DNA from: Arthrobacter sp. C2
GTDB lineage: Bacteria; Actinomycetota; Actinomycetes; Actinomycetales; Micrococcaceae
Reading direction: 5' to 3'
Length of the DNA: 64,000 nucleotides
NCBI GenBank assembly: GCA_024207135.1
Contig: CP042428.1
Location: forward strand, 1,178,001-1,242,000
Part shown: one piece after another, positions 1 to 64,000 of the stretch
How the letters are laid out: every line of letters begins with the position of its first letter
Position numbering within the stretch: the first letter of the stretch is position 1
Made by a program: the position numbers and the translations under genes
The notes under the pieces: generated by a model
Seen by the model: only the letters and a program-made list of their open reading frames with translations
What the model was told of the DNA's origin: nothing
The model's database searches: none

Positions 1-238
1 GTGCGTCCTCGGTCATGTCCTCGTCGATGTCCTGGGGGTGCAGCGAGTTGCCGCGGATGTCCTCCTTCAGTTCCCATTCGACCAGGTAGCTGTTGATCTC
101 CACATAGGCAAAGACCAACGGCGCCCCCAGTCCCTCCGCCAGCGTCCTCGCCTCGAGCACCACGCGCCGTGGCTGCTTCGGCAGCACCCCGACGACGATC
201 GGGCCCACTCCCCCGACGTTCGGCATTTCCTTGTCCAT
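1..238 (-). CDS. Universal stress protein family, 3'-truncated by the window edge
   Basis: The N-terminal 79 residues are present. After the start come GPIVVGVLPKQP and then VLEARTLAEGLGAPLVFAYVE, which is the first beta strand and helix of the UspA alpha/beta nucleotide-binding fold. The start ATG at 238 has an AAGGAGG box close upstream. The usual C-terminal glycine-rich ATP loop lies outside the window, so ATP binding cannot be judged. Family members are cytoplasmic proteins made under starvation or oxidative stress; the specific role here is unknown. Confidence 0.75.
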   Translation of the reverse strand, partial: MDKEMPNVGGVGPIVVGVLPKQPRRVVLEARTLAEGLGAPLVFAYVEINSYLVEWELKEDIRGNSLHPQDIDEDMTEDA

Positions 239-551
239 CTCGGCCTCCTTGCGTCGTTGCAATCCAACCTCTACCTATTTGGTATTTTCCGCCCATAGTC
301 TCGGGAGAGGAACAGCAACTGGCCTCGACCTTCCCGCCGACCGCCCGCTTTTGTCCGGTGCCACGAACCACCAGTCACTCGGGGCTTGCCGCCCGTCCAT
401 GTGAACGCGGACAGAGCGACATGCACCATCGATACGTTGGGATTCCATGCGTGCACCGGCATTGTCCCGGGGCCCGTAATCGGCAGCATTTGCCCAACGG
501 CGGATCTTGCCCGGGCGCGCATGGCTCTCGCATCCCCACATGAAGGAAGAC
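239..551. other. Intergenic region, 313 bp
   Basis: This is the divergent spacer between the stress protein on the minus strand and the secreted-protein stump on the plus strand. It should hold promoters for both, but no convincing -35/-10 pair was assigned. Open frames here look like G+C-driven shadows. Confidence 0.4.
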
Positions 552-785
552 ATGACCCAGACCCAGATTCCGGTGGTCCGGTACAAACGGGGCCTTGCCT
601 CGGCCGTACTGCTCGCCGTGCTCGGCGGGGCGTTTGCCGCACCCATTCCGTCCTTTGCCGCTTCGGCGGTTCCCACCGCCCCGGTCATCTCGACGACCGA
701 CACTACCTGGCAGTACCTTGATGATGGTTCGGATCGCCCTCATGTTCGCTGGATCCAGCGGAGCGATGGATGCATTCCGCAATAA
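552..785 (+). pseudogene. Stump of a secreted protein (signal peptide plus start of mature domain)
   Basis: The frame opens at an ATG preceded by GAAGGAAG. It encodes a Sec signal peptide: a basic start, then a hydrophobic core GLASAVLLAVLGGAFAAP with an Ala-rich cleavage region. The mature part begins with a short TTWQYLDDGSD segment. Such a segment occurs near the N terminus of large secreted actinobacterial hydrolases, for example metallophosphoesterase-type proteins. The frame then ends after 77 residues and a strong terminator follows directly. I read it as the 5' remnant of a deleted gene. A genuine small secreted peptide is the alternative. Confidence 0.45.
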
Positions 786-801
786 CGAAGTAACCGCTTA
801 A

Positions 802-841
802 GCCAAGGATCGCCCGACCTCGCGGTCGGGCGATCCTTGGC
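802..841. terminator. Bidirectional hairpin terminator
   Basis: An 18-bp perfect stem with a TCGC loop sits between the plus-strand stump and the convergent HAD phosphatase gene. Left arm 802-819, right arm 824-841. Confidence 0.8.
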
Positions 842-861
842 CTCTGGGCATCAAAGCAATT

Positions 862-1710
862 TCAAATCAGCCCCAGCTCCGCAAAAGCCGAGGCGATCCC
901 GTCGCGATTCGGCGGAAGCGCCGTGCGGTCGGCCAGCTCCAGCAGCCCGGGATGCGAGCCCTCGATGGCCACCCCAAGCCCCGCGAAGGCCACCATTTCC
1001 AGGTCGTTTTCCCCGTCGCCGAAGGCGATGGTGTCCGCCTGGCTGATTCCCAGGTGGCCGATGGCCACGGCGACGCCGTCGGCCTTGCTGATGCCGCGCC
1101 GGAACAGCTCCCCCGTGTGGCGCCCTTCGTCGGCGATGGAGTTCTCGACCACGGCGACATCCTCGCCGATCTCGGCCGCAATGCTTCCCACCGAGAGCGG
1201 TGCCTCGAACACAGAGATCTTCGCGAAGGACGGCAGCTCGGGGATCGGCGCCAGGGAACCCAGGATTGCCGAGGAGCCGGCGGCCCGGCCGTCGGGGCGT
1301 TGGCTGAAGTGCGCCTCGATGATTTCCCGCAGCCGCTGTTCCGCGGCGCGAGGGACGTGGAGTGATTCCGGGGATTCCAGGACGTAAACCGCGTCATGGG
1401 CGTCGAGGGCCGCAAGGGTCCGTGCCGCCATCTCGTCCGGGAACCGGCGGTCCATGAGGATTTCTCCGCCCACCTCCACGTACGCGCCGGCGCTGGCCAC
1501 CAGTCCGTCGAATCCGGCCTCCAGGATGTGTGCCGGAAGCATGGAGAGGGGACGGCCGGTGCAGAGCAGGACCTTGTGCCCGGCCGCGCGTGCCGCGCGG
1601 ACCGCTTGCGCATGGGCTTCCGGGACCACCCCGTAATCGGCATAGGTGCCGTCGACATCGAGGAAGACGGCGTGGATGGTTTTTACGGGTGTTTGGGACA
1701 TGGCGTGCAT
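862..1710 (-). CDS. Cof-type HAD-superfamily phosphatase
   Basis: This is a predicted cytoplasmic Mg-dependent phosphatase of about 282 residues. Motif I is AVFLDVDGTYADYG, with the nucleophile and acid/base aspartates at residues 18 and 20. Motif IV is GDGENDLEM near residue 230. The long cap between them is typical of the Cof/IIB subfamily, which dephosphorylates sugar phosphates and phosphorylated cofactors. I chose the ATG at 1710: a TAGACT -10-like box lies 8 nt upstream, so translation is probably leaderless. ATG 1701 is an alternative, and the longer upstream frame lacks family similarity. It follows the glycosyltransferase and debranching-enzyme genes on the same strand, so a sugar-phosphate substrate is plausible but inferred. 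Confidence 0.85.
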   Translation of the reverse strand: MHAMSQTPVKTIHAVFLDVDGTYADYGVVPEAHAQAVRAARAAGHKVLLCTGRPLSMLPAHILEAGFDGLVASAGAYVEVGGEILMDRRFPDEMAARTLAALDAHDAVYVLESPESLHVPRAAEQRLREIIEAHFSQRPDGRAAGSSAILGSLAPIPELPSFAKISVFEAPLSVGSIAAEIGEDVAVVENSIADEGRHTGELFRRGISKADGVAVAIGHLGISQADTIAFGDGENDLEMVAFAGLGVAIEGSHPGLLELADRTALPPNRDGIASAFAELGLI

Positions 1711-1793
1711 GCTCACCGAGTCTACCGGTGCCAGATGAACGCTTGGGTCCGGAGGATGCCCGGCGCCTTCCACCGCGGACCCGGGTCCGCCCA

Positions 1794-2837
1794 TCAGGCC
1801 GGGACCGCACGCGATGCCAGGGCACCTGCCAGGCATTTTTCATAGAACGCCACGTGTTCGCCGACCATGCGGCGGATCCCGAAGGTGGTTTCCGTCGCCC
1901 GGCGGCAGTTCCCGCGGTCCAGCTGTGCGCACCCGGGCAGGGCTGCGGCCAGTGCCTTGGGCGTCTCACGCAGAAAGCCGGTGACTCCGTCAACCACGAT
2001 CTCCGGGGCAGCGCCGCGCAACGTGCTGAGCACTGGGGTGCCGGTGGCCATGGCCTCGATCATGACCATGCCGAAGGGCTCGTCCCACTGCAACGGATTG
2101 AGCAGTGCAAAGGCGTCGCCCAGCAGGGCGAACTTTTCCGCGGCCCCCAGCTCGCCCACGTACTCGATGGTTCCGCCAAGCTCGGACCGGATGACCTGCT
2201 GGAAGTACTCCTGCTCCCCCGCGCTGCGCATCTTCGCCGCAATGCGCAGGGGCACCCCGGCGCGGCGTGCCACCCTGATGGCGGTCAACACGCCCTTGTT
2301 CGGGTGCATGCGGCCCAGGAAGCAGGCATAGCCGCCGCTCCCGGCACCCACCGGGATCTGCGTGGCATCGATGCCGTGGTGGATGACGCCGGACACCGCC
2401 ACCCCCGTCGCCGTCATGGACTGGTGCCGGGAGATCGCCACCAGCGATGCGCATTGGGCCACGGCGGAATAGACGGGCAGGAAGCGGTCGTCCATGGCGT
2501 TGTGGGCCGTGGACACCACGGGGATCCGGTGCCCCGCCAGACGCAGCAGCGGGCCCGACAACGTGTGGTCGTGAATGATGTCCACCGCACCCAACTGCGC
2601 GTAGGCGTTGAGCACGTGCCGCAATTCGTCCTGGCCCCTGCCCAGGTGCCGGGGCTCGGGCGGCAGGCTTCCGGCCACCTGGGCCACCGGGCTGGTGCTG
2701 CCCGCCGCCGCGGCCAGCAACACCTCGTGCCCCAGCTCCGCCAGTCCGCGCGCCAGCAGGCCCACGACCGCTTCGGTGCCGCCGTAGCCTGCCGGCGGCA
2801 CGGTGAGCCACGGCGGGGCGATAAGTCCAATGCGCAT
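1794..2837 (-). CDS. GT4-family glycosyltransferase
   Basis: This is a 347-residue GT-B glycosyltransferase. The N terminus has the donor/acceptor fold start MRIGLIAPPW, then a glycine-rich PAGYGGTE loop and HDHTLSG. The C-terminal domain has CFLGRMHPNKG and, near residue 250, EPFGMVMIEAMATGTPV, which contains the EX7E nucleotide-sugar site of GT4 enzymes. A GGAAAGGGGAA ribosome site precedes the ATG. The gene starts 24 bp after the debranching enzyme stop, so the two are probably cotranscribed. Some alpha-glucan or compatible-solute clusters pair such genes. The real donor and acceptor are unknown. Confidence 0.85.
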   Translation of the reverse strand: MRIGLIAPPWLTVPPAGYGGTEAVVGLLARGLAELGHEVLLAAAAGSTSPVAQVAGSLPPEPRHLGRGQDELRHVLNAYAQLGAVDIIHDHTLSGPLLRLAGHRIPVVSTAHNAMDDRFLPVYSAVAQCASLVAISRHQSMTATGVAVSGVIHHGIDATQIPVGAGSGGYACFLGRMHPNKGVLTAIRVARRAGVPLRIAAKMRSAGEQEYFQQVIRSELGGTIEYVGELGAAEKFALLGDAFALLNPLQWDEPFGMVMIEAMATGTPVLSTLRGAAPEIVVDGVTGFLRETPKALAAALPGCAQLDRGNCRRATETTFGIRRMVGEHVAFYEKCLAGALASRAVPA

Positions 2838-2861
2838 GGTTGTTCCCCTTTCCGTCCCGGC

Positions 2862-5018
2862 TCAGGCCGTGCCGGGCATGACATCGAGCATGTCCGCCAA
2901 CGGCCCGCGCCGGCCGCGCCGCACTTCCAGGTCCTCCTTGACTCCCTCGAGGTGGAACCGGGTGCCGTTGGCGGTGAGGTTGATCTTGTTATCCCCCACG
3001 GTGATGTTGCGCAGGTGCACCTTGCCCCACTCGGCGGGCAGCACCGGGTCCAGGTAGAGCTTCCCCTCGGTCAGCACCGGATCCAGGCGCAGCATGACGC
3101 GCAGCAGGTGCATGGGCGCCGCGGCCGCCCACGCCTGTGGGGAGCATGAGGTGGGGTAGGGCACGGGCACCGGATGGCTGGAGCGGTCCAGGCCGCAGAA
3201 GAGCTCGGGCAATCGCCCGTCGTGGAACGCGGCGGCCTCCATCAGGGACGTCGCCACGCGCTGGGATTCGGCAACGAATCCATAGCGCATCAACCCGCCC
3301 GCGATGAGCGCATTCTCATGCGGCCACACCGATCCGTTGTGGTAGCTGGCCGGGTTGTAGGCCTTCATCCGGCTCGAGAGCGTGCGCACGCCCCACCCGG
3401 TGAACATCTCCGGGGACATCAGCGTCCTGGCCACCTGCGGCGCCTTGTCATGGTCCACGATTCCGCTCCACAGGCTGTGGCCCATGTTCGAGGCGCAGGA
3501 GTCCACCTGGCGCCCGTCCCCGTCGATGGCCAGGGCGAAGTAGCCGCGGTCGGCCATCCAGAACTTCTCGTTGAACCGGTCCTTGAGCCGCCGGGCCTTG
3601 GCGGCATAGTGCTGCGTCGTTTCCTCGTCGCCCGCTTGCTGGGCGATCAGCGCGCGGGCCAGGTAAGCGGTGTAGACGTAGCCCTGGACCTCGCACAGGG
3701 CCAGCGGGGCTTCGGCGACCCGGCCGTCGGCAAAGGTGACCCCGTCCCAGGAATCCTTCCAGCCCTGGTTGGCCAGGCCCGTGGGGGTGGAACGCCGGTA
3801 GGCCAGGAATCCGTGGGGGTCCTTCGCGCACGTGCGCTCGATCCAGCCCAGCGCCGCGTCGATGGCGGGCAGCAGCCGGTGCAGCGTCTGGCCACCGACT
3901 CCCCACCGGGTCAGCTCGCCGGCCACGGTGACAAACAGCGGCGTGGAATCGACCGAGCCGAAGTACGCGCCCGAGCTGCCCAGTTCCGGGGACTGCGAGG
4001 ATCCCAGGCGCACCTCGTGCAGGATCTTGCCCGGCTCTTCCTCGGTCTGCGGGTTGGTCCCCGTGCCCTGGAGTTCGGCCAGCGCCTGGATGGTTCCCAG
4101 TGCCAGCGAGGAGTCCACGGAGAGCGAGAGGAACGAGGCCAGCAGGGAATCGCGCCCGAAGAGCGCCATGAACCACGGCGCCCCTGCGGCCACCACCACA
4201 CGGCCATCGTGCGCGGCGTCGAAGATGCGAAGCGAGCCCAAATCCCGCCGCCCGGTCAGCAGCGCCCGGCCCACCTCGTAGTGTGCGACCTCAACGGAAG
4301 GCACTTGTTCCTTCCACTCGCGCTGGCGCACCGCCGGAAAACTGGCGGCCCCGGCTGCCTGCCCCATGCGCGCATCCTGCTCCGAGCCACGTCCGTCGAT
4401 GGACGGTTCGATGGCCACCTCCGTCACCCATTCGCCCTGCGGCGGCAGCGCGATGCGGTACTCAAGCCCCCCGGGCGCCGCGACGGCCTGGTAATCGCGG
4501 ATGCGGACCAGAAGCCGGTGGTCGCCGGCGGTCCCGCTGAATTCCAGCCCGTCCTTTCCGTGGTGCGACATCGAGCCGTCGCCCGCGCGGCGGATCCCGG
4601 CCTTGACGTCGAAGAGGTCGGCGAAGTCGGCACTGACCTCCAGCTGCACGGTGACGGCGAAGGTTTCATTGGAGTAGTTGTGCACCACGATGCGCTCGAC
4701 CATGCCCCCGTCGAGGCTGCGGTGGCGTTCGACAATCACATGGCTTTCGGATTCCAGGGCGTTGCCGCCCACCCTGCCCACGAACATCGCCCGGTAGGGC
4801 TCAATCGCGGTGCCGGCCAGGGGCTCCACGTCCTTGCCGTTGACCCGCAGCCGCCAGCCGGAGACAAACCGGGTGTCGCGGAAGAAGAACCCGTGCGGTC
4901 GGGTGCCGTCCATGTCCCCGTTGGCGGCCGCCAACGCGAACGTGGTTCCATTCAGGATGGTGACGGCCCCGGGACCCGCCGACCGGGCGCCGACACCGGA
5001 GGTCCAGGCGCTGGTCAT
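2862..5018 (-). CDS. Amylo-alpha-1,6-glucosidase / glycogen debranching-type protein
   Basis: The product is 718 residues. The N-terminal domain (about 1-220) carries NGTTFALAAANGDMDG followed by HGFFFRDTRFVSGW, the signature of the GDE N-terminal domain. The rest is an (alpha/alpha)6 toroid with WFMALFGRDSLLASFLSL, NQGWKDSWDGV and YNPASYHNGSVWPHENALIA, as in GH15- and trehalase-like glucosidases. It would hydrolyse alpha-1,6 branches or related alpha-glucosides in the cytoplasm. I start at ATG 5018 (MTSAWTSG) because family similarity begins there and a purine-rich GGAAGAA box precedes it; the frame runs further upstream without similarity. It is the first gene of the minus-strand group with the GT4 gene. 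Confidence 0.88.
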   Translation of the reverse strand: MTSAWTSGVGARSAGPGAVTILNGTTFALAAANGDMDGTRPHGFFFRDTRFVSGWRLRVNGKDVEPLAGTAIEPYRAMFVGRVGGNALESESHVIVERHRSLDGGMVERIVVHNYSNETFAVTVQLEVSADFADLFDVKAGIRRAGDGSMSHHGKDGLEFSGTAGDHRLLVRIRDYQAVAAPGGLEYRIALPPQGEWVTEVAIEPSIDGRGSEQDARMGQAAGAASFPAVRQREWKEQVPSVEVAHYEVGRALLTGRRDLGSLRIFDAAHDGRVVVAAGAPWFMALFGRDSLLASFLSLSVDSSLALGTIQALAELQGTGTNPQTEEEPGKILHEVRLGSSQSPELGSSGAYFGSVDSTPLFVTVAGELTRWGVGGQTLHRLLPAIDAALGWIERTCAKDPHGFLAYRRSTPTGLANQGWKDSWDGVTFADGRVAEAPLALCEVQGYVYTAYLARALIAQQAGDEETTQHYAAKARRLKDRFNEKFWMADRGYFALAIDGDGRQVDSCASNMGHSLWSGIVDHDKAPQVARTLMSPEMFTGWGVRTLSSRMKAYNPASYHNGSVWPHENALIAGGLMRYGFVAESQRVATSLMEAAAFHDGRLPELFCGLDRSSHPVPVPYPTSCSPQAWAAAAPMHLLRVMLRLDPVLTEGKLYLDPVLPAEWGKVHLRNITVGDNKINLTANGTRFHLEGVKEDLEVRRGRRGPLADMLDVMPGTA

Positions 5019-5370
5019 GTTCTTCCACTCCGACTTTTGCCCCCGCGATGCCGTGCGCCGCGGCCGGTGGGGAACGGTGCCTTCAGCCGATTGGCGGCAA
5101 TGGCCGCGTTTGGTGCAGGGGTGTGCCTGTGGGAATGCATCATCAATGTCCATCGATCGTGCACGCTGCGGCCCGCTGCTTGACCTCACTTCACAGCCTA
5201 ATCCGGCGGCCGCGTCCGGGGAAGAACTTTGCGCGGGTTCGCGGGCACCACCCTGGTACGTTGTTTTCCTTCCATGCCGGCGGCCTTGGCCGTAGGCTGG
5301 GCAGCAGCAGCGGACCCCGCCGGTACGGCACGATCCCGGTCCCATCCGGCGCACGATTCCAGGAGCATCC
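5019..5370. other. Divergent intergenic region, 352 bp
   Basis: It separates the debranching-enzyme group from the plus-strand pair at 5371. It must hold both promoters; no clear coding sequence is seen. Confidence 0.4.
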
Positions 5371-5874
5371 ATGAACGATTTCCGGGGCGTCAGCCACCAG
5401 ACGCTGTCCAACTACCTCAACCAGCACCTGCTGGGATCCGAGGGCGGGGTCAACGCCTTCCGCGCCGCGGCCGACACCTGGAAGGGCACGGCGCAGGAAC
5501 CGATGCTGCTCTCGCTGGCCCGCCAGGTGATGGCAGACCAAGAGGACCTGCAAAACATGGTCCACCGGCTCGGCTACGGCGGGCACCCGCTGAAGCTCAC
5601 CCTCAGCCATGCGGTGCGCGCCGTGGGTCGGGTGAACCCGGTGAACCTGCTGCGCAAGCGCAAGGCCGGCCTGGCGCAGGTGGAACTCGACGTGCTCATC
5701 GGCATGCTCAACGCCAAGCTGGCCATGTGGGACACGCTGCAGCTGGTGGCCGGCAAGGACCACCGCTTCGACACCGCCCTGCTGGGCGACCTCAAGGTGC
5801 GCGCCAACGACCAGATCACCCAGGTCAAGGAAATCATCGAGGCCACCTGGGAGGAACGCTTCTTCGCCGGATAG
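5371..5874 (+). CDS. Hypothetical helical protein
   Basis: This encodes 167 residues, predicted mostly alpha-helical, with no signal peptide or membrane segment. It begins MNDFRGVSHQTLSNYLNQHLLG. I do not recognise the family. The codon use and the clean ATG start preceded by AGGAGCATCC support a real gene. Its stop lies 26 bp before the FAD oxidoreductase, so the two are probably cotranscribed. Confidence 0.7.
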   Translation: MNDFRGVSHQTLSNYLNQHLLGSEGGVNAFRAAADTWKGTAQEPMLLSLARQVMADQEDLQNMVHRLGYGGHPLKLTLSHAVRAVGRVNPVNLLRKRKAGLAQVELDVLIGMLNAKLAMWDTLQLVAGKDHRFDTALLGDLKVRANDQITQVKEIIEATWEERFFAG

Positions 5875-5900
5875 GCGTGCGGAAAGGAATCCCCGTCCCC

Positions 5901-7373
5901 ATGACACGATCAGCAATCATCGTCGGCGCCGGGCCCAACGGCCTGGCCGCCGCGGCCCGGCTGGCCGAGCACGGTGCCCAGGTCACCATCTATGAACAGG
6001 GGCCACACGTGGGCGGGGCAGCGCGCTCCGCCGACGCCCTGGGGCCGGGAACCACCGTGGATTTGGGTGCCGCGGCCCATCCCTTTGGCATCGGCAGCCC
6101 CGCCTTCCGCCACCTGGGACTGGAAAGCCACGGCCTGCGCTGGCTGCACCACCGCTACCCCATGGCCCATCCGCTGGAGTCCGGACCCAGCGCGCTGCTG
6201 CACCCGGACCTGGAGGACACCTCCGCGACCCTGGGCGAGGACGCGAACGCGTGGCGGCTGCTGCACCGGGCGGTGGCCGGGCATCCGCTCGAGTCTCTTG
6301 CCAACGCCACCGGCCCGCTGCTGCGCATGCCTCCGCACCCCGCACTGATGGCCGGCTTCGGTGCCCGCGCGCTGTGGCCAGCCGGGCCGTTGGCACGGCT
6401 GGTCTTCCGCACCGAGGCCGCCCGCGCCCTCTTCGCCGGATCGGCCGCCCACTCCATGCTGCCGCTGGGCCACCCGTTCACCGCCGGCTTCGCGGTGCTC
6501 TTCGGCGGCCTGGGCCAGTCCCTGGGCTGGCCGGTGGCACGCGGCGGCACCCAGGCAATCATCAACGCACTGATGCAGCACCTGGCCCTGGCCGGAGTCC
6601 AGGTGCACACCAATTCGCCGGTGCGGGACCTGCGCGAGCTCCCGGCCAGCGACGCGATCCTGCTGGATGTGACCCCGCGGCAGCTCCTGCAACTTTCCGG
6701 AACCGGCATCGGCGGGCGCTACGCCGAACACCTGCGCCGCTGGAAGTACGGGCCCGGCGCCTACAAGGTCGACTACCTGCTCGACGGCCCGATCCCGTGG
6801 CGCGACGAGCGCACCGCGCACGCCGGAACCGTGCACGTGTGCGGCAACCTTGCCGAGGTGACGGCCGCCGAACACGAAGTGGGCAGCGGCCGGCTGCCCG
6901 GGCGCCCCTTCGTGATGCTCGCCCAGCCCTCGGCGGTGGACGAATCCCGGGCGGCCGAGGGCCGCCAGGTCATCTGGAGCTACGCGCACGTTCCCAACGG
7001 CTGCACCGCCCAGGCCGGGGCGCTGGTCGACCGGCAGATCGAACGCTTCGCCCCGGGCTTCGGGGAGCGGGTGATCGGGCGCGTGGAAACTCCGCCGCGC
7101 GCGTTGGAGGACTGGAACCCGAACCTCGTCGGCGGGGACATCGGCGGCGGCTCGCTGCGCGGCACCCAGCAGCTGCTGCGGCCGGCCCCGACGCTGCGTC
7201 CGTACCATGCCGGGGCGCCGGGGCTCTACATCTGTTCCTCTTCCACGCCCCCGGGCGGCGGGGTGCACGGGATGGCCGGCTGGCATGCCGCCCGCGCGGT
7301 GCTGCGGGATTGGGGCGTCGCGGTGCTTCCCACCCGGAGCCCGGCCGCGGAGCCGCGGCCCGGTTCCCGGTAA
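5901..7373 (+). CDS. Phytoene-desaturase-like NAD(P)/FAD-dependent oxidoreductase
   Basis: The product is 490 residues. The N terminus is a perfect dinucleotide-binding fingerprint (AIIVGAGPNGLAAAARLAEHG) followed by YEQGPHVGGAARS, as in CrtI/phytoene desaturase and related flavin amine-oxidase folds. A conserved FAD-contact motif near the C terminus, GLYICSSSTPPGGGVHGMAGWHAA, completes the flavoprotein signature. The substrate cannot be told: no carotenoid biosynthesis genes are nearby. The start at 5901 is set by a GGAAAGGA box. It is the second gene of a pair with the hypothetical protein at 5371. Confidence 0.85.
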   Translation: MTRSAIIVGAGPNGLAAAARLAEHGAQVTIYEQGPHVGGAARSADALGPGTTVDLGAAAHPFGIGSPAFRHLGLESHGLRWLHHRYPMAHPLESGPSALLHPDLEDTSATLGEDANAWRLLHRAVAGHPLESLANATGPLLRMPPHPALMAGFGARALWPAGPLARLVFRTEAARALFAGSAAHSMLPLGHPFTAGFAVLFGGLGQSLGWPVARGGTQAIINALMQHLALAGVQVHTNSPVRDLRELPASDAILLDVTPRQLLQLSGTGIGGRYAEHLRRWKYGPGAYKVDYLLDGPIPWRDERTAHAGTVHVCGNLAEVTAAEHEVGSGRLPGRPFVMLAQPSAVDESRAAEGRQVIWSYAHVPNGCTAQAGALVDRQIERFAPGFGERVIGRVETPPRALEDWNPNLVGGDIGGGSLRGTQQLLRPAPTLRPYHAGAPGLYICSSSTPPGGGVHGMAGWHAARAVLRDWGVAVLPTRSPAAEPRPGSR

Positions 7374-7781
7374 CGCAGCGCACCGCCCGGGGCCGGATGC
7401 TGCGACAGCCGAATCACCTGGGCGCCAGCGGGCGGCTCTGGCCAACGCGCTGTAGGAGGGCAAGCGTGAGGTGGCGGCAGGGGCCCGACCGGCATAACGC
7501 CGCGGATCGAAAGCCCCGCCATCACCCTTCCCTGCAACGGGGCCAACAACCGCGCCGGACCGCACCGTCGCCCGCGTGCTGGCGGTGCGCCGAGGGGGAA
7601 CCGCCAAGCTCTCCGGGATCGAACACTATTCCGAGACCGACGAGCCTTGAAAACGCGGGGAAGGAGAAGGCGATGTCGGCCGCCGAGGACAGCCACCTAC
7701 CCGGGCTGGCGCGGGCCGGTGGCTCGCGCCAGCCCGCTGGAATGCCGGGGCATCGACTAGGGGCCGGACACGGTCGCACTC
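7374..7781. other. Intergenic region, 408 bp, with one weak small frame
   Basis: No recognised gene. A 40-codon frame at 7673-7795 has a good ribosome site (AAGGAGAAGG) but low-complexity coding. It may be the broken front of the frame at 7782. Confidence 0.35.
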
Positions 7782-7973
7782 GTGGTCCCCCATGATCCGA
7801 CGTCGGACACGGCGCTGCTGAACGAGGCGACGGCCGCGGCCACTGCCCTGGATTGGAAGCTGCAGGATCCGGTCAACATCCCGGTGCTCGGGTTGCCGGA
7901 TATTACGCATGCCGAGAGCCGCGAGGAGGGACCCAGCGCCGGGCGCCGAGCCCCGGCGACCGTCCCTCCCTAG
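7782..7973 (+). CDS. Small hypothetical frame, possibly a broken gene
   Basis: This is a GTG-initiated frame of 63 residues whose central part, ALLNEATAAATALDWKLQDP, reads like protein rather than noise. The tail is Arg/Pro-rich. A shorter frame at 7673 with a strong ribosome site overlaps its start in another phase, so both could be halves of one frameshifted gene. Family unknown. The end overlaps the stop of the convergent GAF-ANTAR gene by a few bases. Confidence 0.3.
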   Translation: MVPHDPTSDTALLNEATAAATALDWKLQDPVNIPVLGLPDITHAESREEGPSAGRRAPATVPP

Positions 7974-8686
7974 CCTTCGAAGTGCGTGGACACCGCTGCG
8001 CTGGTGGTGGAGGCGATGACCGCCTCAGCCACGTGGCGAAGCTTGATGTTCCGCGAGCTGGAGGCCGATTTCAGGATTTCGACGGCCCGATCCTGGCTGC
8101 ACTTGTTTTGGCCCATGATGATGCCCACCGCCAGATCGATCGCGGTCCGCGACGCCAGCGCCAGCTTCAGGTTTTCCTCGTTGTCCCGGAGCTTGGCCAT
8201 CGTCACCGCTAGGTTCAGCAGTGCCGAGGCATGCTCGGCATGGGATTCCGCCTGCAGAATGGCCTGGTCGTCGAACGCGTGGGTTCTCATCGAGTAGAGG
8301 TTGATTGCCGCGGTGTCCTCGGAATTCAATGTCAAGGGGACGGCCAGCATGGAACGCACCCCGGCGTTGTGGATCTCCGCGAAGTACCCGGGCCAGCGGC
8401 CATCGGCGGAGATGTCGGGGACACTGATGGTGCGGTGTTCGCTGCACGCGGTCAGGCACGGACCTTCACCAAAGTCGTACTGCACCTCATCGAGGGTCTG
8501 GGCCAAGGCGCTGTTGCTTGCCACCGTTCCCACCCGCTTGTGCCTGCGCAGGGTGATGCCGACGTGCACCGGCGCCCCGGGTACAGACAATTCGTCGGCG
8601 CTGACATGAGCTAATGCGTTTAGAAACGATTCAAGGTCGTATGTTTCGACCAGGAGATCCCTGAGGTATTCGTTTACCGCGATCAT
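7970..8686 (-). CDS. GAF and ANTAR domain transcription antiterminator-type regulator
   Basis: The product is 238 residues. Residues ~20-160 form a GAF sensor domain with DEVQYDFGEGPCLTA and the RSMLAVPL core. The C-terminal ~60 residues are an ANTAR RNA-binding domain: RTAIDLAVGIIMGQNKCSQDRAVEILKSAS, with the conserved Ala and Gly residues and a final helix RHVAEAVI. Such proteins bind paired hexaloop hairpins in leader RNAs and prevent termination in response to a ligand or signal. The gene is monocistronic. Neither the signal nor the target RNA is visible; no obvious ANTAR hairpin pair was found in its own leader. Confidence 0.9.
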   Translation of the reverse strand: MIAVNEYLRDLLVETYDLESFLNALAHVSADELSVPGAPVHVGITLRRHKRVGTVASNSALAQTLDEVQYDFGEGPCLTACSEHRTISVPDISADGRWPGYFAEIHNAGVRSMLAVPLTLNSEDTAAINLYSMRTHAFDDQAILQAESHAEHASALLNLAVTMAKLRDNEENLKLALASRTAIDLAVGIIMGQNKCSQDRAVEILKSASSSRNIKLRHVAEAVIASTTSAAVSTHFEG

Positions 8687-9154
8687 CAGTCAACCTTTCA
8701 AGCATTGCCCCTCATATCGACTCGGTTTCGGCTTTCCCTCGACGATGTGAAAACACTATCAAATTGAAGCCGCCCGATGGTCGCCTGGGCCAACCCCGTC
8801 GGCCCAGCCCCCTGCTATCCCCAGAATACGGGTTTTTCGTCCACTTACAAGGCAAAGTTCGTGCGTGCCTGCGGTCCGGGTCCCCCGGTTTCCGGGATTC
8901 CCGCAAGACCGTTGCGTGGCCGTGTTTCAAGCGGCTTTTCGCCGTCCCGAGTGCGCCTGCGGAGGAAGCCGGGCCATGGGCCGCAGCGCAGGACGTGCAC
9001 TGCAGCAGGGGTGTGTCGCACACCAGCGGCGGCGGGCGGTTGGAACACGACGGCCGGATCCTTTCCGCAGCTCCGAACGCACCCCGCGAGATACGAAAAT
9101 CCACCCGTGCACCGGGCGCGTTGCAAAAGCAGAGACTGCCACGAAGTATCGGTC
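8687..9154. other. Intergenic region, 468 bp
   Basis: This is the divergent spacer between the GAF-ANTAR gene and the gene at 9167. Overlapping frames on both strands are Arg/Pro/Gly-rich shadows. Nothing recognised. Confidence 0.4.
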
Positions 9155-9160
9155 TACGAT
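9155..9160 (+). promoter_or_regulatory. -10 box for a leaderless gene
   Basis: TACGAT lies 6 nt before the ATG at 9167, which places the transcript start at or next to the start codon. Confidence 0.5.
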
Positions 9161-9166
9161 TAATCC

Positions 9167-9478
9167 ATGACACAGAACCTGGAAGTCGATTGGATCGATT
9201 CGCTGACCGCGCATGTCACCAACCGGACCGGGCGTGCGGTGTTTGATGTTGACCTGCGCACGACAGGTCAGGTCACGGTGGATGACAATCCTGACTGGAG
9301 CTTCAAGGCCGAGAAGTTGCCCGATGGCGAATTCATCGGCCTCTACCGGATCAAGGACAGCGTGGGCTGGGCAACCTCCCCGCCATTTTTGGAAATGACG
9401 TGGCGGAGCGAGGATTCCTCGGAGGAACACTACCGCAGGGTTCCCTTGCATCGCCACCAGGATCCGCCCACGCCTTGA
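9167..9478 (+). CDS. Hypothetical protein, 103 residues
   Basis: This is a small soluble protein, begins MTQNLEVDWIDSLTAHVTNRTG, predicted beta-rich in the middle (VFDVDLRTTGQVTVDD, GWATSPPFLEMTWRSED). The family is not recognised; the pattern of short strands could suit a small beta-sandwich. No ribosome site is present, and the TACGAT box 6 nt upstream points to leaderless translation. It stands alone, convergent with the relic genes downstream of ilvC. Confidence 0.7.
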   Translation: MTQNLEVDWIDSLTAHVTNRTGRAVFDVDLRTTGQVTVDDNPDWSFKAEKLPDGEFIGLYRIKDSVGWATSPPFLEMTWRSEDSSEEHYRRVPLHRHQDPPTP

Positions 9479-9552
9479 GCACGCCGAGCCGGCGCCGCAC
9501 CAAACCGGCTCGGCGCCATCGCTTCGGCGCGGCTTGGCGTGCGGCAGAGCCC

Positions 9553-9730
9553 CCGGTGTAGTCCTCGCCGGTCTTCCTGGGCATGAGCTAGCGCAACTCT
9601 CGGCCGGGCGCATCGATCGGGCGCTGTTCACCGTGCATGCGCAGCCCCAGGAACCTCGGGGATCCGGCATCTTCACCGGGCGCTGGATCGGGTAACGCAC
9701 TTGGACGTCCCTGAGCATCATGGGCACCGG
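9553..9730 (-). pseudogene. ilvC: Decayed second copy of the ilvC 3' end
   Basis: On the minus strand this stretch aligns base by base with the last ~180 bp of the intact ilvC (10479-11501). Examples are the shared blocks GCCCGATCGA, CCGGCCG and GATGCCGG. The end reads PRKTGEDYTGGSAAR against [15 protein letters not shown] of the intact gene. It is broken by several small indels and stop codons, so it cannot be expressed as IlvC. The two copies flank hipBA-like remains, which suggests an insertion into or beside the ilvC 3' end followed by decay. Confidence 0.8.
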
Positions 9731-9749
9731 AATCCAGCGGAAGGCCCGG

Positions 9750-9895
9750 AGCCTAGCGGCCCCGGGCGTGGCCGAATAGGCATTGGGGGACGCAAATGTC
9801 GTTGGCGCTGTCCGTCGCCGCACAGTGGTGAAGGAACTGCCCACGTCCCCGGTCCCATCAGGCAGGTCGACATCGACGGGGATCGGCGCGCTCAT
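9750..9895 (-). pseudogene. hipA: Relic of a HipA-like toxin, N-terminal part only
   Basis: The frame opens with an ATG overlapping the hipB-like stop (ATGA). It reads VDVDLPDGTGDVGSSF then RRRTAPTTFASPNAY, the pattern of the HipA N-terminal subdomain (V-L-x-DGT-x-x-VG and R-x-TTFAY). Similarity fades after about 45 residues, and the kinase domain with its catalytic Asp is missing. The remaining sequence runs into the duplicated ilvC end. A HipA protein is normally about 400 residues, so this is a remnant without toxin activity. Confidence 0.5.
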
Positions 9896-10107
9896 CGCCG
9901 GCCCCTGCGGTAACTGCTCGACGGCGCGGGCACGAGACTGCCGGTTTCATAGTGGTCGAATGCGAGGTTGAGCTGAAACGACAATCCCAGCACCCCGCAA
10001 TATCAATAAACGACTCGAAGCCAACTCCTTGCTCTCCATGCTCGACCTTGCCCAGGATCGCGCGGCCGCGCCCGCCCGGTCCGCGACCTGCTGCGCGGGC
10101 GACCCAT
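9892..10107 (-). pseudogene. hipB: Frameshifted HipB-like XRE antitoxin/regulator
   Basis: Three phases must be joined to recover a HipB-type protein. AQQVADRAG is the start of the helix-turn-helix. ILGKVEHGEQGVGFESFIDIA is the recognition helix and following helix. VLGLSFQLNLAFDHYETGS is the C-terminal part. At least two frameshifts separate these pieces. A good ribosome site (AAGGAGG) still precedes the ATG at 10107. The stop overlaps the hipA-like start, as in intact hipBA operons. It is decayed and presumably non-functional. Confidence 0.65.
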
Positions 10108-10390
10108 GGAACCTCCTTCCCGTGAGAAGTTGCCGCCCGATGTTCACGGCGATTCGACACGTCTTCGGTGGAGTTCGTCCCAGTGCCGTGCCGCCTGTGC
10201 GGTCATCGTTACGGCCCGCAAGAAGTTGAGTGGGCCCAAAGCGGGCCATTGGCCACGGTGGGGTTTGGAGGTGGATGCTGGAGCGGGTCGTGACGATGTG
10301 AGTAATCCCGTGCCGGCCTTCCGGCCAATTGGCTACAGGCAATTGGTGCCCGAGGAGCATCCGGCCGTGTTCCGCTCCTCCGCCGATGAC

Positions 10391-10421
10391 AAAACCCGCC
10401 CCGACTTTCGTCGGGACGGGC
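10391..10421 (-). terminator. Rho-independent terminator of ilvBNC
   Basis: Read on the minus strand, a GC-rich stem (CCCGTCCCGAC / GTCGGGGCGGG) with a GAAA loop is followed by TTTT, about 60 bp past the ilvC stop. Confidence 0.85.
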
Positions 10422-10478
10422 ATCGCCGTGCGGCCAACCGGGGCACTGGGCCCCAGCCACCGATGGGTTCGGCTGGCC

Positions 10479-11519
<1,041 letters not shown>

Positions 11520-11542
11520 TCAGTGTAAAGATTTTATGCGTA

Positions 11543-12061
11543 TCAGGCAGAGACGGAGCGCAGGGCGCGGTCCGACATCGATTTGGAGCCGCGCCCGACG
11601 GCAAGGGTGCCCGCCTGGACGATCTCGCGGATGCCGAAGGGCTCCAGCACCGCCAGCAGCGCGTGGATCTTCTCGGCGTTGCCGGTGGCCTCGATGATGA
11701 GCGAGTCGGTTGACACGTCCACCACGGAGGCACGGAAGAGGTCTGCGGCCTGGGTGACCTGCAGGCGGGTGGCCGCATCGGCGCGCACCTTGACCAGGAT
11801 ATGGTCACGCTGCACCGAAGCCTCGGGCATCAATTCAACGATCTTGATGACGTTGATGAGTTTGTTCAGCTGCTTGGTGACCTGCTCGAGCAGGTCGCCC
11901 TCGGCGTCGACGACCACGGTGATCCGGGAAATCCCGTTGATCTCCGTGGGGCCAACGGCCAGCGAGTGGATGTTGAAGGCGCGGCGGGCAAAAAGGCTTG
12001 CCACGCGCGTCAGCACGCCCGGGACGTCTTCGACGAGTACGGAAAGAGTGTGTCGTGCCAT
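11543..12061 (-). CDS. ilvN: Acetolactate synthase small (regulatory) subunit
   Basis: The product is 172 residues. The N-terminal ACT domain begins HTLSVLVEDVPGVLTRVASLFARRAFNIHSL, the standard valine-binding region that gives feedback inhibition; the C-terminal half is the ALS_ss domain. It binds and activates IlvB. It starts 7 bp after the ilvB stop, consistent with translational coupling and 1:1 assembly. Length and motifs are normal for actinobacterial IlvN. Confidence 0.97.
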   Translation of the reverse strand: MARHTLSVLVEDVPGVLTRVASLFARRAFNIHSLAVGPTEINGISRITVVVDAEGDLLEQVTKQLNKLINVIKIVELMPEASVQRDHILVKVRADAATRLQVTQAADLFRASVVDVSTDSLIIEATGNAEKIHALLAVLEPFGIREIVQAGTLAVGRGSKSMSDRALRSVSA

Positions 12062-12068
12062 GGGATTT

Positions 12069-13946
12069 CTAGTCCTCTTCTTCCCACTCGGGCGTCATGC
12101 CGCGAGCAATCTGGATCAGGTCGTTGCTCACGCCGGTGGGGACCATCGGCCAGACCATCGAGTCGCGGGAGACCACGAAGTCGATGACGACCGGGCGGTC
12201 GTTGATGGCCAGGGCCTGCTGGATGGTCGCGTCGATGTCCTCGTCGCGTTCGCAGCGCAGGCCAACACAACCATAGGCGTCGGCGAGCTTCACGAAGTCC
12301 GGGACACGTGCGGTGCCGGCACCGGTGTTCAGGTCGGTGTTGGAGTAGCGCGAGTCGTAGAACAGGGTCTGCCACTGGCGGACCATGCCCAAACTGGAGT
12401 TGTTGATGATCGCGACCTTGATCGGGATGTTGTTGATCACGCAGGTGGCCAGTTCCTGGTTGGTCATCTGGAAGCAGCCGTCGCCGTCGATGGCCCAGAC
12501 CACGCGGTCGGGGTTGCCGACCTTCGCGCCCATGGCCGCCGGCACCGAGTAGCCCATGGTGCCCAGTCCCCCGGAGTTCAGCCAGGAGGCGGGGCGCTCG
12601 TACTTGATGAACTGCGCGGCCCACATCTGGTGCTGGCCCACGCCCGCGACGTACACGGCGTCGGGGCCGGTGAGCTCGCCGATCCGCTGGATCACGTGCT
12701 GCGGGGCGGAGAGACCGTCCTGGGTCGGGGTGAAGCCGATCGGGTAGGTCTCGCGCAACCGGCCGATGGTGTTCCACCAGGCCGACAGGTCCGGGGCGCC
12801 GCCCTCGGTGAAGCGGGTGCGGCAGGCCTCGGTGAGCTCCGGGATGATCTCCTTGACCGAACCGACGATCGGGATGTCCGCGGTGCGGTTCTTGGAGATC
12901 TCCGCCGGGTCGATGTCCGCGTGGATGACCTTCGCGTTGGGCGCGAAGGTGTGCAGCACGCCGGTGACCCGGTCGTCGAAGCGGGCGCCGAGGGTGATCA
13001 ACAAATCCGACTGCTGCAGCGCGGTGACCGCGGAGACCGAGCCGTGCATGCCGGGCATGCCCACGTGCAGTTCGTGCGAGTCCGGGAACGCGCCGCGGGC
13101 CTGCAGGGTGGTGACAACCGGGGCGCCGACCAGCTCGGCGAACTCCTTCAGCTCGGCCGCGGCGTGCGCCTTGATGACGCCGCCGCCGACGTAGAAGACC
13201 GGGCGGGAGGAGGCGGCGATCAGCTTGGCCGCCTCGCGGACCTGCTTGTTGTGCCCGCGCACCACGGTCTTGTAGCCGGGCAAATCGATCTTCGGCGGCC
13301 AGGAGAACGTCATCTTGGACTGCTGGGCGTCCTTGGTGATGTCCACCAGCACCGGGCCGGGGCGGCCCGTGGAGGCGATATGGAATGCCGAGGCGAGGGT
13401 CCTGGGGATGTCCTCGGCCTTGGTGACCAGGAAGGAGTGCTTGGTGATGGGCATGGTGATGCCCACGATGTCCGCCTCCTGGAAGGCGTCCGAGCCGATG
13501 AAGGCGCTGTGCACCTGGCCGGTGATGGCAACCATGGGGACCGAGTCCATGTGCGCGTCGGCAATGGAGGTGACCAGGTTGGTGGCGCCCGGTCCGGAGG
13601 TGGCGATGCAGACGCCGACCTCGCCGGTGACCATGGCGTAGCCCTGGGCCGCGTGGCCCGAGCCCTGTTCGTGGCGGACCAGGATGTGGTTGATCTTGGT
13701 CGAGTCCATGAGCGAGTCGTAGGTGGGCATGATGGCCCCGCCCGGCAACCCGAAGACGTCCTTGACGCCCAATTCTTCCAGTGAGCGCACAATGGCTTGT
13801 GAGCCAAGCATCTCGGTGGGAGCAATGATGTTGTTCGGGCCCTGGACCAGGCTCGATGCTTCCACGACGGAAGAGACAGCGGCATCCTTGCTACGGTTGG
13901 CGGGCTTGGCCGGCAGCGAGGGGCTGGCGGTGGTTCCGTTACTCAT
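12069..13946 (-). CDS. ilvB: Acetolactate synthase large (catalytic) subunit
   Basis: The product is 625 residues, a thiamine-diphosphate enzyme that condenses pyruvate with pyruvate or 2-oxobutyrate. The catalytic glutamate motif is [13 protein letters not shown] and the ThDP/Mg motif is [15 protein letters not shown]...NN. The FAD-contact and dimerisation regions are in the usual order. I set the start at ATG 13946 ([12 protein letters not shown]), where AGAAGGA lies about 9 nt upstream; the frame runs 13 codons further up into the leader. It is the first gene of ilvBNC and controlled by the leader peptide and attenuator just upstream. Confidence 0.97.
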
Positions 13947-13984
13947 GGGGATATATCCTTCTCTATCTCTTCTAACCCTGCACA

Positions 13985-14023
13985 TAAAAAAACCCCAAAG
14001 GCACCTTGCGGCGAATGGGGTTT
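13985..14023 (-). terminator. Attenuator terminator in the ilvB leader
   Basis: Read on the minus strand, AAACCCC and GGGGTTT form a stem around a ~20-nt loop and run into seven T residues, 39 nt before the ilvB start. Its place between a branched-chain leader peptide and ilvB marks it as an attenuator. A preceding stable hairpin at 14038-14056 (CCCTCCA/TGGAGGG) can act as the alternative structure. Confidence 0.8.
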
Positions 14024-14064
14024 GCGCGTCACCGAAGCCCTCCAGGTTGTGGAGGGACTCAAGC

Positions 14065-14103
14065 TCAGCGCTTGATAACTAGTAGTACGGTGCGGTTGTG
14101 CAT
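14065..14103 (-). CDS. ilvB leader peptide (attenuation)
   Basis: A 12-residue frame, [12 protein letters not shown], carries the run Val-Leu-Leu-Val-Ile, the control codons expected for an ilv operon attenuator. Ribosome stalling at these codons when Val/Leu/Ile-tRNA is scarce would favour antitermination and expression of ilvBNC. The GTA and CTA codons are rare in such G+C-rich DNA, which would sharpen stalling. A -10-like CAAACT ends 6 nt before the ATG, so the leader is probably translated from a leaderless 5' end. Confidence 0.85.
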
Positions 14104-14109
14104 GCATCC

Positions 14110-14138
14110 AGTTTGGTCGCCGCCGCATCCGGAGTCAA
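14110..14138 (-). promoter_or_regulatory. Candidate promoter of the ilvBNC operon
   Basis: On the minus strand TTGACT (14138-14133) and CAAACT (14115-14110) are separated by 17 nt. Transcription would start at the ATG of the leader peptide. Confidence 0.55.
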
Positions 14139-14153
14139 ACACCAACACCCCTA

Positions 14154-14170
14154 ATCTCACTATTTGAGAT
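14154..14170. promoter_or_regulatory. Palindromic operator candidate upstream of ilvBNC
   Basis: ATCTCA and TGAGAT form a perfect inverted repeat with a 5-nt spacer, 16 nt upstream of the -35 box. Its dyad and placement suit a dimeric regulator. IclR-type regulators of leucine genes in actinobacteria are one guess; the protein is not identified here. Confidence 0.45.
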
Positions 14171-14178
14171 AGGTGTCC

Positions 14179-14211
14179 GATGGGTGGACGCCTTGTCGGG
14201 GTCCACCCATC
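14179..14211 (-). terminator. Terminator-like hairpin after ilvD
   Basis: An 11-bp perfect stem (GATGGGTGGAC with GTCCACCCATC) lies about 18 bp downstream of the ilvD stop on the minus strand. There is no clear T-run. Confidence 0.6.
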
Positions 14212-14228
14212 GTTCCAAGGCTTATTTC

Positions 14229-15932
14229 CTAGCCACAGTATGCTCCGGTCGAGGCTGACTTGACCAGCTTGGCGTACTTGGCCAGCACGCCGGTGGTGAA
14301 CTTGGCCGGCAACGGCTCCCAGCCCACCTTGCGCGCCTCGAGCTCCGTGTCCTCGACCAAAAGGTCGAAGGAGCGGGCCGCGATGTCCACGCGGATCTTG
14401 TCGCCGTCCTTGACGAACGCGATCGGCCCGCCGTCGACGGCCTCGGGAGCCACGTGGCCGATGCACAACCCGGTGGTGCCGCCGGAGAAGCGTCCGTCGG
14501 TGAGCAGCAGCACGTCCTTGCCCAGGCCGGCGCCCTTGATGGCGCCTGTGATGGCAAGCATCTCGCGCATGCCCGGTCCGCCCTTGGGGCCCTCGTAGCG
14601 AATGACCACCACGTCCCCGGCGTGGATCTCCCCCGCATCGAGTGCCGCCAGGGCGCCCTGCTCGCGGTCGAAGACCCGCGAGGTTCCCTCGAAGACGTCG
14701 GCGTCGAAGCCAGCGGACTTCACGACGGCACCCTCCGGTGCCATCGTGCCGTGCAGCACCGTAATGCCGCCGGTCTTGTGGATCGGGTTGTCCAGCGCGC
14801 GCAGGATCTTGCCGTCGATGTCCGGCGGGTTGATCTCCGCGAGGTTTTCGGCAACGGTCTTGCCGGTGACCGTCAGGCAGTCCCCGTGCAGCAGGCCGGC
14901 ATCCAGCAGGGCCTTCATGATGACCGGCACGCCGCCGATCTTGTCCACGTCGGTCATGACGTAGCGGCCAAAGGGCTTCAGGTCCCCCAGGTGCGGGATC
15001 TTGTCGCCGATGCGGTTGAAGTCCGCAAGGGTCAGGTCGACCTCGGCCTCGCGGGCGATGGCCAGCAGGTGCAGCACTGCGTTGGTGGAGCCGCCGAAGG
15101 CCATGGTCACGGCGATCGCGTTCTCGAAGGCCTTCTTGGTCATGATGTCGCGGGCCGTGATGCCCTCGCGCAAAAGGTTCACCACTGCCTCACCCGAGGC
15201 GCGGGCGAACATGTCGCGGCGGCGGTCGGCCGAGGGCGGGGCGGCGGAGCCGGGCAGGGACATGCCCAGGGCCTCGCCGATGCAGGCCATGGTATTGGCG
15301 GTGTACATGCCGCCACAGGCGCCCTCGCCGGGGCAGATCGCCTTTTCGATGCGGGTGAGGTCTTCTTCGCTCATCTTGCCGGCGGCGCAGGCGCCCACGG
15401 CCTCGAAGGCGTCGATCAGGGTGACTTCCTTTTCGCTGCCGTCCTCCAGCTTGACCCAGCCGGGCATGATGGAGCCCGCATAGAGGAACACCGAAGCCAA
15501 GTCCAGGCGGGCGGCGGCCATCAGCATGCCGGGCAGGGACTTGTCGCAACCGGCCAGCAGCACCGAGCCGTCGATGCGCTCGGCCTGCATGACGACCTCG
15601 ACGGAGTCGGCGATGACCTCGCGCGAGACCAGCGAGAAGTGCATGCCCTCGTGGCCCATCGAGATGCCGTCGGAGACGGAGATGGTGCCGAATTGCATGG
15701 GGAAGCCGCCACCGGCGTGGACGCCTTCCTTGGCGCCCTGGGCCAGGCGGTTAAGCGACAGGTTGCAGGGGGTGATTTCGTTCCACGAACTCGCGACTCC
15801 GATCTGCGGCTTGGCGAAGTCGTCATCGCCCATGCCCACCGCACGCAGCATGCCACGGGCCGGGGCCGCGTGTATGCCGTCCGTGACGACCCTGCTGCGG
15901 GGCTTGATATCTGGGGTTGTGTCCTGGCTCAT
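14229..15932 (-). CDS. ilvD: Dihydroxy-acid dehydratase
   Basis: The product is 567 residues and dehydrates the dihydroxy acids to 2-oxo acids in valine/isoleucine synthesis. Cluster-ligand cysteines sit in motifs NEITPCN (near residue 55), [11 protein letters not shown] (near 128) and [14 protein letters not shown] (near 200), as expected for IlvD with an Fe-S cluster. The end has [17 protein letters not shown]. The start ATG 15932 (MSQDTTPD) is supported by a TAGAAT box ending 7 nt upstream, so the mRNA is likely leaderless. The upstream extension of the frame lacks similarity. Transcribed separately from ilvBNC. Confidence 0.95.
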
Positions 15933-15939
15933 GCCCTTG

Positions 15940-15945
15940 ATTCTA
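15940..15945 (-). promoter_or_regulatory. -10 box of ilvD
   Basis: TAGAAT on the minus strand lies 7 nt before the ilvD ATG, which implies a leaderless or near-leaderless transcript. Confidence 0.55.
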
Positions 15946-16050
15946 GGGCTGGCAGGCACCGAGACCGAACCCGTGACGGCAACCCGACATATTTCGCCCC
16001 GCGAATACGAGACATGTGTTCGAAACATCCGATTGGCTAGAGTGGGTGAC

Positions 16051-16515
16051 ATGGAGACACTCAACGTTGAATCCAGTGACGATGTCCTCAAGCAACTTTT
16101 GCACGAGGCCTTCGATGCTCAAATCCCCAACTTCGGCAGCTACAACCTGGTGGCGGCGGCGGGCACTTCCGGCTCCGCGGGACTCAAGGTGATCGGCTTC
16201 CGCCGGGAGCCCGCCGAACTCATCTTGTGCCCGCTAAACCCCCGGAACCTGCGGCCCTCCGAGCGCGCGGTGTCGGTGAACAACACCAATGTCTCCCACG
16301 TGGCCCTGGTGCGCGACGGCGGCTACGAGGTGGGCACCAGCACCGGCCGGGTCTATCGCTTCAATGTCCCGGCCCGGTTGTCGCTGAACATCCCGGGAGC
16401 CGAGGGTGCCGCGGCCTGCGGCCTGCTGGGCCAGGACGACGACGCGGCCGACTTCGCCGACTTCATGAATGGCTTCATGGACCGCCTTGACCCCACGGTC
16501 GAAGCCCAGGAGTAG
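16051..16515 (+). CDS. Hypothetical protein, 154 residues
   Basis: This soluble protein begins [22 protein letters not shown] and contains a strand-rich middle ([31 protein letters not shown]) and an acidic end. I do not recognise the family. It is divergent from ilvD with ~118 bp between starts. A TAGAGT box ends 7 nt before the ATG, again suggesting leaderless translation. A strong terminator follows. Confidence 0.75.
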
Positions 16516-16866
16516 TTTCGAACATCAGGCAACCCATCGATCGATGCCTTGGCCTCCGCGATTGCGGAAGCCAGGGCATTTGTTTTCCCTGCCGACACCC
16601 GCTTGCCGAGCCTTCTCCGGGCACCTGCACCGGCAAATCCGCCCGCCCGATCCCCCGCGGGCGCCATCCACGACCACGCCTGGCGCACCCTCGAAAAGGC
16701 GCAGCCGGCAACTTTCCTCGCCCGCCTCGCCAGCGGCCGCAGTGCATTTGTGTGCCCTTGTTTCGTCCGCCCCGGAAGCATAGGTTTGTTCCATAGATCT
16801 TTGTTCCCACCAGGTTTTGCACCACCCGATCGTGGCGGAAAAACCGCAAGAGAATTGGGGAAGAAC
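16516..16866. other. Intergenic region with a terminator and the LapA-gene promoter region
   Basis: Apart from the hairpin at 16544-16585, no coding signal is convincing. The last ~60 bp before 16867 are noticeably A+T-richer and probably hold the promoter. Confidence 0.4.
16544..16585 (+). terminator. Terminator after the gene at 16051
   Basis: A 16-bp stem with two mismatches (arms 16544-16559 and 16564-16579, GATT loop) is followed by TTTGTTTT. Confidence 0.8.
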
Positions 16867-17205
16867 ATGGGCGAAGAACCATTGGAGCCCGAGGCCTCCA
16901 CCGGGCCCGCCCCCTCCCCCGCCCCTGTAGCTCCTGCAGGCGGAACACGAGCAGCGGTCATTTGGACATCCACGGTGGTCGCCGTCTTGGTGCTGATTCT
17001 TTTGATAATTTTCATGGTGCAGAACCAGGATCGAGTCACCGTCTATTTCCTGGGATTCCAGGGCCAGCTGGCCCTCGGCGTTGCCATGCTCATTGCCGCT
17101 GTCGGCGGTGCCTTGGTGGTCGCGATCGTCGGTGCGGTGCGCATCATCCAGTTGCGGTCCCGCGCCCGCACTGCCAACAAGGCCCGTGCCAAGAACGGCC
17201 CCTAG
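16867..17205 (+). CDS. LapA (DUF1049) family membrane protein, copy 1
   Basis: The product is 112 residues with an Ala/Pro-rich cytoplasmic start and two membrane helices: residues ~33-55 (TSTVVAVLVLILLIIFMVQN) and ~67-92 (ALGVAMLIAAVGGALVVAIV). Between them is VQNQDRVTVYFLGFQGQL, the LapA-domain signature, and after them RIIQLRSRAR. The function of actinobacterial LapA proteins is unknown; in Gram-negative bacteria LapA acts in envelope assembly. GGGGAAG precedes the start. It forms a two-gene cassette with 17268, copied again at 25058-25869. Confidence 0.85.
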   Translation: MGEEPLEPEASTGPAPSPAPVAPAGGTRAAVIWTSTVVAVLVLILLIIFMVQNQDRVTVYFLGFQGQLALGVAMLIAAVGGALVVAIVGAVRIIQLRSRARTANKARAKNGP

Positions 17206-17267
17206 AGCCTGGACCGACAGCCCGTCCCCGAGAACCAAGGCAACCTGCCGCAAGGAAAGGAATTGAC

Positions 17268-17693
17268 GTGACCGACCTCGAAAAGCAAATGAAATCCATC
17301 CAGAACCACTTGGCGCTCTGGGCGCAAAAGGCGAAGAAGGACTACCCGGAACAGCTGGAGCATTCGGTGCGCAGCGCCGTGGACCGGCTGGATCCCGCCG
17401 CGCTCGCCCACGCCTCGGAGGAGGTGATTGCCACCGTGACAGGCAACCGAAAGACGGCCCGCCGCGCTCGCAAGGTGATCGAGAGGTCGCTGGTCAATGC
17501 CAAGCGCAAGGCCGGAACCCGGCATCGGGCGAAGGTCAAGGCCTTGGCATGCCTGGGCATCCTCGCCGCCATCGGCATCCTTGTTGCGGTGGCGGTACGA
17601 CGGGCATCGCACGGAAGCGAGCCGGTGGCTTACCGGGGACCGCGGCCGACACCGTCCGAGGAAGCCACGGCCGATCCCGACTTCAATATTTAG
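17268..17693 (+). CDS. One-TM hypothetical protein of the LapA cassette, copy 1
   Basis: The product is 141 residues from a GTG start with AAGGAAAGG upstream. The N-terminal half is basic and helical with the block EEVIATVTGNRKTARRARKV, and one membrane helix follows (ALACLGILAAIGILVAVAV). The tail is Pro/Glu-rich. Family unknown. It follows the LapA gene by 62 bp, and its paralog at 25441 sits in the same position beside the second LapA gene, so the two proteins probably act together in the membrane. Confidence 0.8.
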   Translation: MTDLEKQMKSIQNHLALWAQKAKKDYPEQLEHSVRSAVDRLDPAALAHASEEVIATVTGNRKTARRARKVIERSLVNAKRKAGTRHRAKVKALACLGILAAIGILVAVAVRRASHGSEPVAYRGPRPTPSEEATADPDFNI

Positions 17694-17796
17694 AGGAGGT
17701 TGGTGTTTTTCGTCTGATGGCGTGGCCGTGTCCGAGCCGGCGTGCCTGATTTGGGAAATTTGGCGTCGGAAGATTCCCCTGGCCCAGGAATGAAGG

Positions 17797-18300
17797 ATGA
17801 CGTTGGGCCTGATGCAGGGGCACGTCGACCTGCTGCGCACCACGGCCTCCTTCTGCGAGAAACGCGTCGCGAAGGACCGCGTCACCTTTGACACCGGCTG
17901 GATGTACGCCGCCGGTGGCCTGCCCTATGACTACCCGGGGTTTGTGCATACGGTGCTGGTGGACATGCGGTCCCGGCTGGCTGCGTCCCAGTTCCCGGAC
18001 CGGATCTTCGAGGTCACCCTGGAGGCGGCGAAGTCCGCCGGGCCGGCGGGCCGCAAACGCGTCCGGGATCCGACGCCCTTGCATAACGCGGTCGCCACGA
18101 CAGACACCGTGACGCTGCTGCACTCGGGGATCCGGGGCCTGTCGTGTGCCGCCGACAAGGAGTTGGAAGCCGGGCTGCGGGTCGTGCTGGACCGGTTTGA
18201 AAACTATGCGAACGCCGGGAAGCCTGTCTGCGCGTGGGATGACGCCGAGGCCCGCAGGGAGCTGGTGGATGTTGACGAATACCGCGCCACCGGCCCCGCC
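17797..18300 (+). pseudogene. IS1182-type transposase fragment with internal deletion
   Basis: The frame starts MQGHVDLLRTTASFCEKRVAKD, the N terminus typical of a transposase subfamily of IS1182. It then jumps to WMYAAGGLPYDYPGFVHTVLVDMRSRL, which in full-length proteins lies ~60 residues later. VLDRFENYANAGKPVCAWDDAEARRELVDV follows, and then similarity is lost. The DDE catalytic region is absent. No terminal inverted repeats or target duplications were seen. It is an inactive relic, marking this as an insertion-prone spot. Confidence 0.7.
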
Positions 18301-18396
18301 AGTGCCCTGCCACAGGCCGTCACCACGTGTCCTCCCCAAAAACGGGGCGCCTCGGCCGGAGCTGCTGCCCTTGGCCGGGTGCGCCTCACCGGGGCA

Positions 18397-18615
18397 TCAA
18401 TCCGAAGCAATTTTCCGCAGGGCCTGCCCCTTGTGCATCGCCACGTGGTCGGTCTTGTCGGATTGAATCTCGTATTGGGGATCCGCCTCGCTGCACCGAT
18501 GCCAATGTCCCTTGTATTCGACGTCCTGGGTGTGGATCTTTCTGATCGTCCCCCGGACGCGCCCGGCCTCGGAATTCCAGCTCACGTGGTCCCCCACGCG
18601 GAATTTCGCACCCAT
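18397..18615 (-). CDS. DUF2945 / hypervirulence-associated TUDOR-domain protein
   Basis: A 72-residue protein, MGAKFRVGDHVSWNSEAGRV, continuing with YKGHWHRCSEADPQYEIQSDKTDHVAMHKGQALRKI. This is the full DUF2945 (HVA1) domain, an SH3/Tudor-like barrel; its molecular role is not established. The ATG at 18615 has an AAGGAGAG box. It is the first of several small stress-type genes on this strand. Confidence 0.88.
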   Translation of the reverse strand: MGAKFRVGDHVSWNSEAGRVRGTIRKIHTQDVEYKGHWHRCSEADPQYEIQSDKTDHVAMHKGQALRKIASD

Positions 18616-18671
18616 GCGTTCTCTCCTTCGGGTTGCTGCGAGGCCGGACGGTGCCCAGGCCGTTCACGCGG

Positions 18672-19034
18672 TTAGGTCCCCTCGTCCTCCGGGTAATCCT
18701 CCGGCAGCGGGCGCCCCAAGGCATCAAGGCCCCCGGATTCCTGGCCGGCCACGTCCGTGGGTTCGTCCACACGGGCGCCGGCTGTGCCTTCCAGGTCCGC
18801 CTGCGCCCTGGAACGGTCCTCCTCGCTCACCGGCGATTCTTCCGCGGCCCGGGCTTCGTGCCCCGCGGGCTCGTCGACTTCGCGCTGTGCGTCGTGCAGC
18901 GGATCCATGCTCCGAAGGGTCCGTGGATCGTCGGAGGAGCCCTCCTCCACCGGCTGCCCGTCCCTGCCGTCCAGCGGGTTTCCTTCGGATTCGGGATCGG
19001 TGCGTGATTCGTGTTCGGGTGTGTTCATTGACAT
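18672..19034 (-). CDS. Acidic disordered hypothetical protein
   Basis: The product is 120 residues, extremely rich in Glu, Asp, Gly and Pro and predicted disordered. It starts MSMNTPEHESRTDPESEGNP. It has no membrane segment and no recognised domain. A clear GGAAGGAAAG ribosome site supports the start at 19034. Similar small acidic proteins accompany stress genes in these bacteria; a protectant role is conceivable but not shown. Confidence 0.65.
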   Translation of the reverse strand: MSMNTPEHESRTDPESEGNPLDGRDGQPVEEGSSDDPRTLRSMDPLHDAQREVDEPAGHEARAAEESPVSEEDRSRAQADLEGTAGARVDEPTDVAGQESGGLDALGRPLPEDYPEDEGT

Positions 19035-19103
19035 GGCGCTTTCCTTCCGTGAGTGCGATGGGTGTGCGGAGCGGGCTTCGCCGCTGCGGGTGGGATCCGG
19101 CTC

Positions 19104-19367
19104 TCAGCCAGACCCGCTATTGGTCCCGCCGTGCGGAAAGTCCAGCATGCCAGGCCCCTTCAGGGCCCGGTACAGCCCGTAGCCGGCCATGCCCAGCCCG
19201 ATGAACACGCCGACCCACATGGGCGTGGCGTAGCCCTCGCCCGGATCGCGGCCAATCCAGATGAACAGCCCGAAGACAATCATTAGAATGAGGCCGGTGA
19301 CCATCAGCACCGCGCCGCGGCGCCTGAAGAATGGCCTGGTGCCCGTGTTTGCGGATTCGTTCTCCAT
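19104..19367 (-). CDS. Small two-TM membrane protein
   Basis: The product is 87 residues with membrane helices at ~19-38 (AVLMVTGLILMIVFGLFIWI) and ~50-67 (MWVGVFIGLGMAGYGLYRAL). The start ATG 19367 has GGAG 6 nt upstream and lies 17 bp after the hydrolase stop, so the two genes are probably cotranscribed. Family not identified. Confidence 0.75.
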   Translation of the reverse strand: MENESANTGTRPFFRRRGAVLMVTGLILMIVFGLFIWIGRDPGEGYATPMWVGVFIGLGMAGYGLYRALKGPGMLDFPHGGTNSGSG

Positions 19368-19384
19368 CACTTGCTCCGATCTAT

Positions 19385-20023
19385 TCAGTGGATGTGTTCC
19401 CCGGCCTTGCCAGCGCCGGAGGGCGCAGCTTTTTCCACCGGGGGCTGTGCCGGGCCCCCGGACGCGAGGGCGCGGGTTTTGACAACTTTCTGCCGGTACT
19501 CGGACTGCAACAGCCCCAGCGTCGCGCTGGCGAAGTCCGGGTCCGCCGAGGCTATTGCATCGGAAACCAGCCATGCGCGCAGGTCCGCGGCGTAGGCATC
19601 TGCGGCGGTCGAGGCAATGCAGGTGTGGGTGGCAACACCGGCAATGACCACCTCTTCGACTCCCAGGTCCGTCAGCAGCCCGACGAGGCCGGTGTCCCAA
19701 AAGGCGCTGTCGCGTCGCTTGACGACCTCCACCGCTCCGGAAACGTCAAGGTCGGCCAGGTTCCGGGCCTGCTCGCTGCCCTCAAACAGGAAACCTTGGT
19801 CGTCATCGAGCATGTTCAACGTCCACGTGGACTTGTCCCTCCTGTGCTCGGTCCGGATGTTCAGGATCGGCATGCCCCTGGAACGGGCAAGTGCCGTCAG
19901 GACGTTGCAATGGCGCAGCAGGGACCCGCGGTGCGCGGCCAGTCCAGGGTCCTCGAAGAAGGCGTTCTGCATGTCTACGACCAATAGGGCCACACGTTCG
20001 GAAAGCTGTGGGACATCGCTCAT
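19385..20023 (-). CDS. Isochorismatase-like cysteine hydrolase
   Basis: The product is 212 residues. The start VALLVVDMQNAFF gives the catalytic Asp. The middle has a Lys in VVKRRDSAFWDTGL and GVEEVVIAGVATHTCIASTAADAYAADL, which supplies the nucleophilic Cys of the isochorismatase superfamily (Asp-Lys-Cys triad). Family members hydrolyse isochorismate, nicotinamide or carbamoyl compounds; the substrate here cannot be deduced. GGAGGAG precedes the ATG. The C-terminal ~20 residues (Pro/Ala/Gly-rich) are an extra tail. Confidence 0.87.
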   Translation of the reverse strand: MSDVPQLSERVALLVVDMQNAFFEDPGLAAHRGSLLRHCNVLTALARSRGMPILNIRTEHRRDKSTWTLNMLDDDQGFLFEGSEQARNLADLDVSGAVEVVKRRDSAFWDTGLVGLLTDLGVEEVVIAGVATHTCIASTAADAYAADLRAWLVSDAIASADPDFASATLGLLQSEYRQKVVKTRALASGGPAQPPVEKAAPSGAGKAGEHIH

Positions 20024-20481
20024 TGACTCCTCCGATCCTTGCTGGCGCGGGACCCGGACCATGCGGGCCTTTCTCCACCCTAGGCGGGGCACCGCGAGGG
20101 CGCAACGATTCGACAGCACGCCGCCTGCCGCCGGCCAACAGTGCAGCCCGCCCGTGGTCCGCCGATTCCGCGTATCGGCCGAAACCTTCCTCCGCGGCCG
20201 CTGGCACCGGGGGGCATTTCCATGGGCCGTGGCAGCGTCCTCCGGCTCTTGGCACTTTCGAGGCACGCGCGGCTGCTCGTCCCCGCAGGGCGCCCCAGCG
20301 CGGGCATTCGGATGGTGTTCCGCCGCGGGCCGTGCGGTGATCAATGGGCTTGGCATTGTGGAATGCCAAGTACAAACATTGCAAAGAGGCTACCCATCAC
20401 TACTTTTTTCAATGTAGGGTCGAAACGTGCATCGCCACAAATGATGCTGAAACTGAACCTTCATCCGAACGGAGAATAGTT
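20024..20481. other. Divergent intergenic region, 458 bp
   Basis: It lies between the hydrolase and the GlsB-type gene. It becomes distinctly A+T-richer in the last 130 bp, where the GlsB-type promoter must lie. A palindrome at 20349-20370 is the only structured element seen. Confidence 0.4.
20349..20370. promoter_or_regulatory. Palindrome upstream of the GlsB-type gene
   Basis: CTTGGCATT and AATGCCAAG form a perfect 9-bp inverted repeat around GTGG, 112 bp before the start codon at 20482. The size and place suit an operator. Confidence 0.35.
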
Positions 20482-20742
20482 ATGGGTTTCATTGGTTGGA
20501 TAGTTCTTGGACTGATTGCCGGCGCTATTGCAAAGGCCATCAAACCAGGCGAACAGGGTGGCGGCTGGATTGCCACCCTGTTGCTCGGAATCGTCGGCGC
20601 CGTTCTCGGCGGATGGATCGGATCGGCAATCTTTGGTGTCGGAATCAATGAGTTCTGGGACCTGTCAACATGGTTGCTGGCCATCGGCGGAGCGTTGATC
20701 GTTCTCGTTATTTGGGGGCTTTTGACGCGCAAGCGGGCCTGA
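20482..20742 (+). CDS. GlsB/YeaQ/YmgE family stress-response membrane protein
   Basis: The product is 86 residues with three membrane helices and the family hallmarks GFIGWIVLGLIAGAIAKAI, GGWIATLLLGIVGAVLGGWIG and a short basic end. This family (transglycosylase-associated protein family) is often induced by general or acid stress. The function is unknown. GGAGAAT precedes the ATG. It is followed directly by a strong terminator, so it is monocistronic. Confidence 0.9.
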   Translation: MGFIGWIVLGLIAGAIAKAIKPGEQGGGWIATLLLGIVGAVLGGWIGSAIFGVGINEFWDLSTWLLAIGGALIVLVIWGLLTRKRA

Positions 20743-20756
20743 TCGCTGCACAAATG

Positions 20757-20790
20757 GGGGTGCCCCGGCTTCGGCCGGGGCACCCCTTTT
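20757..20790 (+). terminator. Terminator after the GlsB-type gene
   Basis: A 13-bp perfect stem with a TTCG tetraloop ends in TTTT. Confidence 0.93.
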
Positions 20791-20932
20791 CCGTCTCCCC
20801 TGCCTGCACGGGGGTTCGTTGCCGGGCGGGAGACCGCCTCCATGCGCTTTCACGGCACCCCGCCGTCCCTTGGCTGGCGCCGGGGCAGAGCCGGACAAAA
20901 TTCCCCTGCCACCCGTCCCCTGCGCATTTCCC

Positions 20933-20961
20933 TTTACGCGGGCCGCCACAGGTCATACGCT
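20933..20961 (+). promoter_or_regulatory. Promoter of the 20968 operon
   Basis: TTTACG (20933-20938) and TACGCT (20956-20961) are 17 nt apart. The -10 box ends 6 nt before the ATG at 20968, so the first frame is leaderless. Confidence 0.6.
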
Positions 20962-20967
20962 CGCCTC

Positions 20968-21051
20968 ATGAGAACTCAATTTAGCTTGTGGCTTGGAATG
21001 ATAGGCGTCGGATTGTTACTCATGATCATCATCGGCTTCTCCGGGAGGTGA
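20968..21051 (+). CDS. 27-residue membrane peptide
   Basis: The frame encodes a short peptide that is almost one membrane helix (WLGMIGVGLLLMIIIGFSG). It has a promoter placed for leaderless translation and ends 6 bp before the DUF6766 gene, whose ribosome site (GGAGG) overlaps its end. It may be a small partner of the DUF6766 protein or a coupling peptide. Confidence 0.6.
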   Translation: MRTQFSLWLGMIGVGLLLMIIIGFSGR

Positions 21052-21057
21052 ACGGCA

Positions 21058-21735
21058 ATGCGCAAAGCACTACGATCCCAAATGCTCAGTATCACTTTCG
21101 CGGTCCTTTTCCTCGGTGCACTGGTGGGACAGTCCTTCGCGGGACTTGGGGTGTACAACGAGAACCAGATCGCCCACGGGTCTTCCCCGGCGGGATACTG
21201 GGAATTCGTGACCTCGAGCAACTTCGTCGTCGACGTCGCCGAAAACTGGCAGTCCGAGTACCTGCAGTTCTTCCTGTTCATCCTCGCCACCATTTGGCTG
21301 ATCCAGCGCGGGTCCCCGGAGTCCAAAATGCCCGGCGACGAGGGCGTGGGCACCGACGAAAGCCAACTGGTCGGTCGATTCGCCAAACCGAACTCGCCGA
21401 AATGGGCCAAGGTCGGCGGATGGCGGCTCAAGCTGTATTCCAATTCCTTGTTGCTGGTCATGGGCACGGTGTTCCTTGCGTCCTGGTGGCTGCAGTCGGT
21501 TGCCGGCACCGTGGTCTACAACGCGGACCAGCTCGACCACGGACAGCCGCCCGTCGAGTGGATCCAGTACGTTTTCAGCGCGGACTTCTGGGACCGCACG
21601 CTCCAGAACTGGCAGTCCGAGTTCCTGGCGGTCGGCAGCATGGTCGCCCTGTCCATCTACCTGCGGCAACGCGGCTCCGCGGAATCCAAGCCCGTCGGAA
21701 CCCCGCACGCCGAGACCTCCACGGAAGGGGAATAG
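21058..21735 (+). CDS. DUF6766-type membrane protein with internal duplication
   Basis: The product is 225 residues with four predicted membrane helices. The two halves are related. The first has YNENQIAHGSSPAGYWEFV, then NWQSEYLQFFLFILATIWLIQRGSPESK. The second has YNADQLDHGQPPVEWIQYV, then NWQSEFLAVGSMVALSIYLRQRGSAESK. Each half is helix, loop, helix, so it arose by duplication of a two-helix unit. The function is not known. The start follows GGAGGTGAAC. It sits between a tiny membrane peptide and the operon at 21742, only 6 bp away. Confidence 0.75.
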   Translation: MRKALRSQMLSITFAVLFLGALVGQSFAGLGVYNENQIAHGSSPAGYWEFVTSSNFVVDVAENWQSEYLQFFLFILATIWLIQRGSPESKMPGDEGVGTDESQLVGRFAKPNSPKWAKVGGWRLKLYSNSLLLVMGTVFLASWWLQSVAGTVVYNADQLDHGQPPVEWIQYVFSADFWDRTLQNWQSEFLAVGSMVALSIYLRQRGSAESKPVGTPHAETSTEGE

Positions 21736-21741
21736 GAAGCA

Positions 21742-22809
21742 ATGGCCGATGTGCGGCACGTGAACTTCTCCCCCGCAGCGAAACCCACGGTCGGGTCTTC
21801 ATCCCACCTGGGTTGGGACGTGGAAACGCAATTGCTCATGGCCTCGCGCCGTTGCCAAGGGGATCCTGCACCGATCCTTGCGGCCCTGGCCGACTCCCGG
21901 CAGGCACCGCCGACCCCGGGATCGGGCCGGACCACCGCCCTGTGGGAATTCCTCGCCACGCTCGCCGGCGCGGACCTTGCCGCAGCCAGGACCGTGGAAC
22001 CGCACCTGGATGCCGCCGCCATCCTGTCGCAGGCCGGCATCGGCTGGCAACCGGGAACCACCTGGGGTGTGTTTGCCGCCGAGGGCGGCCCGAACAAACC
22101 CGCCACCGCACGGCAAAAAGCACCCGGGGCCGCGTGGACACTCGATGGCCGCAAGCCCTGGTGTTCCCTGGCCGGAACCCTCGACCACGCGGTGGTGACG
22201 GCCCACGTCGACGGCGGACGACGGGCCTTCGCCGTGGACCTGCGCCAAGCGGGGGTCACCGCGCATGCGGGTTCCTGGGAGAGCCACGGGCTGGGCAGGA
22301 TTCCCAGCGAGCCGGTGGATTTCTCGGGTGCCCGGGCCCACCCGGTGGGCGCCACCAACTGGTACCTCGACCGGCCCGGATTCGCGGTCGGCGGCGCGGG
22401 CGTAGCCGCCTGCTGGTTCGGCGGCGCCGTGGGCATCTACCGCACCCTCTTTCGCTCCGCGCAGGGGCGTGAACCGGACCAGCTGGCCCGTGCATGGCTG
22501 GGCGAGGCGGACCGGCTCCTGGCCGCCGGCGCTGCCCTGCTGCGCGAAGCCGCGCGGGATGCCGATGACGGCACCCTGACGTGGGAAACCGCCCAACGCG
22601 TCCGGGGCCACATCGCCGAAACCTGCGAACGCCTGCTGGTGCTGGCCGGCCGAGCCCTGGGCCCGGCCCCGCTCGGCTTCGACCGGGACCATGCGCGCAG
22701 GGTCGCGGACCTTGGCATCTACATCAGGCAACACCACTCTTCCCGCGACGATGCGGCGTTGGGCGGACTGCTGCTCGAAGACGCGAACGGAGGCACTGGC
22801 CGATGGTGA
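21742..22809 (+). CDS. Acyl-CoA dehydrogenase-like protein
   Basis: The product is 355 residues. It resembles the acyl-CoA dehydrogenase fold: an N-terminal helical part, then a beta region with WTLDGRKPWCSLAGTLDHAVVTA, and a C-terminal helical domain with RDADDGTLTWETAQRVRGHIAETCERLLVLAGRALGPAPL. The usual catalytic Glu and canonical signatures are not obvious. It may be a divergent, possibly non-catalytic member. Its stop overlaps the start of the PIG-L gene by 7 bp, so it is translationally coupled to it. Confidence 0.75.
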   Translation: MADVRHVNFSPAAKPTVGSSSHLGWDVETQLLMASRRCQGDPAPILAALADSRQAPPTPGSGRTTALWEFLATLAGADLAAARTVEPHLDAAAILSQAGIGWQPGTTWGVFAAEGGPNKPATARQKAPGAAWTLDGRKPWCSLAGTLDHAVVTAHVDGGRRAFAVDLRQAGVTAHAGSWESHGLGRIPSEPVDFSGARAHPVGATNWYLDRPGFAVGGAGVAACWFGGAVGIYRTLFRSAQGREPDQLARAWLGEADRLLAAGAALLREAARDADDGTLTWETAQRVRGHIAETCERLLVLAGRALGPAPLGFDRDHARRVADLGIYIRQHHSSRDDAALGGLLLEDANGGTGRW

Positions 22810-24176
22810 ACTTCAGCCACACCGATCCGGGCACCCCGGAGGCAATGTGGGTCGAAGCAGGCGTGGGCGAACTGCCGCCCCTTCCGGCGGAGGCCGAGCC
22901 TGGACGCGCACCCATGGTGCTCATCCTCTCGGCGCACCCCGACGACGAAACGCTGGGAGCGGGGGGCCTGATCCGCCTGGCACTGGCCGCCGGTGCCCGG
23001 GTGCACGTCATCGTGGCGACCGCAGGCGAGGCCTCGCATCCGGGATCCCCGGGCCATCCCCCGGAGCGGCTGGCCCGCATCCGGGCCGCCGAACTCGAAG
23101 AGGCACTCGCGTCGCTGGGCCCGGCCGGCGACGCGGGCGCGGCCGCCACCTTCGAGTTGCTCGGGCTGCCGGACGGCGCGCTGGCCAAGGACATCCCGGC
23201 GGTGGAGGCAGCAGTGCGGGCCGCCGGCCCGGGGCCGGGCGCGATCCTGGTGGCGCCCTACCGCCACGACGGCCACGGGGACCACGATGCACTCGGGTCC
23301 CTGGCCGCGCGGCTGGCCCAGGAACTCGGGCTGGGACTGCTCGAATACCCGATCTGGTTCTGGCACTGGGCACGGCCCGACGGCAATCCGGCCTGGACCC
23401 GCTGGCATTCCCTGGCCCTGGATCCGCAGACCGCGGCGGCCAAGGCCGCAGCGATGGAATCCCACCGCTCGCAGGTCGCCCCGCTCTCTGCCGCGCCGCA
23501 GGACGCGGCCCTGCTGCATGGCCCCTTCCTGCGGCATTTCACCCGCCCCGCCGAAACCTACCGGTACACGCCGGCGGGGCTGCGGGACTCCGGAACGGCG
23601 GTTCAGGTCTTTGACGCGCTCTACACCCGGCGCCCCGATCCGTGGCACTACCTGGGCAGCGAGTACGAGGAACGCAAGCGTGCCATCACCCTGGCGTCCT
23701 TGCCGCGCCGGCGGTACGGAACGGTGCTGGAACTGGGTTGTTCCATCGGGGTGCTGACCCGCGAGCTGGCACCGCGGGCCCGGTCGCTGCTGGCGTTGGA
23801 CGCCAGCGAGGTGGCCCTGCGGGACGCCGCGCAGCGTGTGGCGGACCAGCCCCACGTTTCCCTGCTCCGGGCGGTGCTGCCGCACCAGTGGCCCGCGATC
23901 GAACCGGCCTCCCAGGACCTCGTGGTGGTCTCGGAGATCGGGTACTTCCTGGCCGCCGACGAATTGGACCAGTTGCTGCTGCGCTGCCGCGAGTCCATGT
24001 CCCCCGGCGGGCAGCTGCTGCTGTGCCACTGGTTGCATCCGGTGGAGGGATGGCCCCTGGATGGCGACGGGGTGCATGCCGCCGCCCGGGACCTGGGCCT
24101 GGAACCCAAGCTGCTGCATCGCGAAACCGACTTCATTTTGGAAGTCCTCGAAAGGCCCGGCGACGGCGATGAGTGA
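22803..24176 (+). CDS. PIG-L deacetylase fused to a SAM-dependent methyltransferase
   Basis: The product is 457 residues. The first ~245 are a PIG-L/LmbE zinc deacetylase: ILSAHPDDETLGAGG (residues ~40-54) gives the HPDDE metal site, and the HDGHGDHDALG segment (~158) gives the later His. The rest (~275-457) is a class I methyltransferase with VLELGCSIGVLTRELAP and LLALDASEVAL, of the NodS-like type. PIG-L enzymes remove N-acetyl groups from sugars, and NodS-like enzymes methylate the freed amine, so a fused deacetylase/N-methyltransferase is a reasonable inference. It overlaps its neighbours on both sides. Confidence 0.88.
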   Translation: MVNFSHTDPGTPEAMWVEAGVGELPPLPAEAEPGRAPMVLILSAHPDDETLGAGGLIRLALAAGARVHVIVATAGEASHPGSPGHPPERLARIRAAELEEALASLGPAGDAGAAATFELLGLPDGALAKDIPAVEAAVRAAGPGPGAILVAPYRHDGHGDHDALGSLAARLAQELGLGLLEYPIWFWHWARPDGNPAWTRWHSLALDPQTAAAKAAAMESHRSQVAPLSAAPQDAALLHGPFLRHFTRPAETYRYTPAGLRDSGTAVQVFDALYTRRPDPWHYLGSEYEERKRAITLASLPRRRYGTVLELGCSIGVLTRELAPRARSLLALDASEVALRDAAQRVADQPHVSLLRAVLPHQWPAIEPASQDLVVVSEIGYFLAADELDQLLLRCRESMSPGGQLLLCHWLHPVEGWPLDGDGVHAAARDLGLEPKLLHRETDFILEVLERPGDGDE

Positions 24177-24924
24177 CGTGATCCGGAGGCTGGCCATCGT
24201 CGTGCCGGTGCGCAACGAGGAGGCGTTGCTCGGCGGCTGCCTGCGGCACCTGCAGGCAGCCATGAACCAGGTGGGCGACGCACGTCCCGGCCTCCGGGTG
24301 GGGCTCACGCTGGTCCTGGACGGCTGCCGCGATGGCTCGGGGGCAATCGCCGAGGCCGCCGTTGCCCGGGATCGCCGCGTCGAGGTGCTTGCCGTGGATT
24401 GTGGTTCCGTGGGAGCCACCCGGGCCGCCGGCGTGGCGCAGGCATTGGGCGGACCATCCGCGGCGGGCCGCAGCGGGCTCGCGCATACCTGGATCGCCTG
24501 CACGGACGCAGATACCCGGGTGCCGCGGCATTGGCTGACCGGGCAGCTGGAATTGGCCGAATCCGGCGTCGACGTGGTCACCGGGACGGTGGAACCGGAC
24601 CGGGCGGAACTGGGGGAACACCTCTTTGGATTGTGGCAGCAGTCCCATGTCCGGACCGAAGGCCACGGGCACGTCCACGGGGCGAACCTCGGGGTCCGGG
24701 CCTCGGCCTACGTGTCTGTCGGCGGCTTCGATCCGGTGCCGGTGCACGAAGACGCATTGTTGGTCCACAAGCTGCGCGCCAGCGGTGCGCGGATCCGGGC
24801 CACCGCCCGGCTGCACGCCGTCACCTCCGGGCGCCTGCGGGGCCGGCTGGAGGCCGGTTTTGCCGATTACCTGCGGGCACTGGACCCCGGAGTCCTGTCG
24901 CACGTCGGCAGGCCCGGCCCCTGA
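24169..24924 (+). CDS. GT2-family glycosyltransferase
   Basis: The product is 251 residues, GT-A fold. It begins LAIVVPVRNEEALLGGCLRHLQ, has LTLVLDGCRDGSG and the metal-binding CTDADTRVP (residues ~105-115), and EGHGHVHGANLGVR later. It lacks membrane segments, so it acts on a soluble or membrane-surface acceptor. The ATGAGTGA overlap with the PIG-L/methyltransferase gene shows tight coupling. With the two preceding genes it forms a conserved-looking set for making or modifying an amino-sugar glycoconjugate, product unknown. Confidence 0.87.
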   Translation: MSDVIRRLAIVVPVRNEEALLGGCLRHLQAAMNQVGDARPGLRVGLTLVLDGCRDGSGAIAEAAVARDRRVEVLAVDCGSVGATRAAGVAQALGGPSAAGRSGLAHTWIACTDADTRVPRHWLTGQLELAESGVDVVTGTVEPDRAELGEHLFGLWQQSHVRTEGHGHVHGANLGVRASAYVSVGGFDPVPVHEDALLVHKLRASGARIRATARLHAVTSGRLRGRLEAGFADYLRALDPGVLSHVGRPGP

Positions 24925-25057
24925 GCCGCACGGGTGCAGAGCCTTGCCCCACGTGGTCGAAGCGCATAGGTTGGCAACACCGGACGGAACGTCCCGGTCC
25001 AGCGCCTGGGACCGCCCCTGTGGCGGTTTCCCCGCGACACGAAATTGGAGGTGTCCC

Positions 25058-25417
25058 ATGGTCGAACAACCCACGTCCACGCCGGAACCCGACCCGGTGC
25101 CCCGGCCGCCTGCCCGCACCCCGCCAGCCAAGGATCCCAAGGACGCCAAGGCCAGCACGCGGGCCGCGGTCGTGTGGGCCTTCACCATCGTCGGCATCGC
25201 GGTGCTGATCCTCTTGGTGATCTTCATGATGCAAAACCAGGCGCAGGCCACCATCTACTTCCTCGGATTCCAGGGGCAGATGGCCTTGGGCATCTCGATG
25301 CTGCTGGCCGCCGTGGGAGGCGCCGTGGTCGTGGCCATCGTCGCCGCGGTGCGCATCATCCAGCTGCGCAGCCGTGCCGGGGCCGCCTCCCGGCGCCTGG
25401 AACGGCACGCAAAATAG
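25058..25417 (+). CDS. LapA (DUF1049) family membrane protein, copy 2
   Basis: The product is 119 residues and a clear paralog of the protein at 16867: the same Pro-rich start, helix AVVWAFTIVGIAVLILLVIFM, motif MQNQAQATIYFLGFQGQMALG and helix MLLAAVGGAVVVAIV, then RIIQLRSRAG. The ribosome site is GGAGGTG. Cassette partner at 25441. Confidence 0.85.
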   Translation: MVEQPTSTPEPDPVPRPPARTPPAKDPKDAKASTRAAVVWAFTIVGIAVLILLVIFMMQNQAQATIYFLGFQGQMALGISMLLAAVGGAVVVAIVAAVRIIQLRSRAGAASRRLERHAK

Positions 25418-25440
25418 CCAAACCGAAGAGAAAGGGGCCC

Positions 25441-25869
25441 ATGATGCATGAGCTCGACAAACAGATGAAGACCGTCCGGGCCCAGCTGGGGCAATGGGCC
25501 AAGAAGGCAAAGCAGGAATATCCGGCGCATTTGGAGGACTCGGTGCGCCACGCGGTGGACAAACTCGACCCCGCGGGACTGGCCCGTGCCTCCGAGGAAG
25601 TGGTCGCCACCGTCACCGGAAACCGCAAGGCCGCCCGGCGCGCCCGCAAGTCCGTGGAGCAGGCCCTGGTCACGGCACAGCGCAGGATCGGGACCAAGCG
25701 GGCCCGCGGATCGGGCACGCTTGCAGTCCTGGGCATCGTGGCCCTGATCGGCCTGGCGGCGGCGGTGGTGCTCCGCAAGGCTGTCGGACCGCACGGCCGG
25801 AACCCCGGCCCGGCCGGCCCGAACCCCGCCTCCCACACCCGGCCCGTGGATCCCGACCTGGGCACCTGA
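25441..25869 (+). CDS. One-TM hypothetical protein of the LapA cassette, copy 2
   Basis: The product is 142 residues, paralogous along its length to the one at 17268: the block EEVVATVTGNRKAARRARK, a helix LAVLGIVALIGLAAAVVL, and a Pro-rich tail. The start is either ATG 25441 or 25444; GAGAAAGGGG precedes them. It is 23 bp after the LapA gene. The conservation of the TVTGNRK block in both copies marks it as the functional part. Confidence 0.8.
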   Translation: MMHELDKQMKTVRAQLGQWAKKAKQEYPAHLEDSVRHAVDKLDPAGLARASEEVVATVTGNRKAARRARKSVEQALVTAQRRIGTKRARGSGTLAVLGIVALIGLAAAVVLRKAVGPHGRNPGPAGPNPASHTRPVDPDLGT

Positions 25870-26151
25870 TCCGGCTCGTATTTCCCGGGGCCCCTTGTCG
25901 TTGGGCCAGCGCCAAGGCTTGGCCCTGCCTTCTGGCCCCCCGGGCACCTCCACCCCGGCCACGGGACCGTGTTCGGTCCGTGCCAGGCTGCCCCCTGCGG
26001 CACGAGGTGCAAAACCATGGACAGCCTCGGTGGCCCGTCTTAGCGTTGGGTTCATGCACCAATCGCTTCGGCCATCGAAGCAATTCATAGCGGACCCCAG
26101 GGCCGGCCAGCCGGCGCTGCACCCGCACCGGACCGGCAATGAGGAGGAACC

Positions 26152-27612
26152 ATGTACTTCAAGGATTCGTGCCCCCCGTCCCTCGCGCCAGGGCTGGCCC
26201 GCCGCAGCAGGACTGCCGTGGCGGTGGCCGCAGCCGGCTCGATGCTTCTGGTCGGCTGTGCCACCGGCACCCAGCCCAACGTCACGCCGCAGGGTCCGGA
26301 TCCGTTCCCGGCCGGCGCCGAGCTCAGCGGGGTGCTCAACATCATGGGCTACAACGCCGACGCCGACGAAGTCGCCCGCACCCGTGCGGACCTCGCGGGC
26401 AAGGCCATCGCCCCGGCGACCGTCAAGGCCGTGGAGGGCGAGCTGGATGTCCAGCAATTCCTCTCGGCGGTGGCGGCAGGGGATGCCCCGGATTTGATCT
26501 ATGCCAACCGCGACCAGCTGGGCACCTTCGCCGCCCGCAAGGCCATCATGCCGATCGACACCTGCATCACCGGGGAGGCGATCTCCCTCAACGACTTCCG
26601 CAAGCCCGCCCTCGACCAGGTCACCTTCGGCGGACACATCTACGGCATCCCGGAGTTCAACCAGGTCCAGATCGTCATGGCCAACCGCACGCTGTTGGAA
26701 AAAGCGGGACTGGACACCACCGATGTGGACGGATCGGACTGGAGCAAGGTCACCGAGGCCAACAAGAAGCTGGCGCAGCAGAAGGGATCCAAGCCCTCGG
26801 TCATCGGCTTCGACTCGAAGCTGCCCGAGTTCCTGCCGCTGTGGGCCAAGGCCAACGGTGCGGACATGATCTCCGCCGACGGAAAGAAAGCCCAGCTCGA
26901 CGACCCGAAGGTCGTGGCGGCCCTGGAATTCGGCGTCGGCATCTACACCGACCAGGGAGGCTTCGGCTCGGTGAAGGCATTCCGCGATTCGGCCGACTTC
27001 TTCGGCAAGGGCAACCAGTTCGCCACCGGGGTGCTGGGGGCCATGCCCATGGAACAGTGGTACGTCAACATCCTCAACGACGTCTCTGCCCAGGCCCCCA
27101 TGGCCTTTGACACCTTCAAGACCACCTCCGGGCAACCCTTGAGCTTCGGCTCGGGATCCGCCTGGGCGATTCCGGCGGCCGGAAAGAATCCGCAGGCCGC
27201 CTGCCGCTACATCAAGACCATCTCCGAGACCGCCTCGTGGATGGCCGCAGCCGAGGCCCGGGCCACGGCGCGCCAGAAGGAAAAGAAGCCGTTCACCGGC
27301 CTGTTCACCGCCAACCAGAATGCCGATGAACAAATCAAGGCCAAGTACGTCGACTCCTCCACCGCCCTGGAAAGCCCGTGGAAGGAAGCGGTGCAGGCCT
27401 CCTACGAGGCCAACGAAGCGTCGTTCTCATTGCCGGCCAACCCGGCGGACGCCCAGTTCAAGCAGGCCTGGCTGGACGGGGTCAACCGCGTGCTCAACTC
27501 CAAGGCCTCCCCGGCCGAATCCATGGCCACTGCCCAGAAGGAGGCCCAGGCGGCCCTGGACAAGGCGTGGTCAACGCTGGAAAAGGCCGACGCCGACGGC
27601 AGCGCCGGATAG
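26152..27612 (+). CDS. Sugar ABC transporter substrate-binding lipoprotein
   Basis: The product is 486 residues. A basic start and hydrophobic stretch end in the lipobox LLVGC with the lipidated Cys at 36. The body is a family 1 (CUT1) solute-binding protein with VQQFLSAVAAGDAPDLIYANRDQL, YGIPEFNQVQIVMANRTLLEKAG and DFFGKGNQFATGVLGAMPMEQWYV. It binds a carbohydrate outside the membrane and hands it to the two permeases encoded downstream. GAGGAGGAACC precedes the start. The sugar is not predictable. No ATPase gene is present in the operon. Confidence 0.92.
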   Translation: MYFKDSCPPSLAPGLARRSRTAVAVAAAGSMLLVGCATGTQPNVTPQGPDPFPAGAELSGVLNIMGYNADADEVARTRADLAGKAIAPATVKAVEGELDVQQFLSAVAAGDAPDLIYANRDQLGTFAARKAIMPIDTCITGEAISLNDFRKPALDQVTFGGHIYGIPEFNQVQIVMANRTLLEKAGLDTTDVDGSDWSKVTEANKKLAQQKGSKPSVIGFDSKLPEFLPLWAKANGADMISADGKKAQLDDPKVVAALEFGVGIYTDQGGFGSVKAFRDSADFFGKGNQFATGVLGAMPMEQWYVNILNDVSAQAPMAFDTFKTTSGQPLSFGSGSAWAIPAAGKNPQAACRYIKTISETASWMAAAEARATARQKEKKPFTGLFTANQNADEQIKAKYVDSSTALESPWKEAVQASYEANEASFSLPANPADAQFKQAWLDGVNRVLNSKASPAESMATAQKEAQAALDKAWSTLEKADADGSAG

Positions 27613-27623
27613 CGGGGCAGTCG

Positions 27624-28553
27624 GTGGACACCGCAAGAACCTATAGGCTGCGCAAGCGCAACCGGCGCCAGACCCGGAATGCGCTGCTGTTCATCTCCCC
27701 GTGGATCCTCGGCTTCCTGGTCTTCACGCTGTGGCCGATCCTCTACAGCGGGTACCTCTCGCTGACCGACTACGACGTGCTCAACGACCCGAACTTCGTG
27801 GGACTGGAAAACTACCGCCAGCTCGGGGAGGACCCCCGGGTGCTGCTCTCGTTGCGCAACACGATGTTCTATGCGGCATTGTCGGTGCCGCTGCACATCG
27901 GCATCGCGCTGCTGCTGGCCATGCTGCTGATGCGGGCCAGGCGTGCCACCGGCTTCTTTCGCACCGTGTTCTATTTGCCCAACATGACGCCCCCGGTGGC
28001 CGTGGGCATCTTGTTGCTGCTGCTTTTCAACGGGCACAACGGGCTGGTCAATGCGGTGCTGGGCTTCGTCGGTATCCCGGGGCCGGATTGGACCACCGAC
28101 AGCACCTGGATCAAGCCTGGGCTTGTGCTGATGAGCCTGTGGACCCTGGGCGGGTCCACCATCATCCTGCTGGCGGCGTTGAACAACGTGCCCCGGGACC
28201 TCTACGACGCGGCCTTGGTGGACGGTGCCGGTCCGTTGCGCCGCTTCACGTCCGTGACCGTGCCGATGATCTCGGGCACGTTGTTCTTCCTGGTCATTGT
28301 CAACACCATTGCGGCACTGCAGTCTTTCACCGAGGCCTACACCGCGTACTTCGGGGCAGGAAACGGGACCTACAGCAACGATGCCGCTCTGTTCTACGTC
28401 ATCTACCTCTTCCGGCAGGCGTTCGAATACCTGAACATGGGCTTCGCCTCGGCCATGGCTTGGCTGCTCTTCGCCATCATCATGGTCATCACCGCGATCC
28501 AGTACGTCGTGGGACGCAAGCTGGTTTTCTACGAAGGAGAAGACGGTGGCTAG
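27624..28553 (+). CDS. Sugar ABC transporter permease, MalF-type
   Basis: The product is 309 residues with about six membrane helices starting ALLFISPWILGFLVFTLWPILYSGYLSLTDYDVL. The EAA loop reads NNVPRDLYDAALVDGAGPLRRFTSVTVPMI, which docks the ATPase. The start is GTG 27624, 12 bp after the binding-protein stop. Overlaps the next permease by 8 bp. Confidence 0.9.
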   Translation: MDTARTYRLRKRNRRQTRNALLFISPWILGFLVFTLWPILYSGYLSLTDYDVLNDPNFVGLENYRQLGEDPRVLLSLRNTMFYAALSVPLHIGIALLLAMLLMRARRATGFFRTVFYLPNMTPPVAVGILLLLLFNGHNGLVNAVLGFVGIPGPDWTTDSTWIKPGLVLMSLWTLGGSTIILLAALNNVPRDLYDAALVDGAGPLRRFTSVTVPMISGTLFFLVIVNTIAALQSFTEAYTAYFGAGNGTYSNDAALFYVIYLFRQAFEYLNMGFASAMAWLLFAIIMVITAIQYVVGRKLVFYEGEDGG

Positions 28554-29466
28554 CACCCCGATCCTGAAGCCAGTCCCTGCCGTCGAGCCGGACCCCGGGC
28601 CGGTTCCCGTCCCGGAGTTGAGCAGGACGCGGCCCAAGAGACGCTCGCCGCTCAAACTCCTGCTGTGGCTTGCGCTCCTGGCGGCCACGGCGGTATTCGT
28701 CTACCCGCTGGTCTGGCTTGTTTCGGCATCGTTCAAGCCGCAGTCCGAGGTCTTCGACAACCGGCTGTTCCCGCAAACCCCCACCTTGGCAAACTATGTG
28801 GAAATCTGGAACGCGGCGCCGTTGGCGCTGTGGATGGGCAACACCGTGCTGGTCACCGTGCTGGCGGCCGTGGCGGTGACGCTGAGCAGCTCCATGGTGG
28901 CTTGGGGTTTTGCCTACTACCGCTTCCGCGGCCGCAATGCGCTGTTCTTCCTGGTGCTGGCCACGATGATGTTGCCCGGGGCCGTCACGTTGATCCCCAC
29001 GTTCCTGATCTGGAACGCGTTGGGGCAGGTAGGCACGCTCACCCCGCTGTGGGCCGGGAACTTGTTCGGCTCGGCCTTCTACATCTTCCTGCTGCGCCAG
29101 TTCTTCCTCGGGGTGCCCCGACAGATCTTCGAGGCGGCCCGCACCGACGGCGCCAACGACTGGCAGCTCTTCCGCCATTTTGCCCTGCCGCTGTGCAAGC
29201 CGGCCCTGATCGTCACCCTGCTCTTTGAGGCCCAGGCGGCGTGGACGGACCTGATGCGTCCGCTGATCTACCTGCGGGATTCGAGCACGTTCACGGTCCC
29301 CCGCGGGCTCAAGGCCATGGTGGACCAGTTCGGCTTCGCCGGCAACTGGCACTGGGAATTGATTGTCACGGCCAGCGTGATCACCACGTTGCCGATGATC
29401 GTGATGTTCTTCATCGGCCAGCGGCACTTCATAGAGGGTGTAGCCACCACCGGCCTCAAGGGCTGA
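28546..29466 (+). CDS. Sugar ABC transporter permease, MalG-type
   Basis: The product is 306 residues with six membrane helices and the family start ATAVFVYPLVWLVSASFKPQSEVF. The EAA loop is VPRQIFEAARTDGANDWQLFRHFALPLCKPAL. It starts with GTG inside the end of the preceding gene. With the MalF-type gene and binding protein it forms a CUT1 importer; actinobacteria commonly use a shared MsiK-type ATPase encoded elsewhere. Confidence 0.92.
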   Translation: MASTPILKPVPAVEPDPGPVPVPELSRTRPKRRSPLKLLLWLALLAATAVFVYPLVWLVSASFKPQSEVFDNRLFPQTPTLANYVEIWNAAPLALWMGNTVLVTVLAAVAVTLSSSMVAWGFAYYRFRGRNALFFLVLATMMLPGAVTLIPTFLIWNALGQVGTLTPLWAGNLFGSAFYIFLLRQFFLGVPRQIFEAARTDGANDWQLFRHFALPLCKPALIVTLLFEAQAAWTDLMRPLIYLRDSSTFTVPRGLKAMVDQFGFAGNWHWELIVTASVITTLPMIVMFFIGQRHFIEGVATTGLKG

Positions 29467-29628
29467 ACGGGGTTTCCAGCGGCAACGCGATCCACACGGC
29501 TGCCGATACCTGGTCGAAGAGGCACCGAAAATGCATCAACACCAGCTTCCGCTACGGACGGGTGCCGCCCCGACCGGACAGCACCCTCGACTGACATCTG
29601 GCACCTTCACGGTGGTGTGGCTGCGGAT

Positions 29629-29661
29629 GCATGGCGGCGGTCCGAGGTGCCGCCGCCATGC
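29629..29661. terminator. Bidirectional terminator between the ABC operon and carbonic anhydrase
   Basis: A 12-bp perfect stem (GCATGGCGGCGG / CCGCCGCCATGC) lies in the convergent spacer. Confidence 0.7.
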
Positions 29662-29681
29662 CGGCTGGCGCTGCGGCCGGC

Positions 29682-30326
29682 TCAGGCAGCGATGGGGCCG
29701 CTGTCGTATACGAGTTCCGCGCGGCCGTCGTTGAGGTGGTACGTCAGCCCCACGACAGCCGTTTTTCCGCTGGACACGCCGGCGGCGATGATCGGGGATT
29801 CTTCCAGCAGGCGGGCGGCTGTCTGCTTCACGTGCTCGGTCACCATGGAATCGATGTCACTGGCGCTGTCCTCCCGCAAGGCCGCGAGCACGGACGGGGT
29901 GATGAGTTCAACGATGCCCCGGACATGCCCGGCCGGCATGCTGCCCGTCTCCACGGCCGCCTGGGTGGCGGTGACGGCACCGCAGCTGTCATGGCCCAAC
30001 ACCACAATGAGCGGCACCTTCAGGTACTCCTCACCGAACTCGATCGATCCCAAGGCCGTGTTGTCAATGACGTGGCCAGCGGTGCGGACCACAAAGGCGT
30101 CGCCCAGACCCATGTCAAAGATGATCTCCGCGGCCAGACGGGAATCTGAGCAACCAAAGATCGTCACGAACGGATGCTGCCCGCTCGTCAGGGAAGTACG
30201 ACGGACCGCATCTTGGTTGGGATGGGAAGCGATGTTCTCAACAAACCGCTTGTTTCCCTCCATCAGGGTGGTCCATGCCAAGGCCGGGGTGTTCGGATGG
30301 GACGTGTCGTTTTCTTTGTCTGCCAT
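29682..30326 (-). CDS. Beta-class carbonic anhydrase
   Basis: The product is 214 residues and hydrates CO2 to bicarbonate. Zinc ligands and catalytic pair are visible: FGCSDSRLAAE gives Cys59, Asp61 and Arg63, and VLGHDSCGAV gives His112 and Cys115. The start is ATG 30326 (MADKENDTSH) with AAAGGAA upstream; the frame continues upstream without similarity. It would supply bicarbonate to carboxylases. The gene is alone. Confidence 0.94.
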   Translation of the reverse strand: MADKENDTSHPNTPALAWTTLMEGNKRFVENIASHPNQDAVRRTSLTSGQHPFVTIFGCSDSRLAAEIIFDMGLGDAFVVRTAGHVIDNTALGSIEFGEEYLKVPLIVVLGHDSCGAVTATQAAVETGSMPAGHVRGIVELITPSVLAALREDSASDIDSMVTEHVKQTAARLLEESPIIAAGVSSGKTAVVGLTYHLNDGRAELVYDSGPIAA

Positions 30327-30867
30327 AGGGTGTTCCTTTCGTAGCAAGTTGGCGGCGTGACCAGTAGTCATGAGCACCACGCCGGCGCCACCGGGGGTGC
30401 CCCGCATGTCCCGGCAGATGGCCGCTGGGCCGACGCCGAAACCCGTCGATGTTAAGTGACTCCTCAATCAGGTTTATCACGCCATGCACCACCCTGGACT
30501 GTTCCCCGAACGCTGGACGCGCAATTTACCTTGCCTGTGTTGGACCATCATGTTCCGGTGCTTGGCGCCAACCGCCGTGCGGGTAGTCTCCAAGGCGGTG
30601 GACCAGGCCGGACGCAGTTGGAGGTCGCTCCCCGGCAACCGTCCACACGGAAGGGGCATCTAGTCGGTGGTTTCGCCTGGTGTCATCCGACGACCGTTAC
30701 GGGACCTGTCGGCATCGTTGGGCACACTCCCAAGTCCCGTGTTCGTCTTTCCTGGTCTCGGTCCGTCCATCTCGAGATGGTGAGACGCCGAGACCAATTC
30801 ACCGATTCATCCCTCCACCCTATGCGAAACTGTTTTCATCGCGGCCGCGTTCGGGAAAACTAGGGCC
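30327..30867. other. Divergent intergenic region, 541 bp
   Basis: It lies between carbonic anhydrase and the YbdK-type ligase. Frames on both strands lack recognisable similarity. The middle portion is A+T-richer than average and probably holds promoters. Confidence 0.4.
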
Positions 30868-31992
30868 ATGCGCAACTTCGGGGTCGAGGAAGAGCTGCTG
30901 CTCATCGATGCCGCCACCGGGATGCTTGCCCCGACGGCGGCAGACGTGCTGCGTTCCTCCGGCACCTCCACCCATTTCGGGGGCCATGACGCCCAAGACG
31001 TCGATGCCGCCTCGCTGGCCCACGAACTGAAGCAGGAACAGGTTGAATTGGTCTCCGCTCCCTTCGGCGATCTGTCGGCATTGTTGGCAGCCATGGTGAA
31101 GGGACGGCAGGAAGCCGACCGTTTGGCGGGCTTGTCCGGGTGCCGTGCCGTGGCGCTGGGAACATACCCGATGCGGGCAGCCTCCAGCCTGGTGCCGTTG
31201 CCCCGTTATCTCGCCATGGAAGGAAAGTTCGGCATCACCCTCAAGGAGCAACTCACCTGCGGGTTCCATGTCCACGTCTCGGTGATGTCGGACGAGGAAT
31301 CCGTGGCGGTGCTTGACCGGATCCGCGTGTGGCTTCCCCTGCTCTTGGCGTTGAGCAGCAACTCGCCTTATTGGCAGGGGGCGGACAGCGGATATGCAAG
31401 CTTCAGGTACCAGGCCTGGCGGCGCTGGCCGACGGCCGGCCCCACGGACATTTTTGGTTCGGCGGATGCATATCGGCACATCGTTGGAATCCTCCTCCAA
31501 TGCGACGTGATGCTCGACGAGGGCATGGTGTACTTCGATGCCCGGCTCTCTTCCCGGCACCCGACCGTTGAAGTCCGCATCGCGGATGTCTGCCTCGAGG
31601 CCGGCGACGGGGCTGCCATCGCCGCCCTGGTCCGGGCCTTGGTGGAAAGCGCCAGCAGGGAATGGCAGAGCGGCAAACCTCCGCTGCCCTGCCCCACCGA
31701 GGTGCTGCGGCTGGCCTCCTGGAGGGCGAGCCGCCTCGGTCTGCAGGGATCGCTGCTCCACCCGCTCGAAAATCGCCTCTGCCCCGTGGATGCAGCCCTT
31801 GCGGCCTTGTTGAGCCACACACGCCCGGTCCTGGAGGAATATGGCGACCTCCGCTACGTCCTGGAAGCGATCCAGAGGATCAAGCGCACCGGAACGGGTG
31901 CCGATCGCCAACGAAGGGCCTTCCAAGCCAATGAAAACCTTCGGGACACCGTCTTCGATGCCGCCGAACGGACACAGACACTCATTTCCTGA
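30868..31992 (+). CDS. Carboxylate-amine ligase, YbdK/GCS2 family, copy 1
   Basis: The product is 374 residues. NFGVEEELLLIDAATGML at the start and TCGFHVHVSV (near 130) are GCS2-family ATP/metal-site motifs; SSNSPYWQGADSGYASFRYQAWRRWP and HPTVEVRIADVCLEAGD follow. Members ligate an amino acid to another carboxylate; E. coli YbdK makes gamma-glutamylcysteine weakly. The substrate here is not known. A second, related gene lies at 58668. It is not obviously in an operon. Confidence 0.9.
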   Translation: MRNFGVEEELLLIDAATGMLAPTAADVLRSSGTSTHFGGHDAQDVDAASLAHELKQEQVELVSAPFGDLSALLAAMVKGRQEADRLAGLSGCRAVALGTYPMRAASSLVPLPRYLAMEGKFGITLKEQLTCGFHVHVSVMSDEESVAVLDRIRVWLPLLLALSSNSPYWQGADSGYASFRYQAWRRWPTAGPTDIFGSADAYRHIVGILLQCDVMLDEGMVYFDARLSSRHPTVEVRIADVCLEAGDGAAIAALVRALVESASREWQSGKPPLPCPTEVLRLASWRASRLGLQGSLLHPLENRLCPVDAALAALLSHTRPVLEEYGDLRYVLEAIQRIKRTGTGADRQRRAFQANENLRDTVFDAAERTQTLIS

Positions 31993-32196
31993 GGTCCGGC
32001 AAGACATGCCGTGCTCCGTCGGCAAGGGGATCCCCGTGCACAACGTCATGCCTGCCGCAGTTGAGCGGACAATCATTGCCGCAGAAGCCGTTTCAGGACG
32101 GCGCGATGCAGTGGCCTGGTCCGGTACCCGTGCTTGTTCCACCGTCCGGCGGCGTCTGGCATTTCGGCCAACCCGGAAAAGCGAAGAGGATCGATC

Positions 32197-32499
32197 ATGA
32201 GCCAGGACTACGACGAAAGCCGCCCCGATGTGGCCGAGGCGTCCGAGCGCACCTTGAAAGCCGTCAGGCAAATGGATGCGCCCGATGCCAAGAGGGTCCA
32301 GGCCGAGTTGGAGGAAGCGGACCTTTCCGAAGGAACTGAGCCCCCGGGCGCAATCGTGCTCGACGAGCTCGTGGTGGAGGTCGTTCCCCAGGCCTCGGAT
32401 GAGTTCGTGTGCGGGGAATGTTTTGCCGTTCGACACCGAAGCCAGGTTGCCAAGGTCGTGGACGGCGTGATGATCTGCCGGGATTGTGCGGAGCTCTAG
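32197..32499 (+). CDS. DUF4193-type zinc-ribbon-like protein
   Basis: The product is 100 residues. The N-terminal half is acidic (EELEEADLSEGTEP-like composition) and the C-terminal end has CGECFAVRHRSQ followed by CRDCAEL, two CxxC pairs that would bind zinc. This architecture occurs across actinobacteria as DUF4193 and has no known function. GAAGAGGA precedes the start. Confidence 0.82.
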   Translation: MSQDYDESRPDVAEASERTLKAVRQMDAPDAKRVQAELEEADLSEGTEPPGAIVLDELVVEVVPQASDEFVCGECFAVRHRSQVAKVVDGVMICRDCAEL

Positions 32500-32616
32500 G
32501 AACCCCTGGTTCGCAGCGACGAACCGACCAGCGCCGCCGGGCTGCTGCGGCACCACGGATTCTTCGTGCCCATCCAAGCCCGGGCGAACACGCATGGGTT
32601 CCGCGCGGGAGGCCGC

Positions 32617-32745
32617 ATGACGGACGCGAACCCCAAGAACCTGCAGGGTTCCTCCGGCCCGACGCCCGGGCTCGACGACGTGACCGAACCGGAAGGAGCC
32701 GCGTCGCCCGAAAACAGTTCTAGGCCACACCCATCGCACCGCTGA
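32617..32745 (+). CDS. Small hypothetical frame, 42 residues
   Basis: The frame has a good GGGAGG ribosome site 5 nt before its ATG and encodes MTDANPKNLQGSSGPTPGLD with an acidic, Ser/Pro-rich end. No homolog is recognised. It could be a real disordered peptide or a chance frame. Confidence 0.3.
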   Translation: MTDANPKNLQGSSGPTPGLDDVTEPEGAASPENSSRPHPSHR

Positions 32746-33084
32746 GTCTGCCGTGTCCCGGGCCAACTCGGGACGGACGAACACACGTCGGAGCCAATCG
32801 CCGTTGTTTGCAGGAGCGATGAGTCTTCAGCGCGCCCGTGGCGGCCGTCGCCGCGACGCTGGTCGGTTCACCGGTTGGTTGCGGCTCAGTACCTCCATCG
32901 TTCCTGGCGGGTTCAAGGCCATGGTCAAACCAATACGGCTCTGCGGGAAACCCGCACCGGGACCTCGTCGTCGCGGCCAGTACGCCCGCCGTCCTGCCCG
33001 AGGCCACGAAAGTTCTTCCTGGGCCAGTCCTACTTCATCGAGGACACTGCCGCAACCAATTTCAAGGGCTCCGCAGCCACCGGT
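32746..33084. other. Convergent intergenic region, 339 bp
   Basis: It lies before the 3' end of ligD on the opposite strand. No hairpin of note and no recognised coding sequence. Confidence 0.35.
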
Positions 33085-35598
33085 TCAAGCTTCCCATCGC
33101 ACCGCTGCTGGTTCCTTGTCCATGCGCCACCCGCGCCACACCGGGTGGCGCAACCTCTTGTCCCGGGTGCGTTCGGTGTACCGGACCTCGCCGACCAACT
33201 TGGGTGAGACCCAGATGGCATCGGCGCGGTCGATGCCGGGCACATCCTTGGCAGCAGGGGTGTTGCGCCGGTGTGGCTCGAGTTCACTACGGATTCGACG
33301 CAGTTCGTCGGCGGAAAACCCGGTTCCCACTCGCCCGGCATAGTGCAACGCACCATCTTCATTCACCGCCAGCAGCAACGAGCCAAGGGTGTCGCTGCGT
33401 GCGCCGTTGCCCTGCCGCCAGCCAATGACCACCACCTCCTGGTGCAGTTCGTTCTTGAACTTGACCCAGCTTTTGCTGCGCTTGCCCGGGCGGTAGGTCG
33501 AGGACGCTTGCTTGGCCACCACGCCTTCCAGGCCCAACTCGGCACTGGATTCCATTGCCTCTTCCAACGTTCCATCGTGGACAGGGGGTACATGGATGTG
33601 TTTGCCTTCGGCGACCTGTTCGGCCAGCCGTCGCCGCCGCTCGACGTAGGGCTGGGACATCAAATCCTCCACCGTGCCTGGGCGGTCCCCGGCCTTGCCC
33701 CGCTTCCCATCCATGGCCGGCAGCCGAAGCGCGTCGAACAGCATCAGGTGCACCTCGGCCATGGGTGCCTTGGCACCTCCACCGTTCTTCTTTCCGGCTT
33801 CGCTCCTGGTCTGCAGCAGGCCGAAATCCGGTCGGCCGTTGCTGTCCAATGCCACGATCTCCCCGTCCAGGACCGCACCCTCCGGAGCCCGGTCGGCAAG
33901 CTCCTGCAGCTCCGGGTACTGGGCGGTCAGATCGTTGCCGTTTCGGCTGTGCAAAGTGACCTGCCGGTCCGCGACGCCGGCCACGGTCCGGTACCCGTCC
34001 CACTTCATTTCGTAGGCCCAGGCCTCGTCTTCATCGAGCTCACCGGGTTTTCCGGCGGTGGCCAACATGGCGCGCGGCAGGTCCTGTTTCGCGCGCTCCG
34101 GGGACTGCGAGGAAGATTTGGCTGCGCTGGGCGATTTCTCGGCGTGCCTGGTCGTTCCACGGCCTGCATCTGCGTCGTGGCCGGTGCCGTTCTCGCGGGG
34201 TTGCTCCTTCATGAGTTGCAGCAGCCAGTTCTTCTCGTTGCCCATGCGCGGGGCATGGATCAGCGCATAGCGTCGGGCCACTCCGCCGAGCCCTCCGTCC
34301 GGTCTCCCCCGCAGCTCGGCGATGACCTCTGCGCCCTCGTTCCACTTCTCGATCCGGCAGGAACCGCTGTCCCAGATCTCCACGGTCCCGGCACCGTATT
34401 GGCCAGCGGGGATCGTCCCCTCGAATTCTCCGTAGTCCAGCGGGTGGTCTTCGGTCATCACCGCCAGGCGGCTGACACCGCTCTGAAGGGGCGGGCCCTT
34501 GGGTACCGCCCAGGAAACCAGGACGCCGTCGTGCTCCAGCCGGAAGTCCCAGTGCAGGGCCCGGGCGTGGTGTTCCTGGATCACAAAGCCCACCTCGCCC
34601 CCGGAAGCACGCGCCGATGCGGCCGGTTCGGGAATTGGTTCCGGAGTGGATGCCGCGTCCCGCTTGGACCGGTAGGTCTCCAGCCGATCGGATGTCGGGG
34701 GCACCGCCCGGCCCAGCGTCGAAATCGGATCGAGTCCCGCTTCCACGCGTTCGAGCACCTCGTGGAAGTCGAGTTGGCGAAGGCCCGGCTCCCCGATCTC
34801 CGCCCAGGTGCGTGGTGCGGCAACCATTGGCCGCGTTCGTCCGCGCAGCGAATACGGGCAGATGGTGGTCTTGGCCGCGTTGTTTTGGCTCCAGTCAATG
34901 AACACCTTGCCCTCGCGCAAGGACTTCTTCATCTCCGCCACGACCAGTTCCGGATGATCCTGCTGGAGGTGTCGAGCCAGCTCGCGGGCAACCTGTGAGA
35001 TCTGGTCCGAGGTATGGGTTCCATCGAGGCCGGCATACAGGTGGATCCCCTTGGAGCCGGACGTCACGGCATAGGCCTCAAGTCCCATGCCGGAGAGCAC
35101 CTCGCGGCACAGCAACGCAACAACGGCGCATTGGGCCAGATCGACGCCCGGACCCGGGTCCAGGTCCAGCACCATGCGGTCGGGATTCGCCGGGGCCATC
35201 TCCCTGTCGAAACGCCACTGGGGCACATGGATCTCCAGTGCCGCCAGCTGTCCCAGCCACGTGAGCACCGCCGCATCGTCCACCAGCGGATAGATGTTCT
35301 CGTGGTCCTTGTGCTTGATGGTTCCCCGCGGGATCCAGTCCGGGGCCGAGTCCTCAAGATCCTTGCGGAAAAACACCTTGCCCGGCTTTTCCTGGGTTCC
35401 GACCCCGTTGACCCAGCGTTTGCGGGTCGCCGGCCGCCGGGCCGCCAGGGGAACGAGCGCCGGCGCAACTCGGGCGTAGTAGTCCAGCACCTCACCCTTG
35501 GTGGTCCCCGTCTCCGGGTATAGAACCTTGCTGAGATTGCTGACCCGCAGCACCCGTCCTGCAATCGATACCGTTTCCTCGGAATTCCTCGGTGCCAT
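33085..35598 (-). CDS. ligD: ATP-dependent DNA ligase D (polymerase, phosphoesterase, ligase)
   Basis: The product is 837 residues in the order POL-PE-LIG. POL (1-300): MVLDLDPGPGVD near 142-153 holds the catalytic Asp pair, and SGSKGIHLY follows. PE (~335-480): EHHARALHWDFRLEHDG carries the 3'-phosphoesterase His/Asp residues. LIG (~505-837): YEMKWDGYR with the adenylated Lys532, then VLDGEIVALD, EGVVAKQASSTYRPGKRSKSWVKFKN and VVVIGW. It repairs double-strand breaks by non-homologous end joining with Ku, which is not in this window. Start at ATG 35598 with GGGAGG; the frame runs 82 codons further upstream without similarity. Confidence 0.95.
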   Translation of the reverse strand: MAPRNSEETVSIAGRVLRVSNLSKVLYPETGTTKGEVLDYYARVAPALVPLAARRPATRKRWVNGVGTQEKPGKVFFRKDLEDSAPDWIPRGTIKHKDHENIYPLVDDAAVLTWLGQLAALEIHVPQWRFDREMAPANPDRMVLDLDPGPGVDLAQCAVVALLCREVLSGMGLEAYAVTSGSKGIHLYAGLDGTHTSDQISQVARELARHLQQDHPELVVAEMKKSLREGKVFIDWSQNNAAKTTICPYSLRGRTRPMVAAPRTWAEIGEPGLRQLDFHEVLERVEAGLDPISTLGRAVPPTSDRLETYRSKRDAASTPEPIPEPAASARASGGEVGFVIQEHHARALHWDFRLEHDGVLVSWAVPKGPPLQSGVSRLAVMTEDHPLDYGEFEGTIPAGQYGAGTVEIWDSGSCRIEKWNEGAEVIAELRGRPDGGLGGVARRYALIHAPRMGNEKNWLLQLMKEQPRENGTGHDADAGRGTTRHAEKSPSAAKSSSQSPERAKQDLPRAMLATAGKPGELDEDEAWAYEMKWDGYRTVAGVADRQVTLHSRNGNDLTAQYPELQELADRAPEGAVLDGEIVALDSNGRPDFGLLQTRSEAGKKNGGGAKAPMAEVHLMLFDALRLPAMDGKRGKAGDRPGTVEDLMSQPYVERRRRLAEQVAEGKHIHVPPVHDGTLEEAMESSAELGLEGVVAKQASSTYRPGKRSKSWVKFKNELHQEVVVIGWRQGNGARSDTLGSLLLAVNEDGALHYAGRVGTGFSADELRRIRSELEPHRRNTPAAKDVPGIDRADAIWVSPKLVGEVRYTERTRDKRLRHPVWRGWRMDKEPAAVRWEA

Positions 35599-36002
35599 GG
35601 GTGCCTCCCTTCGGTTCTCTACCACTGTGCCGCGGCCCGGGGCCGAAGACCAGTGTTTGTCATCCCGGCACCTCATCGTTGGTGGCTCTGCCGCCCGGTT
35701 TGGCACCGGGGGTTCCCGGCCGTAGGCGCATCGCCAGCCTGTTCTCGCCGTGGCGTGCAAATCACTGGACAGCGCTGTGGCCCGTCCGTAGCGTGGGAAA
35801 CGCCGGAGGTTTCCGACCGGACCCGGTCCCCGCAGGAGGAGCAAACCATCCCTCCGGGGCCGGTCCGGGATTCATGCGCTGCATCCGCCCACCGGGCAGG
35901 GGGAAGGAAACCCGGCCCGCCCTGCCGGCCGGACCCCCGAAGGCCTGGGGCGAATGCGGACCCGAGGCAGGCAAATCCAATCCAAGCCACGCAGGAGGAA
36001 CC
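35599..36002. other. Divergent intergenic region, 404 bp
   Basis: It separates ligD from the CBS-domain gene. It should hold both promoters; no coding sequence is recognised. Confidence 0.35.
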
Positions 36003-36419
36003 ATGACAACCGCACGCGAAATCATGACCGGCTCGGCCGAATGCATCGGCGAGAATGAAACCCTCGATGAAGCGGCACGAAAGATGCTCCAACTCGACGT
36101 CGGATCGCTGCCCATTTGTGGGGAGGACAACCGGCTCAAGGGCGTTGTCTCGGACCGCGACATCGTCACCAAGTGCCTGGCCCAGGGCGGGGACCCGCGG
36201 AACACCCGGGCAGGTGAGCTCGGCGAAGGGAAACCTGTCACCATCGGGGCCGACGACAGCGTCGAGGAAGCAATCAGGACCATGCAAGAGCACCAGATTC
36301 GCAGGCTGCCCGTGATTGACGGCCACACATTGGTCGGCATGCTCAGCCAAGGGGATATCGCCAAGAACTATCCCGAGGACAGGGTCGGCGACTTGGTCAA
36401 GTTCATCTCCTTCGACTAA
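36003..36419 (+). CDS. Two-CBS-domain protein
   Basis: The product is 138 residues, made only of a CBS pair (Bateman module). The first has AREIMTGSAECIGENETLDEAARKMLQLDVGSLPIC and GVVSDRDIV; the second has SVEEAIRTMQEHQIRRLPVIDG and GMLSQGDIA. Such stand-alone modules bind adenosine nucleotides and often respond to energy or hypoxic state. AGGAGGAACC precedes the start. Followed by a terminator-like hairpin. Confidence 0.9.
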   Translation: MTTAREIMTGSAECIGENETLDEAARKMLQLDVGSLPICGEDNRLKGVVSDRDIVTKCLAQGGDPRNTRAGELGEGKPVTIGADDSVEEAIRTMQEHQIRRLPVIDGHTLVGMLSQGDIAKNYPEDRVGDLVKFISFD

Positions 36420-36436
36420 CCCCCGGAGAATCTTCG

Positions 36437-36484
36437 AAGGGGCGGGACAGGGTACCCACTGCGTGCCTTGTCGCGCCCCTTTCT
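36437..36484 (+). terminator. Terminator after the CBS-domain gene
   Basis: AAGGGGCG...GACAGG pairs with CCTTGTC..CGCCCCTT and is followed by TTCTTGG; a small second hairpin follows. Confidence 0.6.
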
Positions 36485-36753
36485 TGGCTTTTTGCCAAGG
36501 CGCTTTGGTTGTCTTCCCCGCGGAAGCCGACTCGGAACAATGAGTCCTTGTCGCCTTCCAGACTTGTCGATACGCTGAAATCGGTTCAGCAGCGGGCCAT
36601 GGTTATCTTGAATGGAGCATTCCATGAAGCTGCACCTTGGCCCATCATCATGTGCCCCCGTCTCCCATCTCCAATGGGGAAAAAACGAACTCCGACCGCA
36701 CGTCGCGGGGTTCCAGCCTGCCATCCCGGCAACTACATTGGGCGGTGATCCGC

Positions 36754-37236
36754 ATGCGGGTCATTGAAAACAACCAGAAACTGCGTCGCTACCAACTCTA
36801 CGAGCGCGGCGACCTGGCCGGATTCGTTCAGTACAGCATGCGCGGCCAAGAGTTGTGGTTGCACTACACCCAACTCAAGCGCCGGTACAAGTCCGAAGAA
36901 GTCATCGAGTACCTGCTCCTGCACATCCTCGAAGACGTCCTACGGCGGCGTCTTGCCATTATGCCGTTCTGTCCGGCAATGCGTATCTTCATGCTTGAAC
37001 GACCGGAGTATTCCTGTCTCGTGCCGGAGCTGTGGCAGGACCGTTTGCTGGTTCGCTCGACGGTGCCGCACCGGCCCATGGACCGGGTCCGCTACACCGG
37101 TTCCCCGAAGCGGCGCAGCACCGCCAAGCACCAGGGCGAAGGAACGCGGGTAGCCGTCTGGTCCGGGGTCCCCGCACAGGGACAGCTTCGGACGCAGTCG
37201 GCGTTCTGCAACGGGGCGCCGCTGCAAGGCACCTGA
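36754..37236 (+). CDS. GNAT-type acetyltransferase, YjdJ-like, with a long tail
   Basis: The product is 160 residues. The first ~95 resemble a small N-acetyltransferase domain: NNQKLRRYQLYERGDLAGFVQY, LWLHYTQLKRRYKSEEVIEYLLLHILEDVLRRRLAIMPFCPAMRIFM. The pyrophosphate loop is degenerate, as in minimal YjdJ/GNAT proteins. The last ~50 residues are Arg/Gly-rich and unlike the family, so the end may be extended by a lost stop. The start is ATG 36754; GTG 36745 is possible. Neither has a good ribosome site. Confidence 0.7.
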   Translation: MRVIENNQKLRRYQLYERGDLAGFVQYSMRGQELWLHYTQLKRRYKSEEVIEYLLLHILEDVLRRRLAIMPFCPAMRIFMLERPEYSCLVPELWQDRLLVRSTVPHRPMDRVRYTGSPKRRSTAKHQGEGTRVAVWSGVPAQGQLRTQSAFCNGAPLQGT

Positions 37237-37249
37237 GGACAGCACCCAT

Positions 37250-37292
37250 GCAGAGGGCCGGCCCCGGAATCGCTCCGGTGCCGGCCCTCTGC
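37250..37292. terminator. Bidirectional terminator, acetyltransferase/catalase
   Basis: A 13-bp perfect stem (GCAGAGGGCCGGC / GCCGGCCCTCTGC) lies between convergent genes. Confidence 0.85.
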
Positions 37293-37322
37293 AATGGCTC
37301 TCCGCCGCCGAGGCGATGGCCC

Positions 37323-39455
37323 TCAGGAAGTGGACGTGTCGAACCGGGCCCACGCGCGGTGTCCGGCCAGCAGTTCGGCCACCCCCGCTATCGCCTCCTC
37401 CACTGCGGCCGTGGCCACGCCGAAGTCCGAGGCGGGCAACCCCGACCGTTCGAGCACCTTTGCCGCCTGCCCCACCGCCACGATGGCCTTGGACTGGCGG
37501 TAGGCCTCCTGCAGCAGCAGCACCAGCCGCGGATCCAGGCCGGCGGCCTCCGGAGGCACCACGGCACCCGCCTTGGTGTCCCGGTCCACCCGTGCCCCGG
37601 GTGCCGGAGCCAGCGCCTCGGCAACGACCAATGCATCGAACTCGATGGACCGGGCCGTGAGCAGCGTCCGGTCCACCGGCGACCCGTCGGCCAGCGAGCC
37701 GCCGATGGGGGCCACCAGCAGCGGGGTCATGCCCGCCAGGTTGGTCTCGGCGACCAGCCGTTCGACCACCGCGGCCTCGGTTGCGTGGCCGACCACGATC
37801 CCCACGACGCGGCCGTCCACCGGCCAGCTTTTCCCGATCTGCGAGACCGACGGGCACAACTCCGCGTCCTGCACTTCGGTGTCCGCTTCCGCTGCGGGGA
37901 GCCCCAGTTCCCGGGCCACGGCGGCGCAGAGCTGCGCATCGATATTGGCCAGGGCCTGGAGCTGGCGGGTCCGCACCGCCTCGCTGGCGCACTTGCCCAG
38001 CTCAAAGGCGTAGGCCTGCTGGACATGGAGCTGTTCAAGCGTCGACAGGCTCCGGTAAAACATCCGCGGCTGGGAGAAGTGGTCGTCGAAGGACACCGGA
38101 TTGGCGCGTTCCTTGACGGATTCGGCGACGCGTTCGGGCACGTCGATGAAGGGCAGCGACGTGTTGGATCCCTCTCCGGCCATGAACGGGCAGCCCCCGT
38201 CCAGCGAATTCGGGTGGTAGGGCGCGATCCCCTCGTGGATGTAGCCCTGGTGCATGCCGTCCCGCAGCATGTCGTTGACCGGGGCATGGGGAAGGTTGAT
38301 GGGCAGCTGTGAGAAGTTCGGTCCGCCGAGGCGGGTGAGCTGGGTGTCGATGTAGGAGAAGAGGCGCACCTGCAGCAGCGGGTCGTTGGTCACGTCGATG
38401 CCCGGCACCAGGTGCCCCGGGTGGAAGGCCACCTGCTCGGTCTCCGCGAAGTAGTTGGACGGGTTGCGGTCCAGCACCATCTTGCCCACTGTCATCACCG
38501 GTGCCAGCTCCTCGGGCACGAATTTGGTCGGATCGAGCAGGTCGATGCCTTGGAACATCTGTTCCTCGTTGTCCTCGAACACCTGCACGCCCAGCTCCCA
38601 TTCGGGGAAGGCCCCGGCCTTGATGGCCTCGGCCAAATCGCGGCGGTGGAAGTCGGGATCCGCGCCGTTTGCCAGCATCGCTTCTTCCCAGACCAGCGAA
38701 TGCACGCCCAGCCGTGGCTTCCAGTGGAACTTCACCAACGAGGTCGACCCGTCCGGGCCGCTCATCCTGAAGGTGTGCACCCCGAAGCCCTCCATCATCC
38801 TGAAGGAGCGCGGGATCCCCCGGTCGCTCATGAACCACATGGTGTGCGCCTGGGCCTGGGTGTGCAGCGAGACGAAGTCCCAGAACGTGTCATGGGCCGA
38901 TTGCGCCTGGGGAATTTCCAGGTCCGGGTGTGGCTTGACCGCGTGGACCACGTCGGGGAACTTGATGCCGTCCTGGATGAAGAAGACCGGGATGTTGTTG
39001 CCGACCAGGTCGAAGACGCCCTCGGAGGTGTAGAACTTGGTGGCGAAGCCACGGGTGTCGCGGACGGTGTCGGCCGAGCCGCGCGACCCGGCGACGGTGG
39101 AGAAGCGCACGAAGACCGGGGTGGTGGCCCCCTCGGCGAGGAAACCTGCGCTGCAGATGCGCGAGCCGGTGCCGTAGCTGGTGAACACCCCGTGGGCGCC
39201 GGCGCCGCGGGCATGGACCACGCGTTCGGGGATCCGTTCGTGGTCGAAGTGCGTGATCTTCTCCCGCAGGTGGTGGTCCTGGAGCAGGATCGGGCCGCGC
39301 GGGCCGGCCTTCAGCGAGTGGTCGGTGTCGCGCAGCGGTGCGCCTTGGCTGGTGGTCAGGTCGCTGCCCTGCGGGTGGTCGGGGTTTGCGTTCGCGTTGG
39401 CCTTGCCGGCCTGGAGGGGTTGGGGAACGACGGGCTTGGGGTTGGGGCTGTTCAT
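37323..39455 (-). CDS. katE: Large-subunit heme catalase (HPII/KatE clade)
   Basis: The product is 710 residues, the long clade 2 form. The heme-side His is in [13 protein letters not shown] (near residue 80), and [28 protein letters not shown] and [17 protein letters not shown] follow. The proximal Tyr is in [14 protein letters not shown]. The C-terminal ~150 residues are a DJ-1/PfpI-like flavodoxin domain ([22 protein letters not shown]), typical of HPII. It detoxifies hydrogen peroxide in the cytoplasm. The start ATG 39455 (MNSPNPKPV) is the most likely; upstream frame lacks similarity. Confidence 0.96.
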
Positions 39456-39696
39456 GCCAGGACTCGCTTTCGCTCGGTGCCCGCGGGGGACACGGTCGAT
39501 GGAACATGGGCATTGCGCCGGTGCCACTGCAAGCACCTCGTGTTCGGCACCCTGGCGGCGGTCGCGACACATCCACCGTAGGCCCGTGCACCCGGCCCGA
39601 GTCAAGGGAAGTGCACCACGCAGGCCCCGCCGGATGAAGCGGGCCGCGGGCCCCGTCCCCGCCGTCGGCATCCCGACGCCCGGAGGGAGGGCGGCC

Positions 39697-40632
39697 CTAC
39701 GGGGCCTGGACCAGGTTTTCCGGCGTCGTTCCCGTGGCCCACGCGACCAGCTGCCGCTTGAGCAACGCGGTCATGCGCGGCAGGAACGCCTCGGTGTTCC
39801 CGCCGTTGTGCGGCACGACCAGGGCATTGGGCAACTGCCAGATCGGGTGGTCGGCCGGAAGCGGCTCGGGATCAAAAACATCCGAGGCACAGCGCAGCCG
39901 TCCGGTCTGCAGCTCGGCGACCAATGCATCGGTGTCCACGACCGGGCCGCGGGCGACATTCACGATGACCGCACCATCGGGCAGGGCGGCCAGCAGCTCG
40001 GCGTCAACCAGGTGGTGGGTGCTCGCGTTGTGCGGAACGATCAGGATCAGCACCTCGATGTCCTTGGCGTGGTCCAGCAGGTTGCCGACCGCCAGGATTT
40101 CCCCGTGCTCGTCGGTGCGGGCACGGGTGCCGAAGCGGCTCAACTCGACTTCAAATGGATCGAGCCGCTTGCGGATTTCCTCGCCGATTCCCCCGACGCC
40201 CACGATGGCGACCTTGCGGTCGGCCAGCCCGGGCCAGCGCGCCGGGTTCCATCTGTTGGCGGCCTGGTCGCGCACCGACTCCCCGATGCCGCGCAGCGAG
40301 GCGATGGCCAGGCCCACGGCCAGTTCGGCCGTCGAGGCCGCATGCACGCCGGCCGCGGTGGCGACGGAAACGCCGGGACCGACCAGGTCGTGCACGCCGT
40401 CGTATCCGGTGGTCTGCGTCTGGACCAGCTTCAGGTTCCTGGCCCGCCCGATTCCCTGCAGCATCGAGAAGTTCGCCATGTAGGGAAAAATCGCGACGTC
40501 GATCTCCTCCAGCTTCACCCCCGCGGGCTCCCCTTCGATGTCCCAGACGCCGGCCACGATGCCTGCGGGCAACGGGCCAACGGCCTCGAGGAGTTGGGTA
40601 CTGGGAAAGCTCACAACGCGAATCGGGTTCAT
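39697..40632 (-). CDS. D-isomer-specific 2-hydroxyacid dehydrogenase
   Basis: The product is 311 residues. The NAD domain has VAIVGVGGIGEEI (GxGxxG), then the sequence LIVPHNASTHHLVDAELLAALPDGAVIVNVARGPVVDTDAL, and the catalytic Arg, Glu (DPEPLPADHPIW) and His (VVPHNGG). It reduces 2-oxo acids or oxidises D-2-hydroxyacids, or could be a related phosphoglycerate- or glyoxylate-type enzyme; the substrate is not clear. A TACGCT box ends 7 nt before ATG 40632, so a leaderless start there is favoured over ATG 40638. Monocistronic. Confidence 0.9.
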   Translation of the reverse strand: MNPIRVVSFPSTQLLEAVGPLPAGIVAGVWDIEGEPAGVKLEEIDVAIFPYMANFSMLQGIGRARNLKLVQTQTTGYDGVHDLVGPGVSVATAAGVHAASTAELAVGLAIASLRGIGESVRDQAANRWNPARWPGLADRKVAIVGVGGIGEEIRKRLDPFEVELSRFGTRARTDEHGEILAVGNLLDHAKDIEVLILIVPHNASTHHLVDAELLAALPDGAVIVNVARGPVVDTDALVAELQTGRLRCASDVFDPEPLPADHPIWQLPNALVVPHNGGNTEAFLPRMTALLKRQLVAWATGTTPENLVQAP

Positions 40633-40796
40633 GTCCATCAGCGTAGGTCGCCGCCGGGGGCCGACCCAAGGATGAAACGCTGCATGGACATAAATGCGTG
40701 CGCATATGACGCGGCACCGCCGCCGACATCCGGAACCCTGCAACGTCCCAACTCAAGTCGATGTTTGTGACGTCAATCGCAAACTACCGTTTCGGT

Positions 40797-40824
40797 TTGC
40801 ATTCGGCCGTCAAGCTGGTAGAGT
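40797..40824 (+). promoter_or_regulatory. Promoter of tRNA-Lys copy 1
   Basis: TTGCAT (40797-40802) and TAGAGT (40819-40824) are separated by 16 nt, about 50 bp before the tRNA. Confidence 0.5.
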
Positions 40825-40876
40825 TTCATGTCGTTGCAGAGCGCGGGAGCCACGAACTTCCAGCGAAACAACAGCC

Positions 40877-40949
40877 GCACCTCTAGCTCAATTGGCAGAG
40901 CAATTGACTCTTAATCAATGGGTTTCGGGTTCAAGTCCCGAGGGGTGCA
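40877..40949 (+). tRNA. tRNA-Lys (anticodon CTT), copy 1
   Basis: This 73-nt cloverleaf has acceptor stem GCACCTC/GGGGTGC, anticodon stem ATTGA/TCAAT around loop CTCTTAA, and T-arm GGGTTCAAGTCCC. No encoded CCA. It is identical to the copy at 45480. A terminator follows. Confidence 0.97.
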
Positions 40950-40956
40950 CAGTCAC

Positions 40957-40996
40957 GAAGGCCCGGTTAGCCATAGCGAACCGGGCCTTCTGCTTT
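40957..40996 (+). terminator. Terminator of tRNA-Lys copy 1
   Basis: A 12-bp stem (GAAGGCCCGGTT / AACCGGGCCTTC) is followed by TGCTTTT. Confidence 0.88.
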
Positions 40997-41243
40997 TCCC
41001 GGAACCCGCACGAGGCATCCGCAGCACGCGACACGGCGTGGGCCGCACTCCCCTGCCCGCCGGATGACGGGGCTTTTCCGGGCCGGCCACTGTCCCGCAA
41101 AGCCCGTTGCACCCATTGCGCGCCCCGCAACACGGATGGGAGGCTGCCCTCGGCACTGGCGCACAACGGTTGCGCCGACGCCGACGGCATGCGACGCTGC
41201 CTTGAAGGACGCTTCCGGGACGACCGGCGACAGGGTGGCAACA

Positions 41244-41801
41244 ATGGGAACGAAGAGCATGGGGCAGGCGGCCCCCCGGGTGATGACGATAGGCCATTCA
41301 ACCCGGGAGTTTGACGACGTGGTGCAGATGCTGCGTTCAAACGGCGTCACCGAACTGGTGGACGTGCGTTCGTTTCCGAACTCGAGGAAGTTCCCGCAGT
41401 GGAACCAGGCATCGATCGAAGCGGAACTGCCTGTCGGCATCGGCTACCACTGGATCAGGGATCTGGGCGGGCGCCGGCACACACCCGCCGGCGCGGAAAC
41501 CCCCAACGACGGGTGGAAGGTCAAGGCCTTCCGAGACTATGCCGATTACATGTCCACCGACGCTTTCGCCGCCGGGCTCGCTGAACTCCTGGCCGTCGCG
41601 AGGCACTCGGTGCCGGCAATCATGTGCAGCGAAGCGGTCCCGTGGCGCTGCCACCGCCGACTGGTCACCGATGCGTTGATCGTTGCGGGGGCCGAAGTCC
41701 TGGACATCATGTCGCCCAGCTCCACCCGGCACGCGAAGCTGACGGCCTTTGCCCAGGTGCACGACGGGAAGATCACCTATCCCTCACCCGAAGGGGAATG
41801 A
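41244..41801 (+). CDS. DUF488 family protein
   Basis: The product is 185 residues. The DUF488 hallmarks are visible: TIGHSTREFDDVVQMLRSNGVTELVDVRSFPNSRKFPQW, then YHWIRDLGGRR, and the Cys-containing CSEAVPWRCHRRLV. The family is suspected to act in nucleic-acid or redox chemistry. Starts are possible at 41244 and 41259; ATG 41244 is chosen, with AGGGTGG upstream. Its stop overlaps the ATG of the alkyltransferase-like gene (ATGA), so the two are coupled. Confidence 0.85.
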   Translation: MGTKSMGQAAPRVMTIGHSTREFDDVVQMLRSNGVTELVDVRSFPNSRKFPQWNQASIEAELPVGIGYHWIRDLGGRRHTPAGAETPNDGWKVKAFRDYADYMSTDAFAAGLAELLAVARHSVPAIMCSEAVPWRCHRRLVTDALIVAGAEVLDIMSPSSTRHAKLTAFAQVHDGKITYPSPEGE

Positions 41802-42097
41802 GCATGGAACCGGTGGAGGTTGTCCGCGCAATCGTGGTGTCGATCCCTGCGGGAACCGTGGCAAGCTACGGCGAGATCGGACGCTTGGCGGGCGTCGGTC
41901 CGCGCCAGGCCGGCCGCCTGGTTGCCCGGCTCGACGAGGATGTGCCGTGGTGGCGGGTGGTGTATGCCGACGGCACGCCGGCGACCTGCCACGACGGAGG
42001 CGCGCGGGCGTTGCTGGAGGCCGAAGGCGTCCCGTTCCGCGACGGTCGCGTCGACATCGGGAAGATCCGCGGCGGTGGAATCCCCGGTCAGGAATAG
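41798..42097 (+). CDS. Alkyltransferase-like protein (ATL)
   Basis: The product is 99 residues, a DNA-binding domain of the O6-alkylguanine alkyltransferase fold: IPAGTVASYGEIGRLAGVGPRQAGRLVARL, with the Arg finger region, then VPWWRVVYADG. The alkyl-acceptor Cys of the PCHR motif is replaced by Trp (PWWR), so it should bind alkylated guanine without repairing it and flag it for nucleotide excision repair, as known for ATLs. It is translationally coupled to the DUF488 gene. Confidence 0.9.
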   Translation: MSMEPVEVVRAIVVSIPAGTVASYGEIGRLAGVGPRQAGRLVARLDEDVPWWRVVYADGTPATCHDGGARALLEAEGVPFRDGRVDIGKIRGGGIPGQE

Positions 42098-42411
42098 GCG
42101 CAGCGGCAAGGCGTTCTCGACGCGGTGTCGACGGTGCTGCCGATCCCCCGGCGGGATCGAAAGCCGCTCGGGATTCGGCCCGTCGCGTGGGTGCAGACCG
42201 CGTTTTGCGCGGTTTCAGGGCCGGCTTCAATCCAGAACCGGCCTGTTGCCGGATCTTCTGGGCCGAGGATGAAACGGCCTCCCCGGGGTACCGGGCAGTG
42301 CCGGTGGCCTCGACCCTCCGGTCGGTACGTGACGGGTTTCCCTTTGGCCGCGCCGGCCCCGGGTCGCCTCGGGCTCCAGCACACCGCTCCGGGCCTCACG
42401 GCACCCCCTGG
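42098..42411. other. Convergent intergenic region, 314 bp
   Basis: It lies between the ATL gene and the 3' end of the large secreted protein. It is GC-rich, with only shadow frames and no clean terminator. Confidence 0.35.
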
Positions 42412-44988
42412 CTACGGCATCTTGCCGGCAAGGATTCTCTTGGCGGCGGTCCCGCGATTCCCGGAGCATTTTTTGGTGTAGCCGGCGTTCCTGATGTCTC
42501 CGCCCATGGCCTTGGCCATGCAGTCGGCCACCTGCTCGGTGCCGCCGCCATTGTTCCGGCCATAGATCTTGTTCAGCCGGGCCTCCATTTTCCCCATGCC
42601 GTTTACCCCGTGAAGCTTGACCGCGAGTTTGAATGTCCGGATGTGGGCGCATTCGTGCAGGGCCACGAATTTCATGCCGCCGCCCTTGGAATAGTTCGGG
42701 GACATTTCAATGCGGTAGGACGGGTACCAAGCGGTGCTGGAGTAGTTCAGCTGTCCCCCGTACTTCTTCGGGGCATAGACCACTACCTGGTTCGGGCAGT
42801 AACGCTTCATGTAGTCATGGGCAGTCTTGATGTATCCCTTGTAGTGCTTCGGGTTCATGTGCTTGATCTTCGTGGACGGGCTGGTCCAGGCCTTTTCGTA
42901 GGCAGTCTCGGACACCCGGACCCGGTACTTGACGGAGACGGTTGCCGATTCCTTCGGAGTCGTGAAACGGCCGGTGGCATCGCCATACTTGCCCTTTTTC
43001 AGGATGATCTTCTGCACGTTCTTCCATTTGCCGCCGCGGTATTGCTGGAGGTAGGCGGTCCTTGTGGAGAGGATGTAGCTGAGTTGCACCGAATCCGAAC
43101 GCCGATCTCCGGCGGCAATGTGCCCCTCGGCATCCTGGAACAGGTTCCCCCATCCACCCAGGTAGCCCTTGGTGGTCTTCCTCGCGTACTTCGCGGTCGT
43201 TGCCTTGGAAGTCGCCTGGATTTTTCCGGCTCGAGTGACTACCGCGCGCAGGGCAACGGTTCCTTCCTTCCCAATGGTGAAGCTGGCGTTGGCGGAATAC
43301 CCCTCGACGGCGATCTTGCGCGTCCATACCTGCTTCCAGGTCTTGCCCTTCAGCGCCTGGACGGATAGAACGCTGCCCTCGGGCAGGTCGCCTTGAATTT
43401 TCAACGTCTTCTTGGGGTTGTGCTGCTGCCCGCTGGCATGAAGGCTGACGAAGGGCTTCGACGGCCCCGTGCCGGCGAGGGCGCGGTACCCCGCCGCAGA
43501 CGAGTACGCGGTTCCCTGGCCGGGCTTGGCGCCTTCGGCCCGAAGTTCAATGTTCGCGGTCTTGGCAAGTTTGAACGGGATGCGCAGCGTGTAGCTGCTG
43601 GCTGTGGCGGGCTTCGAAGCCTGCCACAGCGTCACGTCCTTGCCGGCAACCTGCTTCAGCCTGACGGTCAGTCCGCGTCCGTCGGTCACCTTGACGACAG
43701 CCACATTGATGTTCTTGTCGGGGATGACAAGCTGGAGCCGAGGTTTTGTTGGCGCATCATAGGCGAGCTTCAGGATCGGCGATGTGTGTTTCACGCTCGT
43801 GCCGGACAGGACGGCGACCCGGAAGGAATGGGTGCCGTTGCCGGTGAGCTTGTAGGGCATTTCCATGGCTTCCGCGTAGTGGTCACCAAACCTTGCCCCG
43901 ACTTCAACCTTTGTCCAGGTCTTGCCGACGAGCCGCTGAAGGACCGGGGCCTGCCCCAGCAGGCCCGACCCAACCACGGTGAACGTGGCTTGGTTCTCCC
44001 ACGTCTTGCGGGGAGCGGATGCGAGCTTCAGTGTTGGCACCGGAATCGACGAGAGGACGACCACGTTATTGGAAACTGCTGCGACCTTGCTCCCGGCGAG
44101 AGCCACCACACGGTAAGTGAACTTTCCTGGAGCGGTCACATCGTGGGTCAATTCCTCTTGGGAATCAAAGTGGTTGTCGAACGCTCCAGTTGTCGCCACC
44201 GTTTTCCACGCTGTGCCTTGGAGCACCTGAAGGCTGACGTTCTTCCCTGCCAGCCCTCGACCCTGGACATTAAAGCTTGCAGAAGTGTCCCACTTGGTTG
44301 GCTGCTGCACCGTCAATTTGAGGCTGGGCACCGGGATCGACGAGGTGACCGTCACGATGTTTGAAACCGGCTTGGCTGTGGTGCCCTGAAAGGCGACTGC
44401 GCGGTAGGTGAACTTTCCTGAAGAAGTTAGCTCGTGCTCGAGGTTGACCTCCTCGTCAAAGTGGCCGTAGAACTGTTCGCTCGTGGCGACGGTCGCCCAC
44501 GTGGACCCGCGCAGCACCTGAAGCCGAGCCTGATGTCCTTCCAACCCGTTGCCGAGCACGTTGAACGAAACAATTGCTTCGCCGGGGCCTGGAGCCGTGG
44601 CGGTCAGCTTCAAATGGGGCGCCGGAATCGGTGATGCGACAGTGATTGTCCTAGAGGCAGTGGTCCCGGAGCTGAGGGCTGCCCGGAAGGTCTTGGAACC
44701 GGAATCGGTGAAATCGTGATCGAACACGATTTCTTCACCGTCGAAATCCACCGTCCAATCCGAAGTCTGAACCGTTTTCCATGTTGTCCCCGACTGCATC
44801 TGCAGGGTGACCTTTTTGCCGATCACCCCTTCTGCCGTGACCGTCATTTGCACCCAGCTGTCGCCGGGCGAAGCCGACTGGACACTCAGGCTCAACGAGC
44901 CCGTCACGGCGGCGGCCGGGCCGCCGGCGGCAAGAACCCCCGCCAAACCGACGAGCATCGCCATCAAAATTGCTGTCATTCTTCTCAA
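42412..44988 (-). CDS. Large secreted putative zinc metallopeptidase with Ig-like repeats
   Basis: The product is 858 residues with a signal peptide (MRRMTAILMAMLVGLAGVLA...GPAAA). Three clear and one partial ~95-residue beta-rich repeats occupy ~30-400, each with S/T-x-IPxPxLKL spacers and a W-K/A-TVATS core. The C-terminal ~85 residues hold the candidate active site: ALHECAHIRTF, with His778, Glu779 and His782, and EQVADCMAKAMGG with Glu818 as third ligand, arranged like HExxH-x(35)-E gluzincins. It is tentatively a surface-acting or substrate-binding protease. TTG 44988 is preferred as start because it gives a better signal n-region; GGGGGAAT precedes it. No known family match. Confidence 0.7.
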   Translation of the reverse strand: MRRMTAILMAMLVGLAGVLAAGGPAAAVTGSLSLSVQSASPGDSWVQMTVTAEGVIGKKVTLQMQSGTTWKTVQTSDWTVDFDGEEIVFDHDFTDSGSKTFRAALSSGTTASRTITVASPIPAPHLKLTATAPGPGEAIVSFNVLGNGLEGHQARLQVLRGSTWATVATSEQFYGHFDEEVNLEHELTSSGKFTYRAVAFQGTTAKPVSNIVTVTSSIPVPSLKLTVQQPTKWDTSASFNVQGRGLAGKNVSLQVLQGTAWKTVATTGAFDNHFDSQEELTHDVTAPGKFTYRVVALAGSKVAAVSNNVVVLSSIPVPTLKLASAPRKTWENQATFTVVGSGLLGQAPVLQRLVGKTWTKVEVGARFGDHYAEAMEMPYKLTGNGTHSFRVAVLSGTSVKHTSPILKLAYDAPTKPRLQLVIPDKNINVAVVKVTDGRGLTVRLKQVAGKDVTLWQASKPATASSYTLRIPFKLAKTANIELRAEGAKPGQGTAYSSAAGYRALAGTGPSKPFVSLHASGQQHNPKKTLKIQGDLPEGSVLSVQALKGKTWKQVWTRKIAVEGYSANASFTIGKEGTVALRAVVTRAGKIQATSKATTAKYARKTTKGYLGGWGNLFQDAEGHIAAGDRRSDSVQLSYILSTRTAYLQQYRGGKWKNVQKIILKKGKYGDATGRFTTPKESATVSVKYRVRVSETAYEKAWTSPSTKIKHMNPKHYKGYIKTAHDYMKRYCPNQVVVYAPKKYGGQLNYSSTAWYPSYRIEMSPNYSKGGGMKFVALHECAHIRTFKLAVKLHGVNGMGKMEARLNKIYGRNNGGGTEQVADCMAKAMGGDIRNAGYTKKCSGNRGTAAKRILAGKMP

Positions 44989-45479
44989 GATGATTCCCCC
45001 AAGAGGCCGTTGCCCCGTACTGTTCCTGCGAGTCGGTTGGCCCGCACGAGCACTATCCCCAGGCCGACCGTCACGAACATTACTACAATTCCCGGCACTT
45101 TCACCGGCTGACTAGTAACGAATTATTCACGGACAATGATGAAGGCCAGAAATGAGATGACGGGGTGCAATATTACGGTCTCGTGGGCGAAAAACGCGGC
45201 CTCGGACAACACCTCGGATGCGACGCGTTCGAGCTGTTCAGTCACGAAAGCGGCCCGAATCGTGAATTGTGCCCACCATCACAAAATGCTTTTCTTCCCC
45301 GAAGACGCCAAAGCATCAAGTTTCACACCTGGAAAGACGCTGAAATCCGCATGAAATCAAGGTATTTGGCATGCCGCGCGTTCATGGAATCACTGATTTT
45401 ATTTCCACGGCACTTTCTGGTTATGATTGTCTGCGTCGCAAGGACGGGCTCCGCACGGGGCGCTGACCGAAGCGACTAA
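44989..45479. other. A+T-richer intergenic region, 491 bp
   Basis: It lies between the metallopeptidase gene and tRNA-Lys copy 2. It is markedly lower in G+C than its surroundings. It must hold the promoter of the secreted protein and tRNA. A 72-codon plus-strand frame (45136-45354) is Ser/Ala-rich and not convincing. Confidence 0.4.
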
Positions 45480-45552
45480 GCACCTCTAGCTCAATTGGCA
45501 GAGCAATTGACTCTTAATCAATGGGTTTCGGGTTCAAGTCCCGAGGGGTGCA
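45480..45552 (+). tRNA. tRNA-Lys (anticodon CTT), copy 2
   Basis: This 73-nt gene has the same sequence as the copy at 40877, including acceptor, anticodon and T-arms. It is followed by its own, different terminator, so both copies look functional. Confidence 0.97.
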
Positions 45553-45557
45553 CGGTG

Positions 45558-45599
45558 AGAAAGACCCGATCTGTTTCGACAGGTCGGGTCTTTCGTTTT
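45558..45599 (+). terminator. Terminator of tRNA-Lys copy 2
   Basis: AAAGACCCGA pairs with TCGGGTCTTT and is followed by CGTTTTC. Confidence 0.85.
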
Positions 45600-45647
45600 C
45601 CCGCTGACGTCGCCCAAATCATGGGAGCCCGCTGATAGGCTCCGCTC

Positions 45648-47117
45648 ATGGACGAACAGCTGGCATCCTTCCTTCGCGATTTTTCCAAGCTCACGACCCT
45701 GGCCTCCATGGCCTCCGACGTCACCGGCGGCACCCCGCTGCTGCCGGCTGTCGCGGCGCACCTCGGCACGGAGCCGGGGCGACTGCCCGTGGTGGTCGAA
45801 TCCTTTCCCGCACATCGGCTGGCGGACGCCTCGGGAATCCTGAACGATCTGGTTGAAGCCGACCCCGGCGCACGGATCCACGGACTGACCGGCCAGCAGC
45901 GCCACCACATGGACCTTTCGGACCTGGTCTCCAGCAACGGCATGCATGCCGGGTGGCTCGGCGAGCCGGACTACGAGACAGTTTCGGTCGGCCCGGACGA
46001 GGAACGCCGAATCGTCTCCTTCGGACTCTTCCTTTTCACCCGCGCCGGAACCCCCCTGGCGGTGCTGATGCGGCAAGCCAATCCCCAGTACGGCCGCGAA
46101 CTCGCCACCGTGGAAGTCCTCGGCGCCAGCCCGGATGCGGTGGATGAGTTCCTCAAGCACTTCAAGACGTCCCTTCGCGAAAACAGCATCTTCCGCGGCC
46201 ACGTCATTTCCTTCACCGCCAACGACTATTCCTCTTCCGCCGCGGGGATCACCTTCCACCGCCGGGCCAACGTGGCGGCCGGGGACGTGGTGCTGCCGCC
46301 GGGGACCCTCGAGCGGATCGAGGCACAGGTCCTGGGCGTCGGCGAGCACCGCGAGAAGCTCCTGGCACACGGGGCTCACCTGAAACGCGGAGTACTGCTC
46401 TACGGTCCTCCGGGCACCGGCAAGACGCACACGGTGCGCTACCTGGCCTCGGCGGCGGCACGGCACACCGTCATCCTGCTCTCGGGCAACACCCTTGCCT
46501 TCGTCAGCGAGGCCGCGCGAATGGCACGTGCCCTGCAGCCGGCCATCGTGGTGCTCGAGGACTGCGACCTCGTTGCCGAGGACAGGAGCTTCGGCCATGG
46601 GCCCCAGCCACTGCTCTTCGAGGTGCTCGATGCCATGGACGGGCTGGATACCGATGCGGATGTGGCGTTCCTGCTCACCACCAACCGGGTTGAGCTGCTC
46701 GAGGAGGCCCTGGTGCAGCGTCCCGGACGCGTCGACCTTGCCGTGTCGGTGCCGAGGCCCGATAGCGCGGCCCGGCGCGCGCTGCTGGAACTCTACGGAT
46801 CCAGGCTCAACCCCTCGGCACGCACCATCAAGGACGTCGCCGAGCAGATCGAGGGGACCACCGCCTCATTTGCCAAGGAACTGACCCGCCGCGCCATCCT
46901 GCTTGCTGCAATTGCCGGCGAGGAGCCTTCAGATGCGCATCTCTCGGCGGCCGCCACCGAGCTCATGTCGGATGCCGCGTCGTTGACCCGCAGCCTGCTG
47001 GGAGGGACCGGGGAGAACGGATCGGAGCCGGATCCCGAATCGAGCCACGGATACTTTGGAGCCGGGCCCGGGATCGCTCCGGGAGGCCACGGACCCGCAT
47101 CCATGGGCTGGTCCTGA
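45648..47117 (+). CDS. AAA ATPase with a unique N-terminal domain
   Basis: The product is 489 residues. The first ~230 residues are unrecognised, mixed alpha/beta. The AAA core follows: Walker A GPPGTGKT, Walker B with IVVLEDCDLV, sensor 1 LLTTNR and arginine-finger region EEALVQRPGRVDLAV, then a lid with SFAKELTRRAILLA. It belongs to the group of single-AAA proteins like BCS1/spastin-type remodelers; the client is unknown. The C-terminal ~35 residues are Gly/Pro-rich. A TAGGCT box ends 6 nt before the ATG (leaderless). It lies just after tRNA-Lys copy 2. Confidence 0.87.
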   Translation: MDEQLASFLRDFSKLTTLASMASDVTGGTPLLPAVAAHLGTEPGRLPVVVESFPAHRLADASGILNDLVEADPGARIHGLTGQQRHHMDLSDLVSSNGMHAGWLGEPDYETVSVGPDEERRIVSFGLFLFTRAGTPLAVLMRQANPQYGRELATVEVLGASPDAVDEFLKHFKTSLRENSIFRGHVISFTANDYSSSAAGITFHRRANVAAGDVVLPPGTLERIEAQVLGVGEHREKLLAHGAHLKRGVLLYGPPGTGKTHTVRYLASAAARHTVILLSGNTLAFVSEAARMARALQPAIVVLEDCDLVAEDRSFGHGPQPLLFEVLDAMDGLDTDADVAFLLTTNRVELLEEALVQRPGRVDLAVSVPRPDSAARRALLELYGSRLNPSARTIKDVAEQIEGTTASFAKELTRRAILLAAIAGEEPSDAHLSAAATELMSDAASLTRSLLGGTGENGSEPDPESSHGYFGAGPGIAPGGHGPASMGWS

Positions 47118-47461
47118 TTCCCTGAAGCCCCTTCCGCGGCGGCACCATCATCCGCTGACCGAGTCCGTCACCAGCCGTCGTTGCGAATGGCGGCACGCGT
47201 GCGCGCGGAGCGCGAGCCCACCCGGTTGGTCGAGCCGGTGCGATGGATGCGGGACAGCTGGTCTTCAGGCGTCCCGGCGGCACCCGATGCCGCAAACGCC
47301 ACGCGCTTGGCGACGAGTGCCTCGGGCAGGGCGAAGCCCGGTGACGCTGCCTGGCGGTTTTACTTCGACATGGAAAGAGCCCTACCGTTAGTGATTGAAT
47401 GTTTTCAATCACTATCGGTAGGGCTCACACTCCCAAATGCCAAGCCGTGCTGTCGGACCCC
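47118..47461. other. Convergent intergenic region with a strong hairpin
   Basis: Apart from the hairpin at 47378-47425, the ~250 bp next to the ATPase contain GC-rich frames on both strands, none recognised. Confidence 0.35.
47378..47425. terminator. Long hairpin terminator
   Basis: A 20-bp stem with one mismatch (arms 47378-47397 and 47406-47425) around an 8-nt loop terminates the aldolase gene on the minus strand (GGGCTCTTT follows) and may also stop the ATPase transcript. Confidence 0.8.
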
Positions 47462-48244
47462 TCAGGCGTCCAACTCCGCCAGGGCCCCCATGGAACCACG
47501 GGCCAGCCACGCGACATCCGAATGCAGGGCAATGAACTCGGCACCCTGCTCGCGATACCAACGCGCATCTTCGACGCTGACGGCGAAGGCACCCACGGCC
47601 TTGCTTTCAGCGCGTGCCGCGGCAATGATCCTGGCGATCGCCTCGCGCACCGCCGGGTGGGTCGGCTGCCCGAGCAGGCCCATGCGGGCCGAGAGGTCCG
47701 CGGTGCCGATGAACAGGCAATCAACCCCGTCGACGGCTGCAATCGCCTCGACGTTCCCCAGCGCCTCGGCCGACTCAATCTGCACGATGGTGCACGCCTG
47801 GGCGTTGGAGCCGTTGACGTATTCGGGGTCAAGCCCGAAGGTCCCGCCGCGCACCAGCCCGGCAACCGCGCGGATGCCTCCGTTTCCACCGTCCGGGAAG
47901 CGCATGGAGCGCACCGCGAGTTCGGCGTGCTCGGCGGTGTTGACGTTGGGAACCACGATGCTCTGGCAGCCAATGTCCATGGCGCGCTTGACTAGCATCG
48001 CGCCGAGCTCGGCAATGCGGATCAGCGCCTCAGCCCTGGCACCGGCGTCGCGTGCGGCACCCAGGGCTCGCAGCTGCTCGGTGGCGCTTGCCGGGTTGCT
48101 GGGGGCATGCTCGAGGTCGATGACCAGCCAATCAAAACCGCAGTGAGCCATGACCTCGGCCACGGCCGGGGAACCCAGGGTGAGCCACGCGCCGGTGCTG
48201 GGGGCTCGGGCGAGAAGGGACTGCTTGATGATGTTCGTGCGCAT
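47462..48244 (-). CDS. HpcH/HpaI family aldolase
   Basis: The product is 260 residues, a class II pyruvate-dependent aldolase. GAWLTLGSPAVAEVMAHCGFDWLVIDLEHAPSN is the N-terminal signature, and TIVQIESAEALGNVEAIAAVDGVDCLFIGTADLSA holds the metal-binding Glu and Asp. Such enzymes split 4-hydroxy-2-oxo acids to pyruvate plus an aldehyde. CCAAGGAG lies before ATG 48244. No catabolic partner genes are adjacent. Confidence 0.9.
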   Translation of the reverse strand: MRTNIIKQSLLARAPSTGAWLTLGSPAVAEVMAHCGFDWLVIDLEHAPSNPASATEQLRALGAARDAGARAEALIRIAELGAMLVKRAMDIGCQSIVVPNVNTAEHAELAVRSMRFPDGGNGGIRAVAGLVRGGTFGLDPEYVNGSNAQACTIVQIESAEALGNVEAIAAVDGVDCLFIGTADLSARMGLLGQPTHPAVREAIARIIAAARAESKAVGAFAVSVEDARWYREQGAEFIALHSDVAWLARGSMGALAELDA

Positions 48245-48399
48245 AGAGAGGACTCCTTGGGCATTTGTTTGACGACTGAAAGGCTTTGTCGGCGTCGTCC
48301 GCCAATCACGCAAGAAATCCCAAGCTAGGGAACATTTTTGAGTTTGCTCCCGATTGTTACTAGGTCCAGTCCGCCTCGACTGCCTAACACTGGGCCGCC

Positions 48400-49698
48400 C
48401 TAGTTTAGCTGGACGAAGGCAGATGTCTGTGGATCGTATCTGAGACGTTCCAAAATATCCGACGCGTTCACGCCCAACTCCGTTGCAACCCAAACTCGAA
48501 CGGTCAGAAGGCTTTCCCTCCAACGATTTAGCAATTCGAGTTCCGTTGGTAGTTCTCGATTCGCATGCTTTATACCGTTGTACGCACTAACCGTTCCATT
48601 GATCCAGTCGAGGCCATCGAAGGGGATCGCTTCACTCACATCTTCATGAATGCGTTCAAACCTGCGGCGCAAACTCGCCTTACCTGCGGCTGCCTCACTG
48701 AGTCCGTCTCGTAGGAGGAGCAGGAATCCAAGAGCTTCAAGCCCGGGCCCAACTTCAGCCATATGTGTAACCGCTCCAACTCCCTTGAGAAATCGATCGG
48801 AAATAATAGGATCCAGTGCGCGTCCAAATTCTTCGCGCAGTTGGAGCCATTTCTCGAGTCCATTTTGCCCAATCTCATCGAACTGGATCAAGTGCGGTCG
48901 ATACCCCGACGGCTTCGTGGCCTCACTATCGTTGGCTTCGGCGGGAATTACTGTCCGCCACTGCTCTCCATGCGTTTTGCCATCCAAAGTCCGAATTGGG
49001 TCATCCAAACGCAAAACGCTAACGACTTCACATGTCTCTTCCACCCATCTTGACAGCATCAAGAGATCACGAAGCCCAAGATGCATACCCAAAGAGTCGT
49101 GCCACGTTGTCGGCTTTTCCATACGGCTTTCGCAGTAGACGATATCTCGAACGGTAATGCTTTCGTCGTCCTGAGCCCGTTCAGTCTTCCAACTCGGGTT
49201 CAAAGTAAGTTCAGCACCAATCCGCACCGGCTCCGCGGCTTTTGCTTTGAGGGTGAATACTCCGGCTTTCCTGTCGAAATCTTCACTGAGACTGCTAACG
49301 CCGAGCCATTGCCGCAGGCCTGACACTTCTGACCGAATCCCATGCACAACCAAGAAATCAATATCGTCGTCAACCCCGATAATGGCGTATTTTGCCCAAA
49401 CCCGGCCAGATCCAGAATCTAAGTTGTGGTGGTAGCCCCGCGGCCAACAGTCAACGAGCATGACCTCGCCATATGAATCAGAAAATAGTAGCCTCTTGGG
49501 GACTTTCCGCTCGTAAACTTTTGAATGAGAATCCCGTACAAACCACTTTGCATATGGGTCATCGAGGCTCGGCCAGGGAACGACGATGCTGATGCCGCGC
49601 TCATCGCGTTCTAAGACAACATTGACTGGATGAGTGTTCTTATCAAAGTCGATCAGGCTGCCCATCCGACGGGTACCGATACTGAGTTCATTGGCCAT
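48400..49698 (-). CDS. ApeA-like HEPN protein, candidate antiphage factor
   Basis: The product is 432 residues. The N-terminal ~300 residues resemble the ApeA N-terminal beta domain: GSLIDFDKNTHPVNVVLERDERG, then PKRLLFSDSYGEVMLVDCW and KYAIIGVDDDIDFLVVHGIRSEVSGLRQWLGV. The C-terminal ~100 residues are a helical HEPN-like domain ending in NGTVSAYNGIKHANRELP, where N-GIKH may replace the RNxxxxH ribonuclease motif. ApeA is an abortive-infection RNase activated by phage. Here the gene is alone, lower in G+C than its neighbours, and has an exact TATAAT box 6 nt before the ATG. The identity is a pattern-based inference. Confidence 0.62.
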   Translation of the reverse strand: MANELSIGTRRMGSLIDFDKNTHPVNVVLERDERGISIVVPWPSLDDPYAKWFVRDSHSKVYERKVPKRLLFSDSYGEVMLVDCWPRGYHHNLDSGSGRVWAKYAIIGVDDDIDFLVVHGIRSEVSGLRQWLGVSSLSEDFDRKAGVFTLKAKAAEPVRIGAELTLNPSWKTERAQDDESITVRDIVYCESRMEKPTTWHDSLGMHLGLRDLLMLSRWVEETCEVVSVLRLDDPIRTLDGKTHGEQWRTVIPAEANDSEATKPSGYRPHLIQFDEIGQNGLEKWLQLREEFGRALDPIISDRFLKGVGAVTHMAEVGPGLEALGFLLLLRDGLSEAAAGKASLRRRFERIHEDVSEAIPFDGLDWINGTVSAYNGIKHANRELPTELELLNRWRESLLTVRVWVATELGVNASDILERLRYDPQTSAFVQLN

Positions 49699-49704
49699 GC
49701 TGTG

Positions 49705-49710
49705 ATTATA
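49705..49710 (-). promoter_or_regulatory. -10 box of the ApeA-like gene
   Basis: A consensus TATAAT on the minus strand ends 6 nt before the start codon, implying leaderless expression. Confidence 0.65.
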
Positions 49711-50091
49711 GAAGTTGCAATGTCCCCCGCTTTGACTTCCACTCTCAGCTGACCTGACACGTTACAGTGCCACCAGAATGAGAACATCGTTTTGTCAATG
49801 CATCCCTTCGAACCAACAGGAATGAGTAGTGGCTCCCCTCCTTTTGGCCCCTGTTGCATCGAGGCCTGATGGAAAGACCGGTGAAATTCTCAACGCCTGA
49901 AATTGAAACACACAACATCCGAACATTTCATGTTTCCCGTTCGTAAAAACATTCACTTGCAACAAGACAACGCAATCGGTGTGTACGTTCGATAGGCTCG
50001 TAGGCAGACCTCCATCCACCCCGTCGGTTTCCGTCGGGCATGCCAATGCCCCGAGGACTCCGGCCCCCATGCCTAGGGAGCACCCACACCG
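49711..50091. other. Divergent intergenic region, 381 bp
   Basis: It lies between the ApeA-like gene and bcp. It is A+T-rich, without recognised coding sequence. The bcp promoter should be in its last 100 bp. Confidence 0.35.
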
Positions 50092-50589
50092 ATGAGTGAT
50101 AACACCACCGCCGAAGCCGTCCGCCTGTCCGCCGGCGACGCCGCCCCGGACTTCACCCTGATCGATGCCCGCGGCCAGGAACTGACCCTGTCCTCGCTGC
50201 GCGGGAAGAAGACCATCGTGTACTTCTACCCGGCCGCCTCCACCCCGGGCTGCACCAAGCAGGCCTGCGACTTCCGTGATTCCCTCGAATCCCTGGCCTC
50301 CGCCGGCTACCAGGTCGTGGGTATCTCCCCCGATGCCCCGGCCAAGCTGGCCAAGTTCACCGAGAAGGAAGAGCTGACCTTCCCGCTGCTGGCCGACGAG
50401 GACCACGCCGTGGCCGCGGCCTACGGCGCCTGGGGCGAGAAGAAGAACTACGGCCGCACCTACGAGGGCCTGATCCGCTCCACGATCGTGGTTGACGAGA
50501 ACGGAATCGTTGAGGTGGCTCAGTACAACGTGCGCGCCACCGGGCACGTGGCGAAATTGCGTCGTGATTTGGGAATCGACCCCAAATAA
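50092..50589 (+). CDS. bcp: Thioredoxin-dependent peroxiredoxin (Bcp type)
   Basis: The product is 165 residues. GDAAPDFTLIDARGQELTLSSLRGKKTIVYFYPAASTPGCTKQACDFRD has the peroxidatic Cys in the TPGCTK motif, and a second Cys five residues on (QACDF) matches the atypical 2-Cys pair of Bcp. It reduces peroxides and organic hydroperoxides with thioredoxin. A short spacer leads to tRNA-Leu. Confidence 0.95.
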   Translation: MSDNTTAEAVRLSAGDAAPDFTLIDARGQELTLSSLRGKKTIVYFYPAASTPGCTKQACDFRDSLESLASAGYQVVGISPDAPAKLAKFTEKEELTFPLLADEDHAVAAAYGAWGEKKNYGRTYEGLIRSTIVVDENGIVEVAQYNVRATGHVAKLRRDLGIDPK

Positions 50590-50679
50590 AGTTTCGCCCT
50601 CAGCCCAAAAGCGATAAATCGGGCCGAAAATCTCCGCTAGACTGATTCCTGCCGAACTTCGAAAGCGGTTCGCTGCCTT

Positions 50680-50761
<82 letters not shown>

Positions 50762-50803
50762 CTCCTGAGCCGCAGACCTCCCCTCGGGGACCAGCGGCAT
50801 CGC

Positions 50804-50835
50804 GCAGGGCCCCCGGATGATTTCGGGGGCCCTGC
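50804..50835 (+). terminator. Terminator of tRNA-Leu
   Basis: A 12-bp stem (GCAGGGCCCCCG / CGGGGGCCCTGC) with an 8-nt loop. Confidence 0.75.
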
Positions 50836-50899
50836 TCGTTAACAACCTGCAGCGGCCAGCCACGACCGTGGAGCCCAAAACACTGACGAGGAGTCTTTG

Positions 50900-52741
50900 G
50901 TGCCAAGCCAGCCGCACAGCCTTCAACCACCGAGCGCCAGCCGCCGCGCCTTCCTGGCCGGGGGCCTGGGGCTTGGCGCCCTGGCCCTGGCCGGTTGCGT
51001 CCCGAAGGAAACCCCAGCACCCCCCAGCCCCACCGCCAGTTCCGAACCGGCCATCCGTACCTTCCACTTCGGCTCCGCCGCCGACCCGGTGACCCTGGAC
51101 CCGTCAATCTCCGGGGACAACGAGACCTTCCGCGTCACCCGCCAGATCTACGAGGGGCTCATCGGGGTAGACCGCGAGACCGGCGCCCCGATCCCGCTGC
51201 TGGCCACCGACTGGATCGTCAGCCCCGATAGGCTCCAATACACATTCGTCCTGCGCCACGGGGTCAAGTTCCACGACGGCACCGACTTCAACGCGGCGGC
51301 CGTGGTCACCAACTTCGAACACTGGGTGGCCCTGCCCGCCGACGTGCGCGCCAACTCCGACCAGGGCTTCACCCAGGTCTTCCGGCACAACGACCAGCTG
51401 CCGGTGCTGCCCAAGACCATCCCCAAGCCCGAGCCGACGCTCGATGCCAACGGCGAGGAAATTGTCGACCCGCAGCAGGCTGCCCACCACGCCGCCCAGC
51501 TCGAACTGCTCGAGTCGCTGCGCAAGCAACTCAAGGACGACCCCTTCGTGGGCGCCAACACAGGCGGGACAGCCAGCTACTTCGGATCCATCAAGGCCGC
51601 CGACACCCACACCGTGGTGCTCACGCTGCGCAAGCCCATCACCGGGCTCATCGAGGCACTCACGCTGCCGGGCCTGGCCATCGCCTCGCCCCGGGCACTG
51701 GCCACCGCGCCGGAGTCCGGGCGGACGGACTCGGCGCTCTCCGCGCAACCGGTGGGCACCGGGCCCTACAAGTTCATGGCCTGGAAGGACGGGGCCATCA
51801 CGCTGCGCTCCTTCCCCGACTACTGGGACGCCGACGCCGTCGCGGCCAACACCACCGCCCCCACGATCGTGGTCTTCCAGGAGATCAGCACGCCGGCCGG
51901 GCGCCTGGGCGCGCTGGGCCGGAAGGAAATCGACGGCTTCGACATGGTCACCGTCACGGGCCTGCGCGAGCTGGTGCGCGAGGGCAAGCTGATCGTGCAG
52001 CGCGACCCGTATTCGGTCACCTACCTGGGCATGAACCGGTCCAACGAGTGGCTGGCCAAGGACGAGTTCCGCCGCGCGATCGCCCACGGCATCGACCGGA
52101 ACAGGATCATCGAGCAGTTCTTCATCTCCGGCACCAAGGAGGCCCGCGGCTTTTTGCCGGCCTCGCTGGGCATCAAGACCTCCGACACGTACTACGGGCC
52201 CGACGCCAAGCGCGCCAAGGAGCTGCTCGAATCCTGCGGCTACGACGGGACCCCCATCCCGTTCCTGTACCCGCTGAACATCTCCCGGGCCTACCTGCCG
52301 CTGCCCGAGCTCATCTATGCCGAGCTCTCCCGGCAGCTGGCCCTGGTCGGCATCAAGATCCGGCCGGTGCCCATCGACTGGACGGACGGCTACGTGTCCA
52401 AGGTCCGCTCGGGGAACATCCCGGGGCTGCACCTGCTGGGCTTCAACGGCGGCTACCGGGACCCGGACGACTTCATGGGCGCGCTGTTCGCCTCGAACAA
52501 CCGGCAATTCGACTACGACTCCCCCATCCTCACCGCCCAGGTGCTGCTGGCCCGCTCCATGCCCGCCGGCGAGGAACGCGTGGCCGCCTACGAGGATTTG
52601 TCCAACACCCTGGCCCGGGACCTGCCGGCCCTGCCGCTGGCCTTCCCGATCTCCGGGCTGGCCTTCAACGACACCGTGAAGAACTATCCTTCTTCCCCGG
52701 TGCTGGATGAAGTCTTCTCGGATGTGAAACTCAACACTTAA
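50900..52741 (+). CDS. Peptide/nickel-type ABC substrate-binding lipoprotein (family 5)
   Basis: The product is 613 residues. SRRAFLAGGLGLGALALAGC has both a twin-Arg-like start and a lipobox with the lipidated Cys near residue 33. The SBP_bac_5 body has FGSAADPVTLDPSISGDNETFRVTRQIYEGLIGVD, LQYTFVLRHGVKFHDGTDF and RRAIAHGIDRNRIIEQF. It binds oligopeptides or similar solutes. No permease or ATPase genes adjoin it, so it is an orphan. GTG 50900 is preferred (GAGGAG 6 nt upstream); TTG 50897 is less likely. Confidence 0.9.
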   Translation: MPSQPHSLQPPSASRRAFLAGGLGLGALALAGCVPKETPAPPSPTASSEPAIRTFHFGSAADPVTLDPSISGDNETFRVTRQIYEGLIGVDRETGAPIPLLATDWIVSPDRLQYTFVLRHGVKFHDGTDFNAAAVVTNFEHWVALPADVRANSDQGFTQVFRHNDQLPVLPKTIPKPEPTLDANGEEIVDPQQAAHHAAQLELLESLRKQLKDDPFVGANTGGTASYFGSIKAADTHTVVLTLRKPITGLIEALTLPGLAIASPRALATAPESGRTDSALSAQPVGTGPYKFMAWKDGAITLRSFPDYWDADAVAANTTAPTIVVFQEISTPAGRLGALGRKEIDGFDMVTVTGLRELVREGKLIVQRDPYSVTYLGMNRSNEWLAKDEFRRAIAHGIDRNRIIEQFFISGTKEARGFLPASLGIKTSDTYYGPDAKRAKELLESCGYDGTPIPFLYPLNISRAYLPLPELIYAELSRQLALVGIKIRPVPIDWTDGYVSKVRSGNIPGLHLLGFNGGYRDPDDFMGALFASNNRQFDYDSPILTAQVLLARSMPAGEERVAAYEDLSNTLARDLPALPLAFPISGLAFNDTVKNYPSSPVLDEVFSDVKLNT

Positions 52742-52834
52742 TACCACTGGTGTCAAGCCACCAATTTCATCCAGACCCCCGCATCAAGCTAGCCTTGCGT
52801 AGAGTCTAGAAGAACTTTCAATGGAGAACCCCTC

Positions 52835-54316
52835 GTGCCTTCTGAATCCACCAGCCAATCATTCGACGTCGTCCTCATCGGCGCCGGTGTCATGAGCGCA
52901 ACGCTCGGTACCCTGATCAAGCAGCTGGAGCCGGGGTGGAGCATTGGACTTTTCGAGAACCTGGACCAGGCCGGCCTCGAGTCCTCCTCACCCTGGAACA
53001 ACGCCGGCACCGGCCACTCGGCCCTGTGCGAGCTGAACTACACCGCCGCGGGCCCCGACGGCACCGTCGACCCGGCCAAGGCCATCGGCATCAACGAGCA
53101 GTTCCAGGTCACGCGCCAGTTCTTCTCCCACTTGGTGAAGAACAAGCAGGTCGGCGATCCGTCCAGCTTCATCAATCCGCTGCCGCACATGAGCTTCGTC
53201 ATCGGCGAGGACAACGCCAAGTACCTCAAGACACGCTATGAGGCCCTGAAGCCGAACACGCTGTTCAACGAGATCGAGCACACCGAGGACCTGGACACCA
53301 TCAAGTCCTGGACCCCGCTGGTGGCCAACGGCCGCGACGAGTCCCAGCGCGTGGCAGCTTCCCGCGTCACCTCCGGCACCGACGTGGACTTCGGTTCGCT
53401 CACCCGCCAGATGACCGACGACCTCGCCGCCAAGGGCGCCGAGGTCAACTACGGCCACCGCGTCAAGGGCATCAAGCGCGACGGCGCCGGCTGGACCGTC
53501 ACGGTCCGCAACAACGCCACCAAGGCCGCCCGCACCGTCAAGGCCAAGTTCGTCTTCGTCGGCGCCGGCGGCGGCGCCCTGGGCCTGCTGCAGAAGGCCG
53601 GCATCGAGGAAATCAAGGGCTTCGGCGGCTTCCCGGTCTCCGGCCAGTTCCTGCGCTGCACCGACGACGCGATCATCGACCAGCACCACGCCAAGGTCTA
53701 CGGCCAGGCCTCGGTCGGCGCCCCGCCGATGAGCGTGCCGCACCTGGACACCCGCTTCGTCGACGGCAAGCGCTCGCTGATGTTCGGCCCCTACGCCGGA
53801 TTCTCCACCAATTTCCTCAAGACCTCCTCGCTGCTGGACCTGCCGCTTTCCATCCGCGCGCACAACATCCTGCCGATGCTCGCCGTGGGCAAGGACAATC
53901 TGGACCTGACCATGTACTTGATCAAGGAAGTGCTCAAGTCCCGGTCCAAGAAGGACGACGCGCTGCGCGAGTACCTGCCCGAGGCCACGGGCGAGAAGTG
54001 GGAACTGATCACCGCCGGACAGCGCGTGCAGGTCATCAAGAAGGACGCCAAAAAGGGCGGCGTGCTGCAGTTCGGCACCGAGGTCATCACCTCCGCCGAC
54101 GGCACCATCTCGGGCCTGCTCGGCGCCTCGCCGGGTGCCTCGACCGCGACCCCGATCATGATCGGCCTGTTGGGCCGCTGCTTCCCCAAGCAGTTCTCCG
54201 GCTGGGAGTCCAAGCTCAAGGAGATCATCCCGTCCTACGGCGTGAAGCTCAACGAGAACCCCTCGCTCTACGCAGAGGTGCGCGCCGAAACCGACAGGCT
54301 GCTCAAGCTGGCATAA
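52835..54316 (+). CDS. mqo: Malate:quinone oxidoreductase
   Basis: The product is 493 residues, a membrane-associated FAD enzyme that oxidises malate to oxaloacetate and reduces quinone in the TCA cycle. The FAD fold is [24 protein letters not shown], and [35 protein letters not shown] and [18 protein letters not shown] are characteristic of Mqo. GTG start at 52835 with ATGGAGAA upstream. Followed by a terminator. Confidence 0.96.
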
Positions 54317-54331
54317 GGCCCGTGCACGCTC

Positions 54332-54363
54332 CGGCCCGGATTCCCGCAAGGGAGTCCGGGCCG
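54332..54363 (+). terminator. Terminator after mqo
   Basis: CGGCCCGGA pairs with TCCGGGCCG and TTCCC with GGGA, giving a GC-rich hairpin followed by TCCTTGT. Confidence 0.72.
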
Positions 54364-54544
54364 TCCTTGTCCGTCGTGCAATTCCCTTGAACGGCACGTG
54401 CCCGGGTGCTTTGCTTGTTGTGGATGCCCGGTGCTTCTGCCCGCCGACGTTGCGCCGCCACACGGGGACCGACACGACGGCAGGCAGCCAATCCGGTCCG
54501 TCGGTGAACAGCACCCGGAAGGACCATCCGGTAAGGACCACGTC

Positions 54545-54880
54545 ATGCTGGGACACGGCTACCTGAACGCTTTGAAGAAGGCCAAGAGCACCGTCTACGG
54601 GCCGGGGCGGGAGAAGGTCGGCACGCTGGGGAACATCTTCATGGATGTGCGCACCGGGGATGCGGACTTCGTCAGCGTCCACCTGGGGTTGTTTGGCTCC
54701 GAGGAAGCCTTGGTTTCCCTCAACGGCGCGGTGTTCACCGACGGACATCTCCAGGTCCGCTACCCCAAGGACGTCATCAAGCACGCCCCGAACATCGATC
54801 CCGCCGCGGAGCTTGGCGACGAGGCCAAATCCATGCTCGATGAATACTATGCGGCCATGGATCCCGGCAACGGTTCGTAG
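54545..54880 (+). CDS. PRC-barrel domain protein, copy 1
   Basis: The product is 111 residues: AKSTVYGPGREKVGTLGNIFMDVRTGDADFVSVHLGLFGSEEALVSLNGAVFTDGHLQVRYPKDVIKHAPNID. This is the actinobacterial PRC-barrel with the KIGTLGxIFxD core and xxxGLFGSxE block. The function is not established; the domain is a small beta-barrel often fused to stress proteins. GTAAGGA precedes ATG 54545. Paralog of the gene at 55332. Confidence 0.85.
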   Translation: MLGHGYLNALKKAKSTVYGPGREKVGTLGNIFMDVRTGDADFVSVHLGLFGSEEALVSLNGAVFTDGHLQVRYPKDVIKHAPNIDPAAELGDEAKSMLDEYYAAMDPGNGS

Positions 54881-55331
54881 CGCCCGCCAACACCCGGCAT
54901 CACCCGCAAGCCGCCCATGCACCGCGCCTTGGTCCCCGTCGTCCCGGGCTGGCGCCGGGCCGGCCCGTGCAATCATGCGTTTCCGAAGGGCTGCGGCACC
55001 GAGTCTTGGTATTTTCGCGATACTCGTCCGCCCGATACGCCGGCTTGCCCCCAACGGCTTGACACTTCCTTGAACCGGATCGGCAACGGTGTTTGGCTAT
55101 TGTCAGGAACTACCGGTCGAACCGACGCTGCTGCAGCGGTGCCGGGGCACGGTGCCGGGACCGGAAGGAGGCCACGGATGGCTCGGATGCCTCCGCCGGC
55201 CGCCGCACACCAGCGGACCGGCCAGGAGGTACCGGCAGCTGCGCAGCCCAGGGGCACACCGCTGGAGGGGCCAGCCCGGTGCCGGGTCAGGCGCCAAGTT
55301 CCTCCGGAGCCTGCAAGGAAGGGAAAACACC
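54881..55331. other. Intergenic region, 451 bp
   Basis: It lies between the two PRC-barrel genes. Frames are GC-biased; no structured element identified. Confidence 0.35.
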
Positions 55332-55964
55332 ATGTTGCAACACGAAAACTTCAAGCCCTTGCTGGAATCCAAGACGAACGTGTTTGGTTCCGACGGCGAA
55401 AAGATTGGCACGCTCGGTCAGATCTATCTTGACGACGGAACCGATCTTCCGCACTTTGCCACCGTCAACACCGGGCTTTTCGGCTCGAAGGAGAACTTCG
55501 TTCCGCTCACCGATGCGGAAATCACCAATGGCAACCTCTACGTCAAATACACCAAGCATTTCGTCAAGGACGCTCCGGACATCGGCCCAACCGGCCATCT
55601 GAGCCCCGAAGACGAAGACCGGCTCTTTGAATACTATTCCCAGGCAGGCCTTGGCCAGGGTCGCGCCGTGGACGCCGGGCAAGCAGAGCCGGACCTGGTC
55701 CGGGGGCACCGGGAGCCAACGACCTCCCGCATCCGCCGGTACGATTCCGCGGATGCGACCCGCCGGGAGGAAAACGTGGAGGACCCCGGCCGCGGGGCAG
55801 GGCCCGGTTCACCTGGCGACGCAGATTTCCAAGGGACCAGGGACAATGCCCGGAACACGAAGGCCAGGGTCGAGGAAGAGCAGCTGGCAGAGGGACCGCG
55901 CACGACAACCGAAGAGGGACCCGAGGCGAGGGGCCCGGGCCCCCTGCACCGCATGGACCCCTGA
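55332..55964 (+). CDS. PRC-barrel domain protein, copy 2, with long charged tail
   Basis: The product is 210 residues. The first ~95 are a PRC-barrel (NVFGSDGEKIGTLGQIYLDDGTDLPHFATVNTGLFGSKENFVPL) homologous to copy 1. The rest is a disordered Arg/Glu/Gly-rich tail with no known domain, as in DUF2382-associated relatives where the tail binds other stress proteins. GGAAGGGAAAACACC precedes the start. Confidence 0.85.
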   Translation: MLQHENFKPLLESKTNVFGSDGEKIGTLGQIYLDDGTDLPHFATVNTGLFGSKENFVPLTDAEITNGNLYVKYTKHFVKDAPDIGPTGHLSPEDEDRLFEYYSQAGLGQGRAVDAGQAEPDLVRGHREPTTSRIRRYDSADATRREENVEDPGRGAGPGSPGDADFQGTRDNARNTKARVEEEQLAEGPRTTTEEGPEARGPGPLHRMDP

Positions 55965-56042
55965 GCGCGCACCCGCCGCAACAACCGGCGAGAGCGCAAC
56001 CACCAGCCATTGTCCGTTTTCACTTGAGAAAGAGGTCGTTCG

Positions 56043-56633
56043 ATGGAAACCACAGGATCCGGATCAAGCACCGCCGACTACCGCAGCAATGAACGGCTCT
56101 CCCGCGAGAGCCAGGAATTCGGTGGCGTCAAGGTCGGAAGCACCTTCTTTGGCTGGGTCGTTGCGATGGGGATGAGCGTGCTGCTGACAGCGCTCCTCAC
56201 CGCGTTCGGTGCCGGCGTCGGACTTGCCACGAAGAACGACTTGGGCTCCGCGGCCGAAAACATGGCACGCAACCCGGACGCGGCGGCGTGGATTTCCGCA
56301 GCGGCCTTGGTCTTGGTGCTGTTCATCGCCTACTTCTGCGGCGGCTACGTGGCGGGACGCATGGCCCGCTTCCATGGTGGCCGCCAGGGCGTGGCTGTAT
56401 GGGTCTGGGCCATAGTCGCCGCAATCGTGGTGGCCGCCCTGACGATGGCTCCCGACATCAACTTCGACGCCTGGCGCCAGCTCAACGGCAGCCCATTGGT
56501 TCCGCAGCAATGGAACATGGGGTTGCTGGGGTGGATCGTGCTCGCCATCGCCTTGGTGATCCCGCTGGTTGCCGCCGTCCTGGGCGGACACGCGGGCATG
56601 CGCTACCACCGCCGCATCGACAGAAGTCTCTAG
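56043..56633 (+). CDS. Four-TM hypothetical membrane protein
   Basis: The product is 196 residues with about four membrane helices: FFGWVVAMGMSVLLTALLTAFGAGVG, AWISAAALVLVLFIAYFCGGYVAGRMARF, VAVWVWAIVAAIVVAALTMA and MGLLGWIVLAIALVIPLVAAVLGG. Similar proteins occur next to PRC-barrel and CsbD genes in these bacteria. Function not known. GAAAGAGG precedes the ATG. Confidence 0.8.
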   Translation: METTGSGSSTADYRSNERLSRESQEFGGVKVGSTFFGWVVAMGMSVLLTALLTAFGAGVGLATKNDLGSAAENMARNPDAAAWISAAALVLVLFIAYFCGGYVAGRMARFHGGRQGVAVWVWAIVAAIVVAALTMAPDINFDAWRQLNGSPLVPQQWNMGLLGWIVLAIALVIPLVAAVLGGHAGMRYHRRIDRSL

Positions 56634-56798
56634 TCCGGCCGAGCCGAAATCGGCTCCGGCCGCCACGAATTCCGCCACCCCAGGAAGGGAGGGGTACGAA
56701 AGGCCCCACCACTGAACCCGGGATGTGCGGGACCATACCGGTGCACGCATTAAGCGGCCCGGCAATGCACCGTTGAACCACAGCAAGGAGGAATCCCC

Positions 56799-56984
56799 AT
56801 GGGACTCGGAGACAAGATCAGCAACAAGGCCAAGGAAGCCGCCGGCAAGATTAAGGAAAAGACCGGTGACGCGACCGACAACGAAGAAATGCAGGCCGAG
56901 GGCTTGAAGGACCAGGCGGTGGCCAAGGCGAAGCAGGCCGCAGAACGGGCCAAGGACGCAGCCAAGGACATCAATCGCGAGTAG
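56799..56984 (+). CDS. CsbD-family stress protein
   Basis: The product is 61 residues, Lys/Glu/Ala-rich and helical: MGLGDKISNKAKEAAGKIKE, then KTGDATDNEEMQAEGLKDQ. CsbD proteins are induced by general stress (SigB regulon in Bacillus). GGAGGAATCCCC is the ribosome site. A terminator follows. Confidence 0.92.
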   Translation: MGLGDKISNKAKEAAGKIKEKTGDATDNEEMQAEGLKDQAVAKAKQAAERAKDAAKDINRE

Positions 56985-56995
56985 GCCACGGCGAA

Positions 56996-57037
56996 CGGCA
57001 GGGAGTCGGCCCGGTGACGGGCCGGCTCCCCTTGCCG
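56996..57037 (+). terminator. Terminator after the CsbD gene
   Basis: CGGCA.GGAGTCGGCCCG pairs with CGGGCCGGCTCC.TTGCCG around a short GTGA loop. Confidence 0.78.
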
Positions 57038-57151
57038 TCCGGACACCTGCGGTTCCCTTCCACTGCAGCCACCCGAGCACTGCAGCCACCCGAGGCACGC
57101 GGCCCCGGTCAACGGCGTCGGTGCACCACACGGCCCATCTGGCCGGCGTAC

Positions 57152-58183
57152 CTAGAGTTCCGACAGCGGCGTGTCCAGCATCCAGGCCAAGGAGGTGCCG
57201 TCCACGTGGCCCTCGCGCATGCCCTTCAGGTGGGCGTTGAAAAGGTCGTAGGGGATGCGCGGCGCCCGGTAGGCCCGTGCCCGGGGATGGCTGAGGCACC
57301 GGGGGTTCTGCCACACCAGCAATTGCAGGGTTCCTTCGTCCGCATGCACCAGTGCCGGCCCCGGTTGGATGTCCAGGGACTCCAGCCGCTGGGTCAGCGC
57401 CTTGGCCGAGACCCCCGCTTCCCACAGGAAGTCGGCCAGCTCCCGGGGGGTCTGCCTGTTCCAGTCGATCGAGCGCAGCGCCGCTTCCGGCAGCAGGAGG
57501 GAAAAGGCGAAGTCGGTGGACCAGTTATCCGAGGAGGGCCGGCGGCGTCCGATGTCCGACTGCCTGCCCCCGACCAGTTCCCCCAGCTCGCGCGCCAGCA
57601 CCAGGTTGGCCTGGTACCACGCACCCGTGCCGCGCACCACCACATACGTCACCTTGCTGGTGGCCATGGCCCGGGCGTCGAAGGCCGGGCCCTCGCCCAC
57701 CACGAACACCCCGATGCCGTAGGTGTGCTCGATCGCAGCGGGAAGATCGTAGATGAAGGGGCCCGGCGAATTCGCGGCAAGCCCGCGAACCGCCTCGGCA
57801 GCTGCGACCTCCGGCGGCGTTCCCGGTTCGACGGCGGGCACCGACGGGGTGGACAGCCCGACCTCACGGTAGGCCCCTGCCGGAAACGCCACCGTCTCGG
57901 CCACCCGGTCCGGGCGTTCGGTGCCGATGGGCGGACTTCCGCGGTCCCAATCCGCCGGCTCGTGCCCGGTGCCTCGCGGGTCGCCCGTCACCAGCCACTG
58001 CAACGAAACCCGCAGGATCTTGGCCAACGCGGCCAGCTCCCCCGCGCTGAAATTCCGCTGTCCACTCAACGACCGGCTCAAGCCATCCTGCGTCATGGAA
58101 GCCTGCCGGGCAATCGCCGCCTGGTTCAGACCCCCGTCGTTCGACCTGATGGCATCCATGACCCGCAGACGGATTTGTTCCAT
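57152..58183 (-). CDS. HTH regulator with degenerate IrrE-like domain, paralog A
   Basis: The product is 343 residues. Residues 1-65 are an XRE-type helix-turn-helix (LNQAAIARQASMTQDGLSRSLSGQRNFSAGELAALAKILRVSLQWLVTG). Residues ~95-300 match the ImmA/IrrE layout (ALVHADEG..., FDARAMATSKVTYVVVRGTGAWYQANLVLARELGELVGG, LLLPEAALRSIDWNRQTPRELADFLWEAGVSAKALTQRLESL). The zinc motif HELGH is replaced by R198-E-L-G-E202, so a peptidase function is unlikely. It may be a pseudoenzyme sensor or DNA-binding regulator. Start at ATG 58183. Confidence 0.72.
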   Translation of the reverse strand: MEQIRLRVMDAIRSNDGGLNQAAIARQASMTQDGLSRSLSGQRNFSAGELAALAKILRVSLQWLVTGDPRGTGHEPADWDRGSPPIGTERPDRVAETVAFPAGAYREVGLSTPSVPAVEPGTPPEVAAAEAVRGLAANSPGPFIYDLPAAIEHTYGIGVFVVGEGPAFDARAMATSKVTYVVVRGTGAWYQANLVLARELGELVGGRQSDIGRRRPSSDNWSTDFAFSLLLPEAALRSIDWNRQTPRELADFLWEAGVSAKALTQRLESLDIQPGPALVHADEGTLQLLVWQNPRCLSHPRARAYRAPRIPYDLFNAHLKGMREGHVDGTSLAWMLDTPLSEL

Positions 58184-58667
58184 TGCCCCTGCCTTCCCCA
58201 ATCCTGGATGGTTTCCCGGCAGAGCGGCCACCTTGGTGCACGCACCGCTCACGTCCCATGCACAGCATTGCCGCACCAGGGCCTCCATGTAAAGGCATTT
58301 TCCCCTCCTGCCGCTTTGCGCCGGCAACGTCGGTCCCGGGATCGGGCAGGTGGGTGTCGGAATCCTTGACGGTGCCACCGGGACGCGGCACAGTAGCACC
58401 ATGCCGGAGAGATCCGGCCCGGCATTGGCCATATGGGTGCCGGCGGTCCCGACGAAGGAGAACAGCATGAACCACCTTTGGCGCCAGGAGCACCGGCCCG
58501 TCTCCGCCCCCCGGTGTCATTGATCGATGCGGCGCATAGGCTGCATCCACGGCGCCGACGGGCCGGCGCGGGCCCGCCGGGCCCCGTCGTGCCCCAGGTC
58601 CCTTTGCCACGCGGGGGCCGACGGCGGACAGCGGCTTCACGCCTCGTTTCAAGGAAAGGCATAGCCC
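58184..58667. other. Divergent intergenic region, 484 bp
   Basis: It lies between the HTH regulator and the YbdK-type ligase. An 18-codon frame at 58467 (MNHLWRQEHRPVSAPRCH) has a GAAGGAG ribosome site. Otherwise nothing. Confidence 0.4.
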
Positions 58668-59750
58668 ATGAGCACCTTTGGCATCGAAGAGGAATTCTTC
58701 CTGCTGGATCCCGCCTCGAGACTTCCTGCCGTTCCCGACGAAGGCACCCGGGAGCGGTTGATGTCGATCCGGGCCGGGGCCAGCACACCGCAACATGAGC
58801 TGTTGGACTGCCAAGTGGAAATGGCGACACCGGTGTGTTCCGCATCCGACGAGGCACTGGCCTCATTGCGCGGGTTCCGCCGGAACCTGGCGACCACCGC
58901 GTCCGCCAGCAACCTGGTGGCGGTTTCGGTGGGCGCCGCTCCCCTGATACCCGAAGGCCCGGCAACCATCGCCCCGGTGGACAGGTACCGGCAGATACAC
59001 CGCTACCTGCCTGGAATCAGCAGCCAGCAATATGTCTCGGGCATGCACGTGCATGTGTCGATCGCGGATTCGGAGGCCGGGGTCCTGGCGTTGAACGGCG
59101 TGCGCAGGTGGCTGCCCATGCTGGTGGCGATCGGTGCGAACTCTCCATATTGGCGGGGCATGGACACCGGTTTTGCCTCCTGGCGCAGCATCCACTACCG
59201 GATGTGGTCGGTCCAGGGGATCCAGCCCCACTTCGCCGATCCCGAGGACTACTACAGGTTCCTTTCCCAGGTCCTGGGATCCGACGTGGTCCTGGATGCC
59301 GGCCACATCGGCTGGGCGGCGCGCCTCTCCCAAAACTATCCAACCATCGAGATCCGCGTCGCCGATGCTCAACTGAGGGCCGCGGATTCGGTGGCCCTGG
59401 CCCTGGCCCTCAGGGCACTGGTGGAAACATGCGTCCACCAGCCTCTGCCCGAATCCGGGTTGCGCAGCGAAATGCTCGATCTCGCCTACTGGCAGGGAGC
59501 CAAACACGGCCTGGACGGAAGCCAGCTGGACCCCGAGTCCGGGCGGTCGGTGTCCCCCGAGCAAATGGTGGGGGCCCTGCTGCGGCGCATCGGCGATGCC
59601 CTGGAGGAAAACGGGGACAAGGAGGAGGTGGAAACGGCGTTCGGCCGCCTGCTGGCCGATGGCAATGGTGCGCGGCTCCAGCGAAACAGCCTCGCCTTCG
59701 GCGGCCTGGAAGGCGTGGTCGGCCGTGCGGCCGCACTCATGGTGGAATGA
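58668..59750 (+). CDS. Carboxylate-amine ligase, YbdK/GCS2 family, copy 2
   Basis: The product is 360 residues, paralogous to the gene at 30868. Shared motifs are TFGIEEEFFLLDP, SGMHVHVSIADSE, ANSPYWRGMDTGFASWRSIHYRMW and YPTIEIRVADAQL. It should be an ATP-dependent ligase of the gamma-glutamylcysteine ligase family, with unknown substrates. AAGGAAAGGC precedes the start. Confidence 0.9.
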   Translation: MSTFGIEEEFFLLDPASRLPAVPDEGTRERLMSIRAGASTPQHELLDCQVEMATPVCSASDEALASLRGFRRNLATTASASNLVAVSVGAAPLIPEGPATIAPVDRYRQIHRYLPGISSQQYVSGMHVHVSIADSEAGVLALNGVRRWLPMLVAIGANSPYWRGMDTGFASWRSIHYRMWSVQGIQPHFADPEDYYRFLSQVLGSDVVLDAGHIGWAARLSQNYPTIEIRVADAQLRAADSVALALALRALVETCVHQPLPESGLRSEMLDLAYWQGAKHGLDGSQLDPESGRSVSPEQMVGALLRRIGDALEENGDKEEVETAFGRLLADGNGARLQRNSLAFGGLEGVVGRAAALMVE

Positions 59751-59954
59751 ACTTGTTGAATGACCTTGCTCAACGACGTAGTGGAACAACAACTCGTTGA
59801 ATGGCAACGCCTTGCCGGTGGCTTCCCCGCCGCCACCTGCGCTGCGCACCTGCGGGGGTAGCTGCGCACCTGCGGGGGTTCGGGGCCGCGACTGGTTGCT
59901 GTGGGCCCCCCGGCTCCGATGGCACAGGCGTGGCCGCCGGCCGCGGCCCGCGGT

Positions 59955-60179
59955 TCAGCGCTCGCCCTGGTTCTGGTCTTCCTCCGTGCCTGGTGCCGCC
60001 GCAGGGTCCTGCCCGGCGGCTTGGTCGCCGGCGGCATCCCCCGGAACAGGGGTGGAGGCATCCTGGGTTTCCTCGTCGGCCAGCAGGGTCTCCGCGTCCC
60101 GCAACGGATCGAAACTGTCGAGTCTCTTGTATCCCCCGGGCTGTTCAGGGGGTTGCCGCCCGGGCTTCGAATCGACCAT
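59955..60179 (-). CDS. Small acidic hypothetical protein
   Basis: The product is 74 residues, Asp/Glu/Gln/Gly-rich and predicted disordered, beginning MVDSKPGRQPPEQPGGYKRL. A GAAGGAGGAA ribosome site supports it. It resembles other hydrophilic stress-type peptides. Function unknown. Confidence 0.6.
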   Translation of the reverse strand: MVDSKPGRQPPEQPGGYKRLDSFDPLRDAETLLADEETQDASTPVPGDAAGDQAAGQDPAAAPGTEEDQNQGER

Positions 60180-60206
60180 GTGGGTTCCTCCTTCCGTGCC
60201 CCGCCC

Positions 60207-60473
60207 TCACGAATTGCGCAGGGACTCGATCAGTTCGTCCTTCGTCTGCTTCGAATACCCGTGCAGGCCGATTTCCTTGGCCCGGTTCTTCAATTCCGGA
60301 ACGGTCCAATCCTCGTATTTTCCGGATTCCCCGCCCCGCTCTCCCACCGCCGAACGGCCGTCCTTGGCGGCGGCGTTGGCGATCCGTGCGGACTTCTGCT
60401 TCGAGTTCCCTTCATCGCGCAGCTTCTCGTAGAGTTCGTCGTCCTTGATCTGCGGAGTCTTGTCCCTGGGCAT
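60207..60473 (-). CDS. Rho-N/SAP-like domain small protein
   Basis: The product is 88 residues. The first part is basic (MPRDKTPQIKDDELYEKLRDEGNSKQKSARIANAAAK) and the second, WTVPELKNRAKEIGLHGYSKQTKDELIESLRNS, is a Rho N-terminal or SAP-like helix-extended-helix motif suited to nucleic-acid binding. The same architecture (DUF7218 type) is widespread. GGAGGAACACC precedes the ATG. It is close to the small acidic gene, so an operon is likely. Confidence 0.78.
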   Translation of the reverse strand: MPRDKTPQIKDDELYEKLRDEGNSKQKSARIANAAAKDGRSAVGERGGESGKYEDWTVPELKNRAKEIGLHGYSKQTKDELIESLRNS

Positions 60474-60679
60474 GGTGTTCCTCCCCTCCCGATGGTTTGT
60501 GCCGGTCCGGGGCCCTGCGGCCTCGCGCACGAGGCCGCAGGCGGGCCGGCACCTTGCTGCGGGCCCGGGCGCGACACCGGTTCCGCATTGCCTGAATGCG
60601 CACCGGACGCCCGTGTCCGTGTGTGCCACGCTACTGCCCGCGCCGCCGGTTTCCAACCTTTTGGCAACGGGCCGGGAGC

Positions 60680-61696
60680 TCAGAGTTCCGCCAGCGGCGT
60701 GTCGAGCATCCAGGCCAGCGATGACCCGTCGACCACGCCGCGGCGCATGCCCGAAAGGTGCGCGCCGAACAGGTCCGCCGGAATCCGCGGGGCGCGATAC
60801 GCCCTTGCCCGGTGGTGGCTCAGGCACTCGGGATCCTGCCAGACCAGCAGCTGCAAGGTTCCCTCGTCGGCATGCACCATCGCCGGGCCGCGGGCGATGC
60901 CCAATGCGTCGAGCCGGTGCGCCAACGCCTTGGCCGAGGCCCCGGACTCCCACAGGAACCCGGCCAGCTCGCGCGGGGTCTGCCTGTTCCAGTCGATCGA
61001 CCTCAACCGGGCGGCGGGCAGCAGCAGCGCCAACGCGAAGTCGAGGGCCCAGCCGTCCTCGGCCTGCGTGCGGATGCCGATGCCTTCGTGCCGCCCGCCC
61101 AGCAGCGCGCCCAGCTCGCGGGCCAGCGCCAGGTTCGCCTGGTACCAGGCCCCGGTGCCTCGCACCATGATGTAGGTGACCTCGTCCGTCCGCATGGCCC
61201 GGGCGTCGAACGCCGGTCCCTCGGCGGCCACGAACACCCCGATCCCGTAGGCCTGTTCAATGGCCGCGGGCAGGTCATGCACGAACGCCTGCCCCAGGGC
61301 CTCATCCAGCACCCTCGCAACCCGCGCCGCACCCTCCTCGGGGTCCAGGCCGGGCTCAAGATGCGGCACCGTCCCGGTGCCCAGCCCCACCTCCCGATAC
61401 GCCCCGGCGGGGAAAGCCACGGTCTCCGCCACGGAATCGTGCTTCCAGCCCGCGCCCTGTCCGTCCCGGCCAGTGGCGCCCTCGGGGCGCGGATCCCCGG
61501 TGATCAGCCAGCTCAGCGACACCTTGAGCACCTTGGAAAGTTTCGCCAGCTCGGTGGCGCTGAAGTTGCGTTGCCCGCTCAGGGAACGGCTGAGCGCATC
61601 GCGGCTCATGCCGATTTGCCGGGCGACCTTCGCCTGCGTCAGGCCGTCGTTGTGCGACTGCATGGCGTCCTGGACGCGCAAGCGGATCCCATCCAC
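60680..61696 (-). CDS. HTH regulator with degenerate IrrE-like domain, paralog B
   Basis: The product is 338 residues, paralogous along its length to the gene at 57152. HTH: LTQAKVARQIGMSRDALSRSLSGQRNFSATELAKLSKVLKVSLSWLITGD. IrrE-like part: FDARAMRTDEVTYIMVRGTGAWYQANLALARELGALLGG, LLLPAARLRSIDWNRQTPRELAGFLWESGASAKALAHRLDAL, and VHADEGTLQLLVWQDPECLSHHRARAYRAPRIP. The zinc motif is again lost (R193-E-L-G-A197). The C-terminal blocks VDGSSLAWMLDTPLAEL and counterpart are nearly identical in both. Confidence 0.72.
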   Translation of the reverse strand: MDGIRLRVQDAMQSHNDGLTQAKVARQIGMSRDALSRSLSGQRNFSATELAKLSKVLKVSLSWLITGDPRPEGATGRDGQGAGWKHDSVAETVAFPAGAYREVGLGTGTVPHLEPGLDPEEGAARVARVLDEALGQAFVHDLPAAIEQAYGIGVFVAAEGPAFDARAMRTDEVTYIMVRGTGAWYQANLALARELGALLGGRHEGIGIRTQAEDGWALDFALALLLPAARLRSIDWNRQTPRELAGFLWESGASAKALAHRLDALGIARGPAMVHADEGTLQLLVWQDPECLSHHRARAYRAPRIPADLFGAHLSGMRRGVVDGSSLAWMLDTPLAEL

Positions 61697-61996
61697 AAGT
61701 CTTCACACCCCTCATGCATTCGTCCTGCGGCCCGCGGCCTCGGTCCGTGGCCGGCGGAACTGCCGTTGCGGCACTAGGGACAGCATCCACCACCCACCAG
61801 CGGCGTGTAAAGGAAGGCCACCACCCCTACGTCCCCCTGCACCCCGCCGGCCCATCCACTCCGGAACGGAATCCGGACCAAGTTTTCGGCGTCGCGGGCA
61901 CTTGACGCCCGGGGCGCGGAGCGAGACGGTGGCAGGGAGGGAATCCACCCACCAACCGCATCGAAGCCCCCGCGGGCGGGAACGAGAGGAAGCACA
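61697..61996. other. Divergent intergenic region, 300 bp
   Basis: It lies between paralog B and the hypothetical at 61997. No motif assigned. Confidence 0.35.
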
Positions 61997-62467
61997 ATGG
62001 ACACGTTCCCCGGAGCTCCGGCGCAGGAGCCCGAACTGCCCGACTCGACCCCGCTGGATCCGGAGCTCCCCGGGATCGACGGGCTGGGCGGCATGGAGGC
62101 CAGCCGGGGCAGCGGCTACTCGGTCACCGTGCACACCCACGGCTCCGACCTTCCCGGCGGCCCGGCCACGCTGGCCATCGAAATCCGCTCGACCGCAGGA
62201 ATCAACGAACCGCTCACGCTGTGCATCGACCAGGGCTACCTGGATCGGCTGGGCACGTTGACCATGTCCCCGGCCCCGGAAGCCGAATCCAGCGACGGCA
62301 TGTACCGGATGCTCGATTTCCCGGCGCCCCGTGCCCCGGGATTTCGCCTCGAGATCTCCGGCGCGAGCCTTGGCACAGAGGCCCCGGCGGCCGGCGGGGA
62401 CCTGAACGTCTACGTCGGCGGCATCCATGTCGCCACCATCGACCTGCGCACCGGAGAGGCGCCGTAA
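61997..62467 (+). CDS. Hypothetical protein, 156 residues
   Basis: This is a beta-rich protein without membrane segments; the first ~40 residues are Pro/Gly-rich (MDTFPGAPAQEPELPDSTPL), and the rest carries strands such as GGDLNVYVGGIHVATIDLRTG. A GAGAGGAAG box precedes the ATG. The family is not recognised. Confidence 0.65.
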   Translation: MDTFPGAPAQEPELPDSTPLDPELPGIDGLGGMEASRGSGYSVTVHTHGSDLPGGPATLAIEIRSTAGINEPLTLCIDQGYLDRLGTLTMSPAPEAESSDGMYRMLDFPAPRAPGFRLEISGASLGTEAPAAGGDLNVYVGGIHVATIDLRTGEAP

Positions 62468-62616
62468 CCCGAAGCGCGAAGCGGCGCCTGTCTGGATTTT
62501 CCCAACACCCCGGGCAGCGTCCCAAGAAATCCCTCCCCGAAACCCGCCATCCACTCCCGCCTGACCTGCCGCTTCGGTAACCTCTCGGGTAGCACACCAA
62601 GCAGGAGGGACGGCCC

Positions 62617-62841
62617 ATGGCCCAGGCAGGATTCGCATCGGTCGACAAGGCCGTTCCCGGTGTGCGCGGCGGATCGTTGACGGCAATGGGGGTTCCCGTC
62701 AACGATCCGCGACCGGTCCAGCACCTAGAGCGCCGGCGGCCCCGCGGCCGGGCCGGGCCTGCGCCCCGCGGAGACCGGCGCCTGGGCTCGGGCCCGGGAG
62801 CCGGGACTCCGGCCGCGGCAACCCGGCAGGCCGCCACCTAG
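62617..62841 (+). CDS. Small hypothetical frame, possibly not coding
   Basis: The frame has a strong CAGGAGGGA ribosome site and encodes 74 residues, with a plausible start (MAQAGFASVDKAVPGVRGG) but an Arg/Gly/Pro-rich rest. A perfect 15-bp hairpin lies inside it, which argues against normal translation or marks a truncated gene. Confidence 0.35.
   Translation: MAQAGFASVDKAVPGVRGGSLTAMGVPVNDPRPVQHLERRRPRGRAGPAPRGDRRLGSGPGAGTPAAATRQAAT
62669..62710. repeat. Perfect 15-bp inverted repeat inside a small frame
   Basis: GCGGATCGTTGACGG (62669-62683) and CCGTCAACGATCCGC (62696-62710) flank a 12-nt loop. No T-run follows. It could be a terminator or a protein/RNA binding site. Confidence 0.6.
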
Positions 62842-62985
62842 CCAAGAGCATGTTCCCTGGCCGTCCGCGCCAACCACGGTGGGCCACCGCCGGGAACATG
62901 AACCAGCCATGCCCCCTTCACGGGTGCCGGGAAAGAATACTCGAATCGGGGGATTCCCGGCACCCGCGAAGGTACACACCAAGAC

Positions 62986-63029
62986 CTGCGCGTGGGTCCG
63001 CTCCGCAAGGGGAGCGGACCCACGCGCAG
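62986..63029. terminator. Strong hairpin terminator, 19-bp perfect stem
   Basis: Arms 62986-63004 and 63011-63029 are complementary over 19 bp. It lies just beyond the stop of the proline-rich protein (minus strand) and may work both ways. Confidence 0.82.
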
Positions 63030-63034
63030 TTTGC

Positions 63035-63346
63035 TCAGCCCGGAGGCCTGGTGGTCGGATCCGGATGGGGCATCGGATCCGGGCCCGGCACCGGGTTCGG
63101 GAACGGGGCGGGGTCCGGAACCGGGCCCGGCGGATACGGATCGGGCCCGGGGCCAGGGGGAACCGGGTACGGCCCGGGATCCGGTTCAGGCTCCGGGGTC
63201 GACGGCGGTGCGGGCGGATAGTCCGGATCCGGCCCGGGCGGCGGGCCCGGCGGCGGTTCCGGGGACGGGGCGTGTTCGGGCGGCATGGTGGAGTCGCTGA
63301 CCGGCACCATCCGGGGGCTGGATCCATCGGGGGAATTCTGGAACAT
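63035..63346 (-). CDS. Proline-rich low-complexity protein
   Basis: The product is 103 residues, composed after ~30 residues almost wholly of Pro, Gly, Asp and Glu (PDPGP-type repeats). AGAGGAGAAAGC is the ribosome site for ATG 63346. Predicted disordered; no signal peptide. Function unknown. Confidence 0.6.
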   Translation of the reverse strand: MFQNSPDGSSPRMVPVSDSTMPPEHAPSPEPPPGPPPGPDPDYPPAPPSTPEPEPDPGPYPVPPGPGPDPYPPGPVPDPAPFPNPVPGPDPMPHPDPTTRPPG

Positions 63347-63600
63347 GCTTTCTCCTCTGCTGGTGGGAGTTGACGCTCGTTCGTGCCGCGGGTTCCCGGC
63401 GGCGGGCCGGTCCCGGACGGCGGCGGCAGCTGCGGGCCGTTGGCCCATCGTTGCACGGACGCGCACGCCAAGTACACCCTTTTGACACCCGGTGCCCTCC
63501 CGGGGCAAGGTACGCCTTTGGATGGACCCGGCGGCCTCCGGCGCCAACTAGAGTGGGTTGCGGAGCAATAGCGAACAAGACAATCTTTCTAGGATGGCAG

Positions 63601-64000
63601 ATGCATCGGCTGGCCGCACTTTCCCTGGGCAACCGTGCCCTCATCGCACTGATCACCGTGTTTGTGGCGGTCTTCGGCGTGATCACCATGGGGCAACTCA
63701 AGCAGGAACTCATTCCCGCGCTCGAGTTCCCGCGGATCTCCGTGGTGGCATCCCAGTCCGGCGCATCCCCGGAGGTCATCGACAAGCAGGTGGCCCAGCC
63801 GCTGGAGGGCGCGCTGCAGGCCGTCGAGGGCCTGGAGTCCTCCTCCTCGACCTCGCAGACCGGCTTCACCACGATCTCGCTGTCCTTCGCCTACGGCACC
63901 GACCTGGACCGCGCCCGCGCCCAGGTCGACAAGGCCATCTCCAACGCCAAGGCCACGCTGCCCGAGGACGTGGAACCCTCCGCGTTCGCCGGCTCCATCT
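63601..64000 (+). CDS. RND efflux transporter permease, N terminus only
   Basis: The frame runs off the window. The N terminus is an inner-membrane RND permease: a first helix (LIALITVFVAVFGVITMGQ), then QELIPALEFPRISVVASQSGASPEVIDKQVAQPLEGALQAVEGLESSSS and ISLSFAYGTDLDRARAQVDKAI, the AcrB-type pore domain pattern. AGGATGGCAG precedes ATG 63601. The substrate is unknown; actinobacterial members are involved in drug or lipid export. Confidence 0.88.
   Translation, partial: MHRLAALSLGNRALIALITVFVAVFGVITMGQLKQELIPALEFPRISVVASQSGASPEVIDKQVAQPLEGALQAVEGLESSSSTSQTGFTTISLSFAYGTDLDRARAQVDKAISNAKATLPEDVEPSAFAGSI

Follow-up and report, generated by a model that had tools for sequence, protein, structure and literature searches.

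HEPN superfamily proteins are metal-independent RNases that act as dimers, and the R-x4-6-H motif is the usual criterion for calling such a protein active. ApeA, a HEPN protein, is reportedly activated by deoxydinucleotides, according to the title of a 2026 preprint. ApeA is listed among defence systems in PMC7699616, and the R-x4-6-H motif is listed as conserved for ApeA in PMC3710099. The same HEPN review records that some families lost the motif, and that a non-catalytic action has been proposed for certain ones. Its table lists one such family, c2405, as keeping the His but having no Arg. Another departure is the HEPN protein of the type IX retron, retron-Kva2, which according to PMC13405049 has no canonical motif and uses the sequence-distant residues H64 and R122; mutation of either abolished defence.

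We analyzed an ApeA-like gene in a 64,000-nucleotide stretch of the Arthrobacter sp. C2 genome (contig CP042428.1), hereafter the window. Its product resembles ApeA (the Cas13-ApeA of PADLOC) in its two-domain layout, with both Pfam domains over their cut-offs, in keeping the family Glu and His, in its sporadic occurrence and in having no recurring partner gene. It differs from ApeA in belonging to a group, called here the K-H clade, that has Tyr or Phe in place of the catalytic Arg and a Lys directly before the His, that occupies its own branch with 100/98 support, and that was seen here in Actinobacteria only; the Cas13-ApeA models also miss the window protein. The R-x4-6-H motif is absent from the window protein, since the Arg is replaced by Tyr373, and His378 is kept. 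Because the motif Arg is absent and the PADLOC ApeA models miss K-H proteins, we filed the K-H type, on these sequence criteria, as a separate clade beside canonical ApeA. The clade also resembles c2405, as far as the description in PMC3710099 allows a comparison, in having the His without the Arg; c2405 differs in being fused to an AbiTii domain rather than to ApeA_NTD1. Our literature searches, with most subscription papers and bioRxiv outside their scope, found no publication on the K-H clade.

The ApeA-like gene and its domains

The gene and its parts are as follows.

48400..49698, minus strand: ApeA-like gene of the K-H type (432 residues plus stop, ATG start)
49045..49626, minus strand: ApeA_NTD1 N-terminal domain, residues 25-218 (Pfam; mostly beta in the model)
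48442..48882, minus strand: HEPN-like helical domain, residues 273-419 in the model (Pfam, models, structural rows)
48565..48582, minus strand: putative active-site motif Y373-N-G-I-K377-H378, which replaces R-N-x3-H (profile and row alignment)
49705..49710, minus strand: TATAAT box, six bases upstream of the start codon (probably a leaderless promoter, judged from the sequence)

The original prediction described the 432-residue product as ApeA-like, with a beta-rich N-terminal domain followed by a HEPN-like helical end. This layout was seen both in Pfam and in an AlphaFold2 model. ApeA_NTD1 (PF18862) matched the window protein far above chance (E 3.6e-15; 56.6 bits, the cut-off being 25.5), and the match of HEPN_Apea (PF18739) to residues 339-412 was marginal, at 24.6 bits against a cut-off of 24.4, or 0.2 bits above it. 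Among 27 aligned relatives, ApeA_NTD1 was found at E 1e-3 in 27 and HEPN_Apea in 21; when six relatives were scanned singly for HEPN_Apea, three scored over the cut-off, two slightly under, and one had no match. The sole NCBIfam match of the window protein was far under its cut-off. On the basis of Pfam, the tree and the model, the window protein is a real, ApeA-like ORF.

In PADLOC, the window protein had no Cas13-ApeA match and only a weak match to PDC-S58 (E 0.0079), and the Cas13-ApeA models matched none of five other K-H proteins, compared with three of four R-type controls, the exception being L150. One K-H row, L102, matched the candidate family PDC-S58 (E 1.7e-6). Because the R-type L150 was also missed and L102 was matched, the failure of PADLOC is not confined to K-H proteins, nor is it complete.

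The gene had been described as lower in G+C than its flanks, and it is: its G+C is 51.9% vs 65.9% for the window, and its GC3 is 52.8% vs 76.7-93.5% in six other window genes. In the relatives, too, the gene is mostly lower in G+C than its own flanks (22 of 26). The TATAAT box at 49705-49710 and a leaderless start had also been proposed. The box is in place and no Shine-Dalgarno-like stretch lies ahead of the ATG, so that its position likely fits a leaderless start, whereas a sigma-70 consensus scan found no promoter on the minus strand at this site. By eye, relatives L084 and L092 carry a TAnnnT hexamer 6-7 bases ahead of the ATG, and at least six other relatives have a GGAGG-like site instead.

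The gene lies in a site that varies among congeners

The surroundings of the gene were compared with those in other genomes of the genus.

47465..48241, minus strand: HpaI-type aldolase, left neighbour (family name read from the sequence by eye)
48260..49987, no strand: segment of about 1.7 kb to which nothing in congener G006 corresponds and which G003 and G010 lack as well
50092..50589, plus strand: peroxiredoxin (Bcp-like), right neighbour (family name read from the sequence by eye)
50680..50762, plus strand: tRNA-Leu(tag), beyond the right neighbour

The ApeA-like protein had no match in any of 14 congeners. Its right neighbour, the peroxiredoxin gene, was present in 15 of 15 genus genomes searched (96% identity between G006 and the window), and the left-neighbour aldolase had a 95% identical copy in G006 only; in the other congeners the best copies were at most 44% identical and located elsewhere. 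In G006, 5.3 kb of other genes lie between the aldolase and the peroxiredoxin, and the alignment stops at 48259 and restarts at 49988. In G003 and G010 the window aldolase is missing too: the alignment stops at 47424 and 47413, respectively, and restarts at 50072 and 50074, the intervening stretch being about 170-180 bases. Thus, in the three best-aligned congeners the segment is replaced or missing, and the site is nearly empty in two. No second ORF was credited in 48260-49987 from the ORF list, so the segment holds a single gene, in agreement with the prediction of a solitary gene. No integrase was seen in the segment (by eye, from the ORF list), Rfam found only two tRNAs beside the gene, no nucleotidyltransferase antitoxin was recognised beside it by eye, and no reverse transcriptase was recognised by eye among the window ORFs.

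The low GC3, the absence from congeners and the variable site together mean that the ApeA-like gene is foreign; it is not vertically conserved at this site. As the domains also match, neither of the two findings that the original prediction named as refuting it was obtained. These same three observations agree with the proposal of a recent acquisition, but no close donor was found, the best relative being 58% identical (Agreia).

Several minor features of this region were noted. The gene content of window 45600-50090, from a tRNA-Lys to the peroxiredoxin and tRNA-Leu, varies across the genus (compared with L061-L074), with an aldolase, a regulator, an aminotransferase, a peptidase and an MFS gene gained or lost (names by eye), and G002 has an apparent MFS gene remnant in the stretch between tRNA-Lys and peroxiredoxin. 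At window 47377-47426, an inverted repeat of 23 bp (96%, loop of 4 bases) is probably a terminator; G003 and G010 have a similar, shorter inverted repeat at the corresponding end (by eye). In the G003 locus (L063, about 11290-11466), an AAA-ATPase gene adjoining the site has an apparent frame change near its 3' end. In G006, the slot of the ApeA-like gene beside the peroxiredoxin is filled by an ORF, P0002 (L061 2467-3036), that contains the letters R-N-D-L-A-H, a canonical HEPN motif by letters. P0002 had no Pfam match over cut-off and no PHROGs or PADLOC match, and a search of 198 genomes of the order turned up no relative; it is unproven as a HEPN gene and may be something else entirely.

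Relatives are sporadic and some lie beside mobility genes

A search of the order matched 17 of 396 genomes, a count that takes in the window genome itself and two weak partial matches. A pattern scan of contigs of named genomes gave 26 loci, all from Actinobacteria according to their titles. Two Arthrobacter-type plasmids also matched, one of them conjugative with TraG and TraA genes near. Neither the phages, searched by tblastn, nor the viral contigs yielded any relative. When plasmids were searched with a deep K-H query, there was one weak match, a Gordonia protein of the R type. In our searches the K-H clade was thus seen only in Actinobacteria; coverage outside them was thin, consisting of one pattern scan of genome contigs plus tblastn of plasmids and phages.

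We clustered the neighbours at 29 loci, considering only clusters common to at least two loci, and found no recurring partner gene, including any defence partner. The widest clusters, named by eye, were those of ABC ATPases, present at 9 loci, and of response regulators, present at 5, with no fixed position. With the window set aside, 8 of 28 loci (L085, L087, L089, L090, L092, L095, L104 and L110) have relaxase, T4SS or integrase genes no farther than about 8 kb away, as judged from cluster names read by eye with the aid of the L110 annotation. A recombinase-family gene is common to L098, L107 and L111.

A housekeeping role, or a role in plasmid-related RNA control, would agree with the missing defence partner among the clusters of the 29 loci and with the metabolic genes that flank the window site. 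We regard such a use of the ApeA-like fold as improbable, given that the gene is as sporadic in the order as described above, that 8 of 28 loci have mobile settings, and that ApeA is counted among defence systems in PMC7699616. The explanation we favour, with somewhat better than even confidence, is that the gene encodes a mobile or horizontally acquired, solitary abortive-infection effector of ApeA architecture, in which the His is kept and its basic partner has moved to K377.

The altered motif is shared by a clade

The original prediction had noted an altered HEPN motif and suggested a divergent or inactive form. When the profiles of the two types were aligned, with 13 relatives on the R-type side (probability 97.3%, E 1.8e-11), H378 coincided with the canonical His and Y373 with the Arg, and thus the window protein has Y373-N-G-I-K377-H378 where R-N-x3-H is expected. 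R-N-x3-H was present in all four controls, from Photobacterium, E. coli, Enterococcus and Gordonia; Y-N-x2-K-H was present in both Arthrobacter-type plasmid proteins, and [YF]-x3-K-H in 18 of 18 rows of the genus and order searches, from whose motif counts the short partial matches L019 and L020 were excluded. The set from the pattern scan was partly found via Y-N-G-x-K-H and so was left unused for motif frequency.

To see whether the altered motif reflects decay, we chose ApeA_NTD1 (PF18862) matches regardless of their HEPN end. In 394 genomes of the class, 29 matched at 31 places, of which 30 were read, the window included. The 30 ORFs comprised 16 with R-N-x3-H, one with R-D-x3-H, 12 with [YF]-x3-K-H and one without the HEPN part. 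The last (L137) was omitted from the aligned rows, as was L117, which is below the cut-off and glutamate racemase-like by eye. The 47 rows aligned together, which lack L015 (one of those 18) and contain L008, L012 and L016 under other locus numbers, fell into 22 with R at position -5 relative to the His and no K at -1, and 25 with Y or F at -5 (Tyr 23, Phe 2) and K at -1, with no intermediate. In a tree computed without the motif columns, a single branch with 100/98 support sets the K-H rows apart from the others; the tree is unrooted, 12 of its rows are long-branched and it carries a warning of one long-branch join among the R rows. The prediction of a divergent form thus holds for the clade as a whole.

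These counts bear on the idea that the window protein is a canonical ApeA with a motif that has decayed only in this strain. Its motif does differ from R-N-x3-H, yet the same change occurs in all 25 aligned clade members and 12 of the 30 ORFs chosen by ApeA_NTD1 are of the K-H type, which refutes strain-only decay and leaves it next to no probability. By the alignment, the motif change is clade-wide. Since the swap falls on one branch, the loss of Arg and the gain of Lys may have been coupled as one event, which would make the pairing a single observation and not a repeated one.

We next considered which residues the clade keeps. All 25 K-H rows have P67, W284, K377 and H378. The acidic residue of the family, E321, is also kept, its column having 23 E and 2 D in these rows and E in all 22 R-type rows. 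Position -4, Asn in 21 and Asp in one of the 22 R-type rows, is Asn in just 15 of the 25 K-H rows. Omega was 0.09-0.17 in four pairs of near relatives within the K-H clade, indicating purifying selection; these values describe relatives only, as the window gene has no near enough relative. In the sequences compared, the invariant residues and omega resemble a working active site, unlike a decaying one. Because the whole branch strictly keeps a different pair of active-site residues, the K-H protein is probably a variant that still works, not a broken copy. The suggestion of an inactive form is not supported, given the invariance of K377 and H378 in 25 of 25 rows, with Y or F at 373, and the omega values.

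It could still be that the K-H HEPN domain is catalytically dead and acts by binding RNA or a partner protein, blocking translation or phage functions. The catalytic Arg is gone in 25 of 25 aligned members, and motif-less HEPN families, some with a proposed non-catalytic action, are on record in PMC3710099. One would not expect a dead site to retain precisely the His and the adjacent Lys in every row while the Asn at -4 is kept in just 15 of 25, and we consider this explanation unlikely.

A further possibility is that the protein is active but relies on Arg293, in the first HEPN helix, as its basic partner in place of Lys377. The R293 column has 22 R, 1 K and 2 Q in the 25 K-H rows, and in the 22 R-type rows the commonest letters are P, S, Y, T and E, which makes R293 near-specific to the K-H clade. 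Retron-Kva2, with its distant H64 and R122 (PMC13405049), offers a precedent. Against this assignment, which we think quite unlikely, Gln stands at 293 in two rows and K377 has no exception. Judged from these columns, the replacement basic residue is most likely Lys377, with Arg293 the second candidate. Arg401 (R-x-W, last helix) had been suggested as the moved Arg by its invariance in nearer relatives (13 of 13, and 26 of 26 rows with a letter there); it was dropped because, with five deep K-H rows added, it was not among the columns kept by at least 21 of 25 (L119 has no Arg401, by eye), and because, from its place in the helix, it should be far from H378.

A proposed model for the K-H protein

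We propose, by analogy with ApeA and HEPN RNases, that the N-terminal, beta-rich domain would act as the sensor of infection. On sensing it, this domain would set free a dimer of the C-terminal HEPN RNase, and the dimer would then cut RNA and stop the infected cell. The catalytic His, H378, would be kept, the Arg five residues upstream being Tyr or Phe in the K-H clade, and the invariant K377, directly before the His and one helical turn along on the same face, would take the role of the Arg. The RNase activity, the use of Lys as the replacement, the trigger and the defence role are what we infer for the K-H protein by this analogy, the defence role following from family membership.

That the basic group can lie elsewhere is shown by the retron-Kva2 HEPN, which needs both H64 and R122 for defence (PMC13405049). 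In the same account, the retron protein resembles the K-H clade in having a non-canonical motif and yet a conserved His and a basic residue; it differs in that its His and Arg are 58 residues apart and in that its effector is in a complex with a reverse transcriptase. For the history of the clade, we tentatively suggest, at somewhat less than even confidence, an old clade-wide relocation inside ApeA, in which the Arg at -5 became Tyr or Phe and the Lys at -1 took over (or the reverse, the tree being unrooted), giving an active but so far unrecognised actinobacterial family of phage-defence RNases that the PADLOC ApeA models miss.

If the K-H clade works via Y/F-x3-K-H, calls of inactivity made from the motif would be unsafe, ApeA models such as those of PADLOC would miss actinobacterial defence genes, and the R-type and K-H clades would amount to a natural experiment in what the active site of an HEPN RNase requires. 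With the type IX retrons as a second case, it would show that the HEPN active site can shift its basic group.

Structure models

AlphaFold2 modelling gave a mean pLDDT of 92.3 over the full length of the protein; for residues 266-432 the value was 94.9. A sequence search of solved structures gave none worth using. With the C-terminal domain, the best 11 VIA rows were all HEPN or AbiV (MNT-HEPN toxins, other HEPN domains such as sacsin, AF0298 and 4nqf, and AbiV) at Z 9.0-6.3, with the next row at 5.7, values to be read with the warning from VIA that a Z under about 13 may reflect a mere common arrangement in helical bundles. Foldseek alone gave no significant PDB match for this domain; 4nqf came second, at E 0.84. 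Taken together, the VIA rows, Pfam and the profile match to R-type HEPN_Apea indicate that the domain is, as modelled, a four-helix HEPN fold. The best match was to an MNT-HEPN toxin (7ae2, 7ae8; for 7ae2, Z 9.0 and rmsd 3.5 over 118 residues). The toxin differs in sharing 8-10% identity and in working with a nucleotidyltransferase antitoxin. Helix 362-377 of the model ends at K377, and from this Y373 and K377 would be one turn apart on the same face.

Searches with the whole model were dominated by the beta domain and returned Hcp/tail-tube, PilZ and split-barrel flavin folds at Z 5-7; because these values are within the tool's stated noise, we make no claim about the N-terminal fold. Among the Hcp and flavin barrels, residues 6-110 (window 49369-49683) showed a weak likeness, also within noise at Z 5.7-6.3, to PilZ c-di-GMP-binding barrels, and this likeness in the model is suggestive of a dinucleotide sensor.
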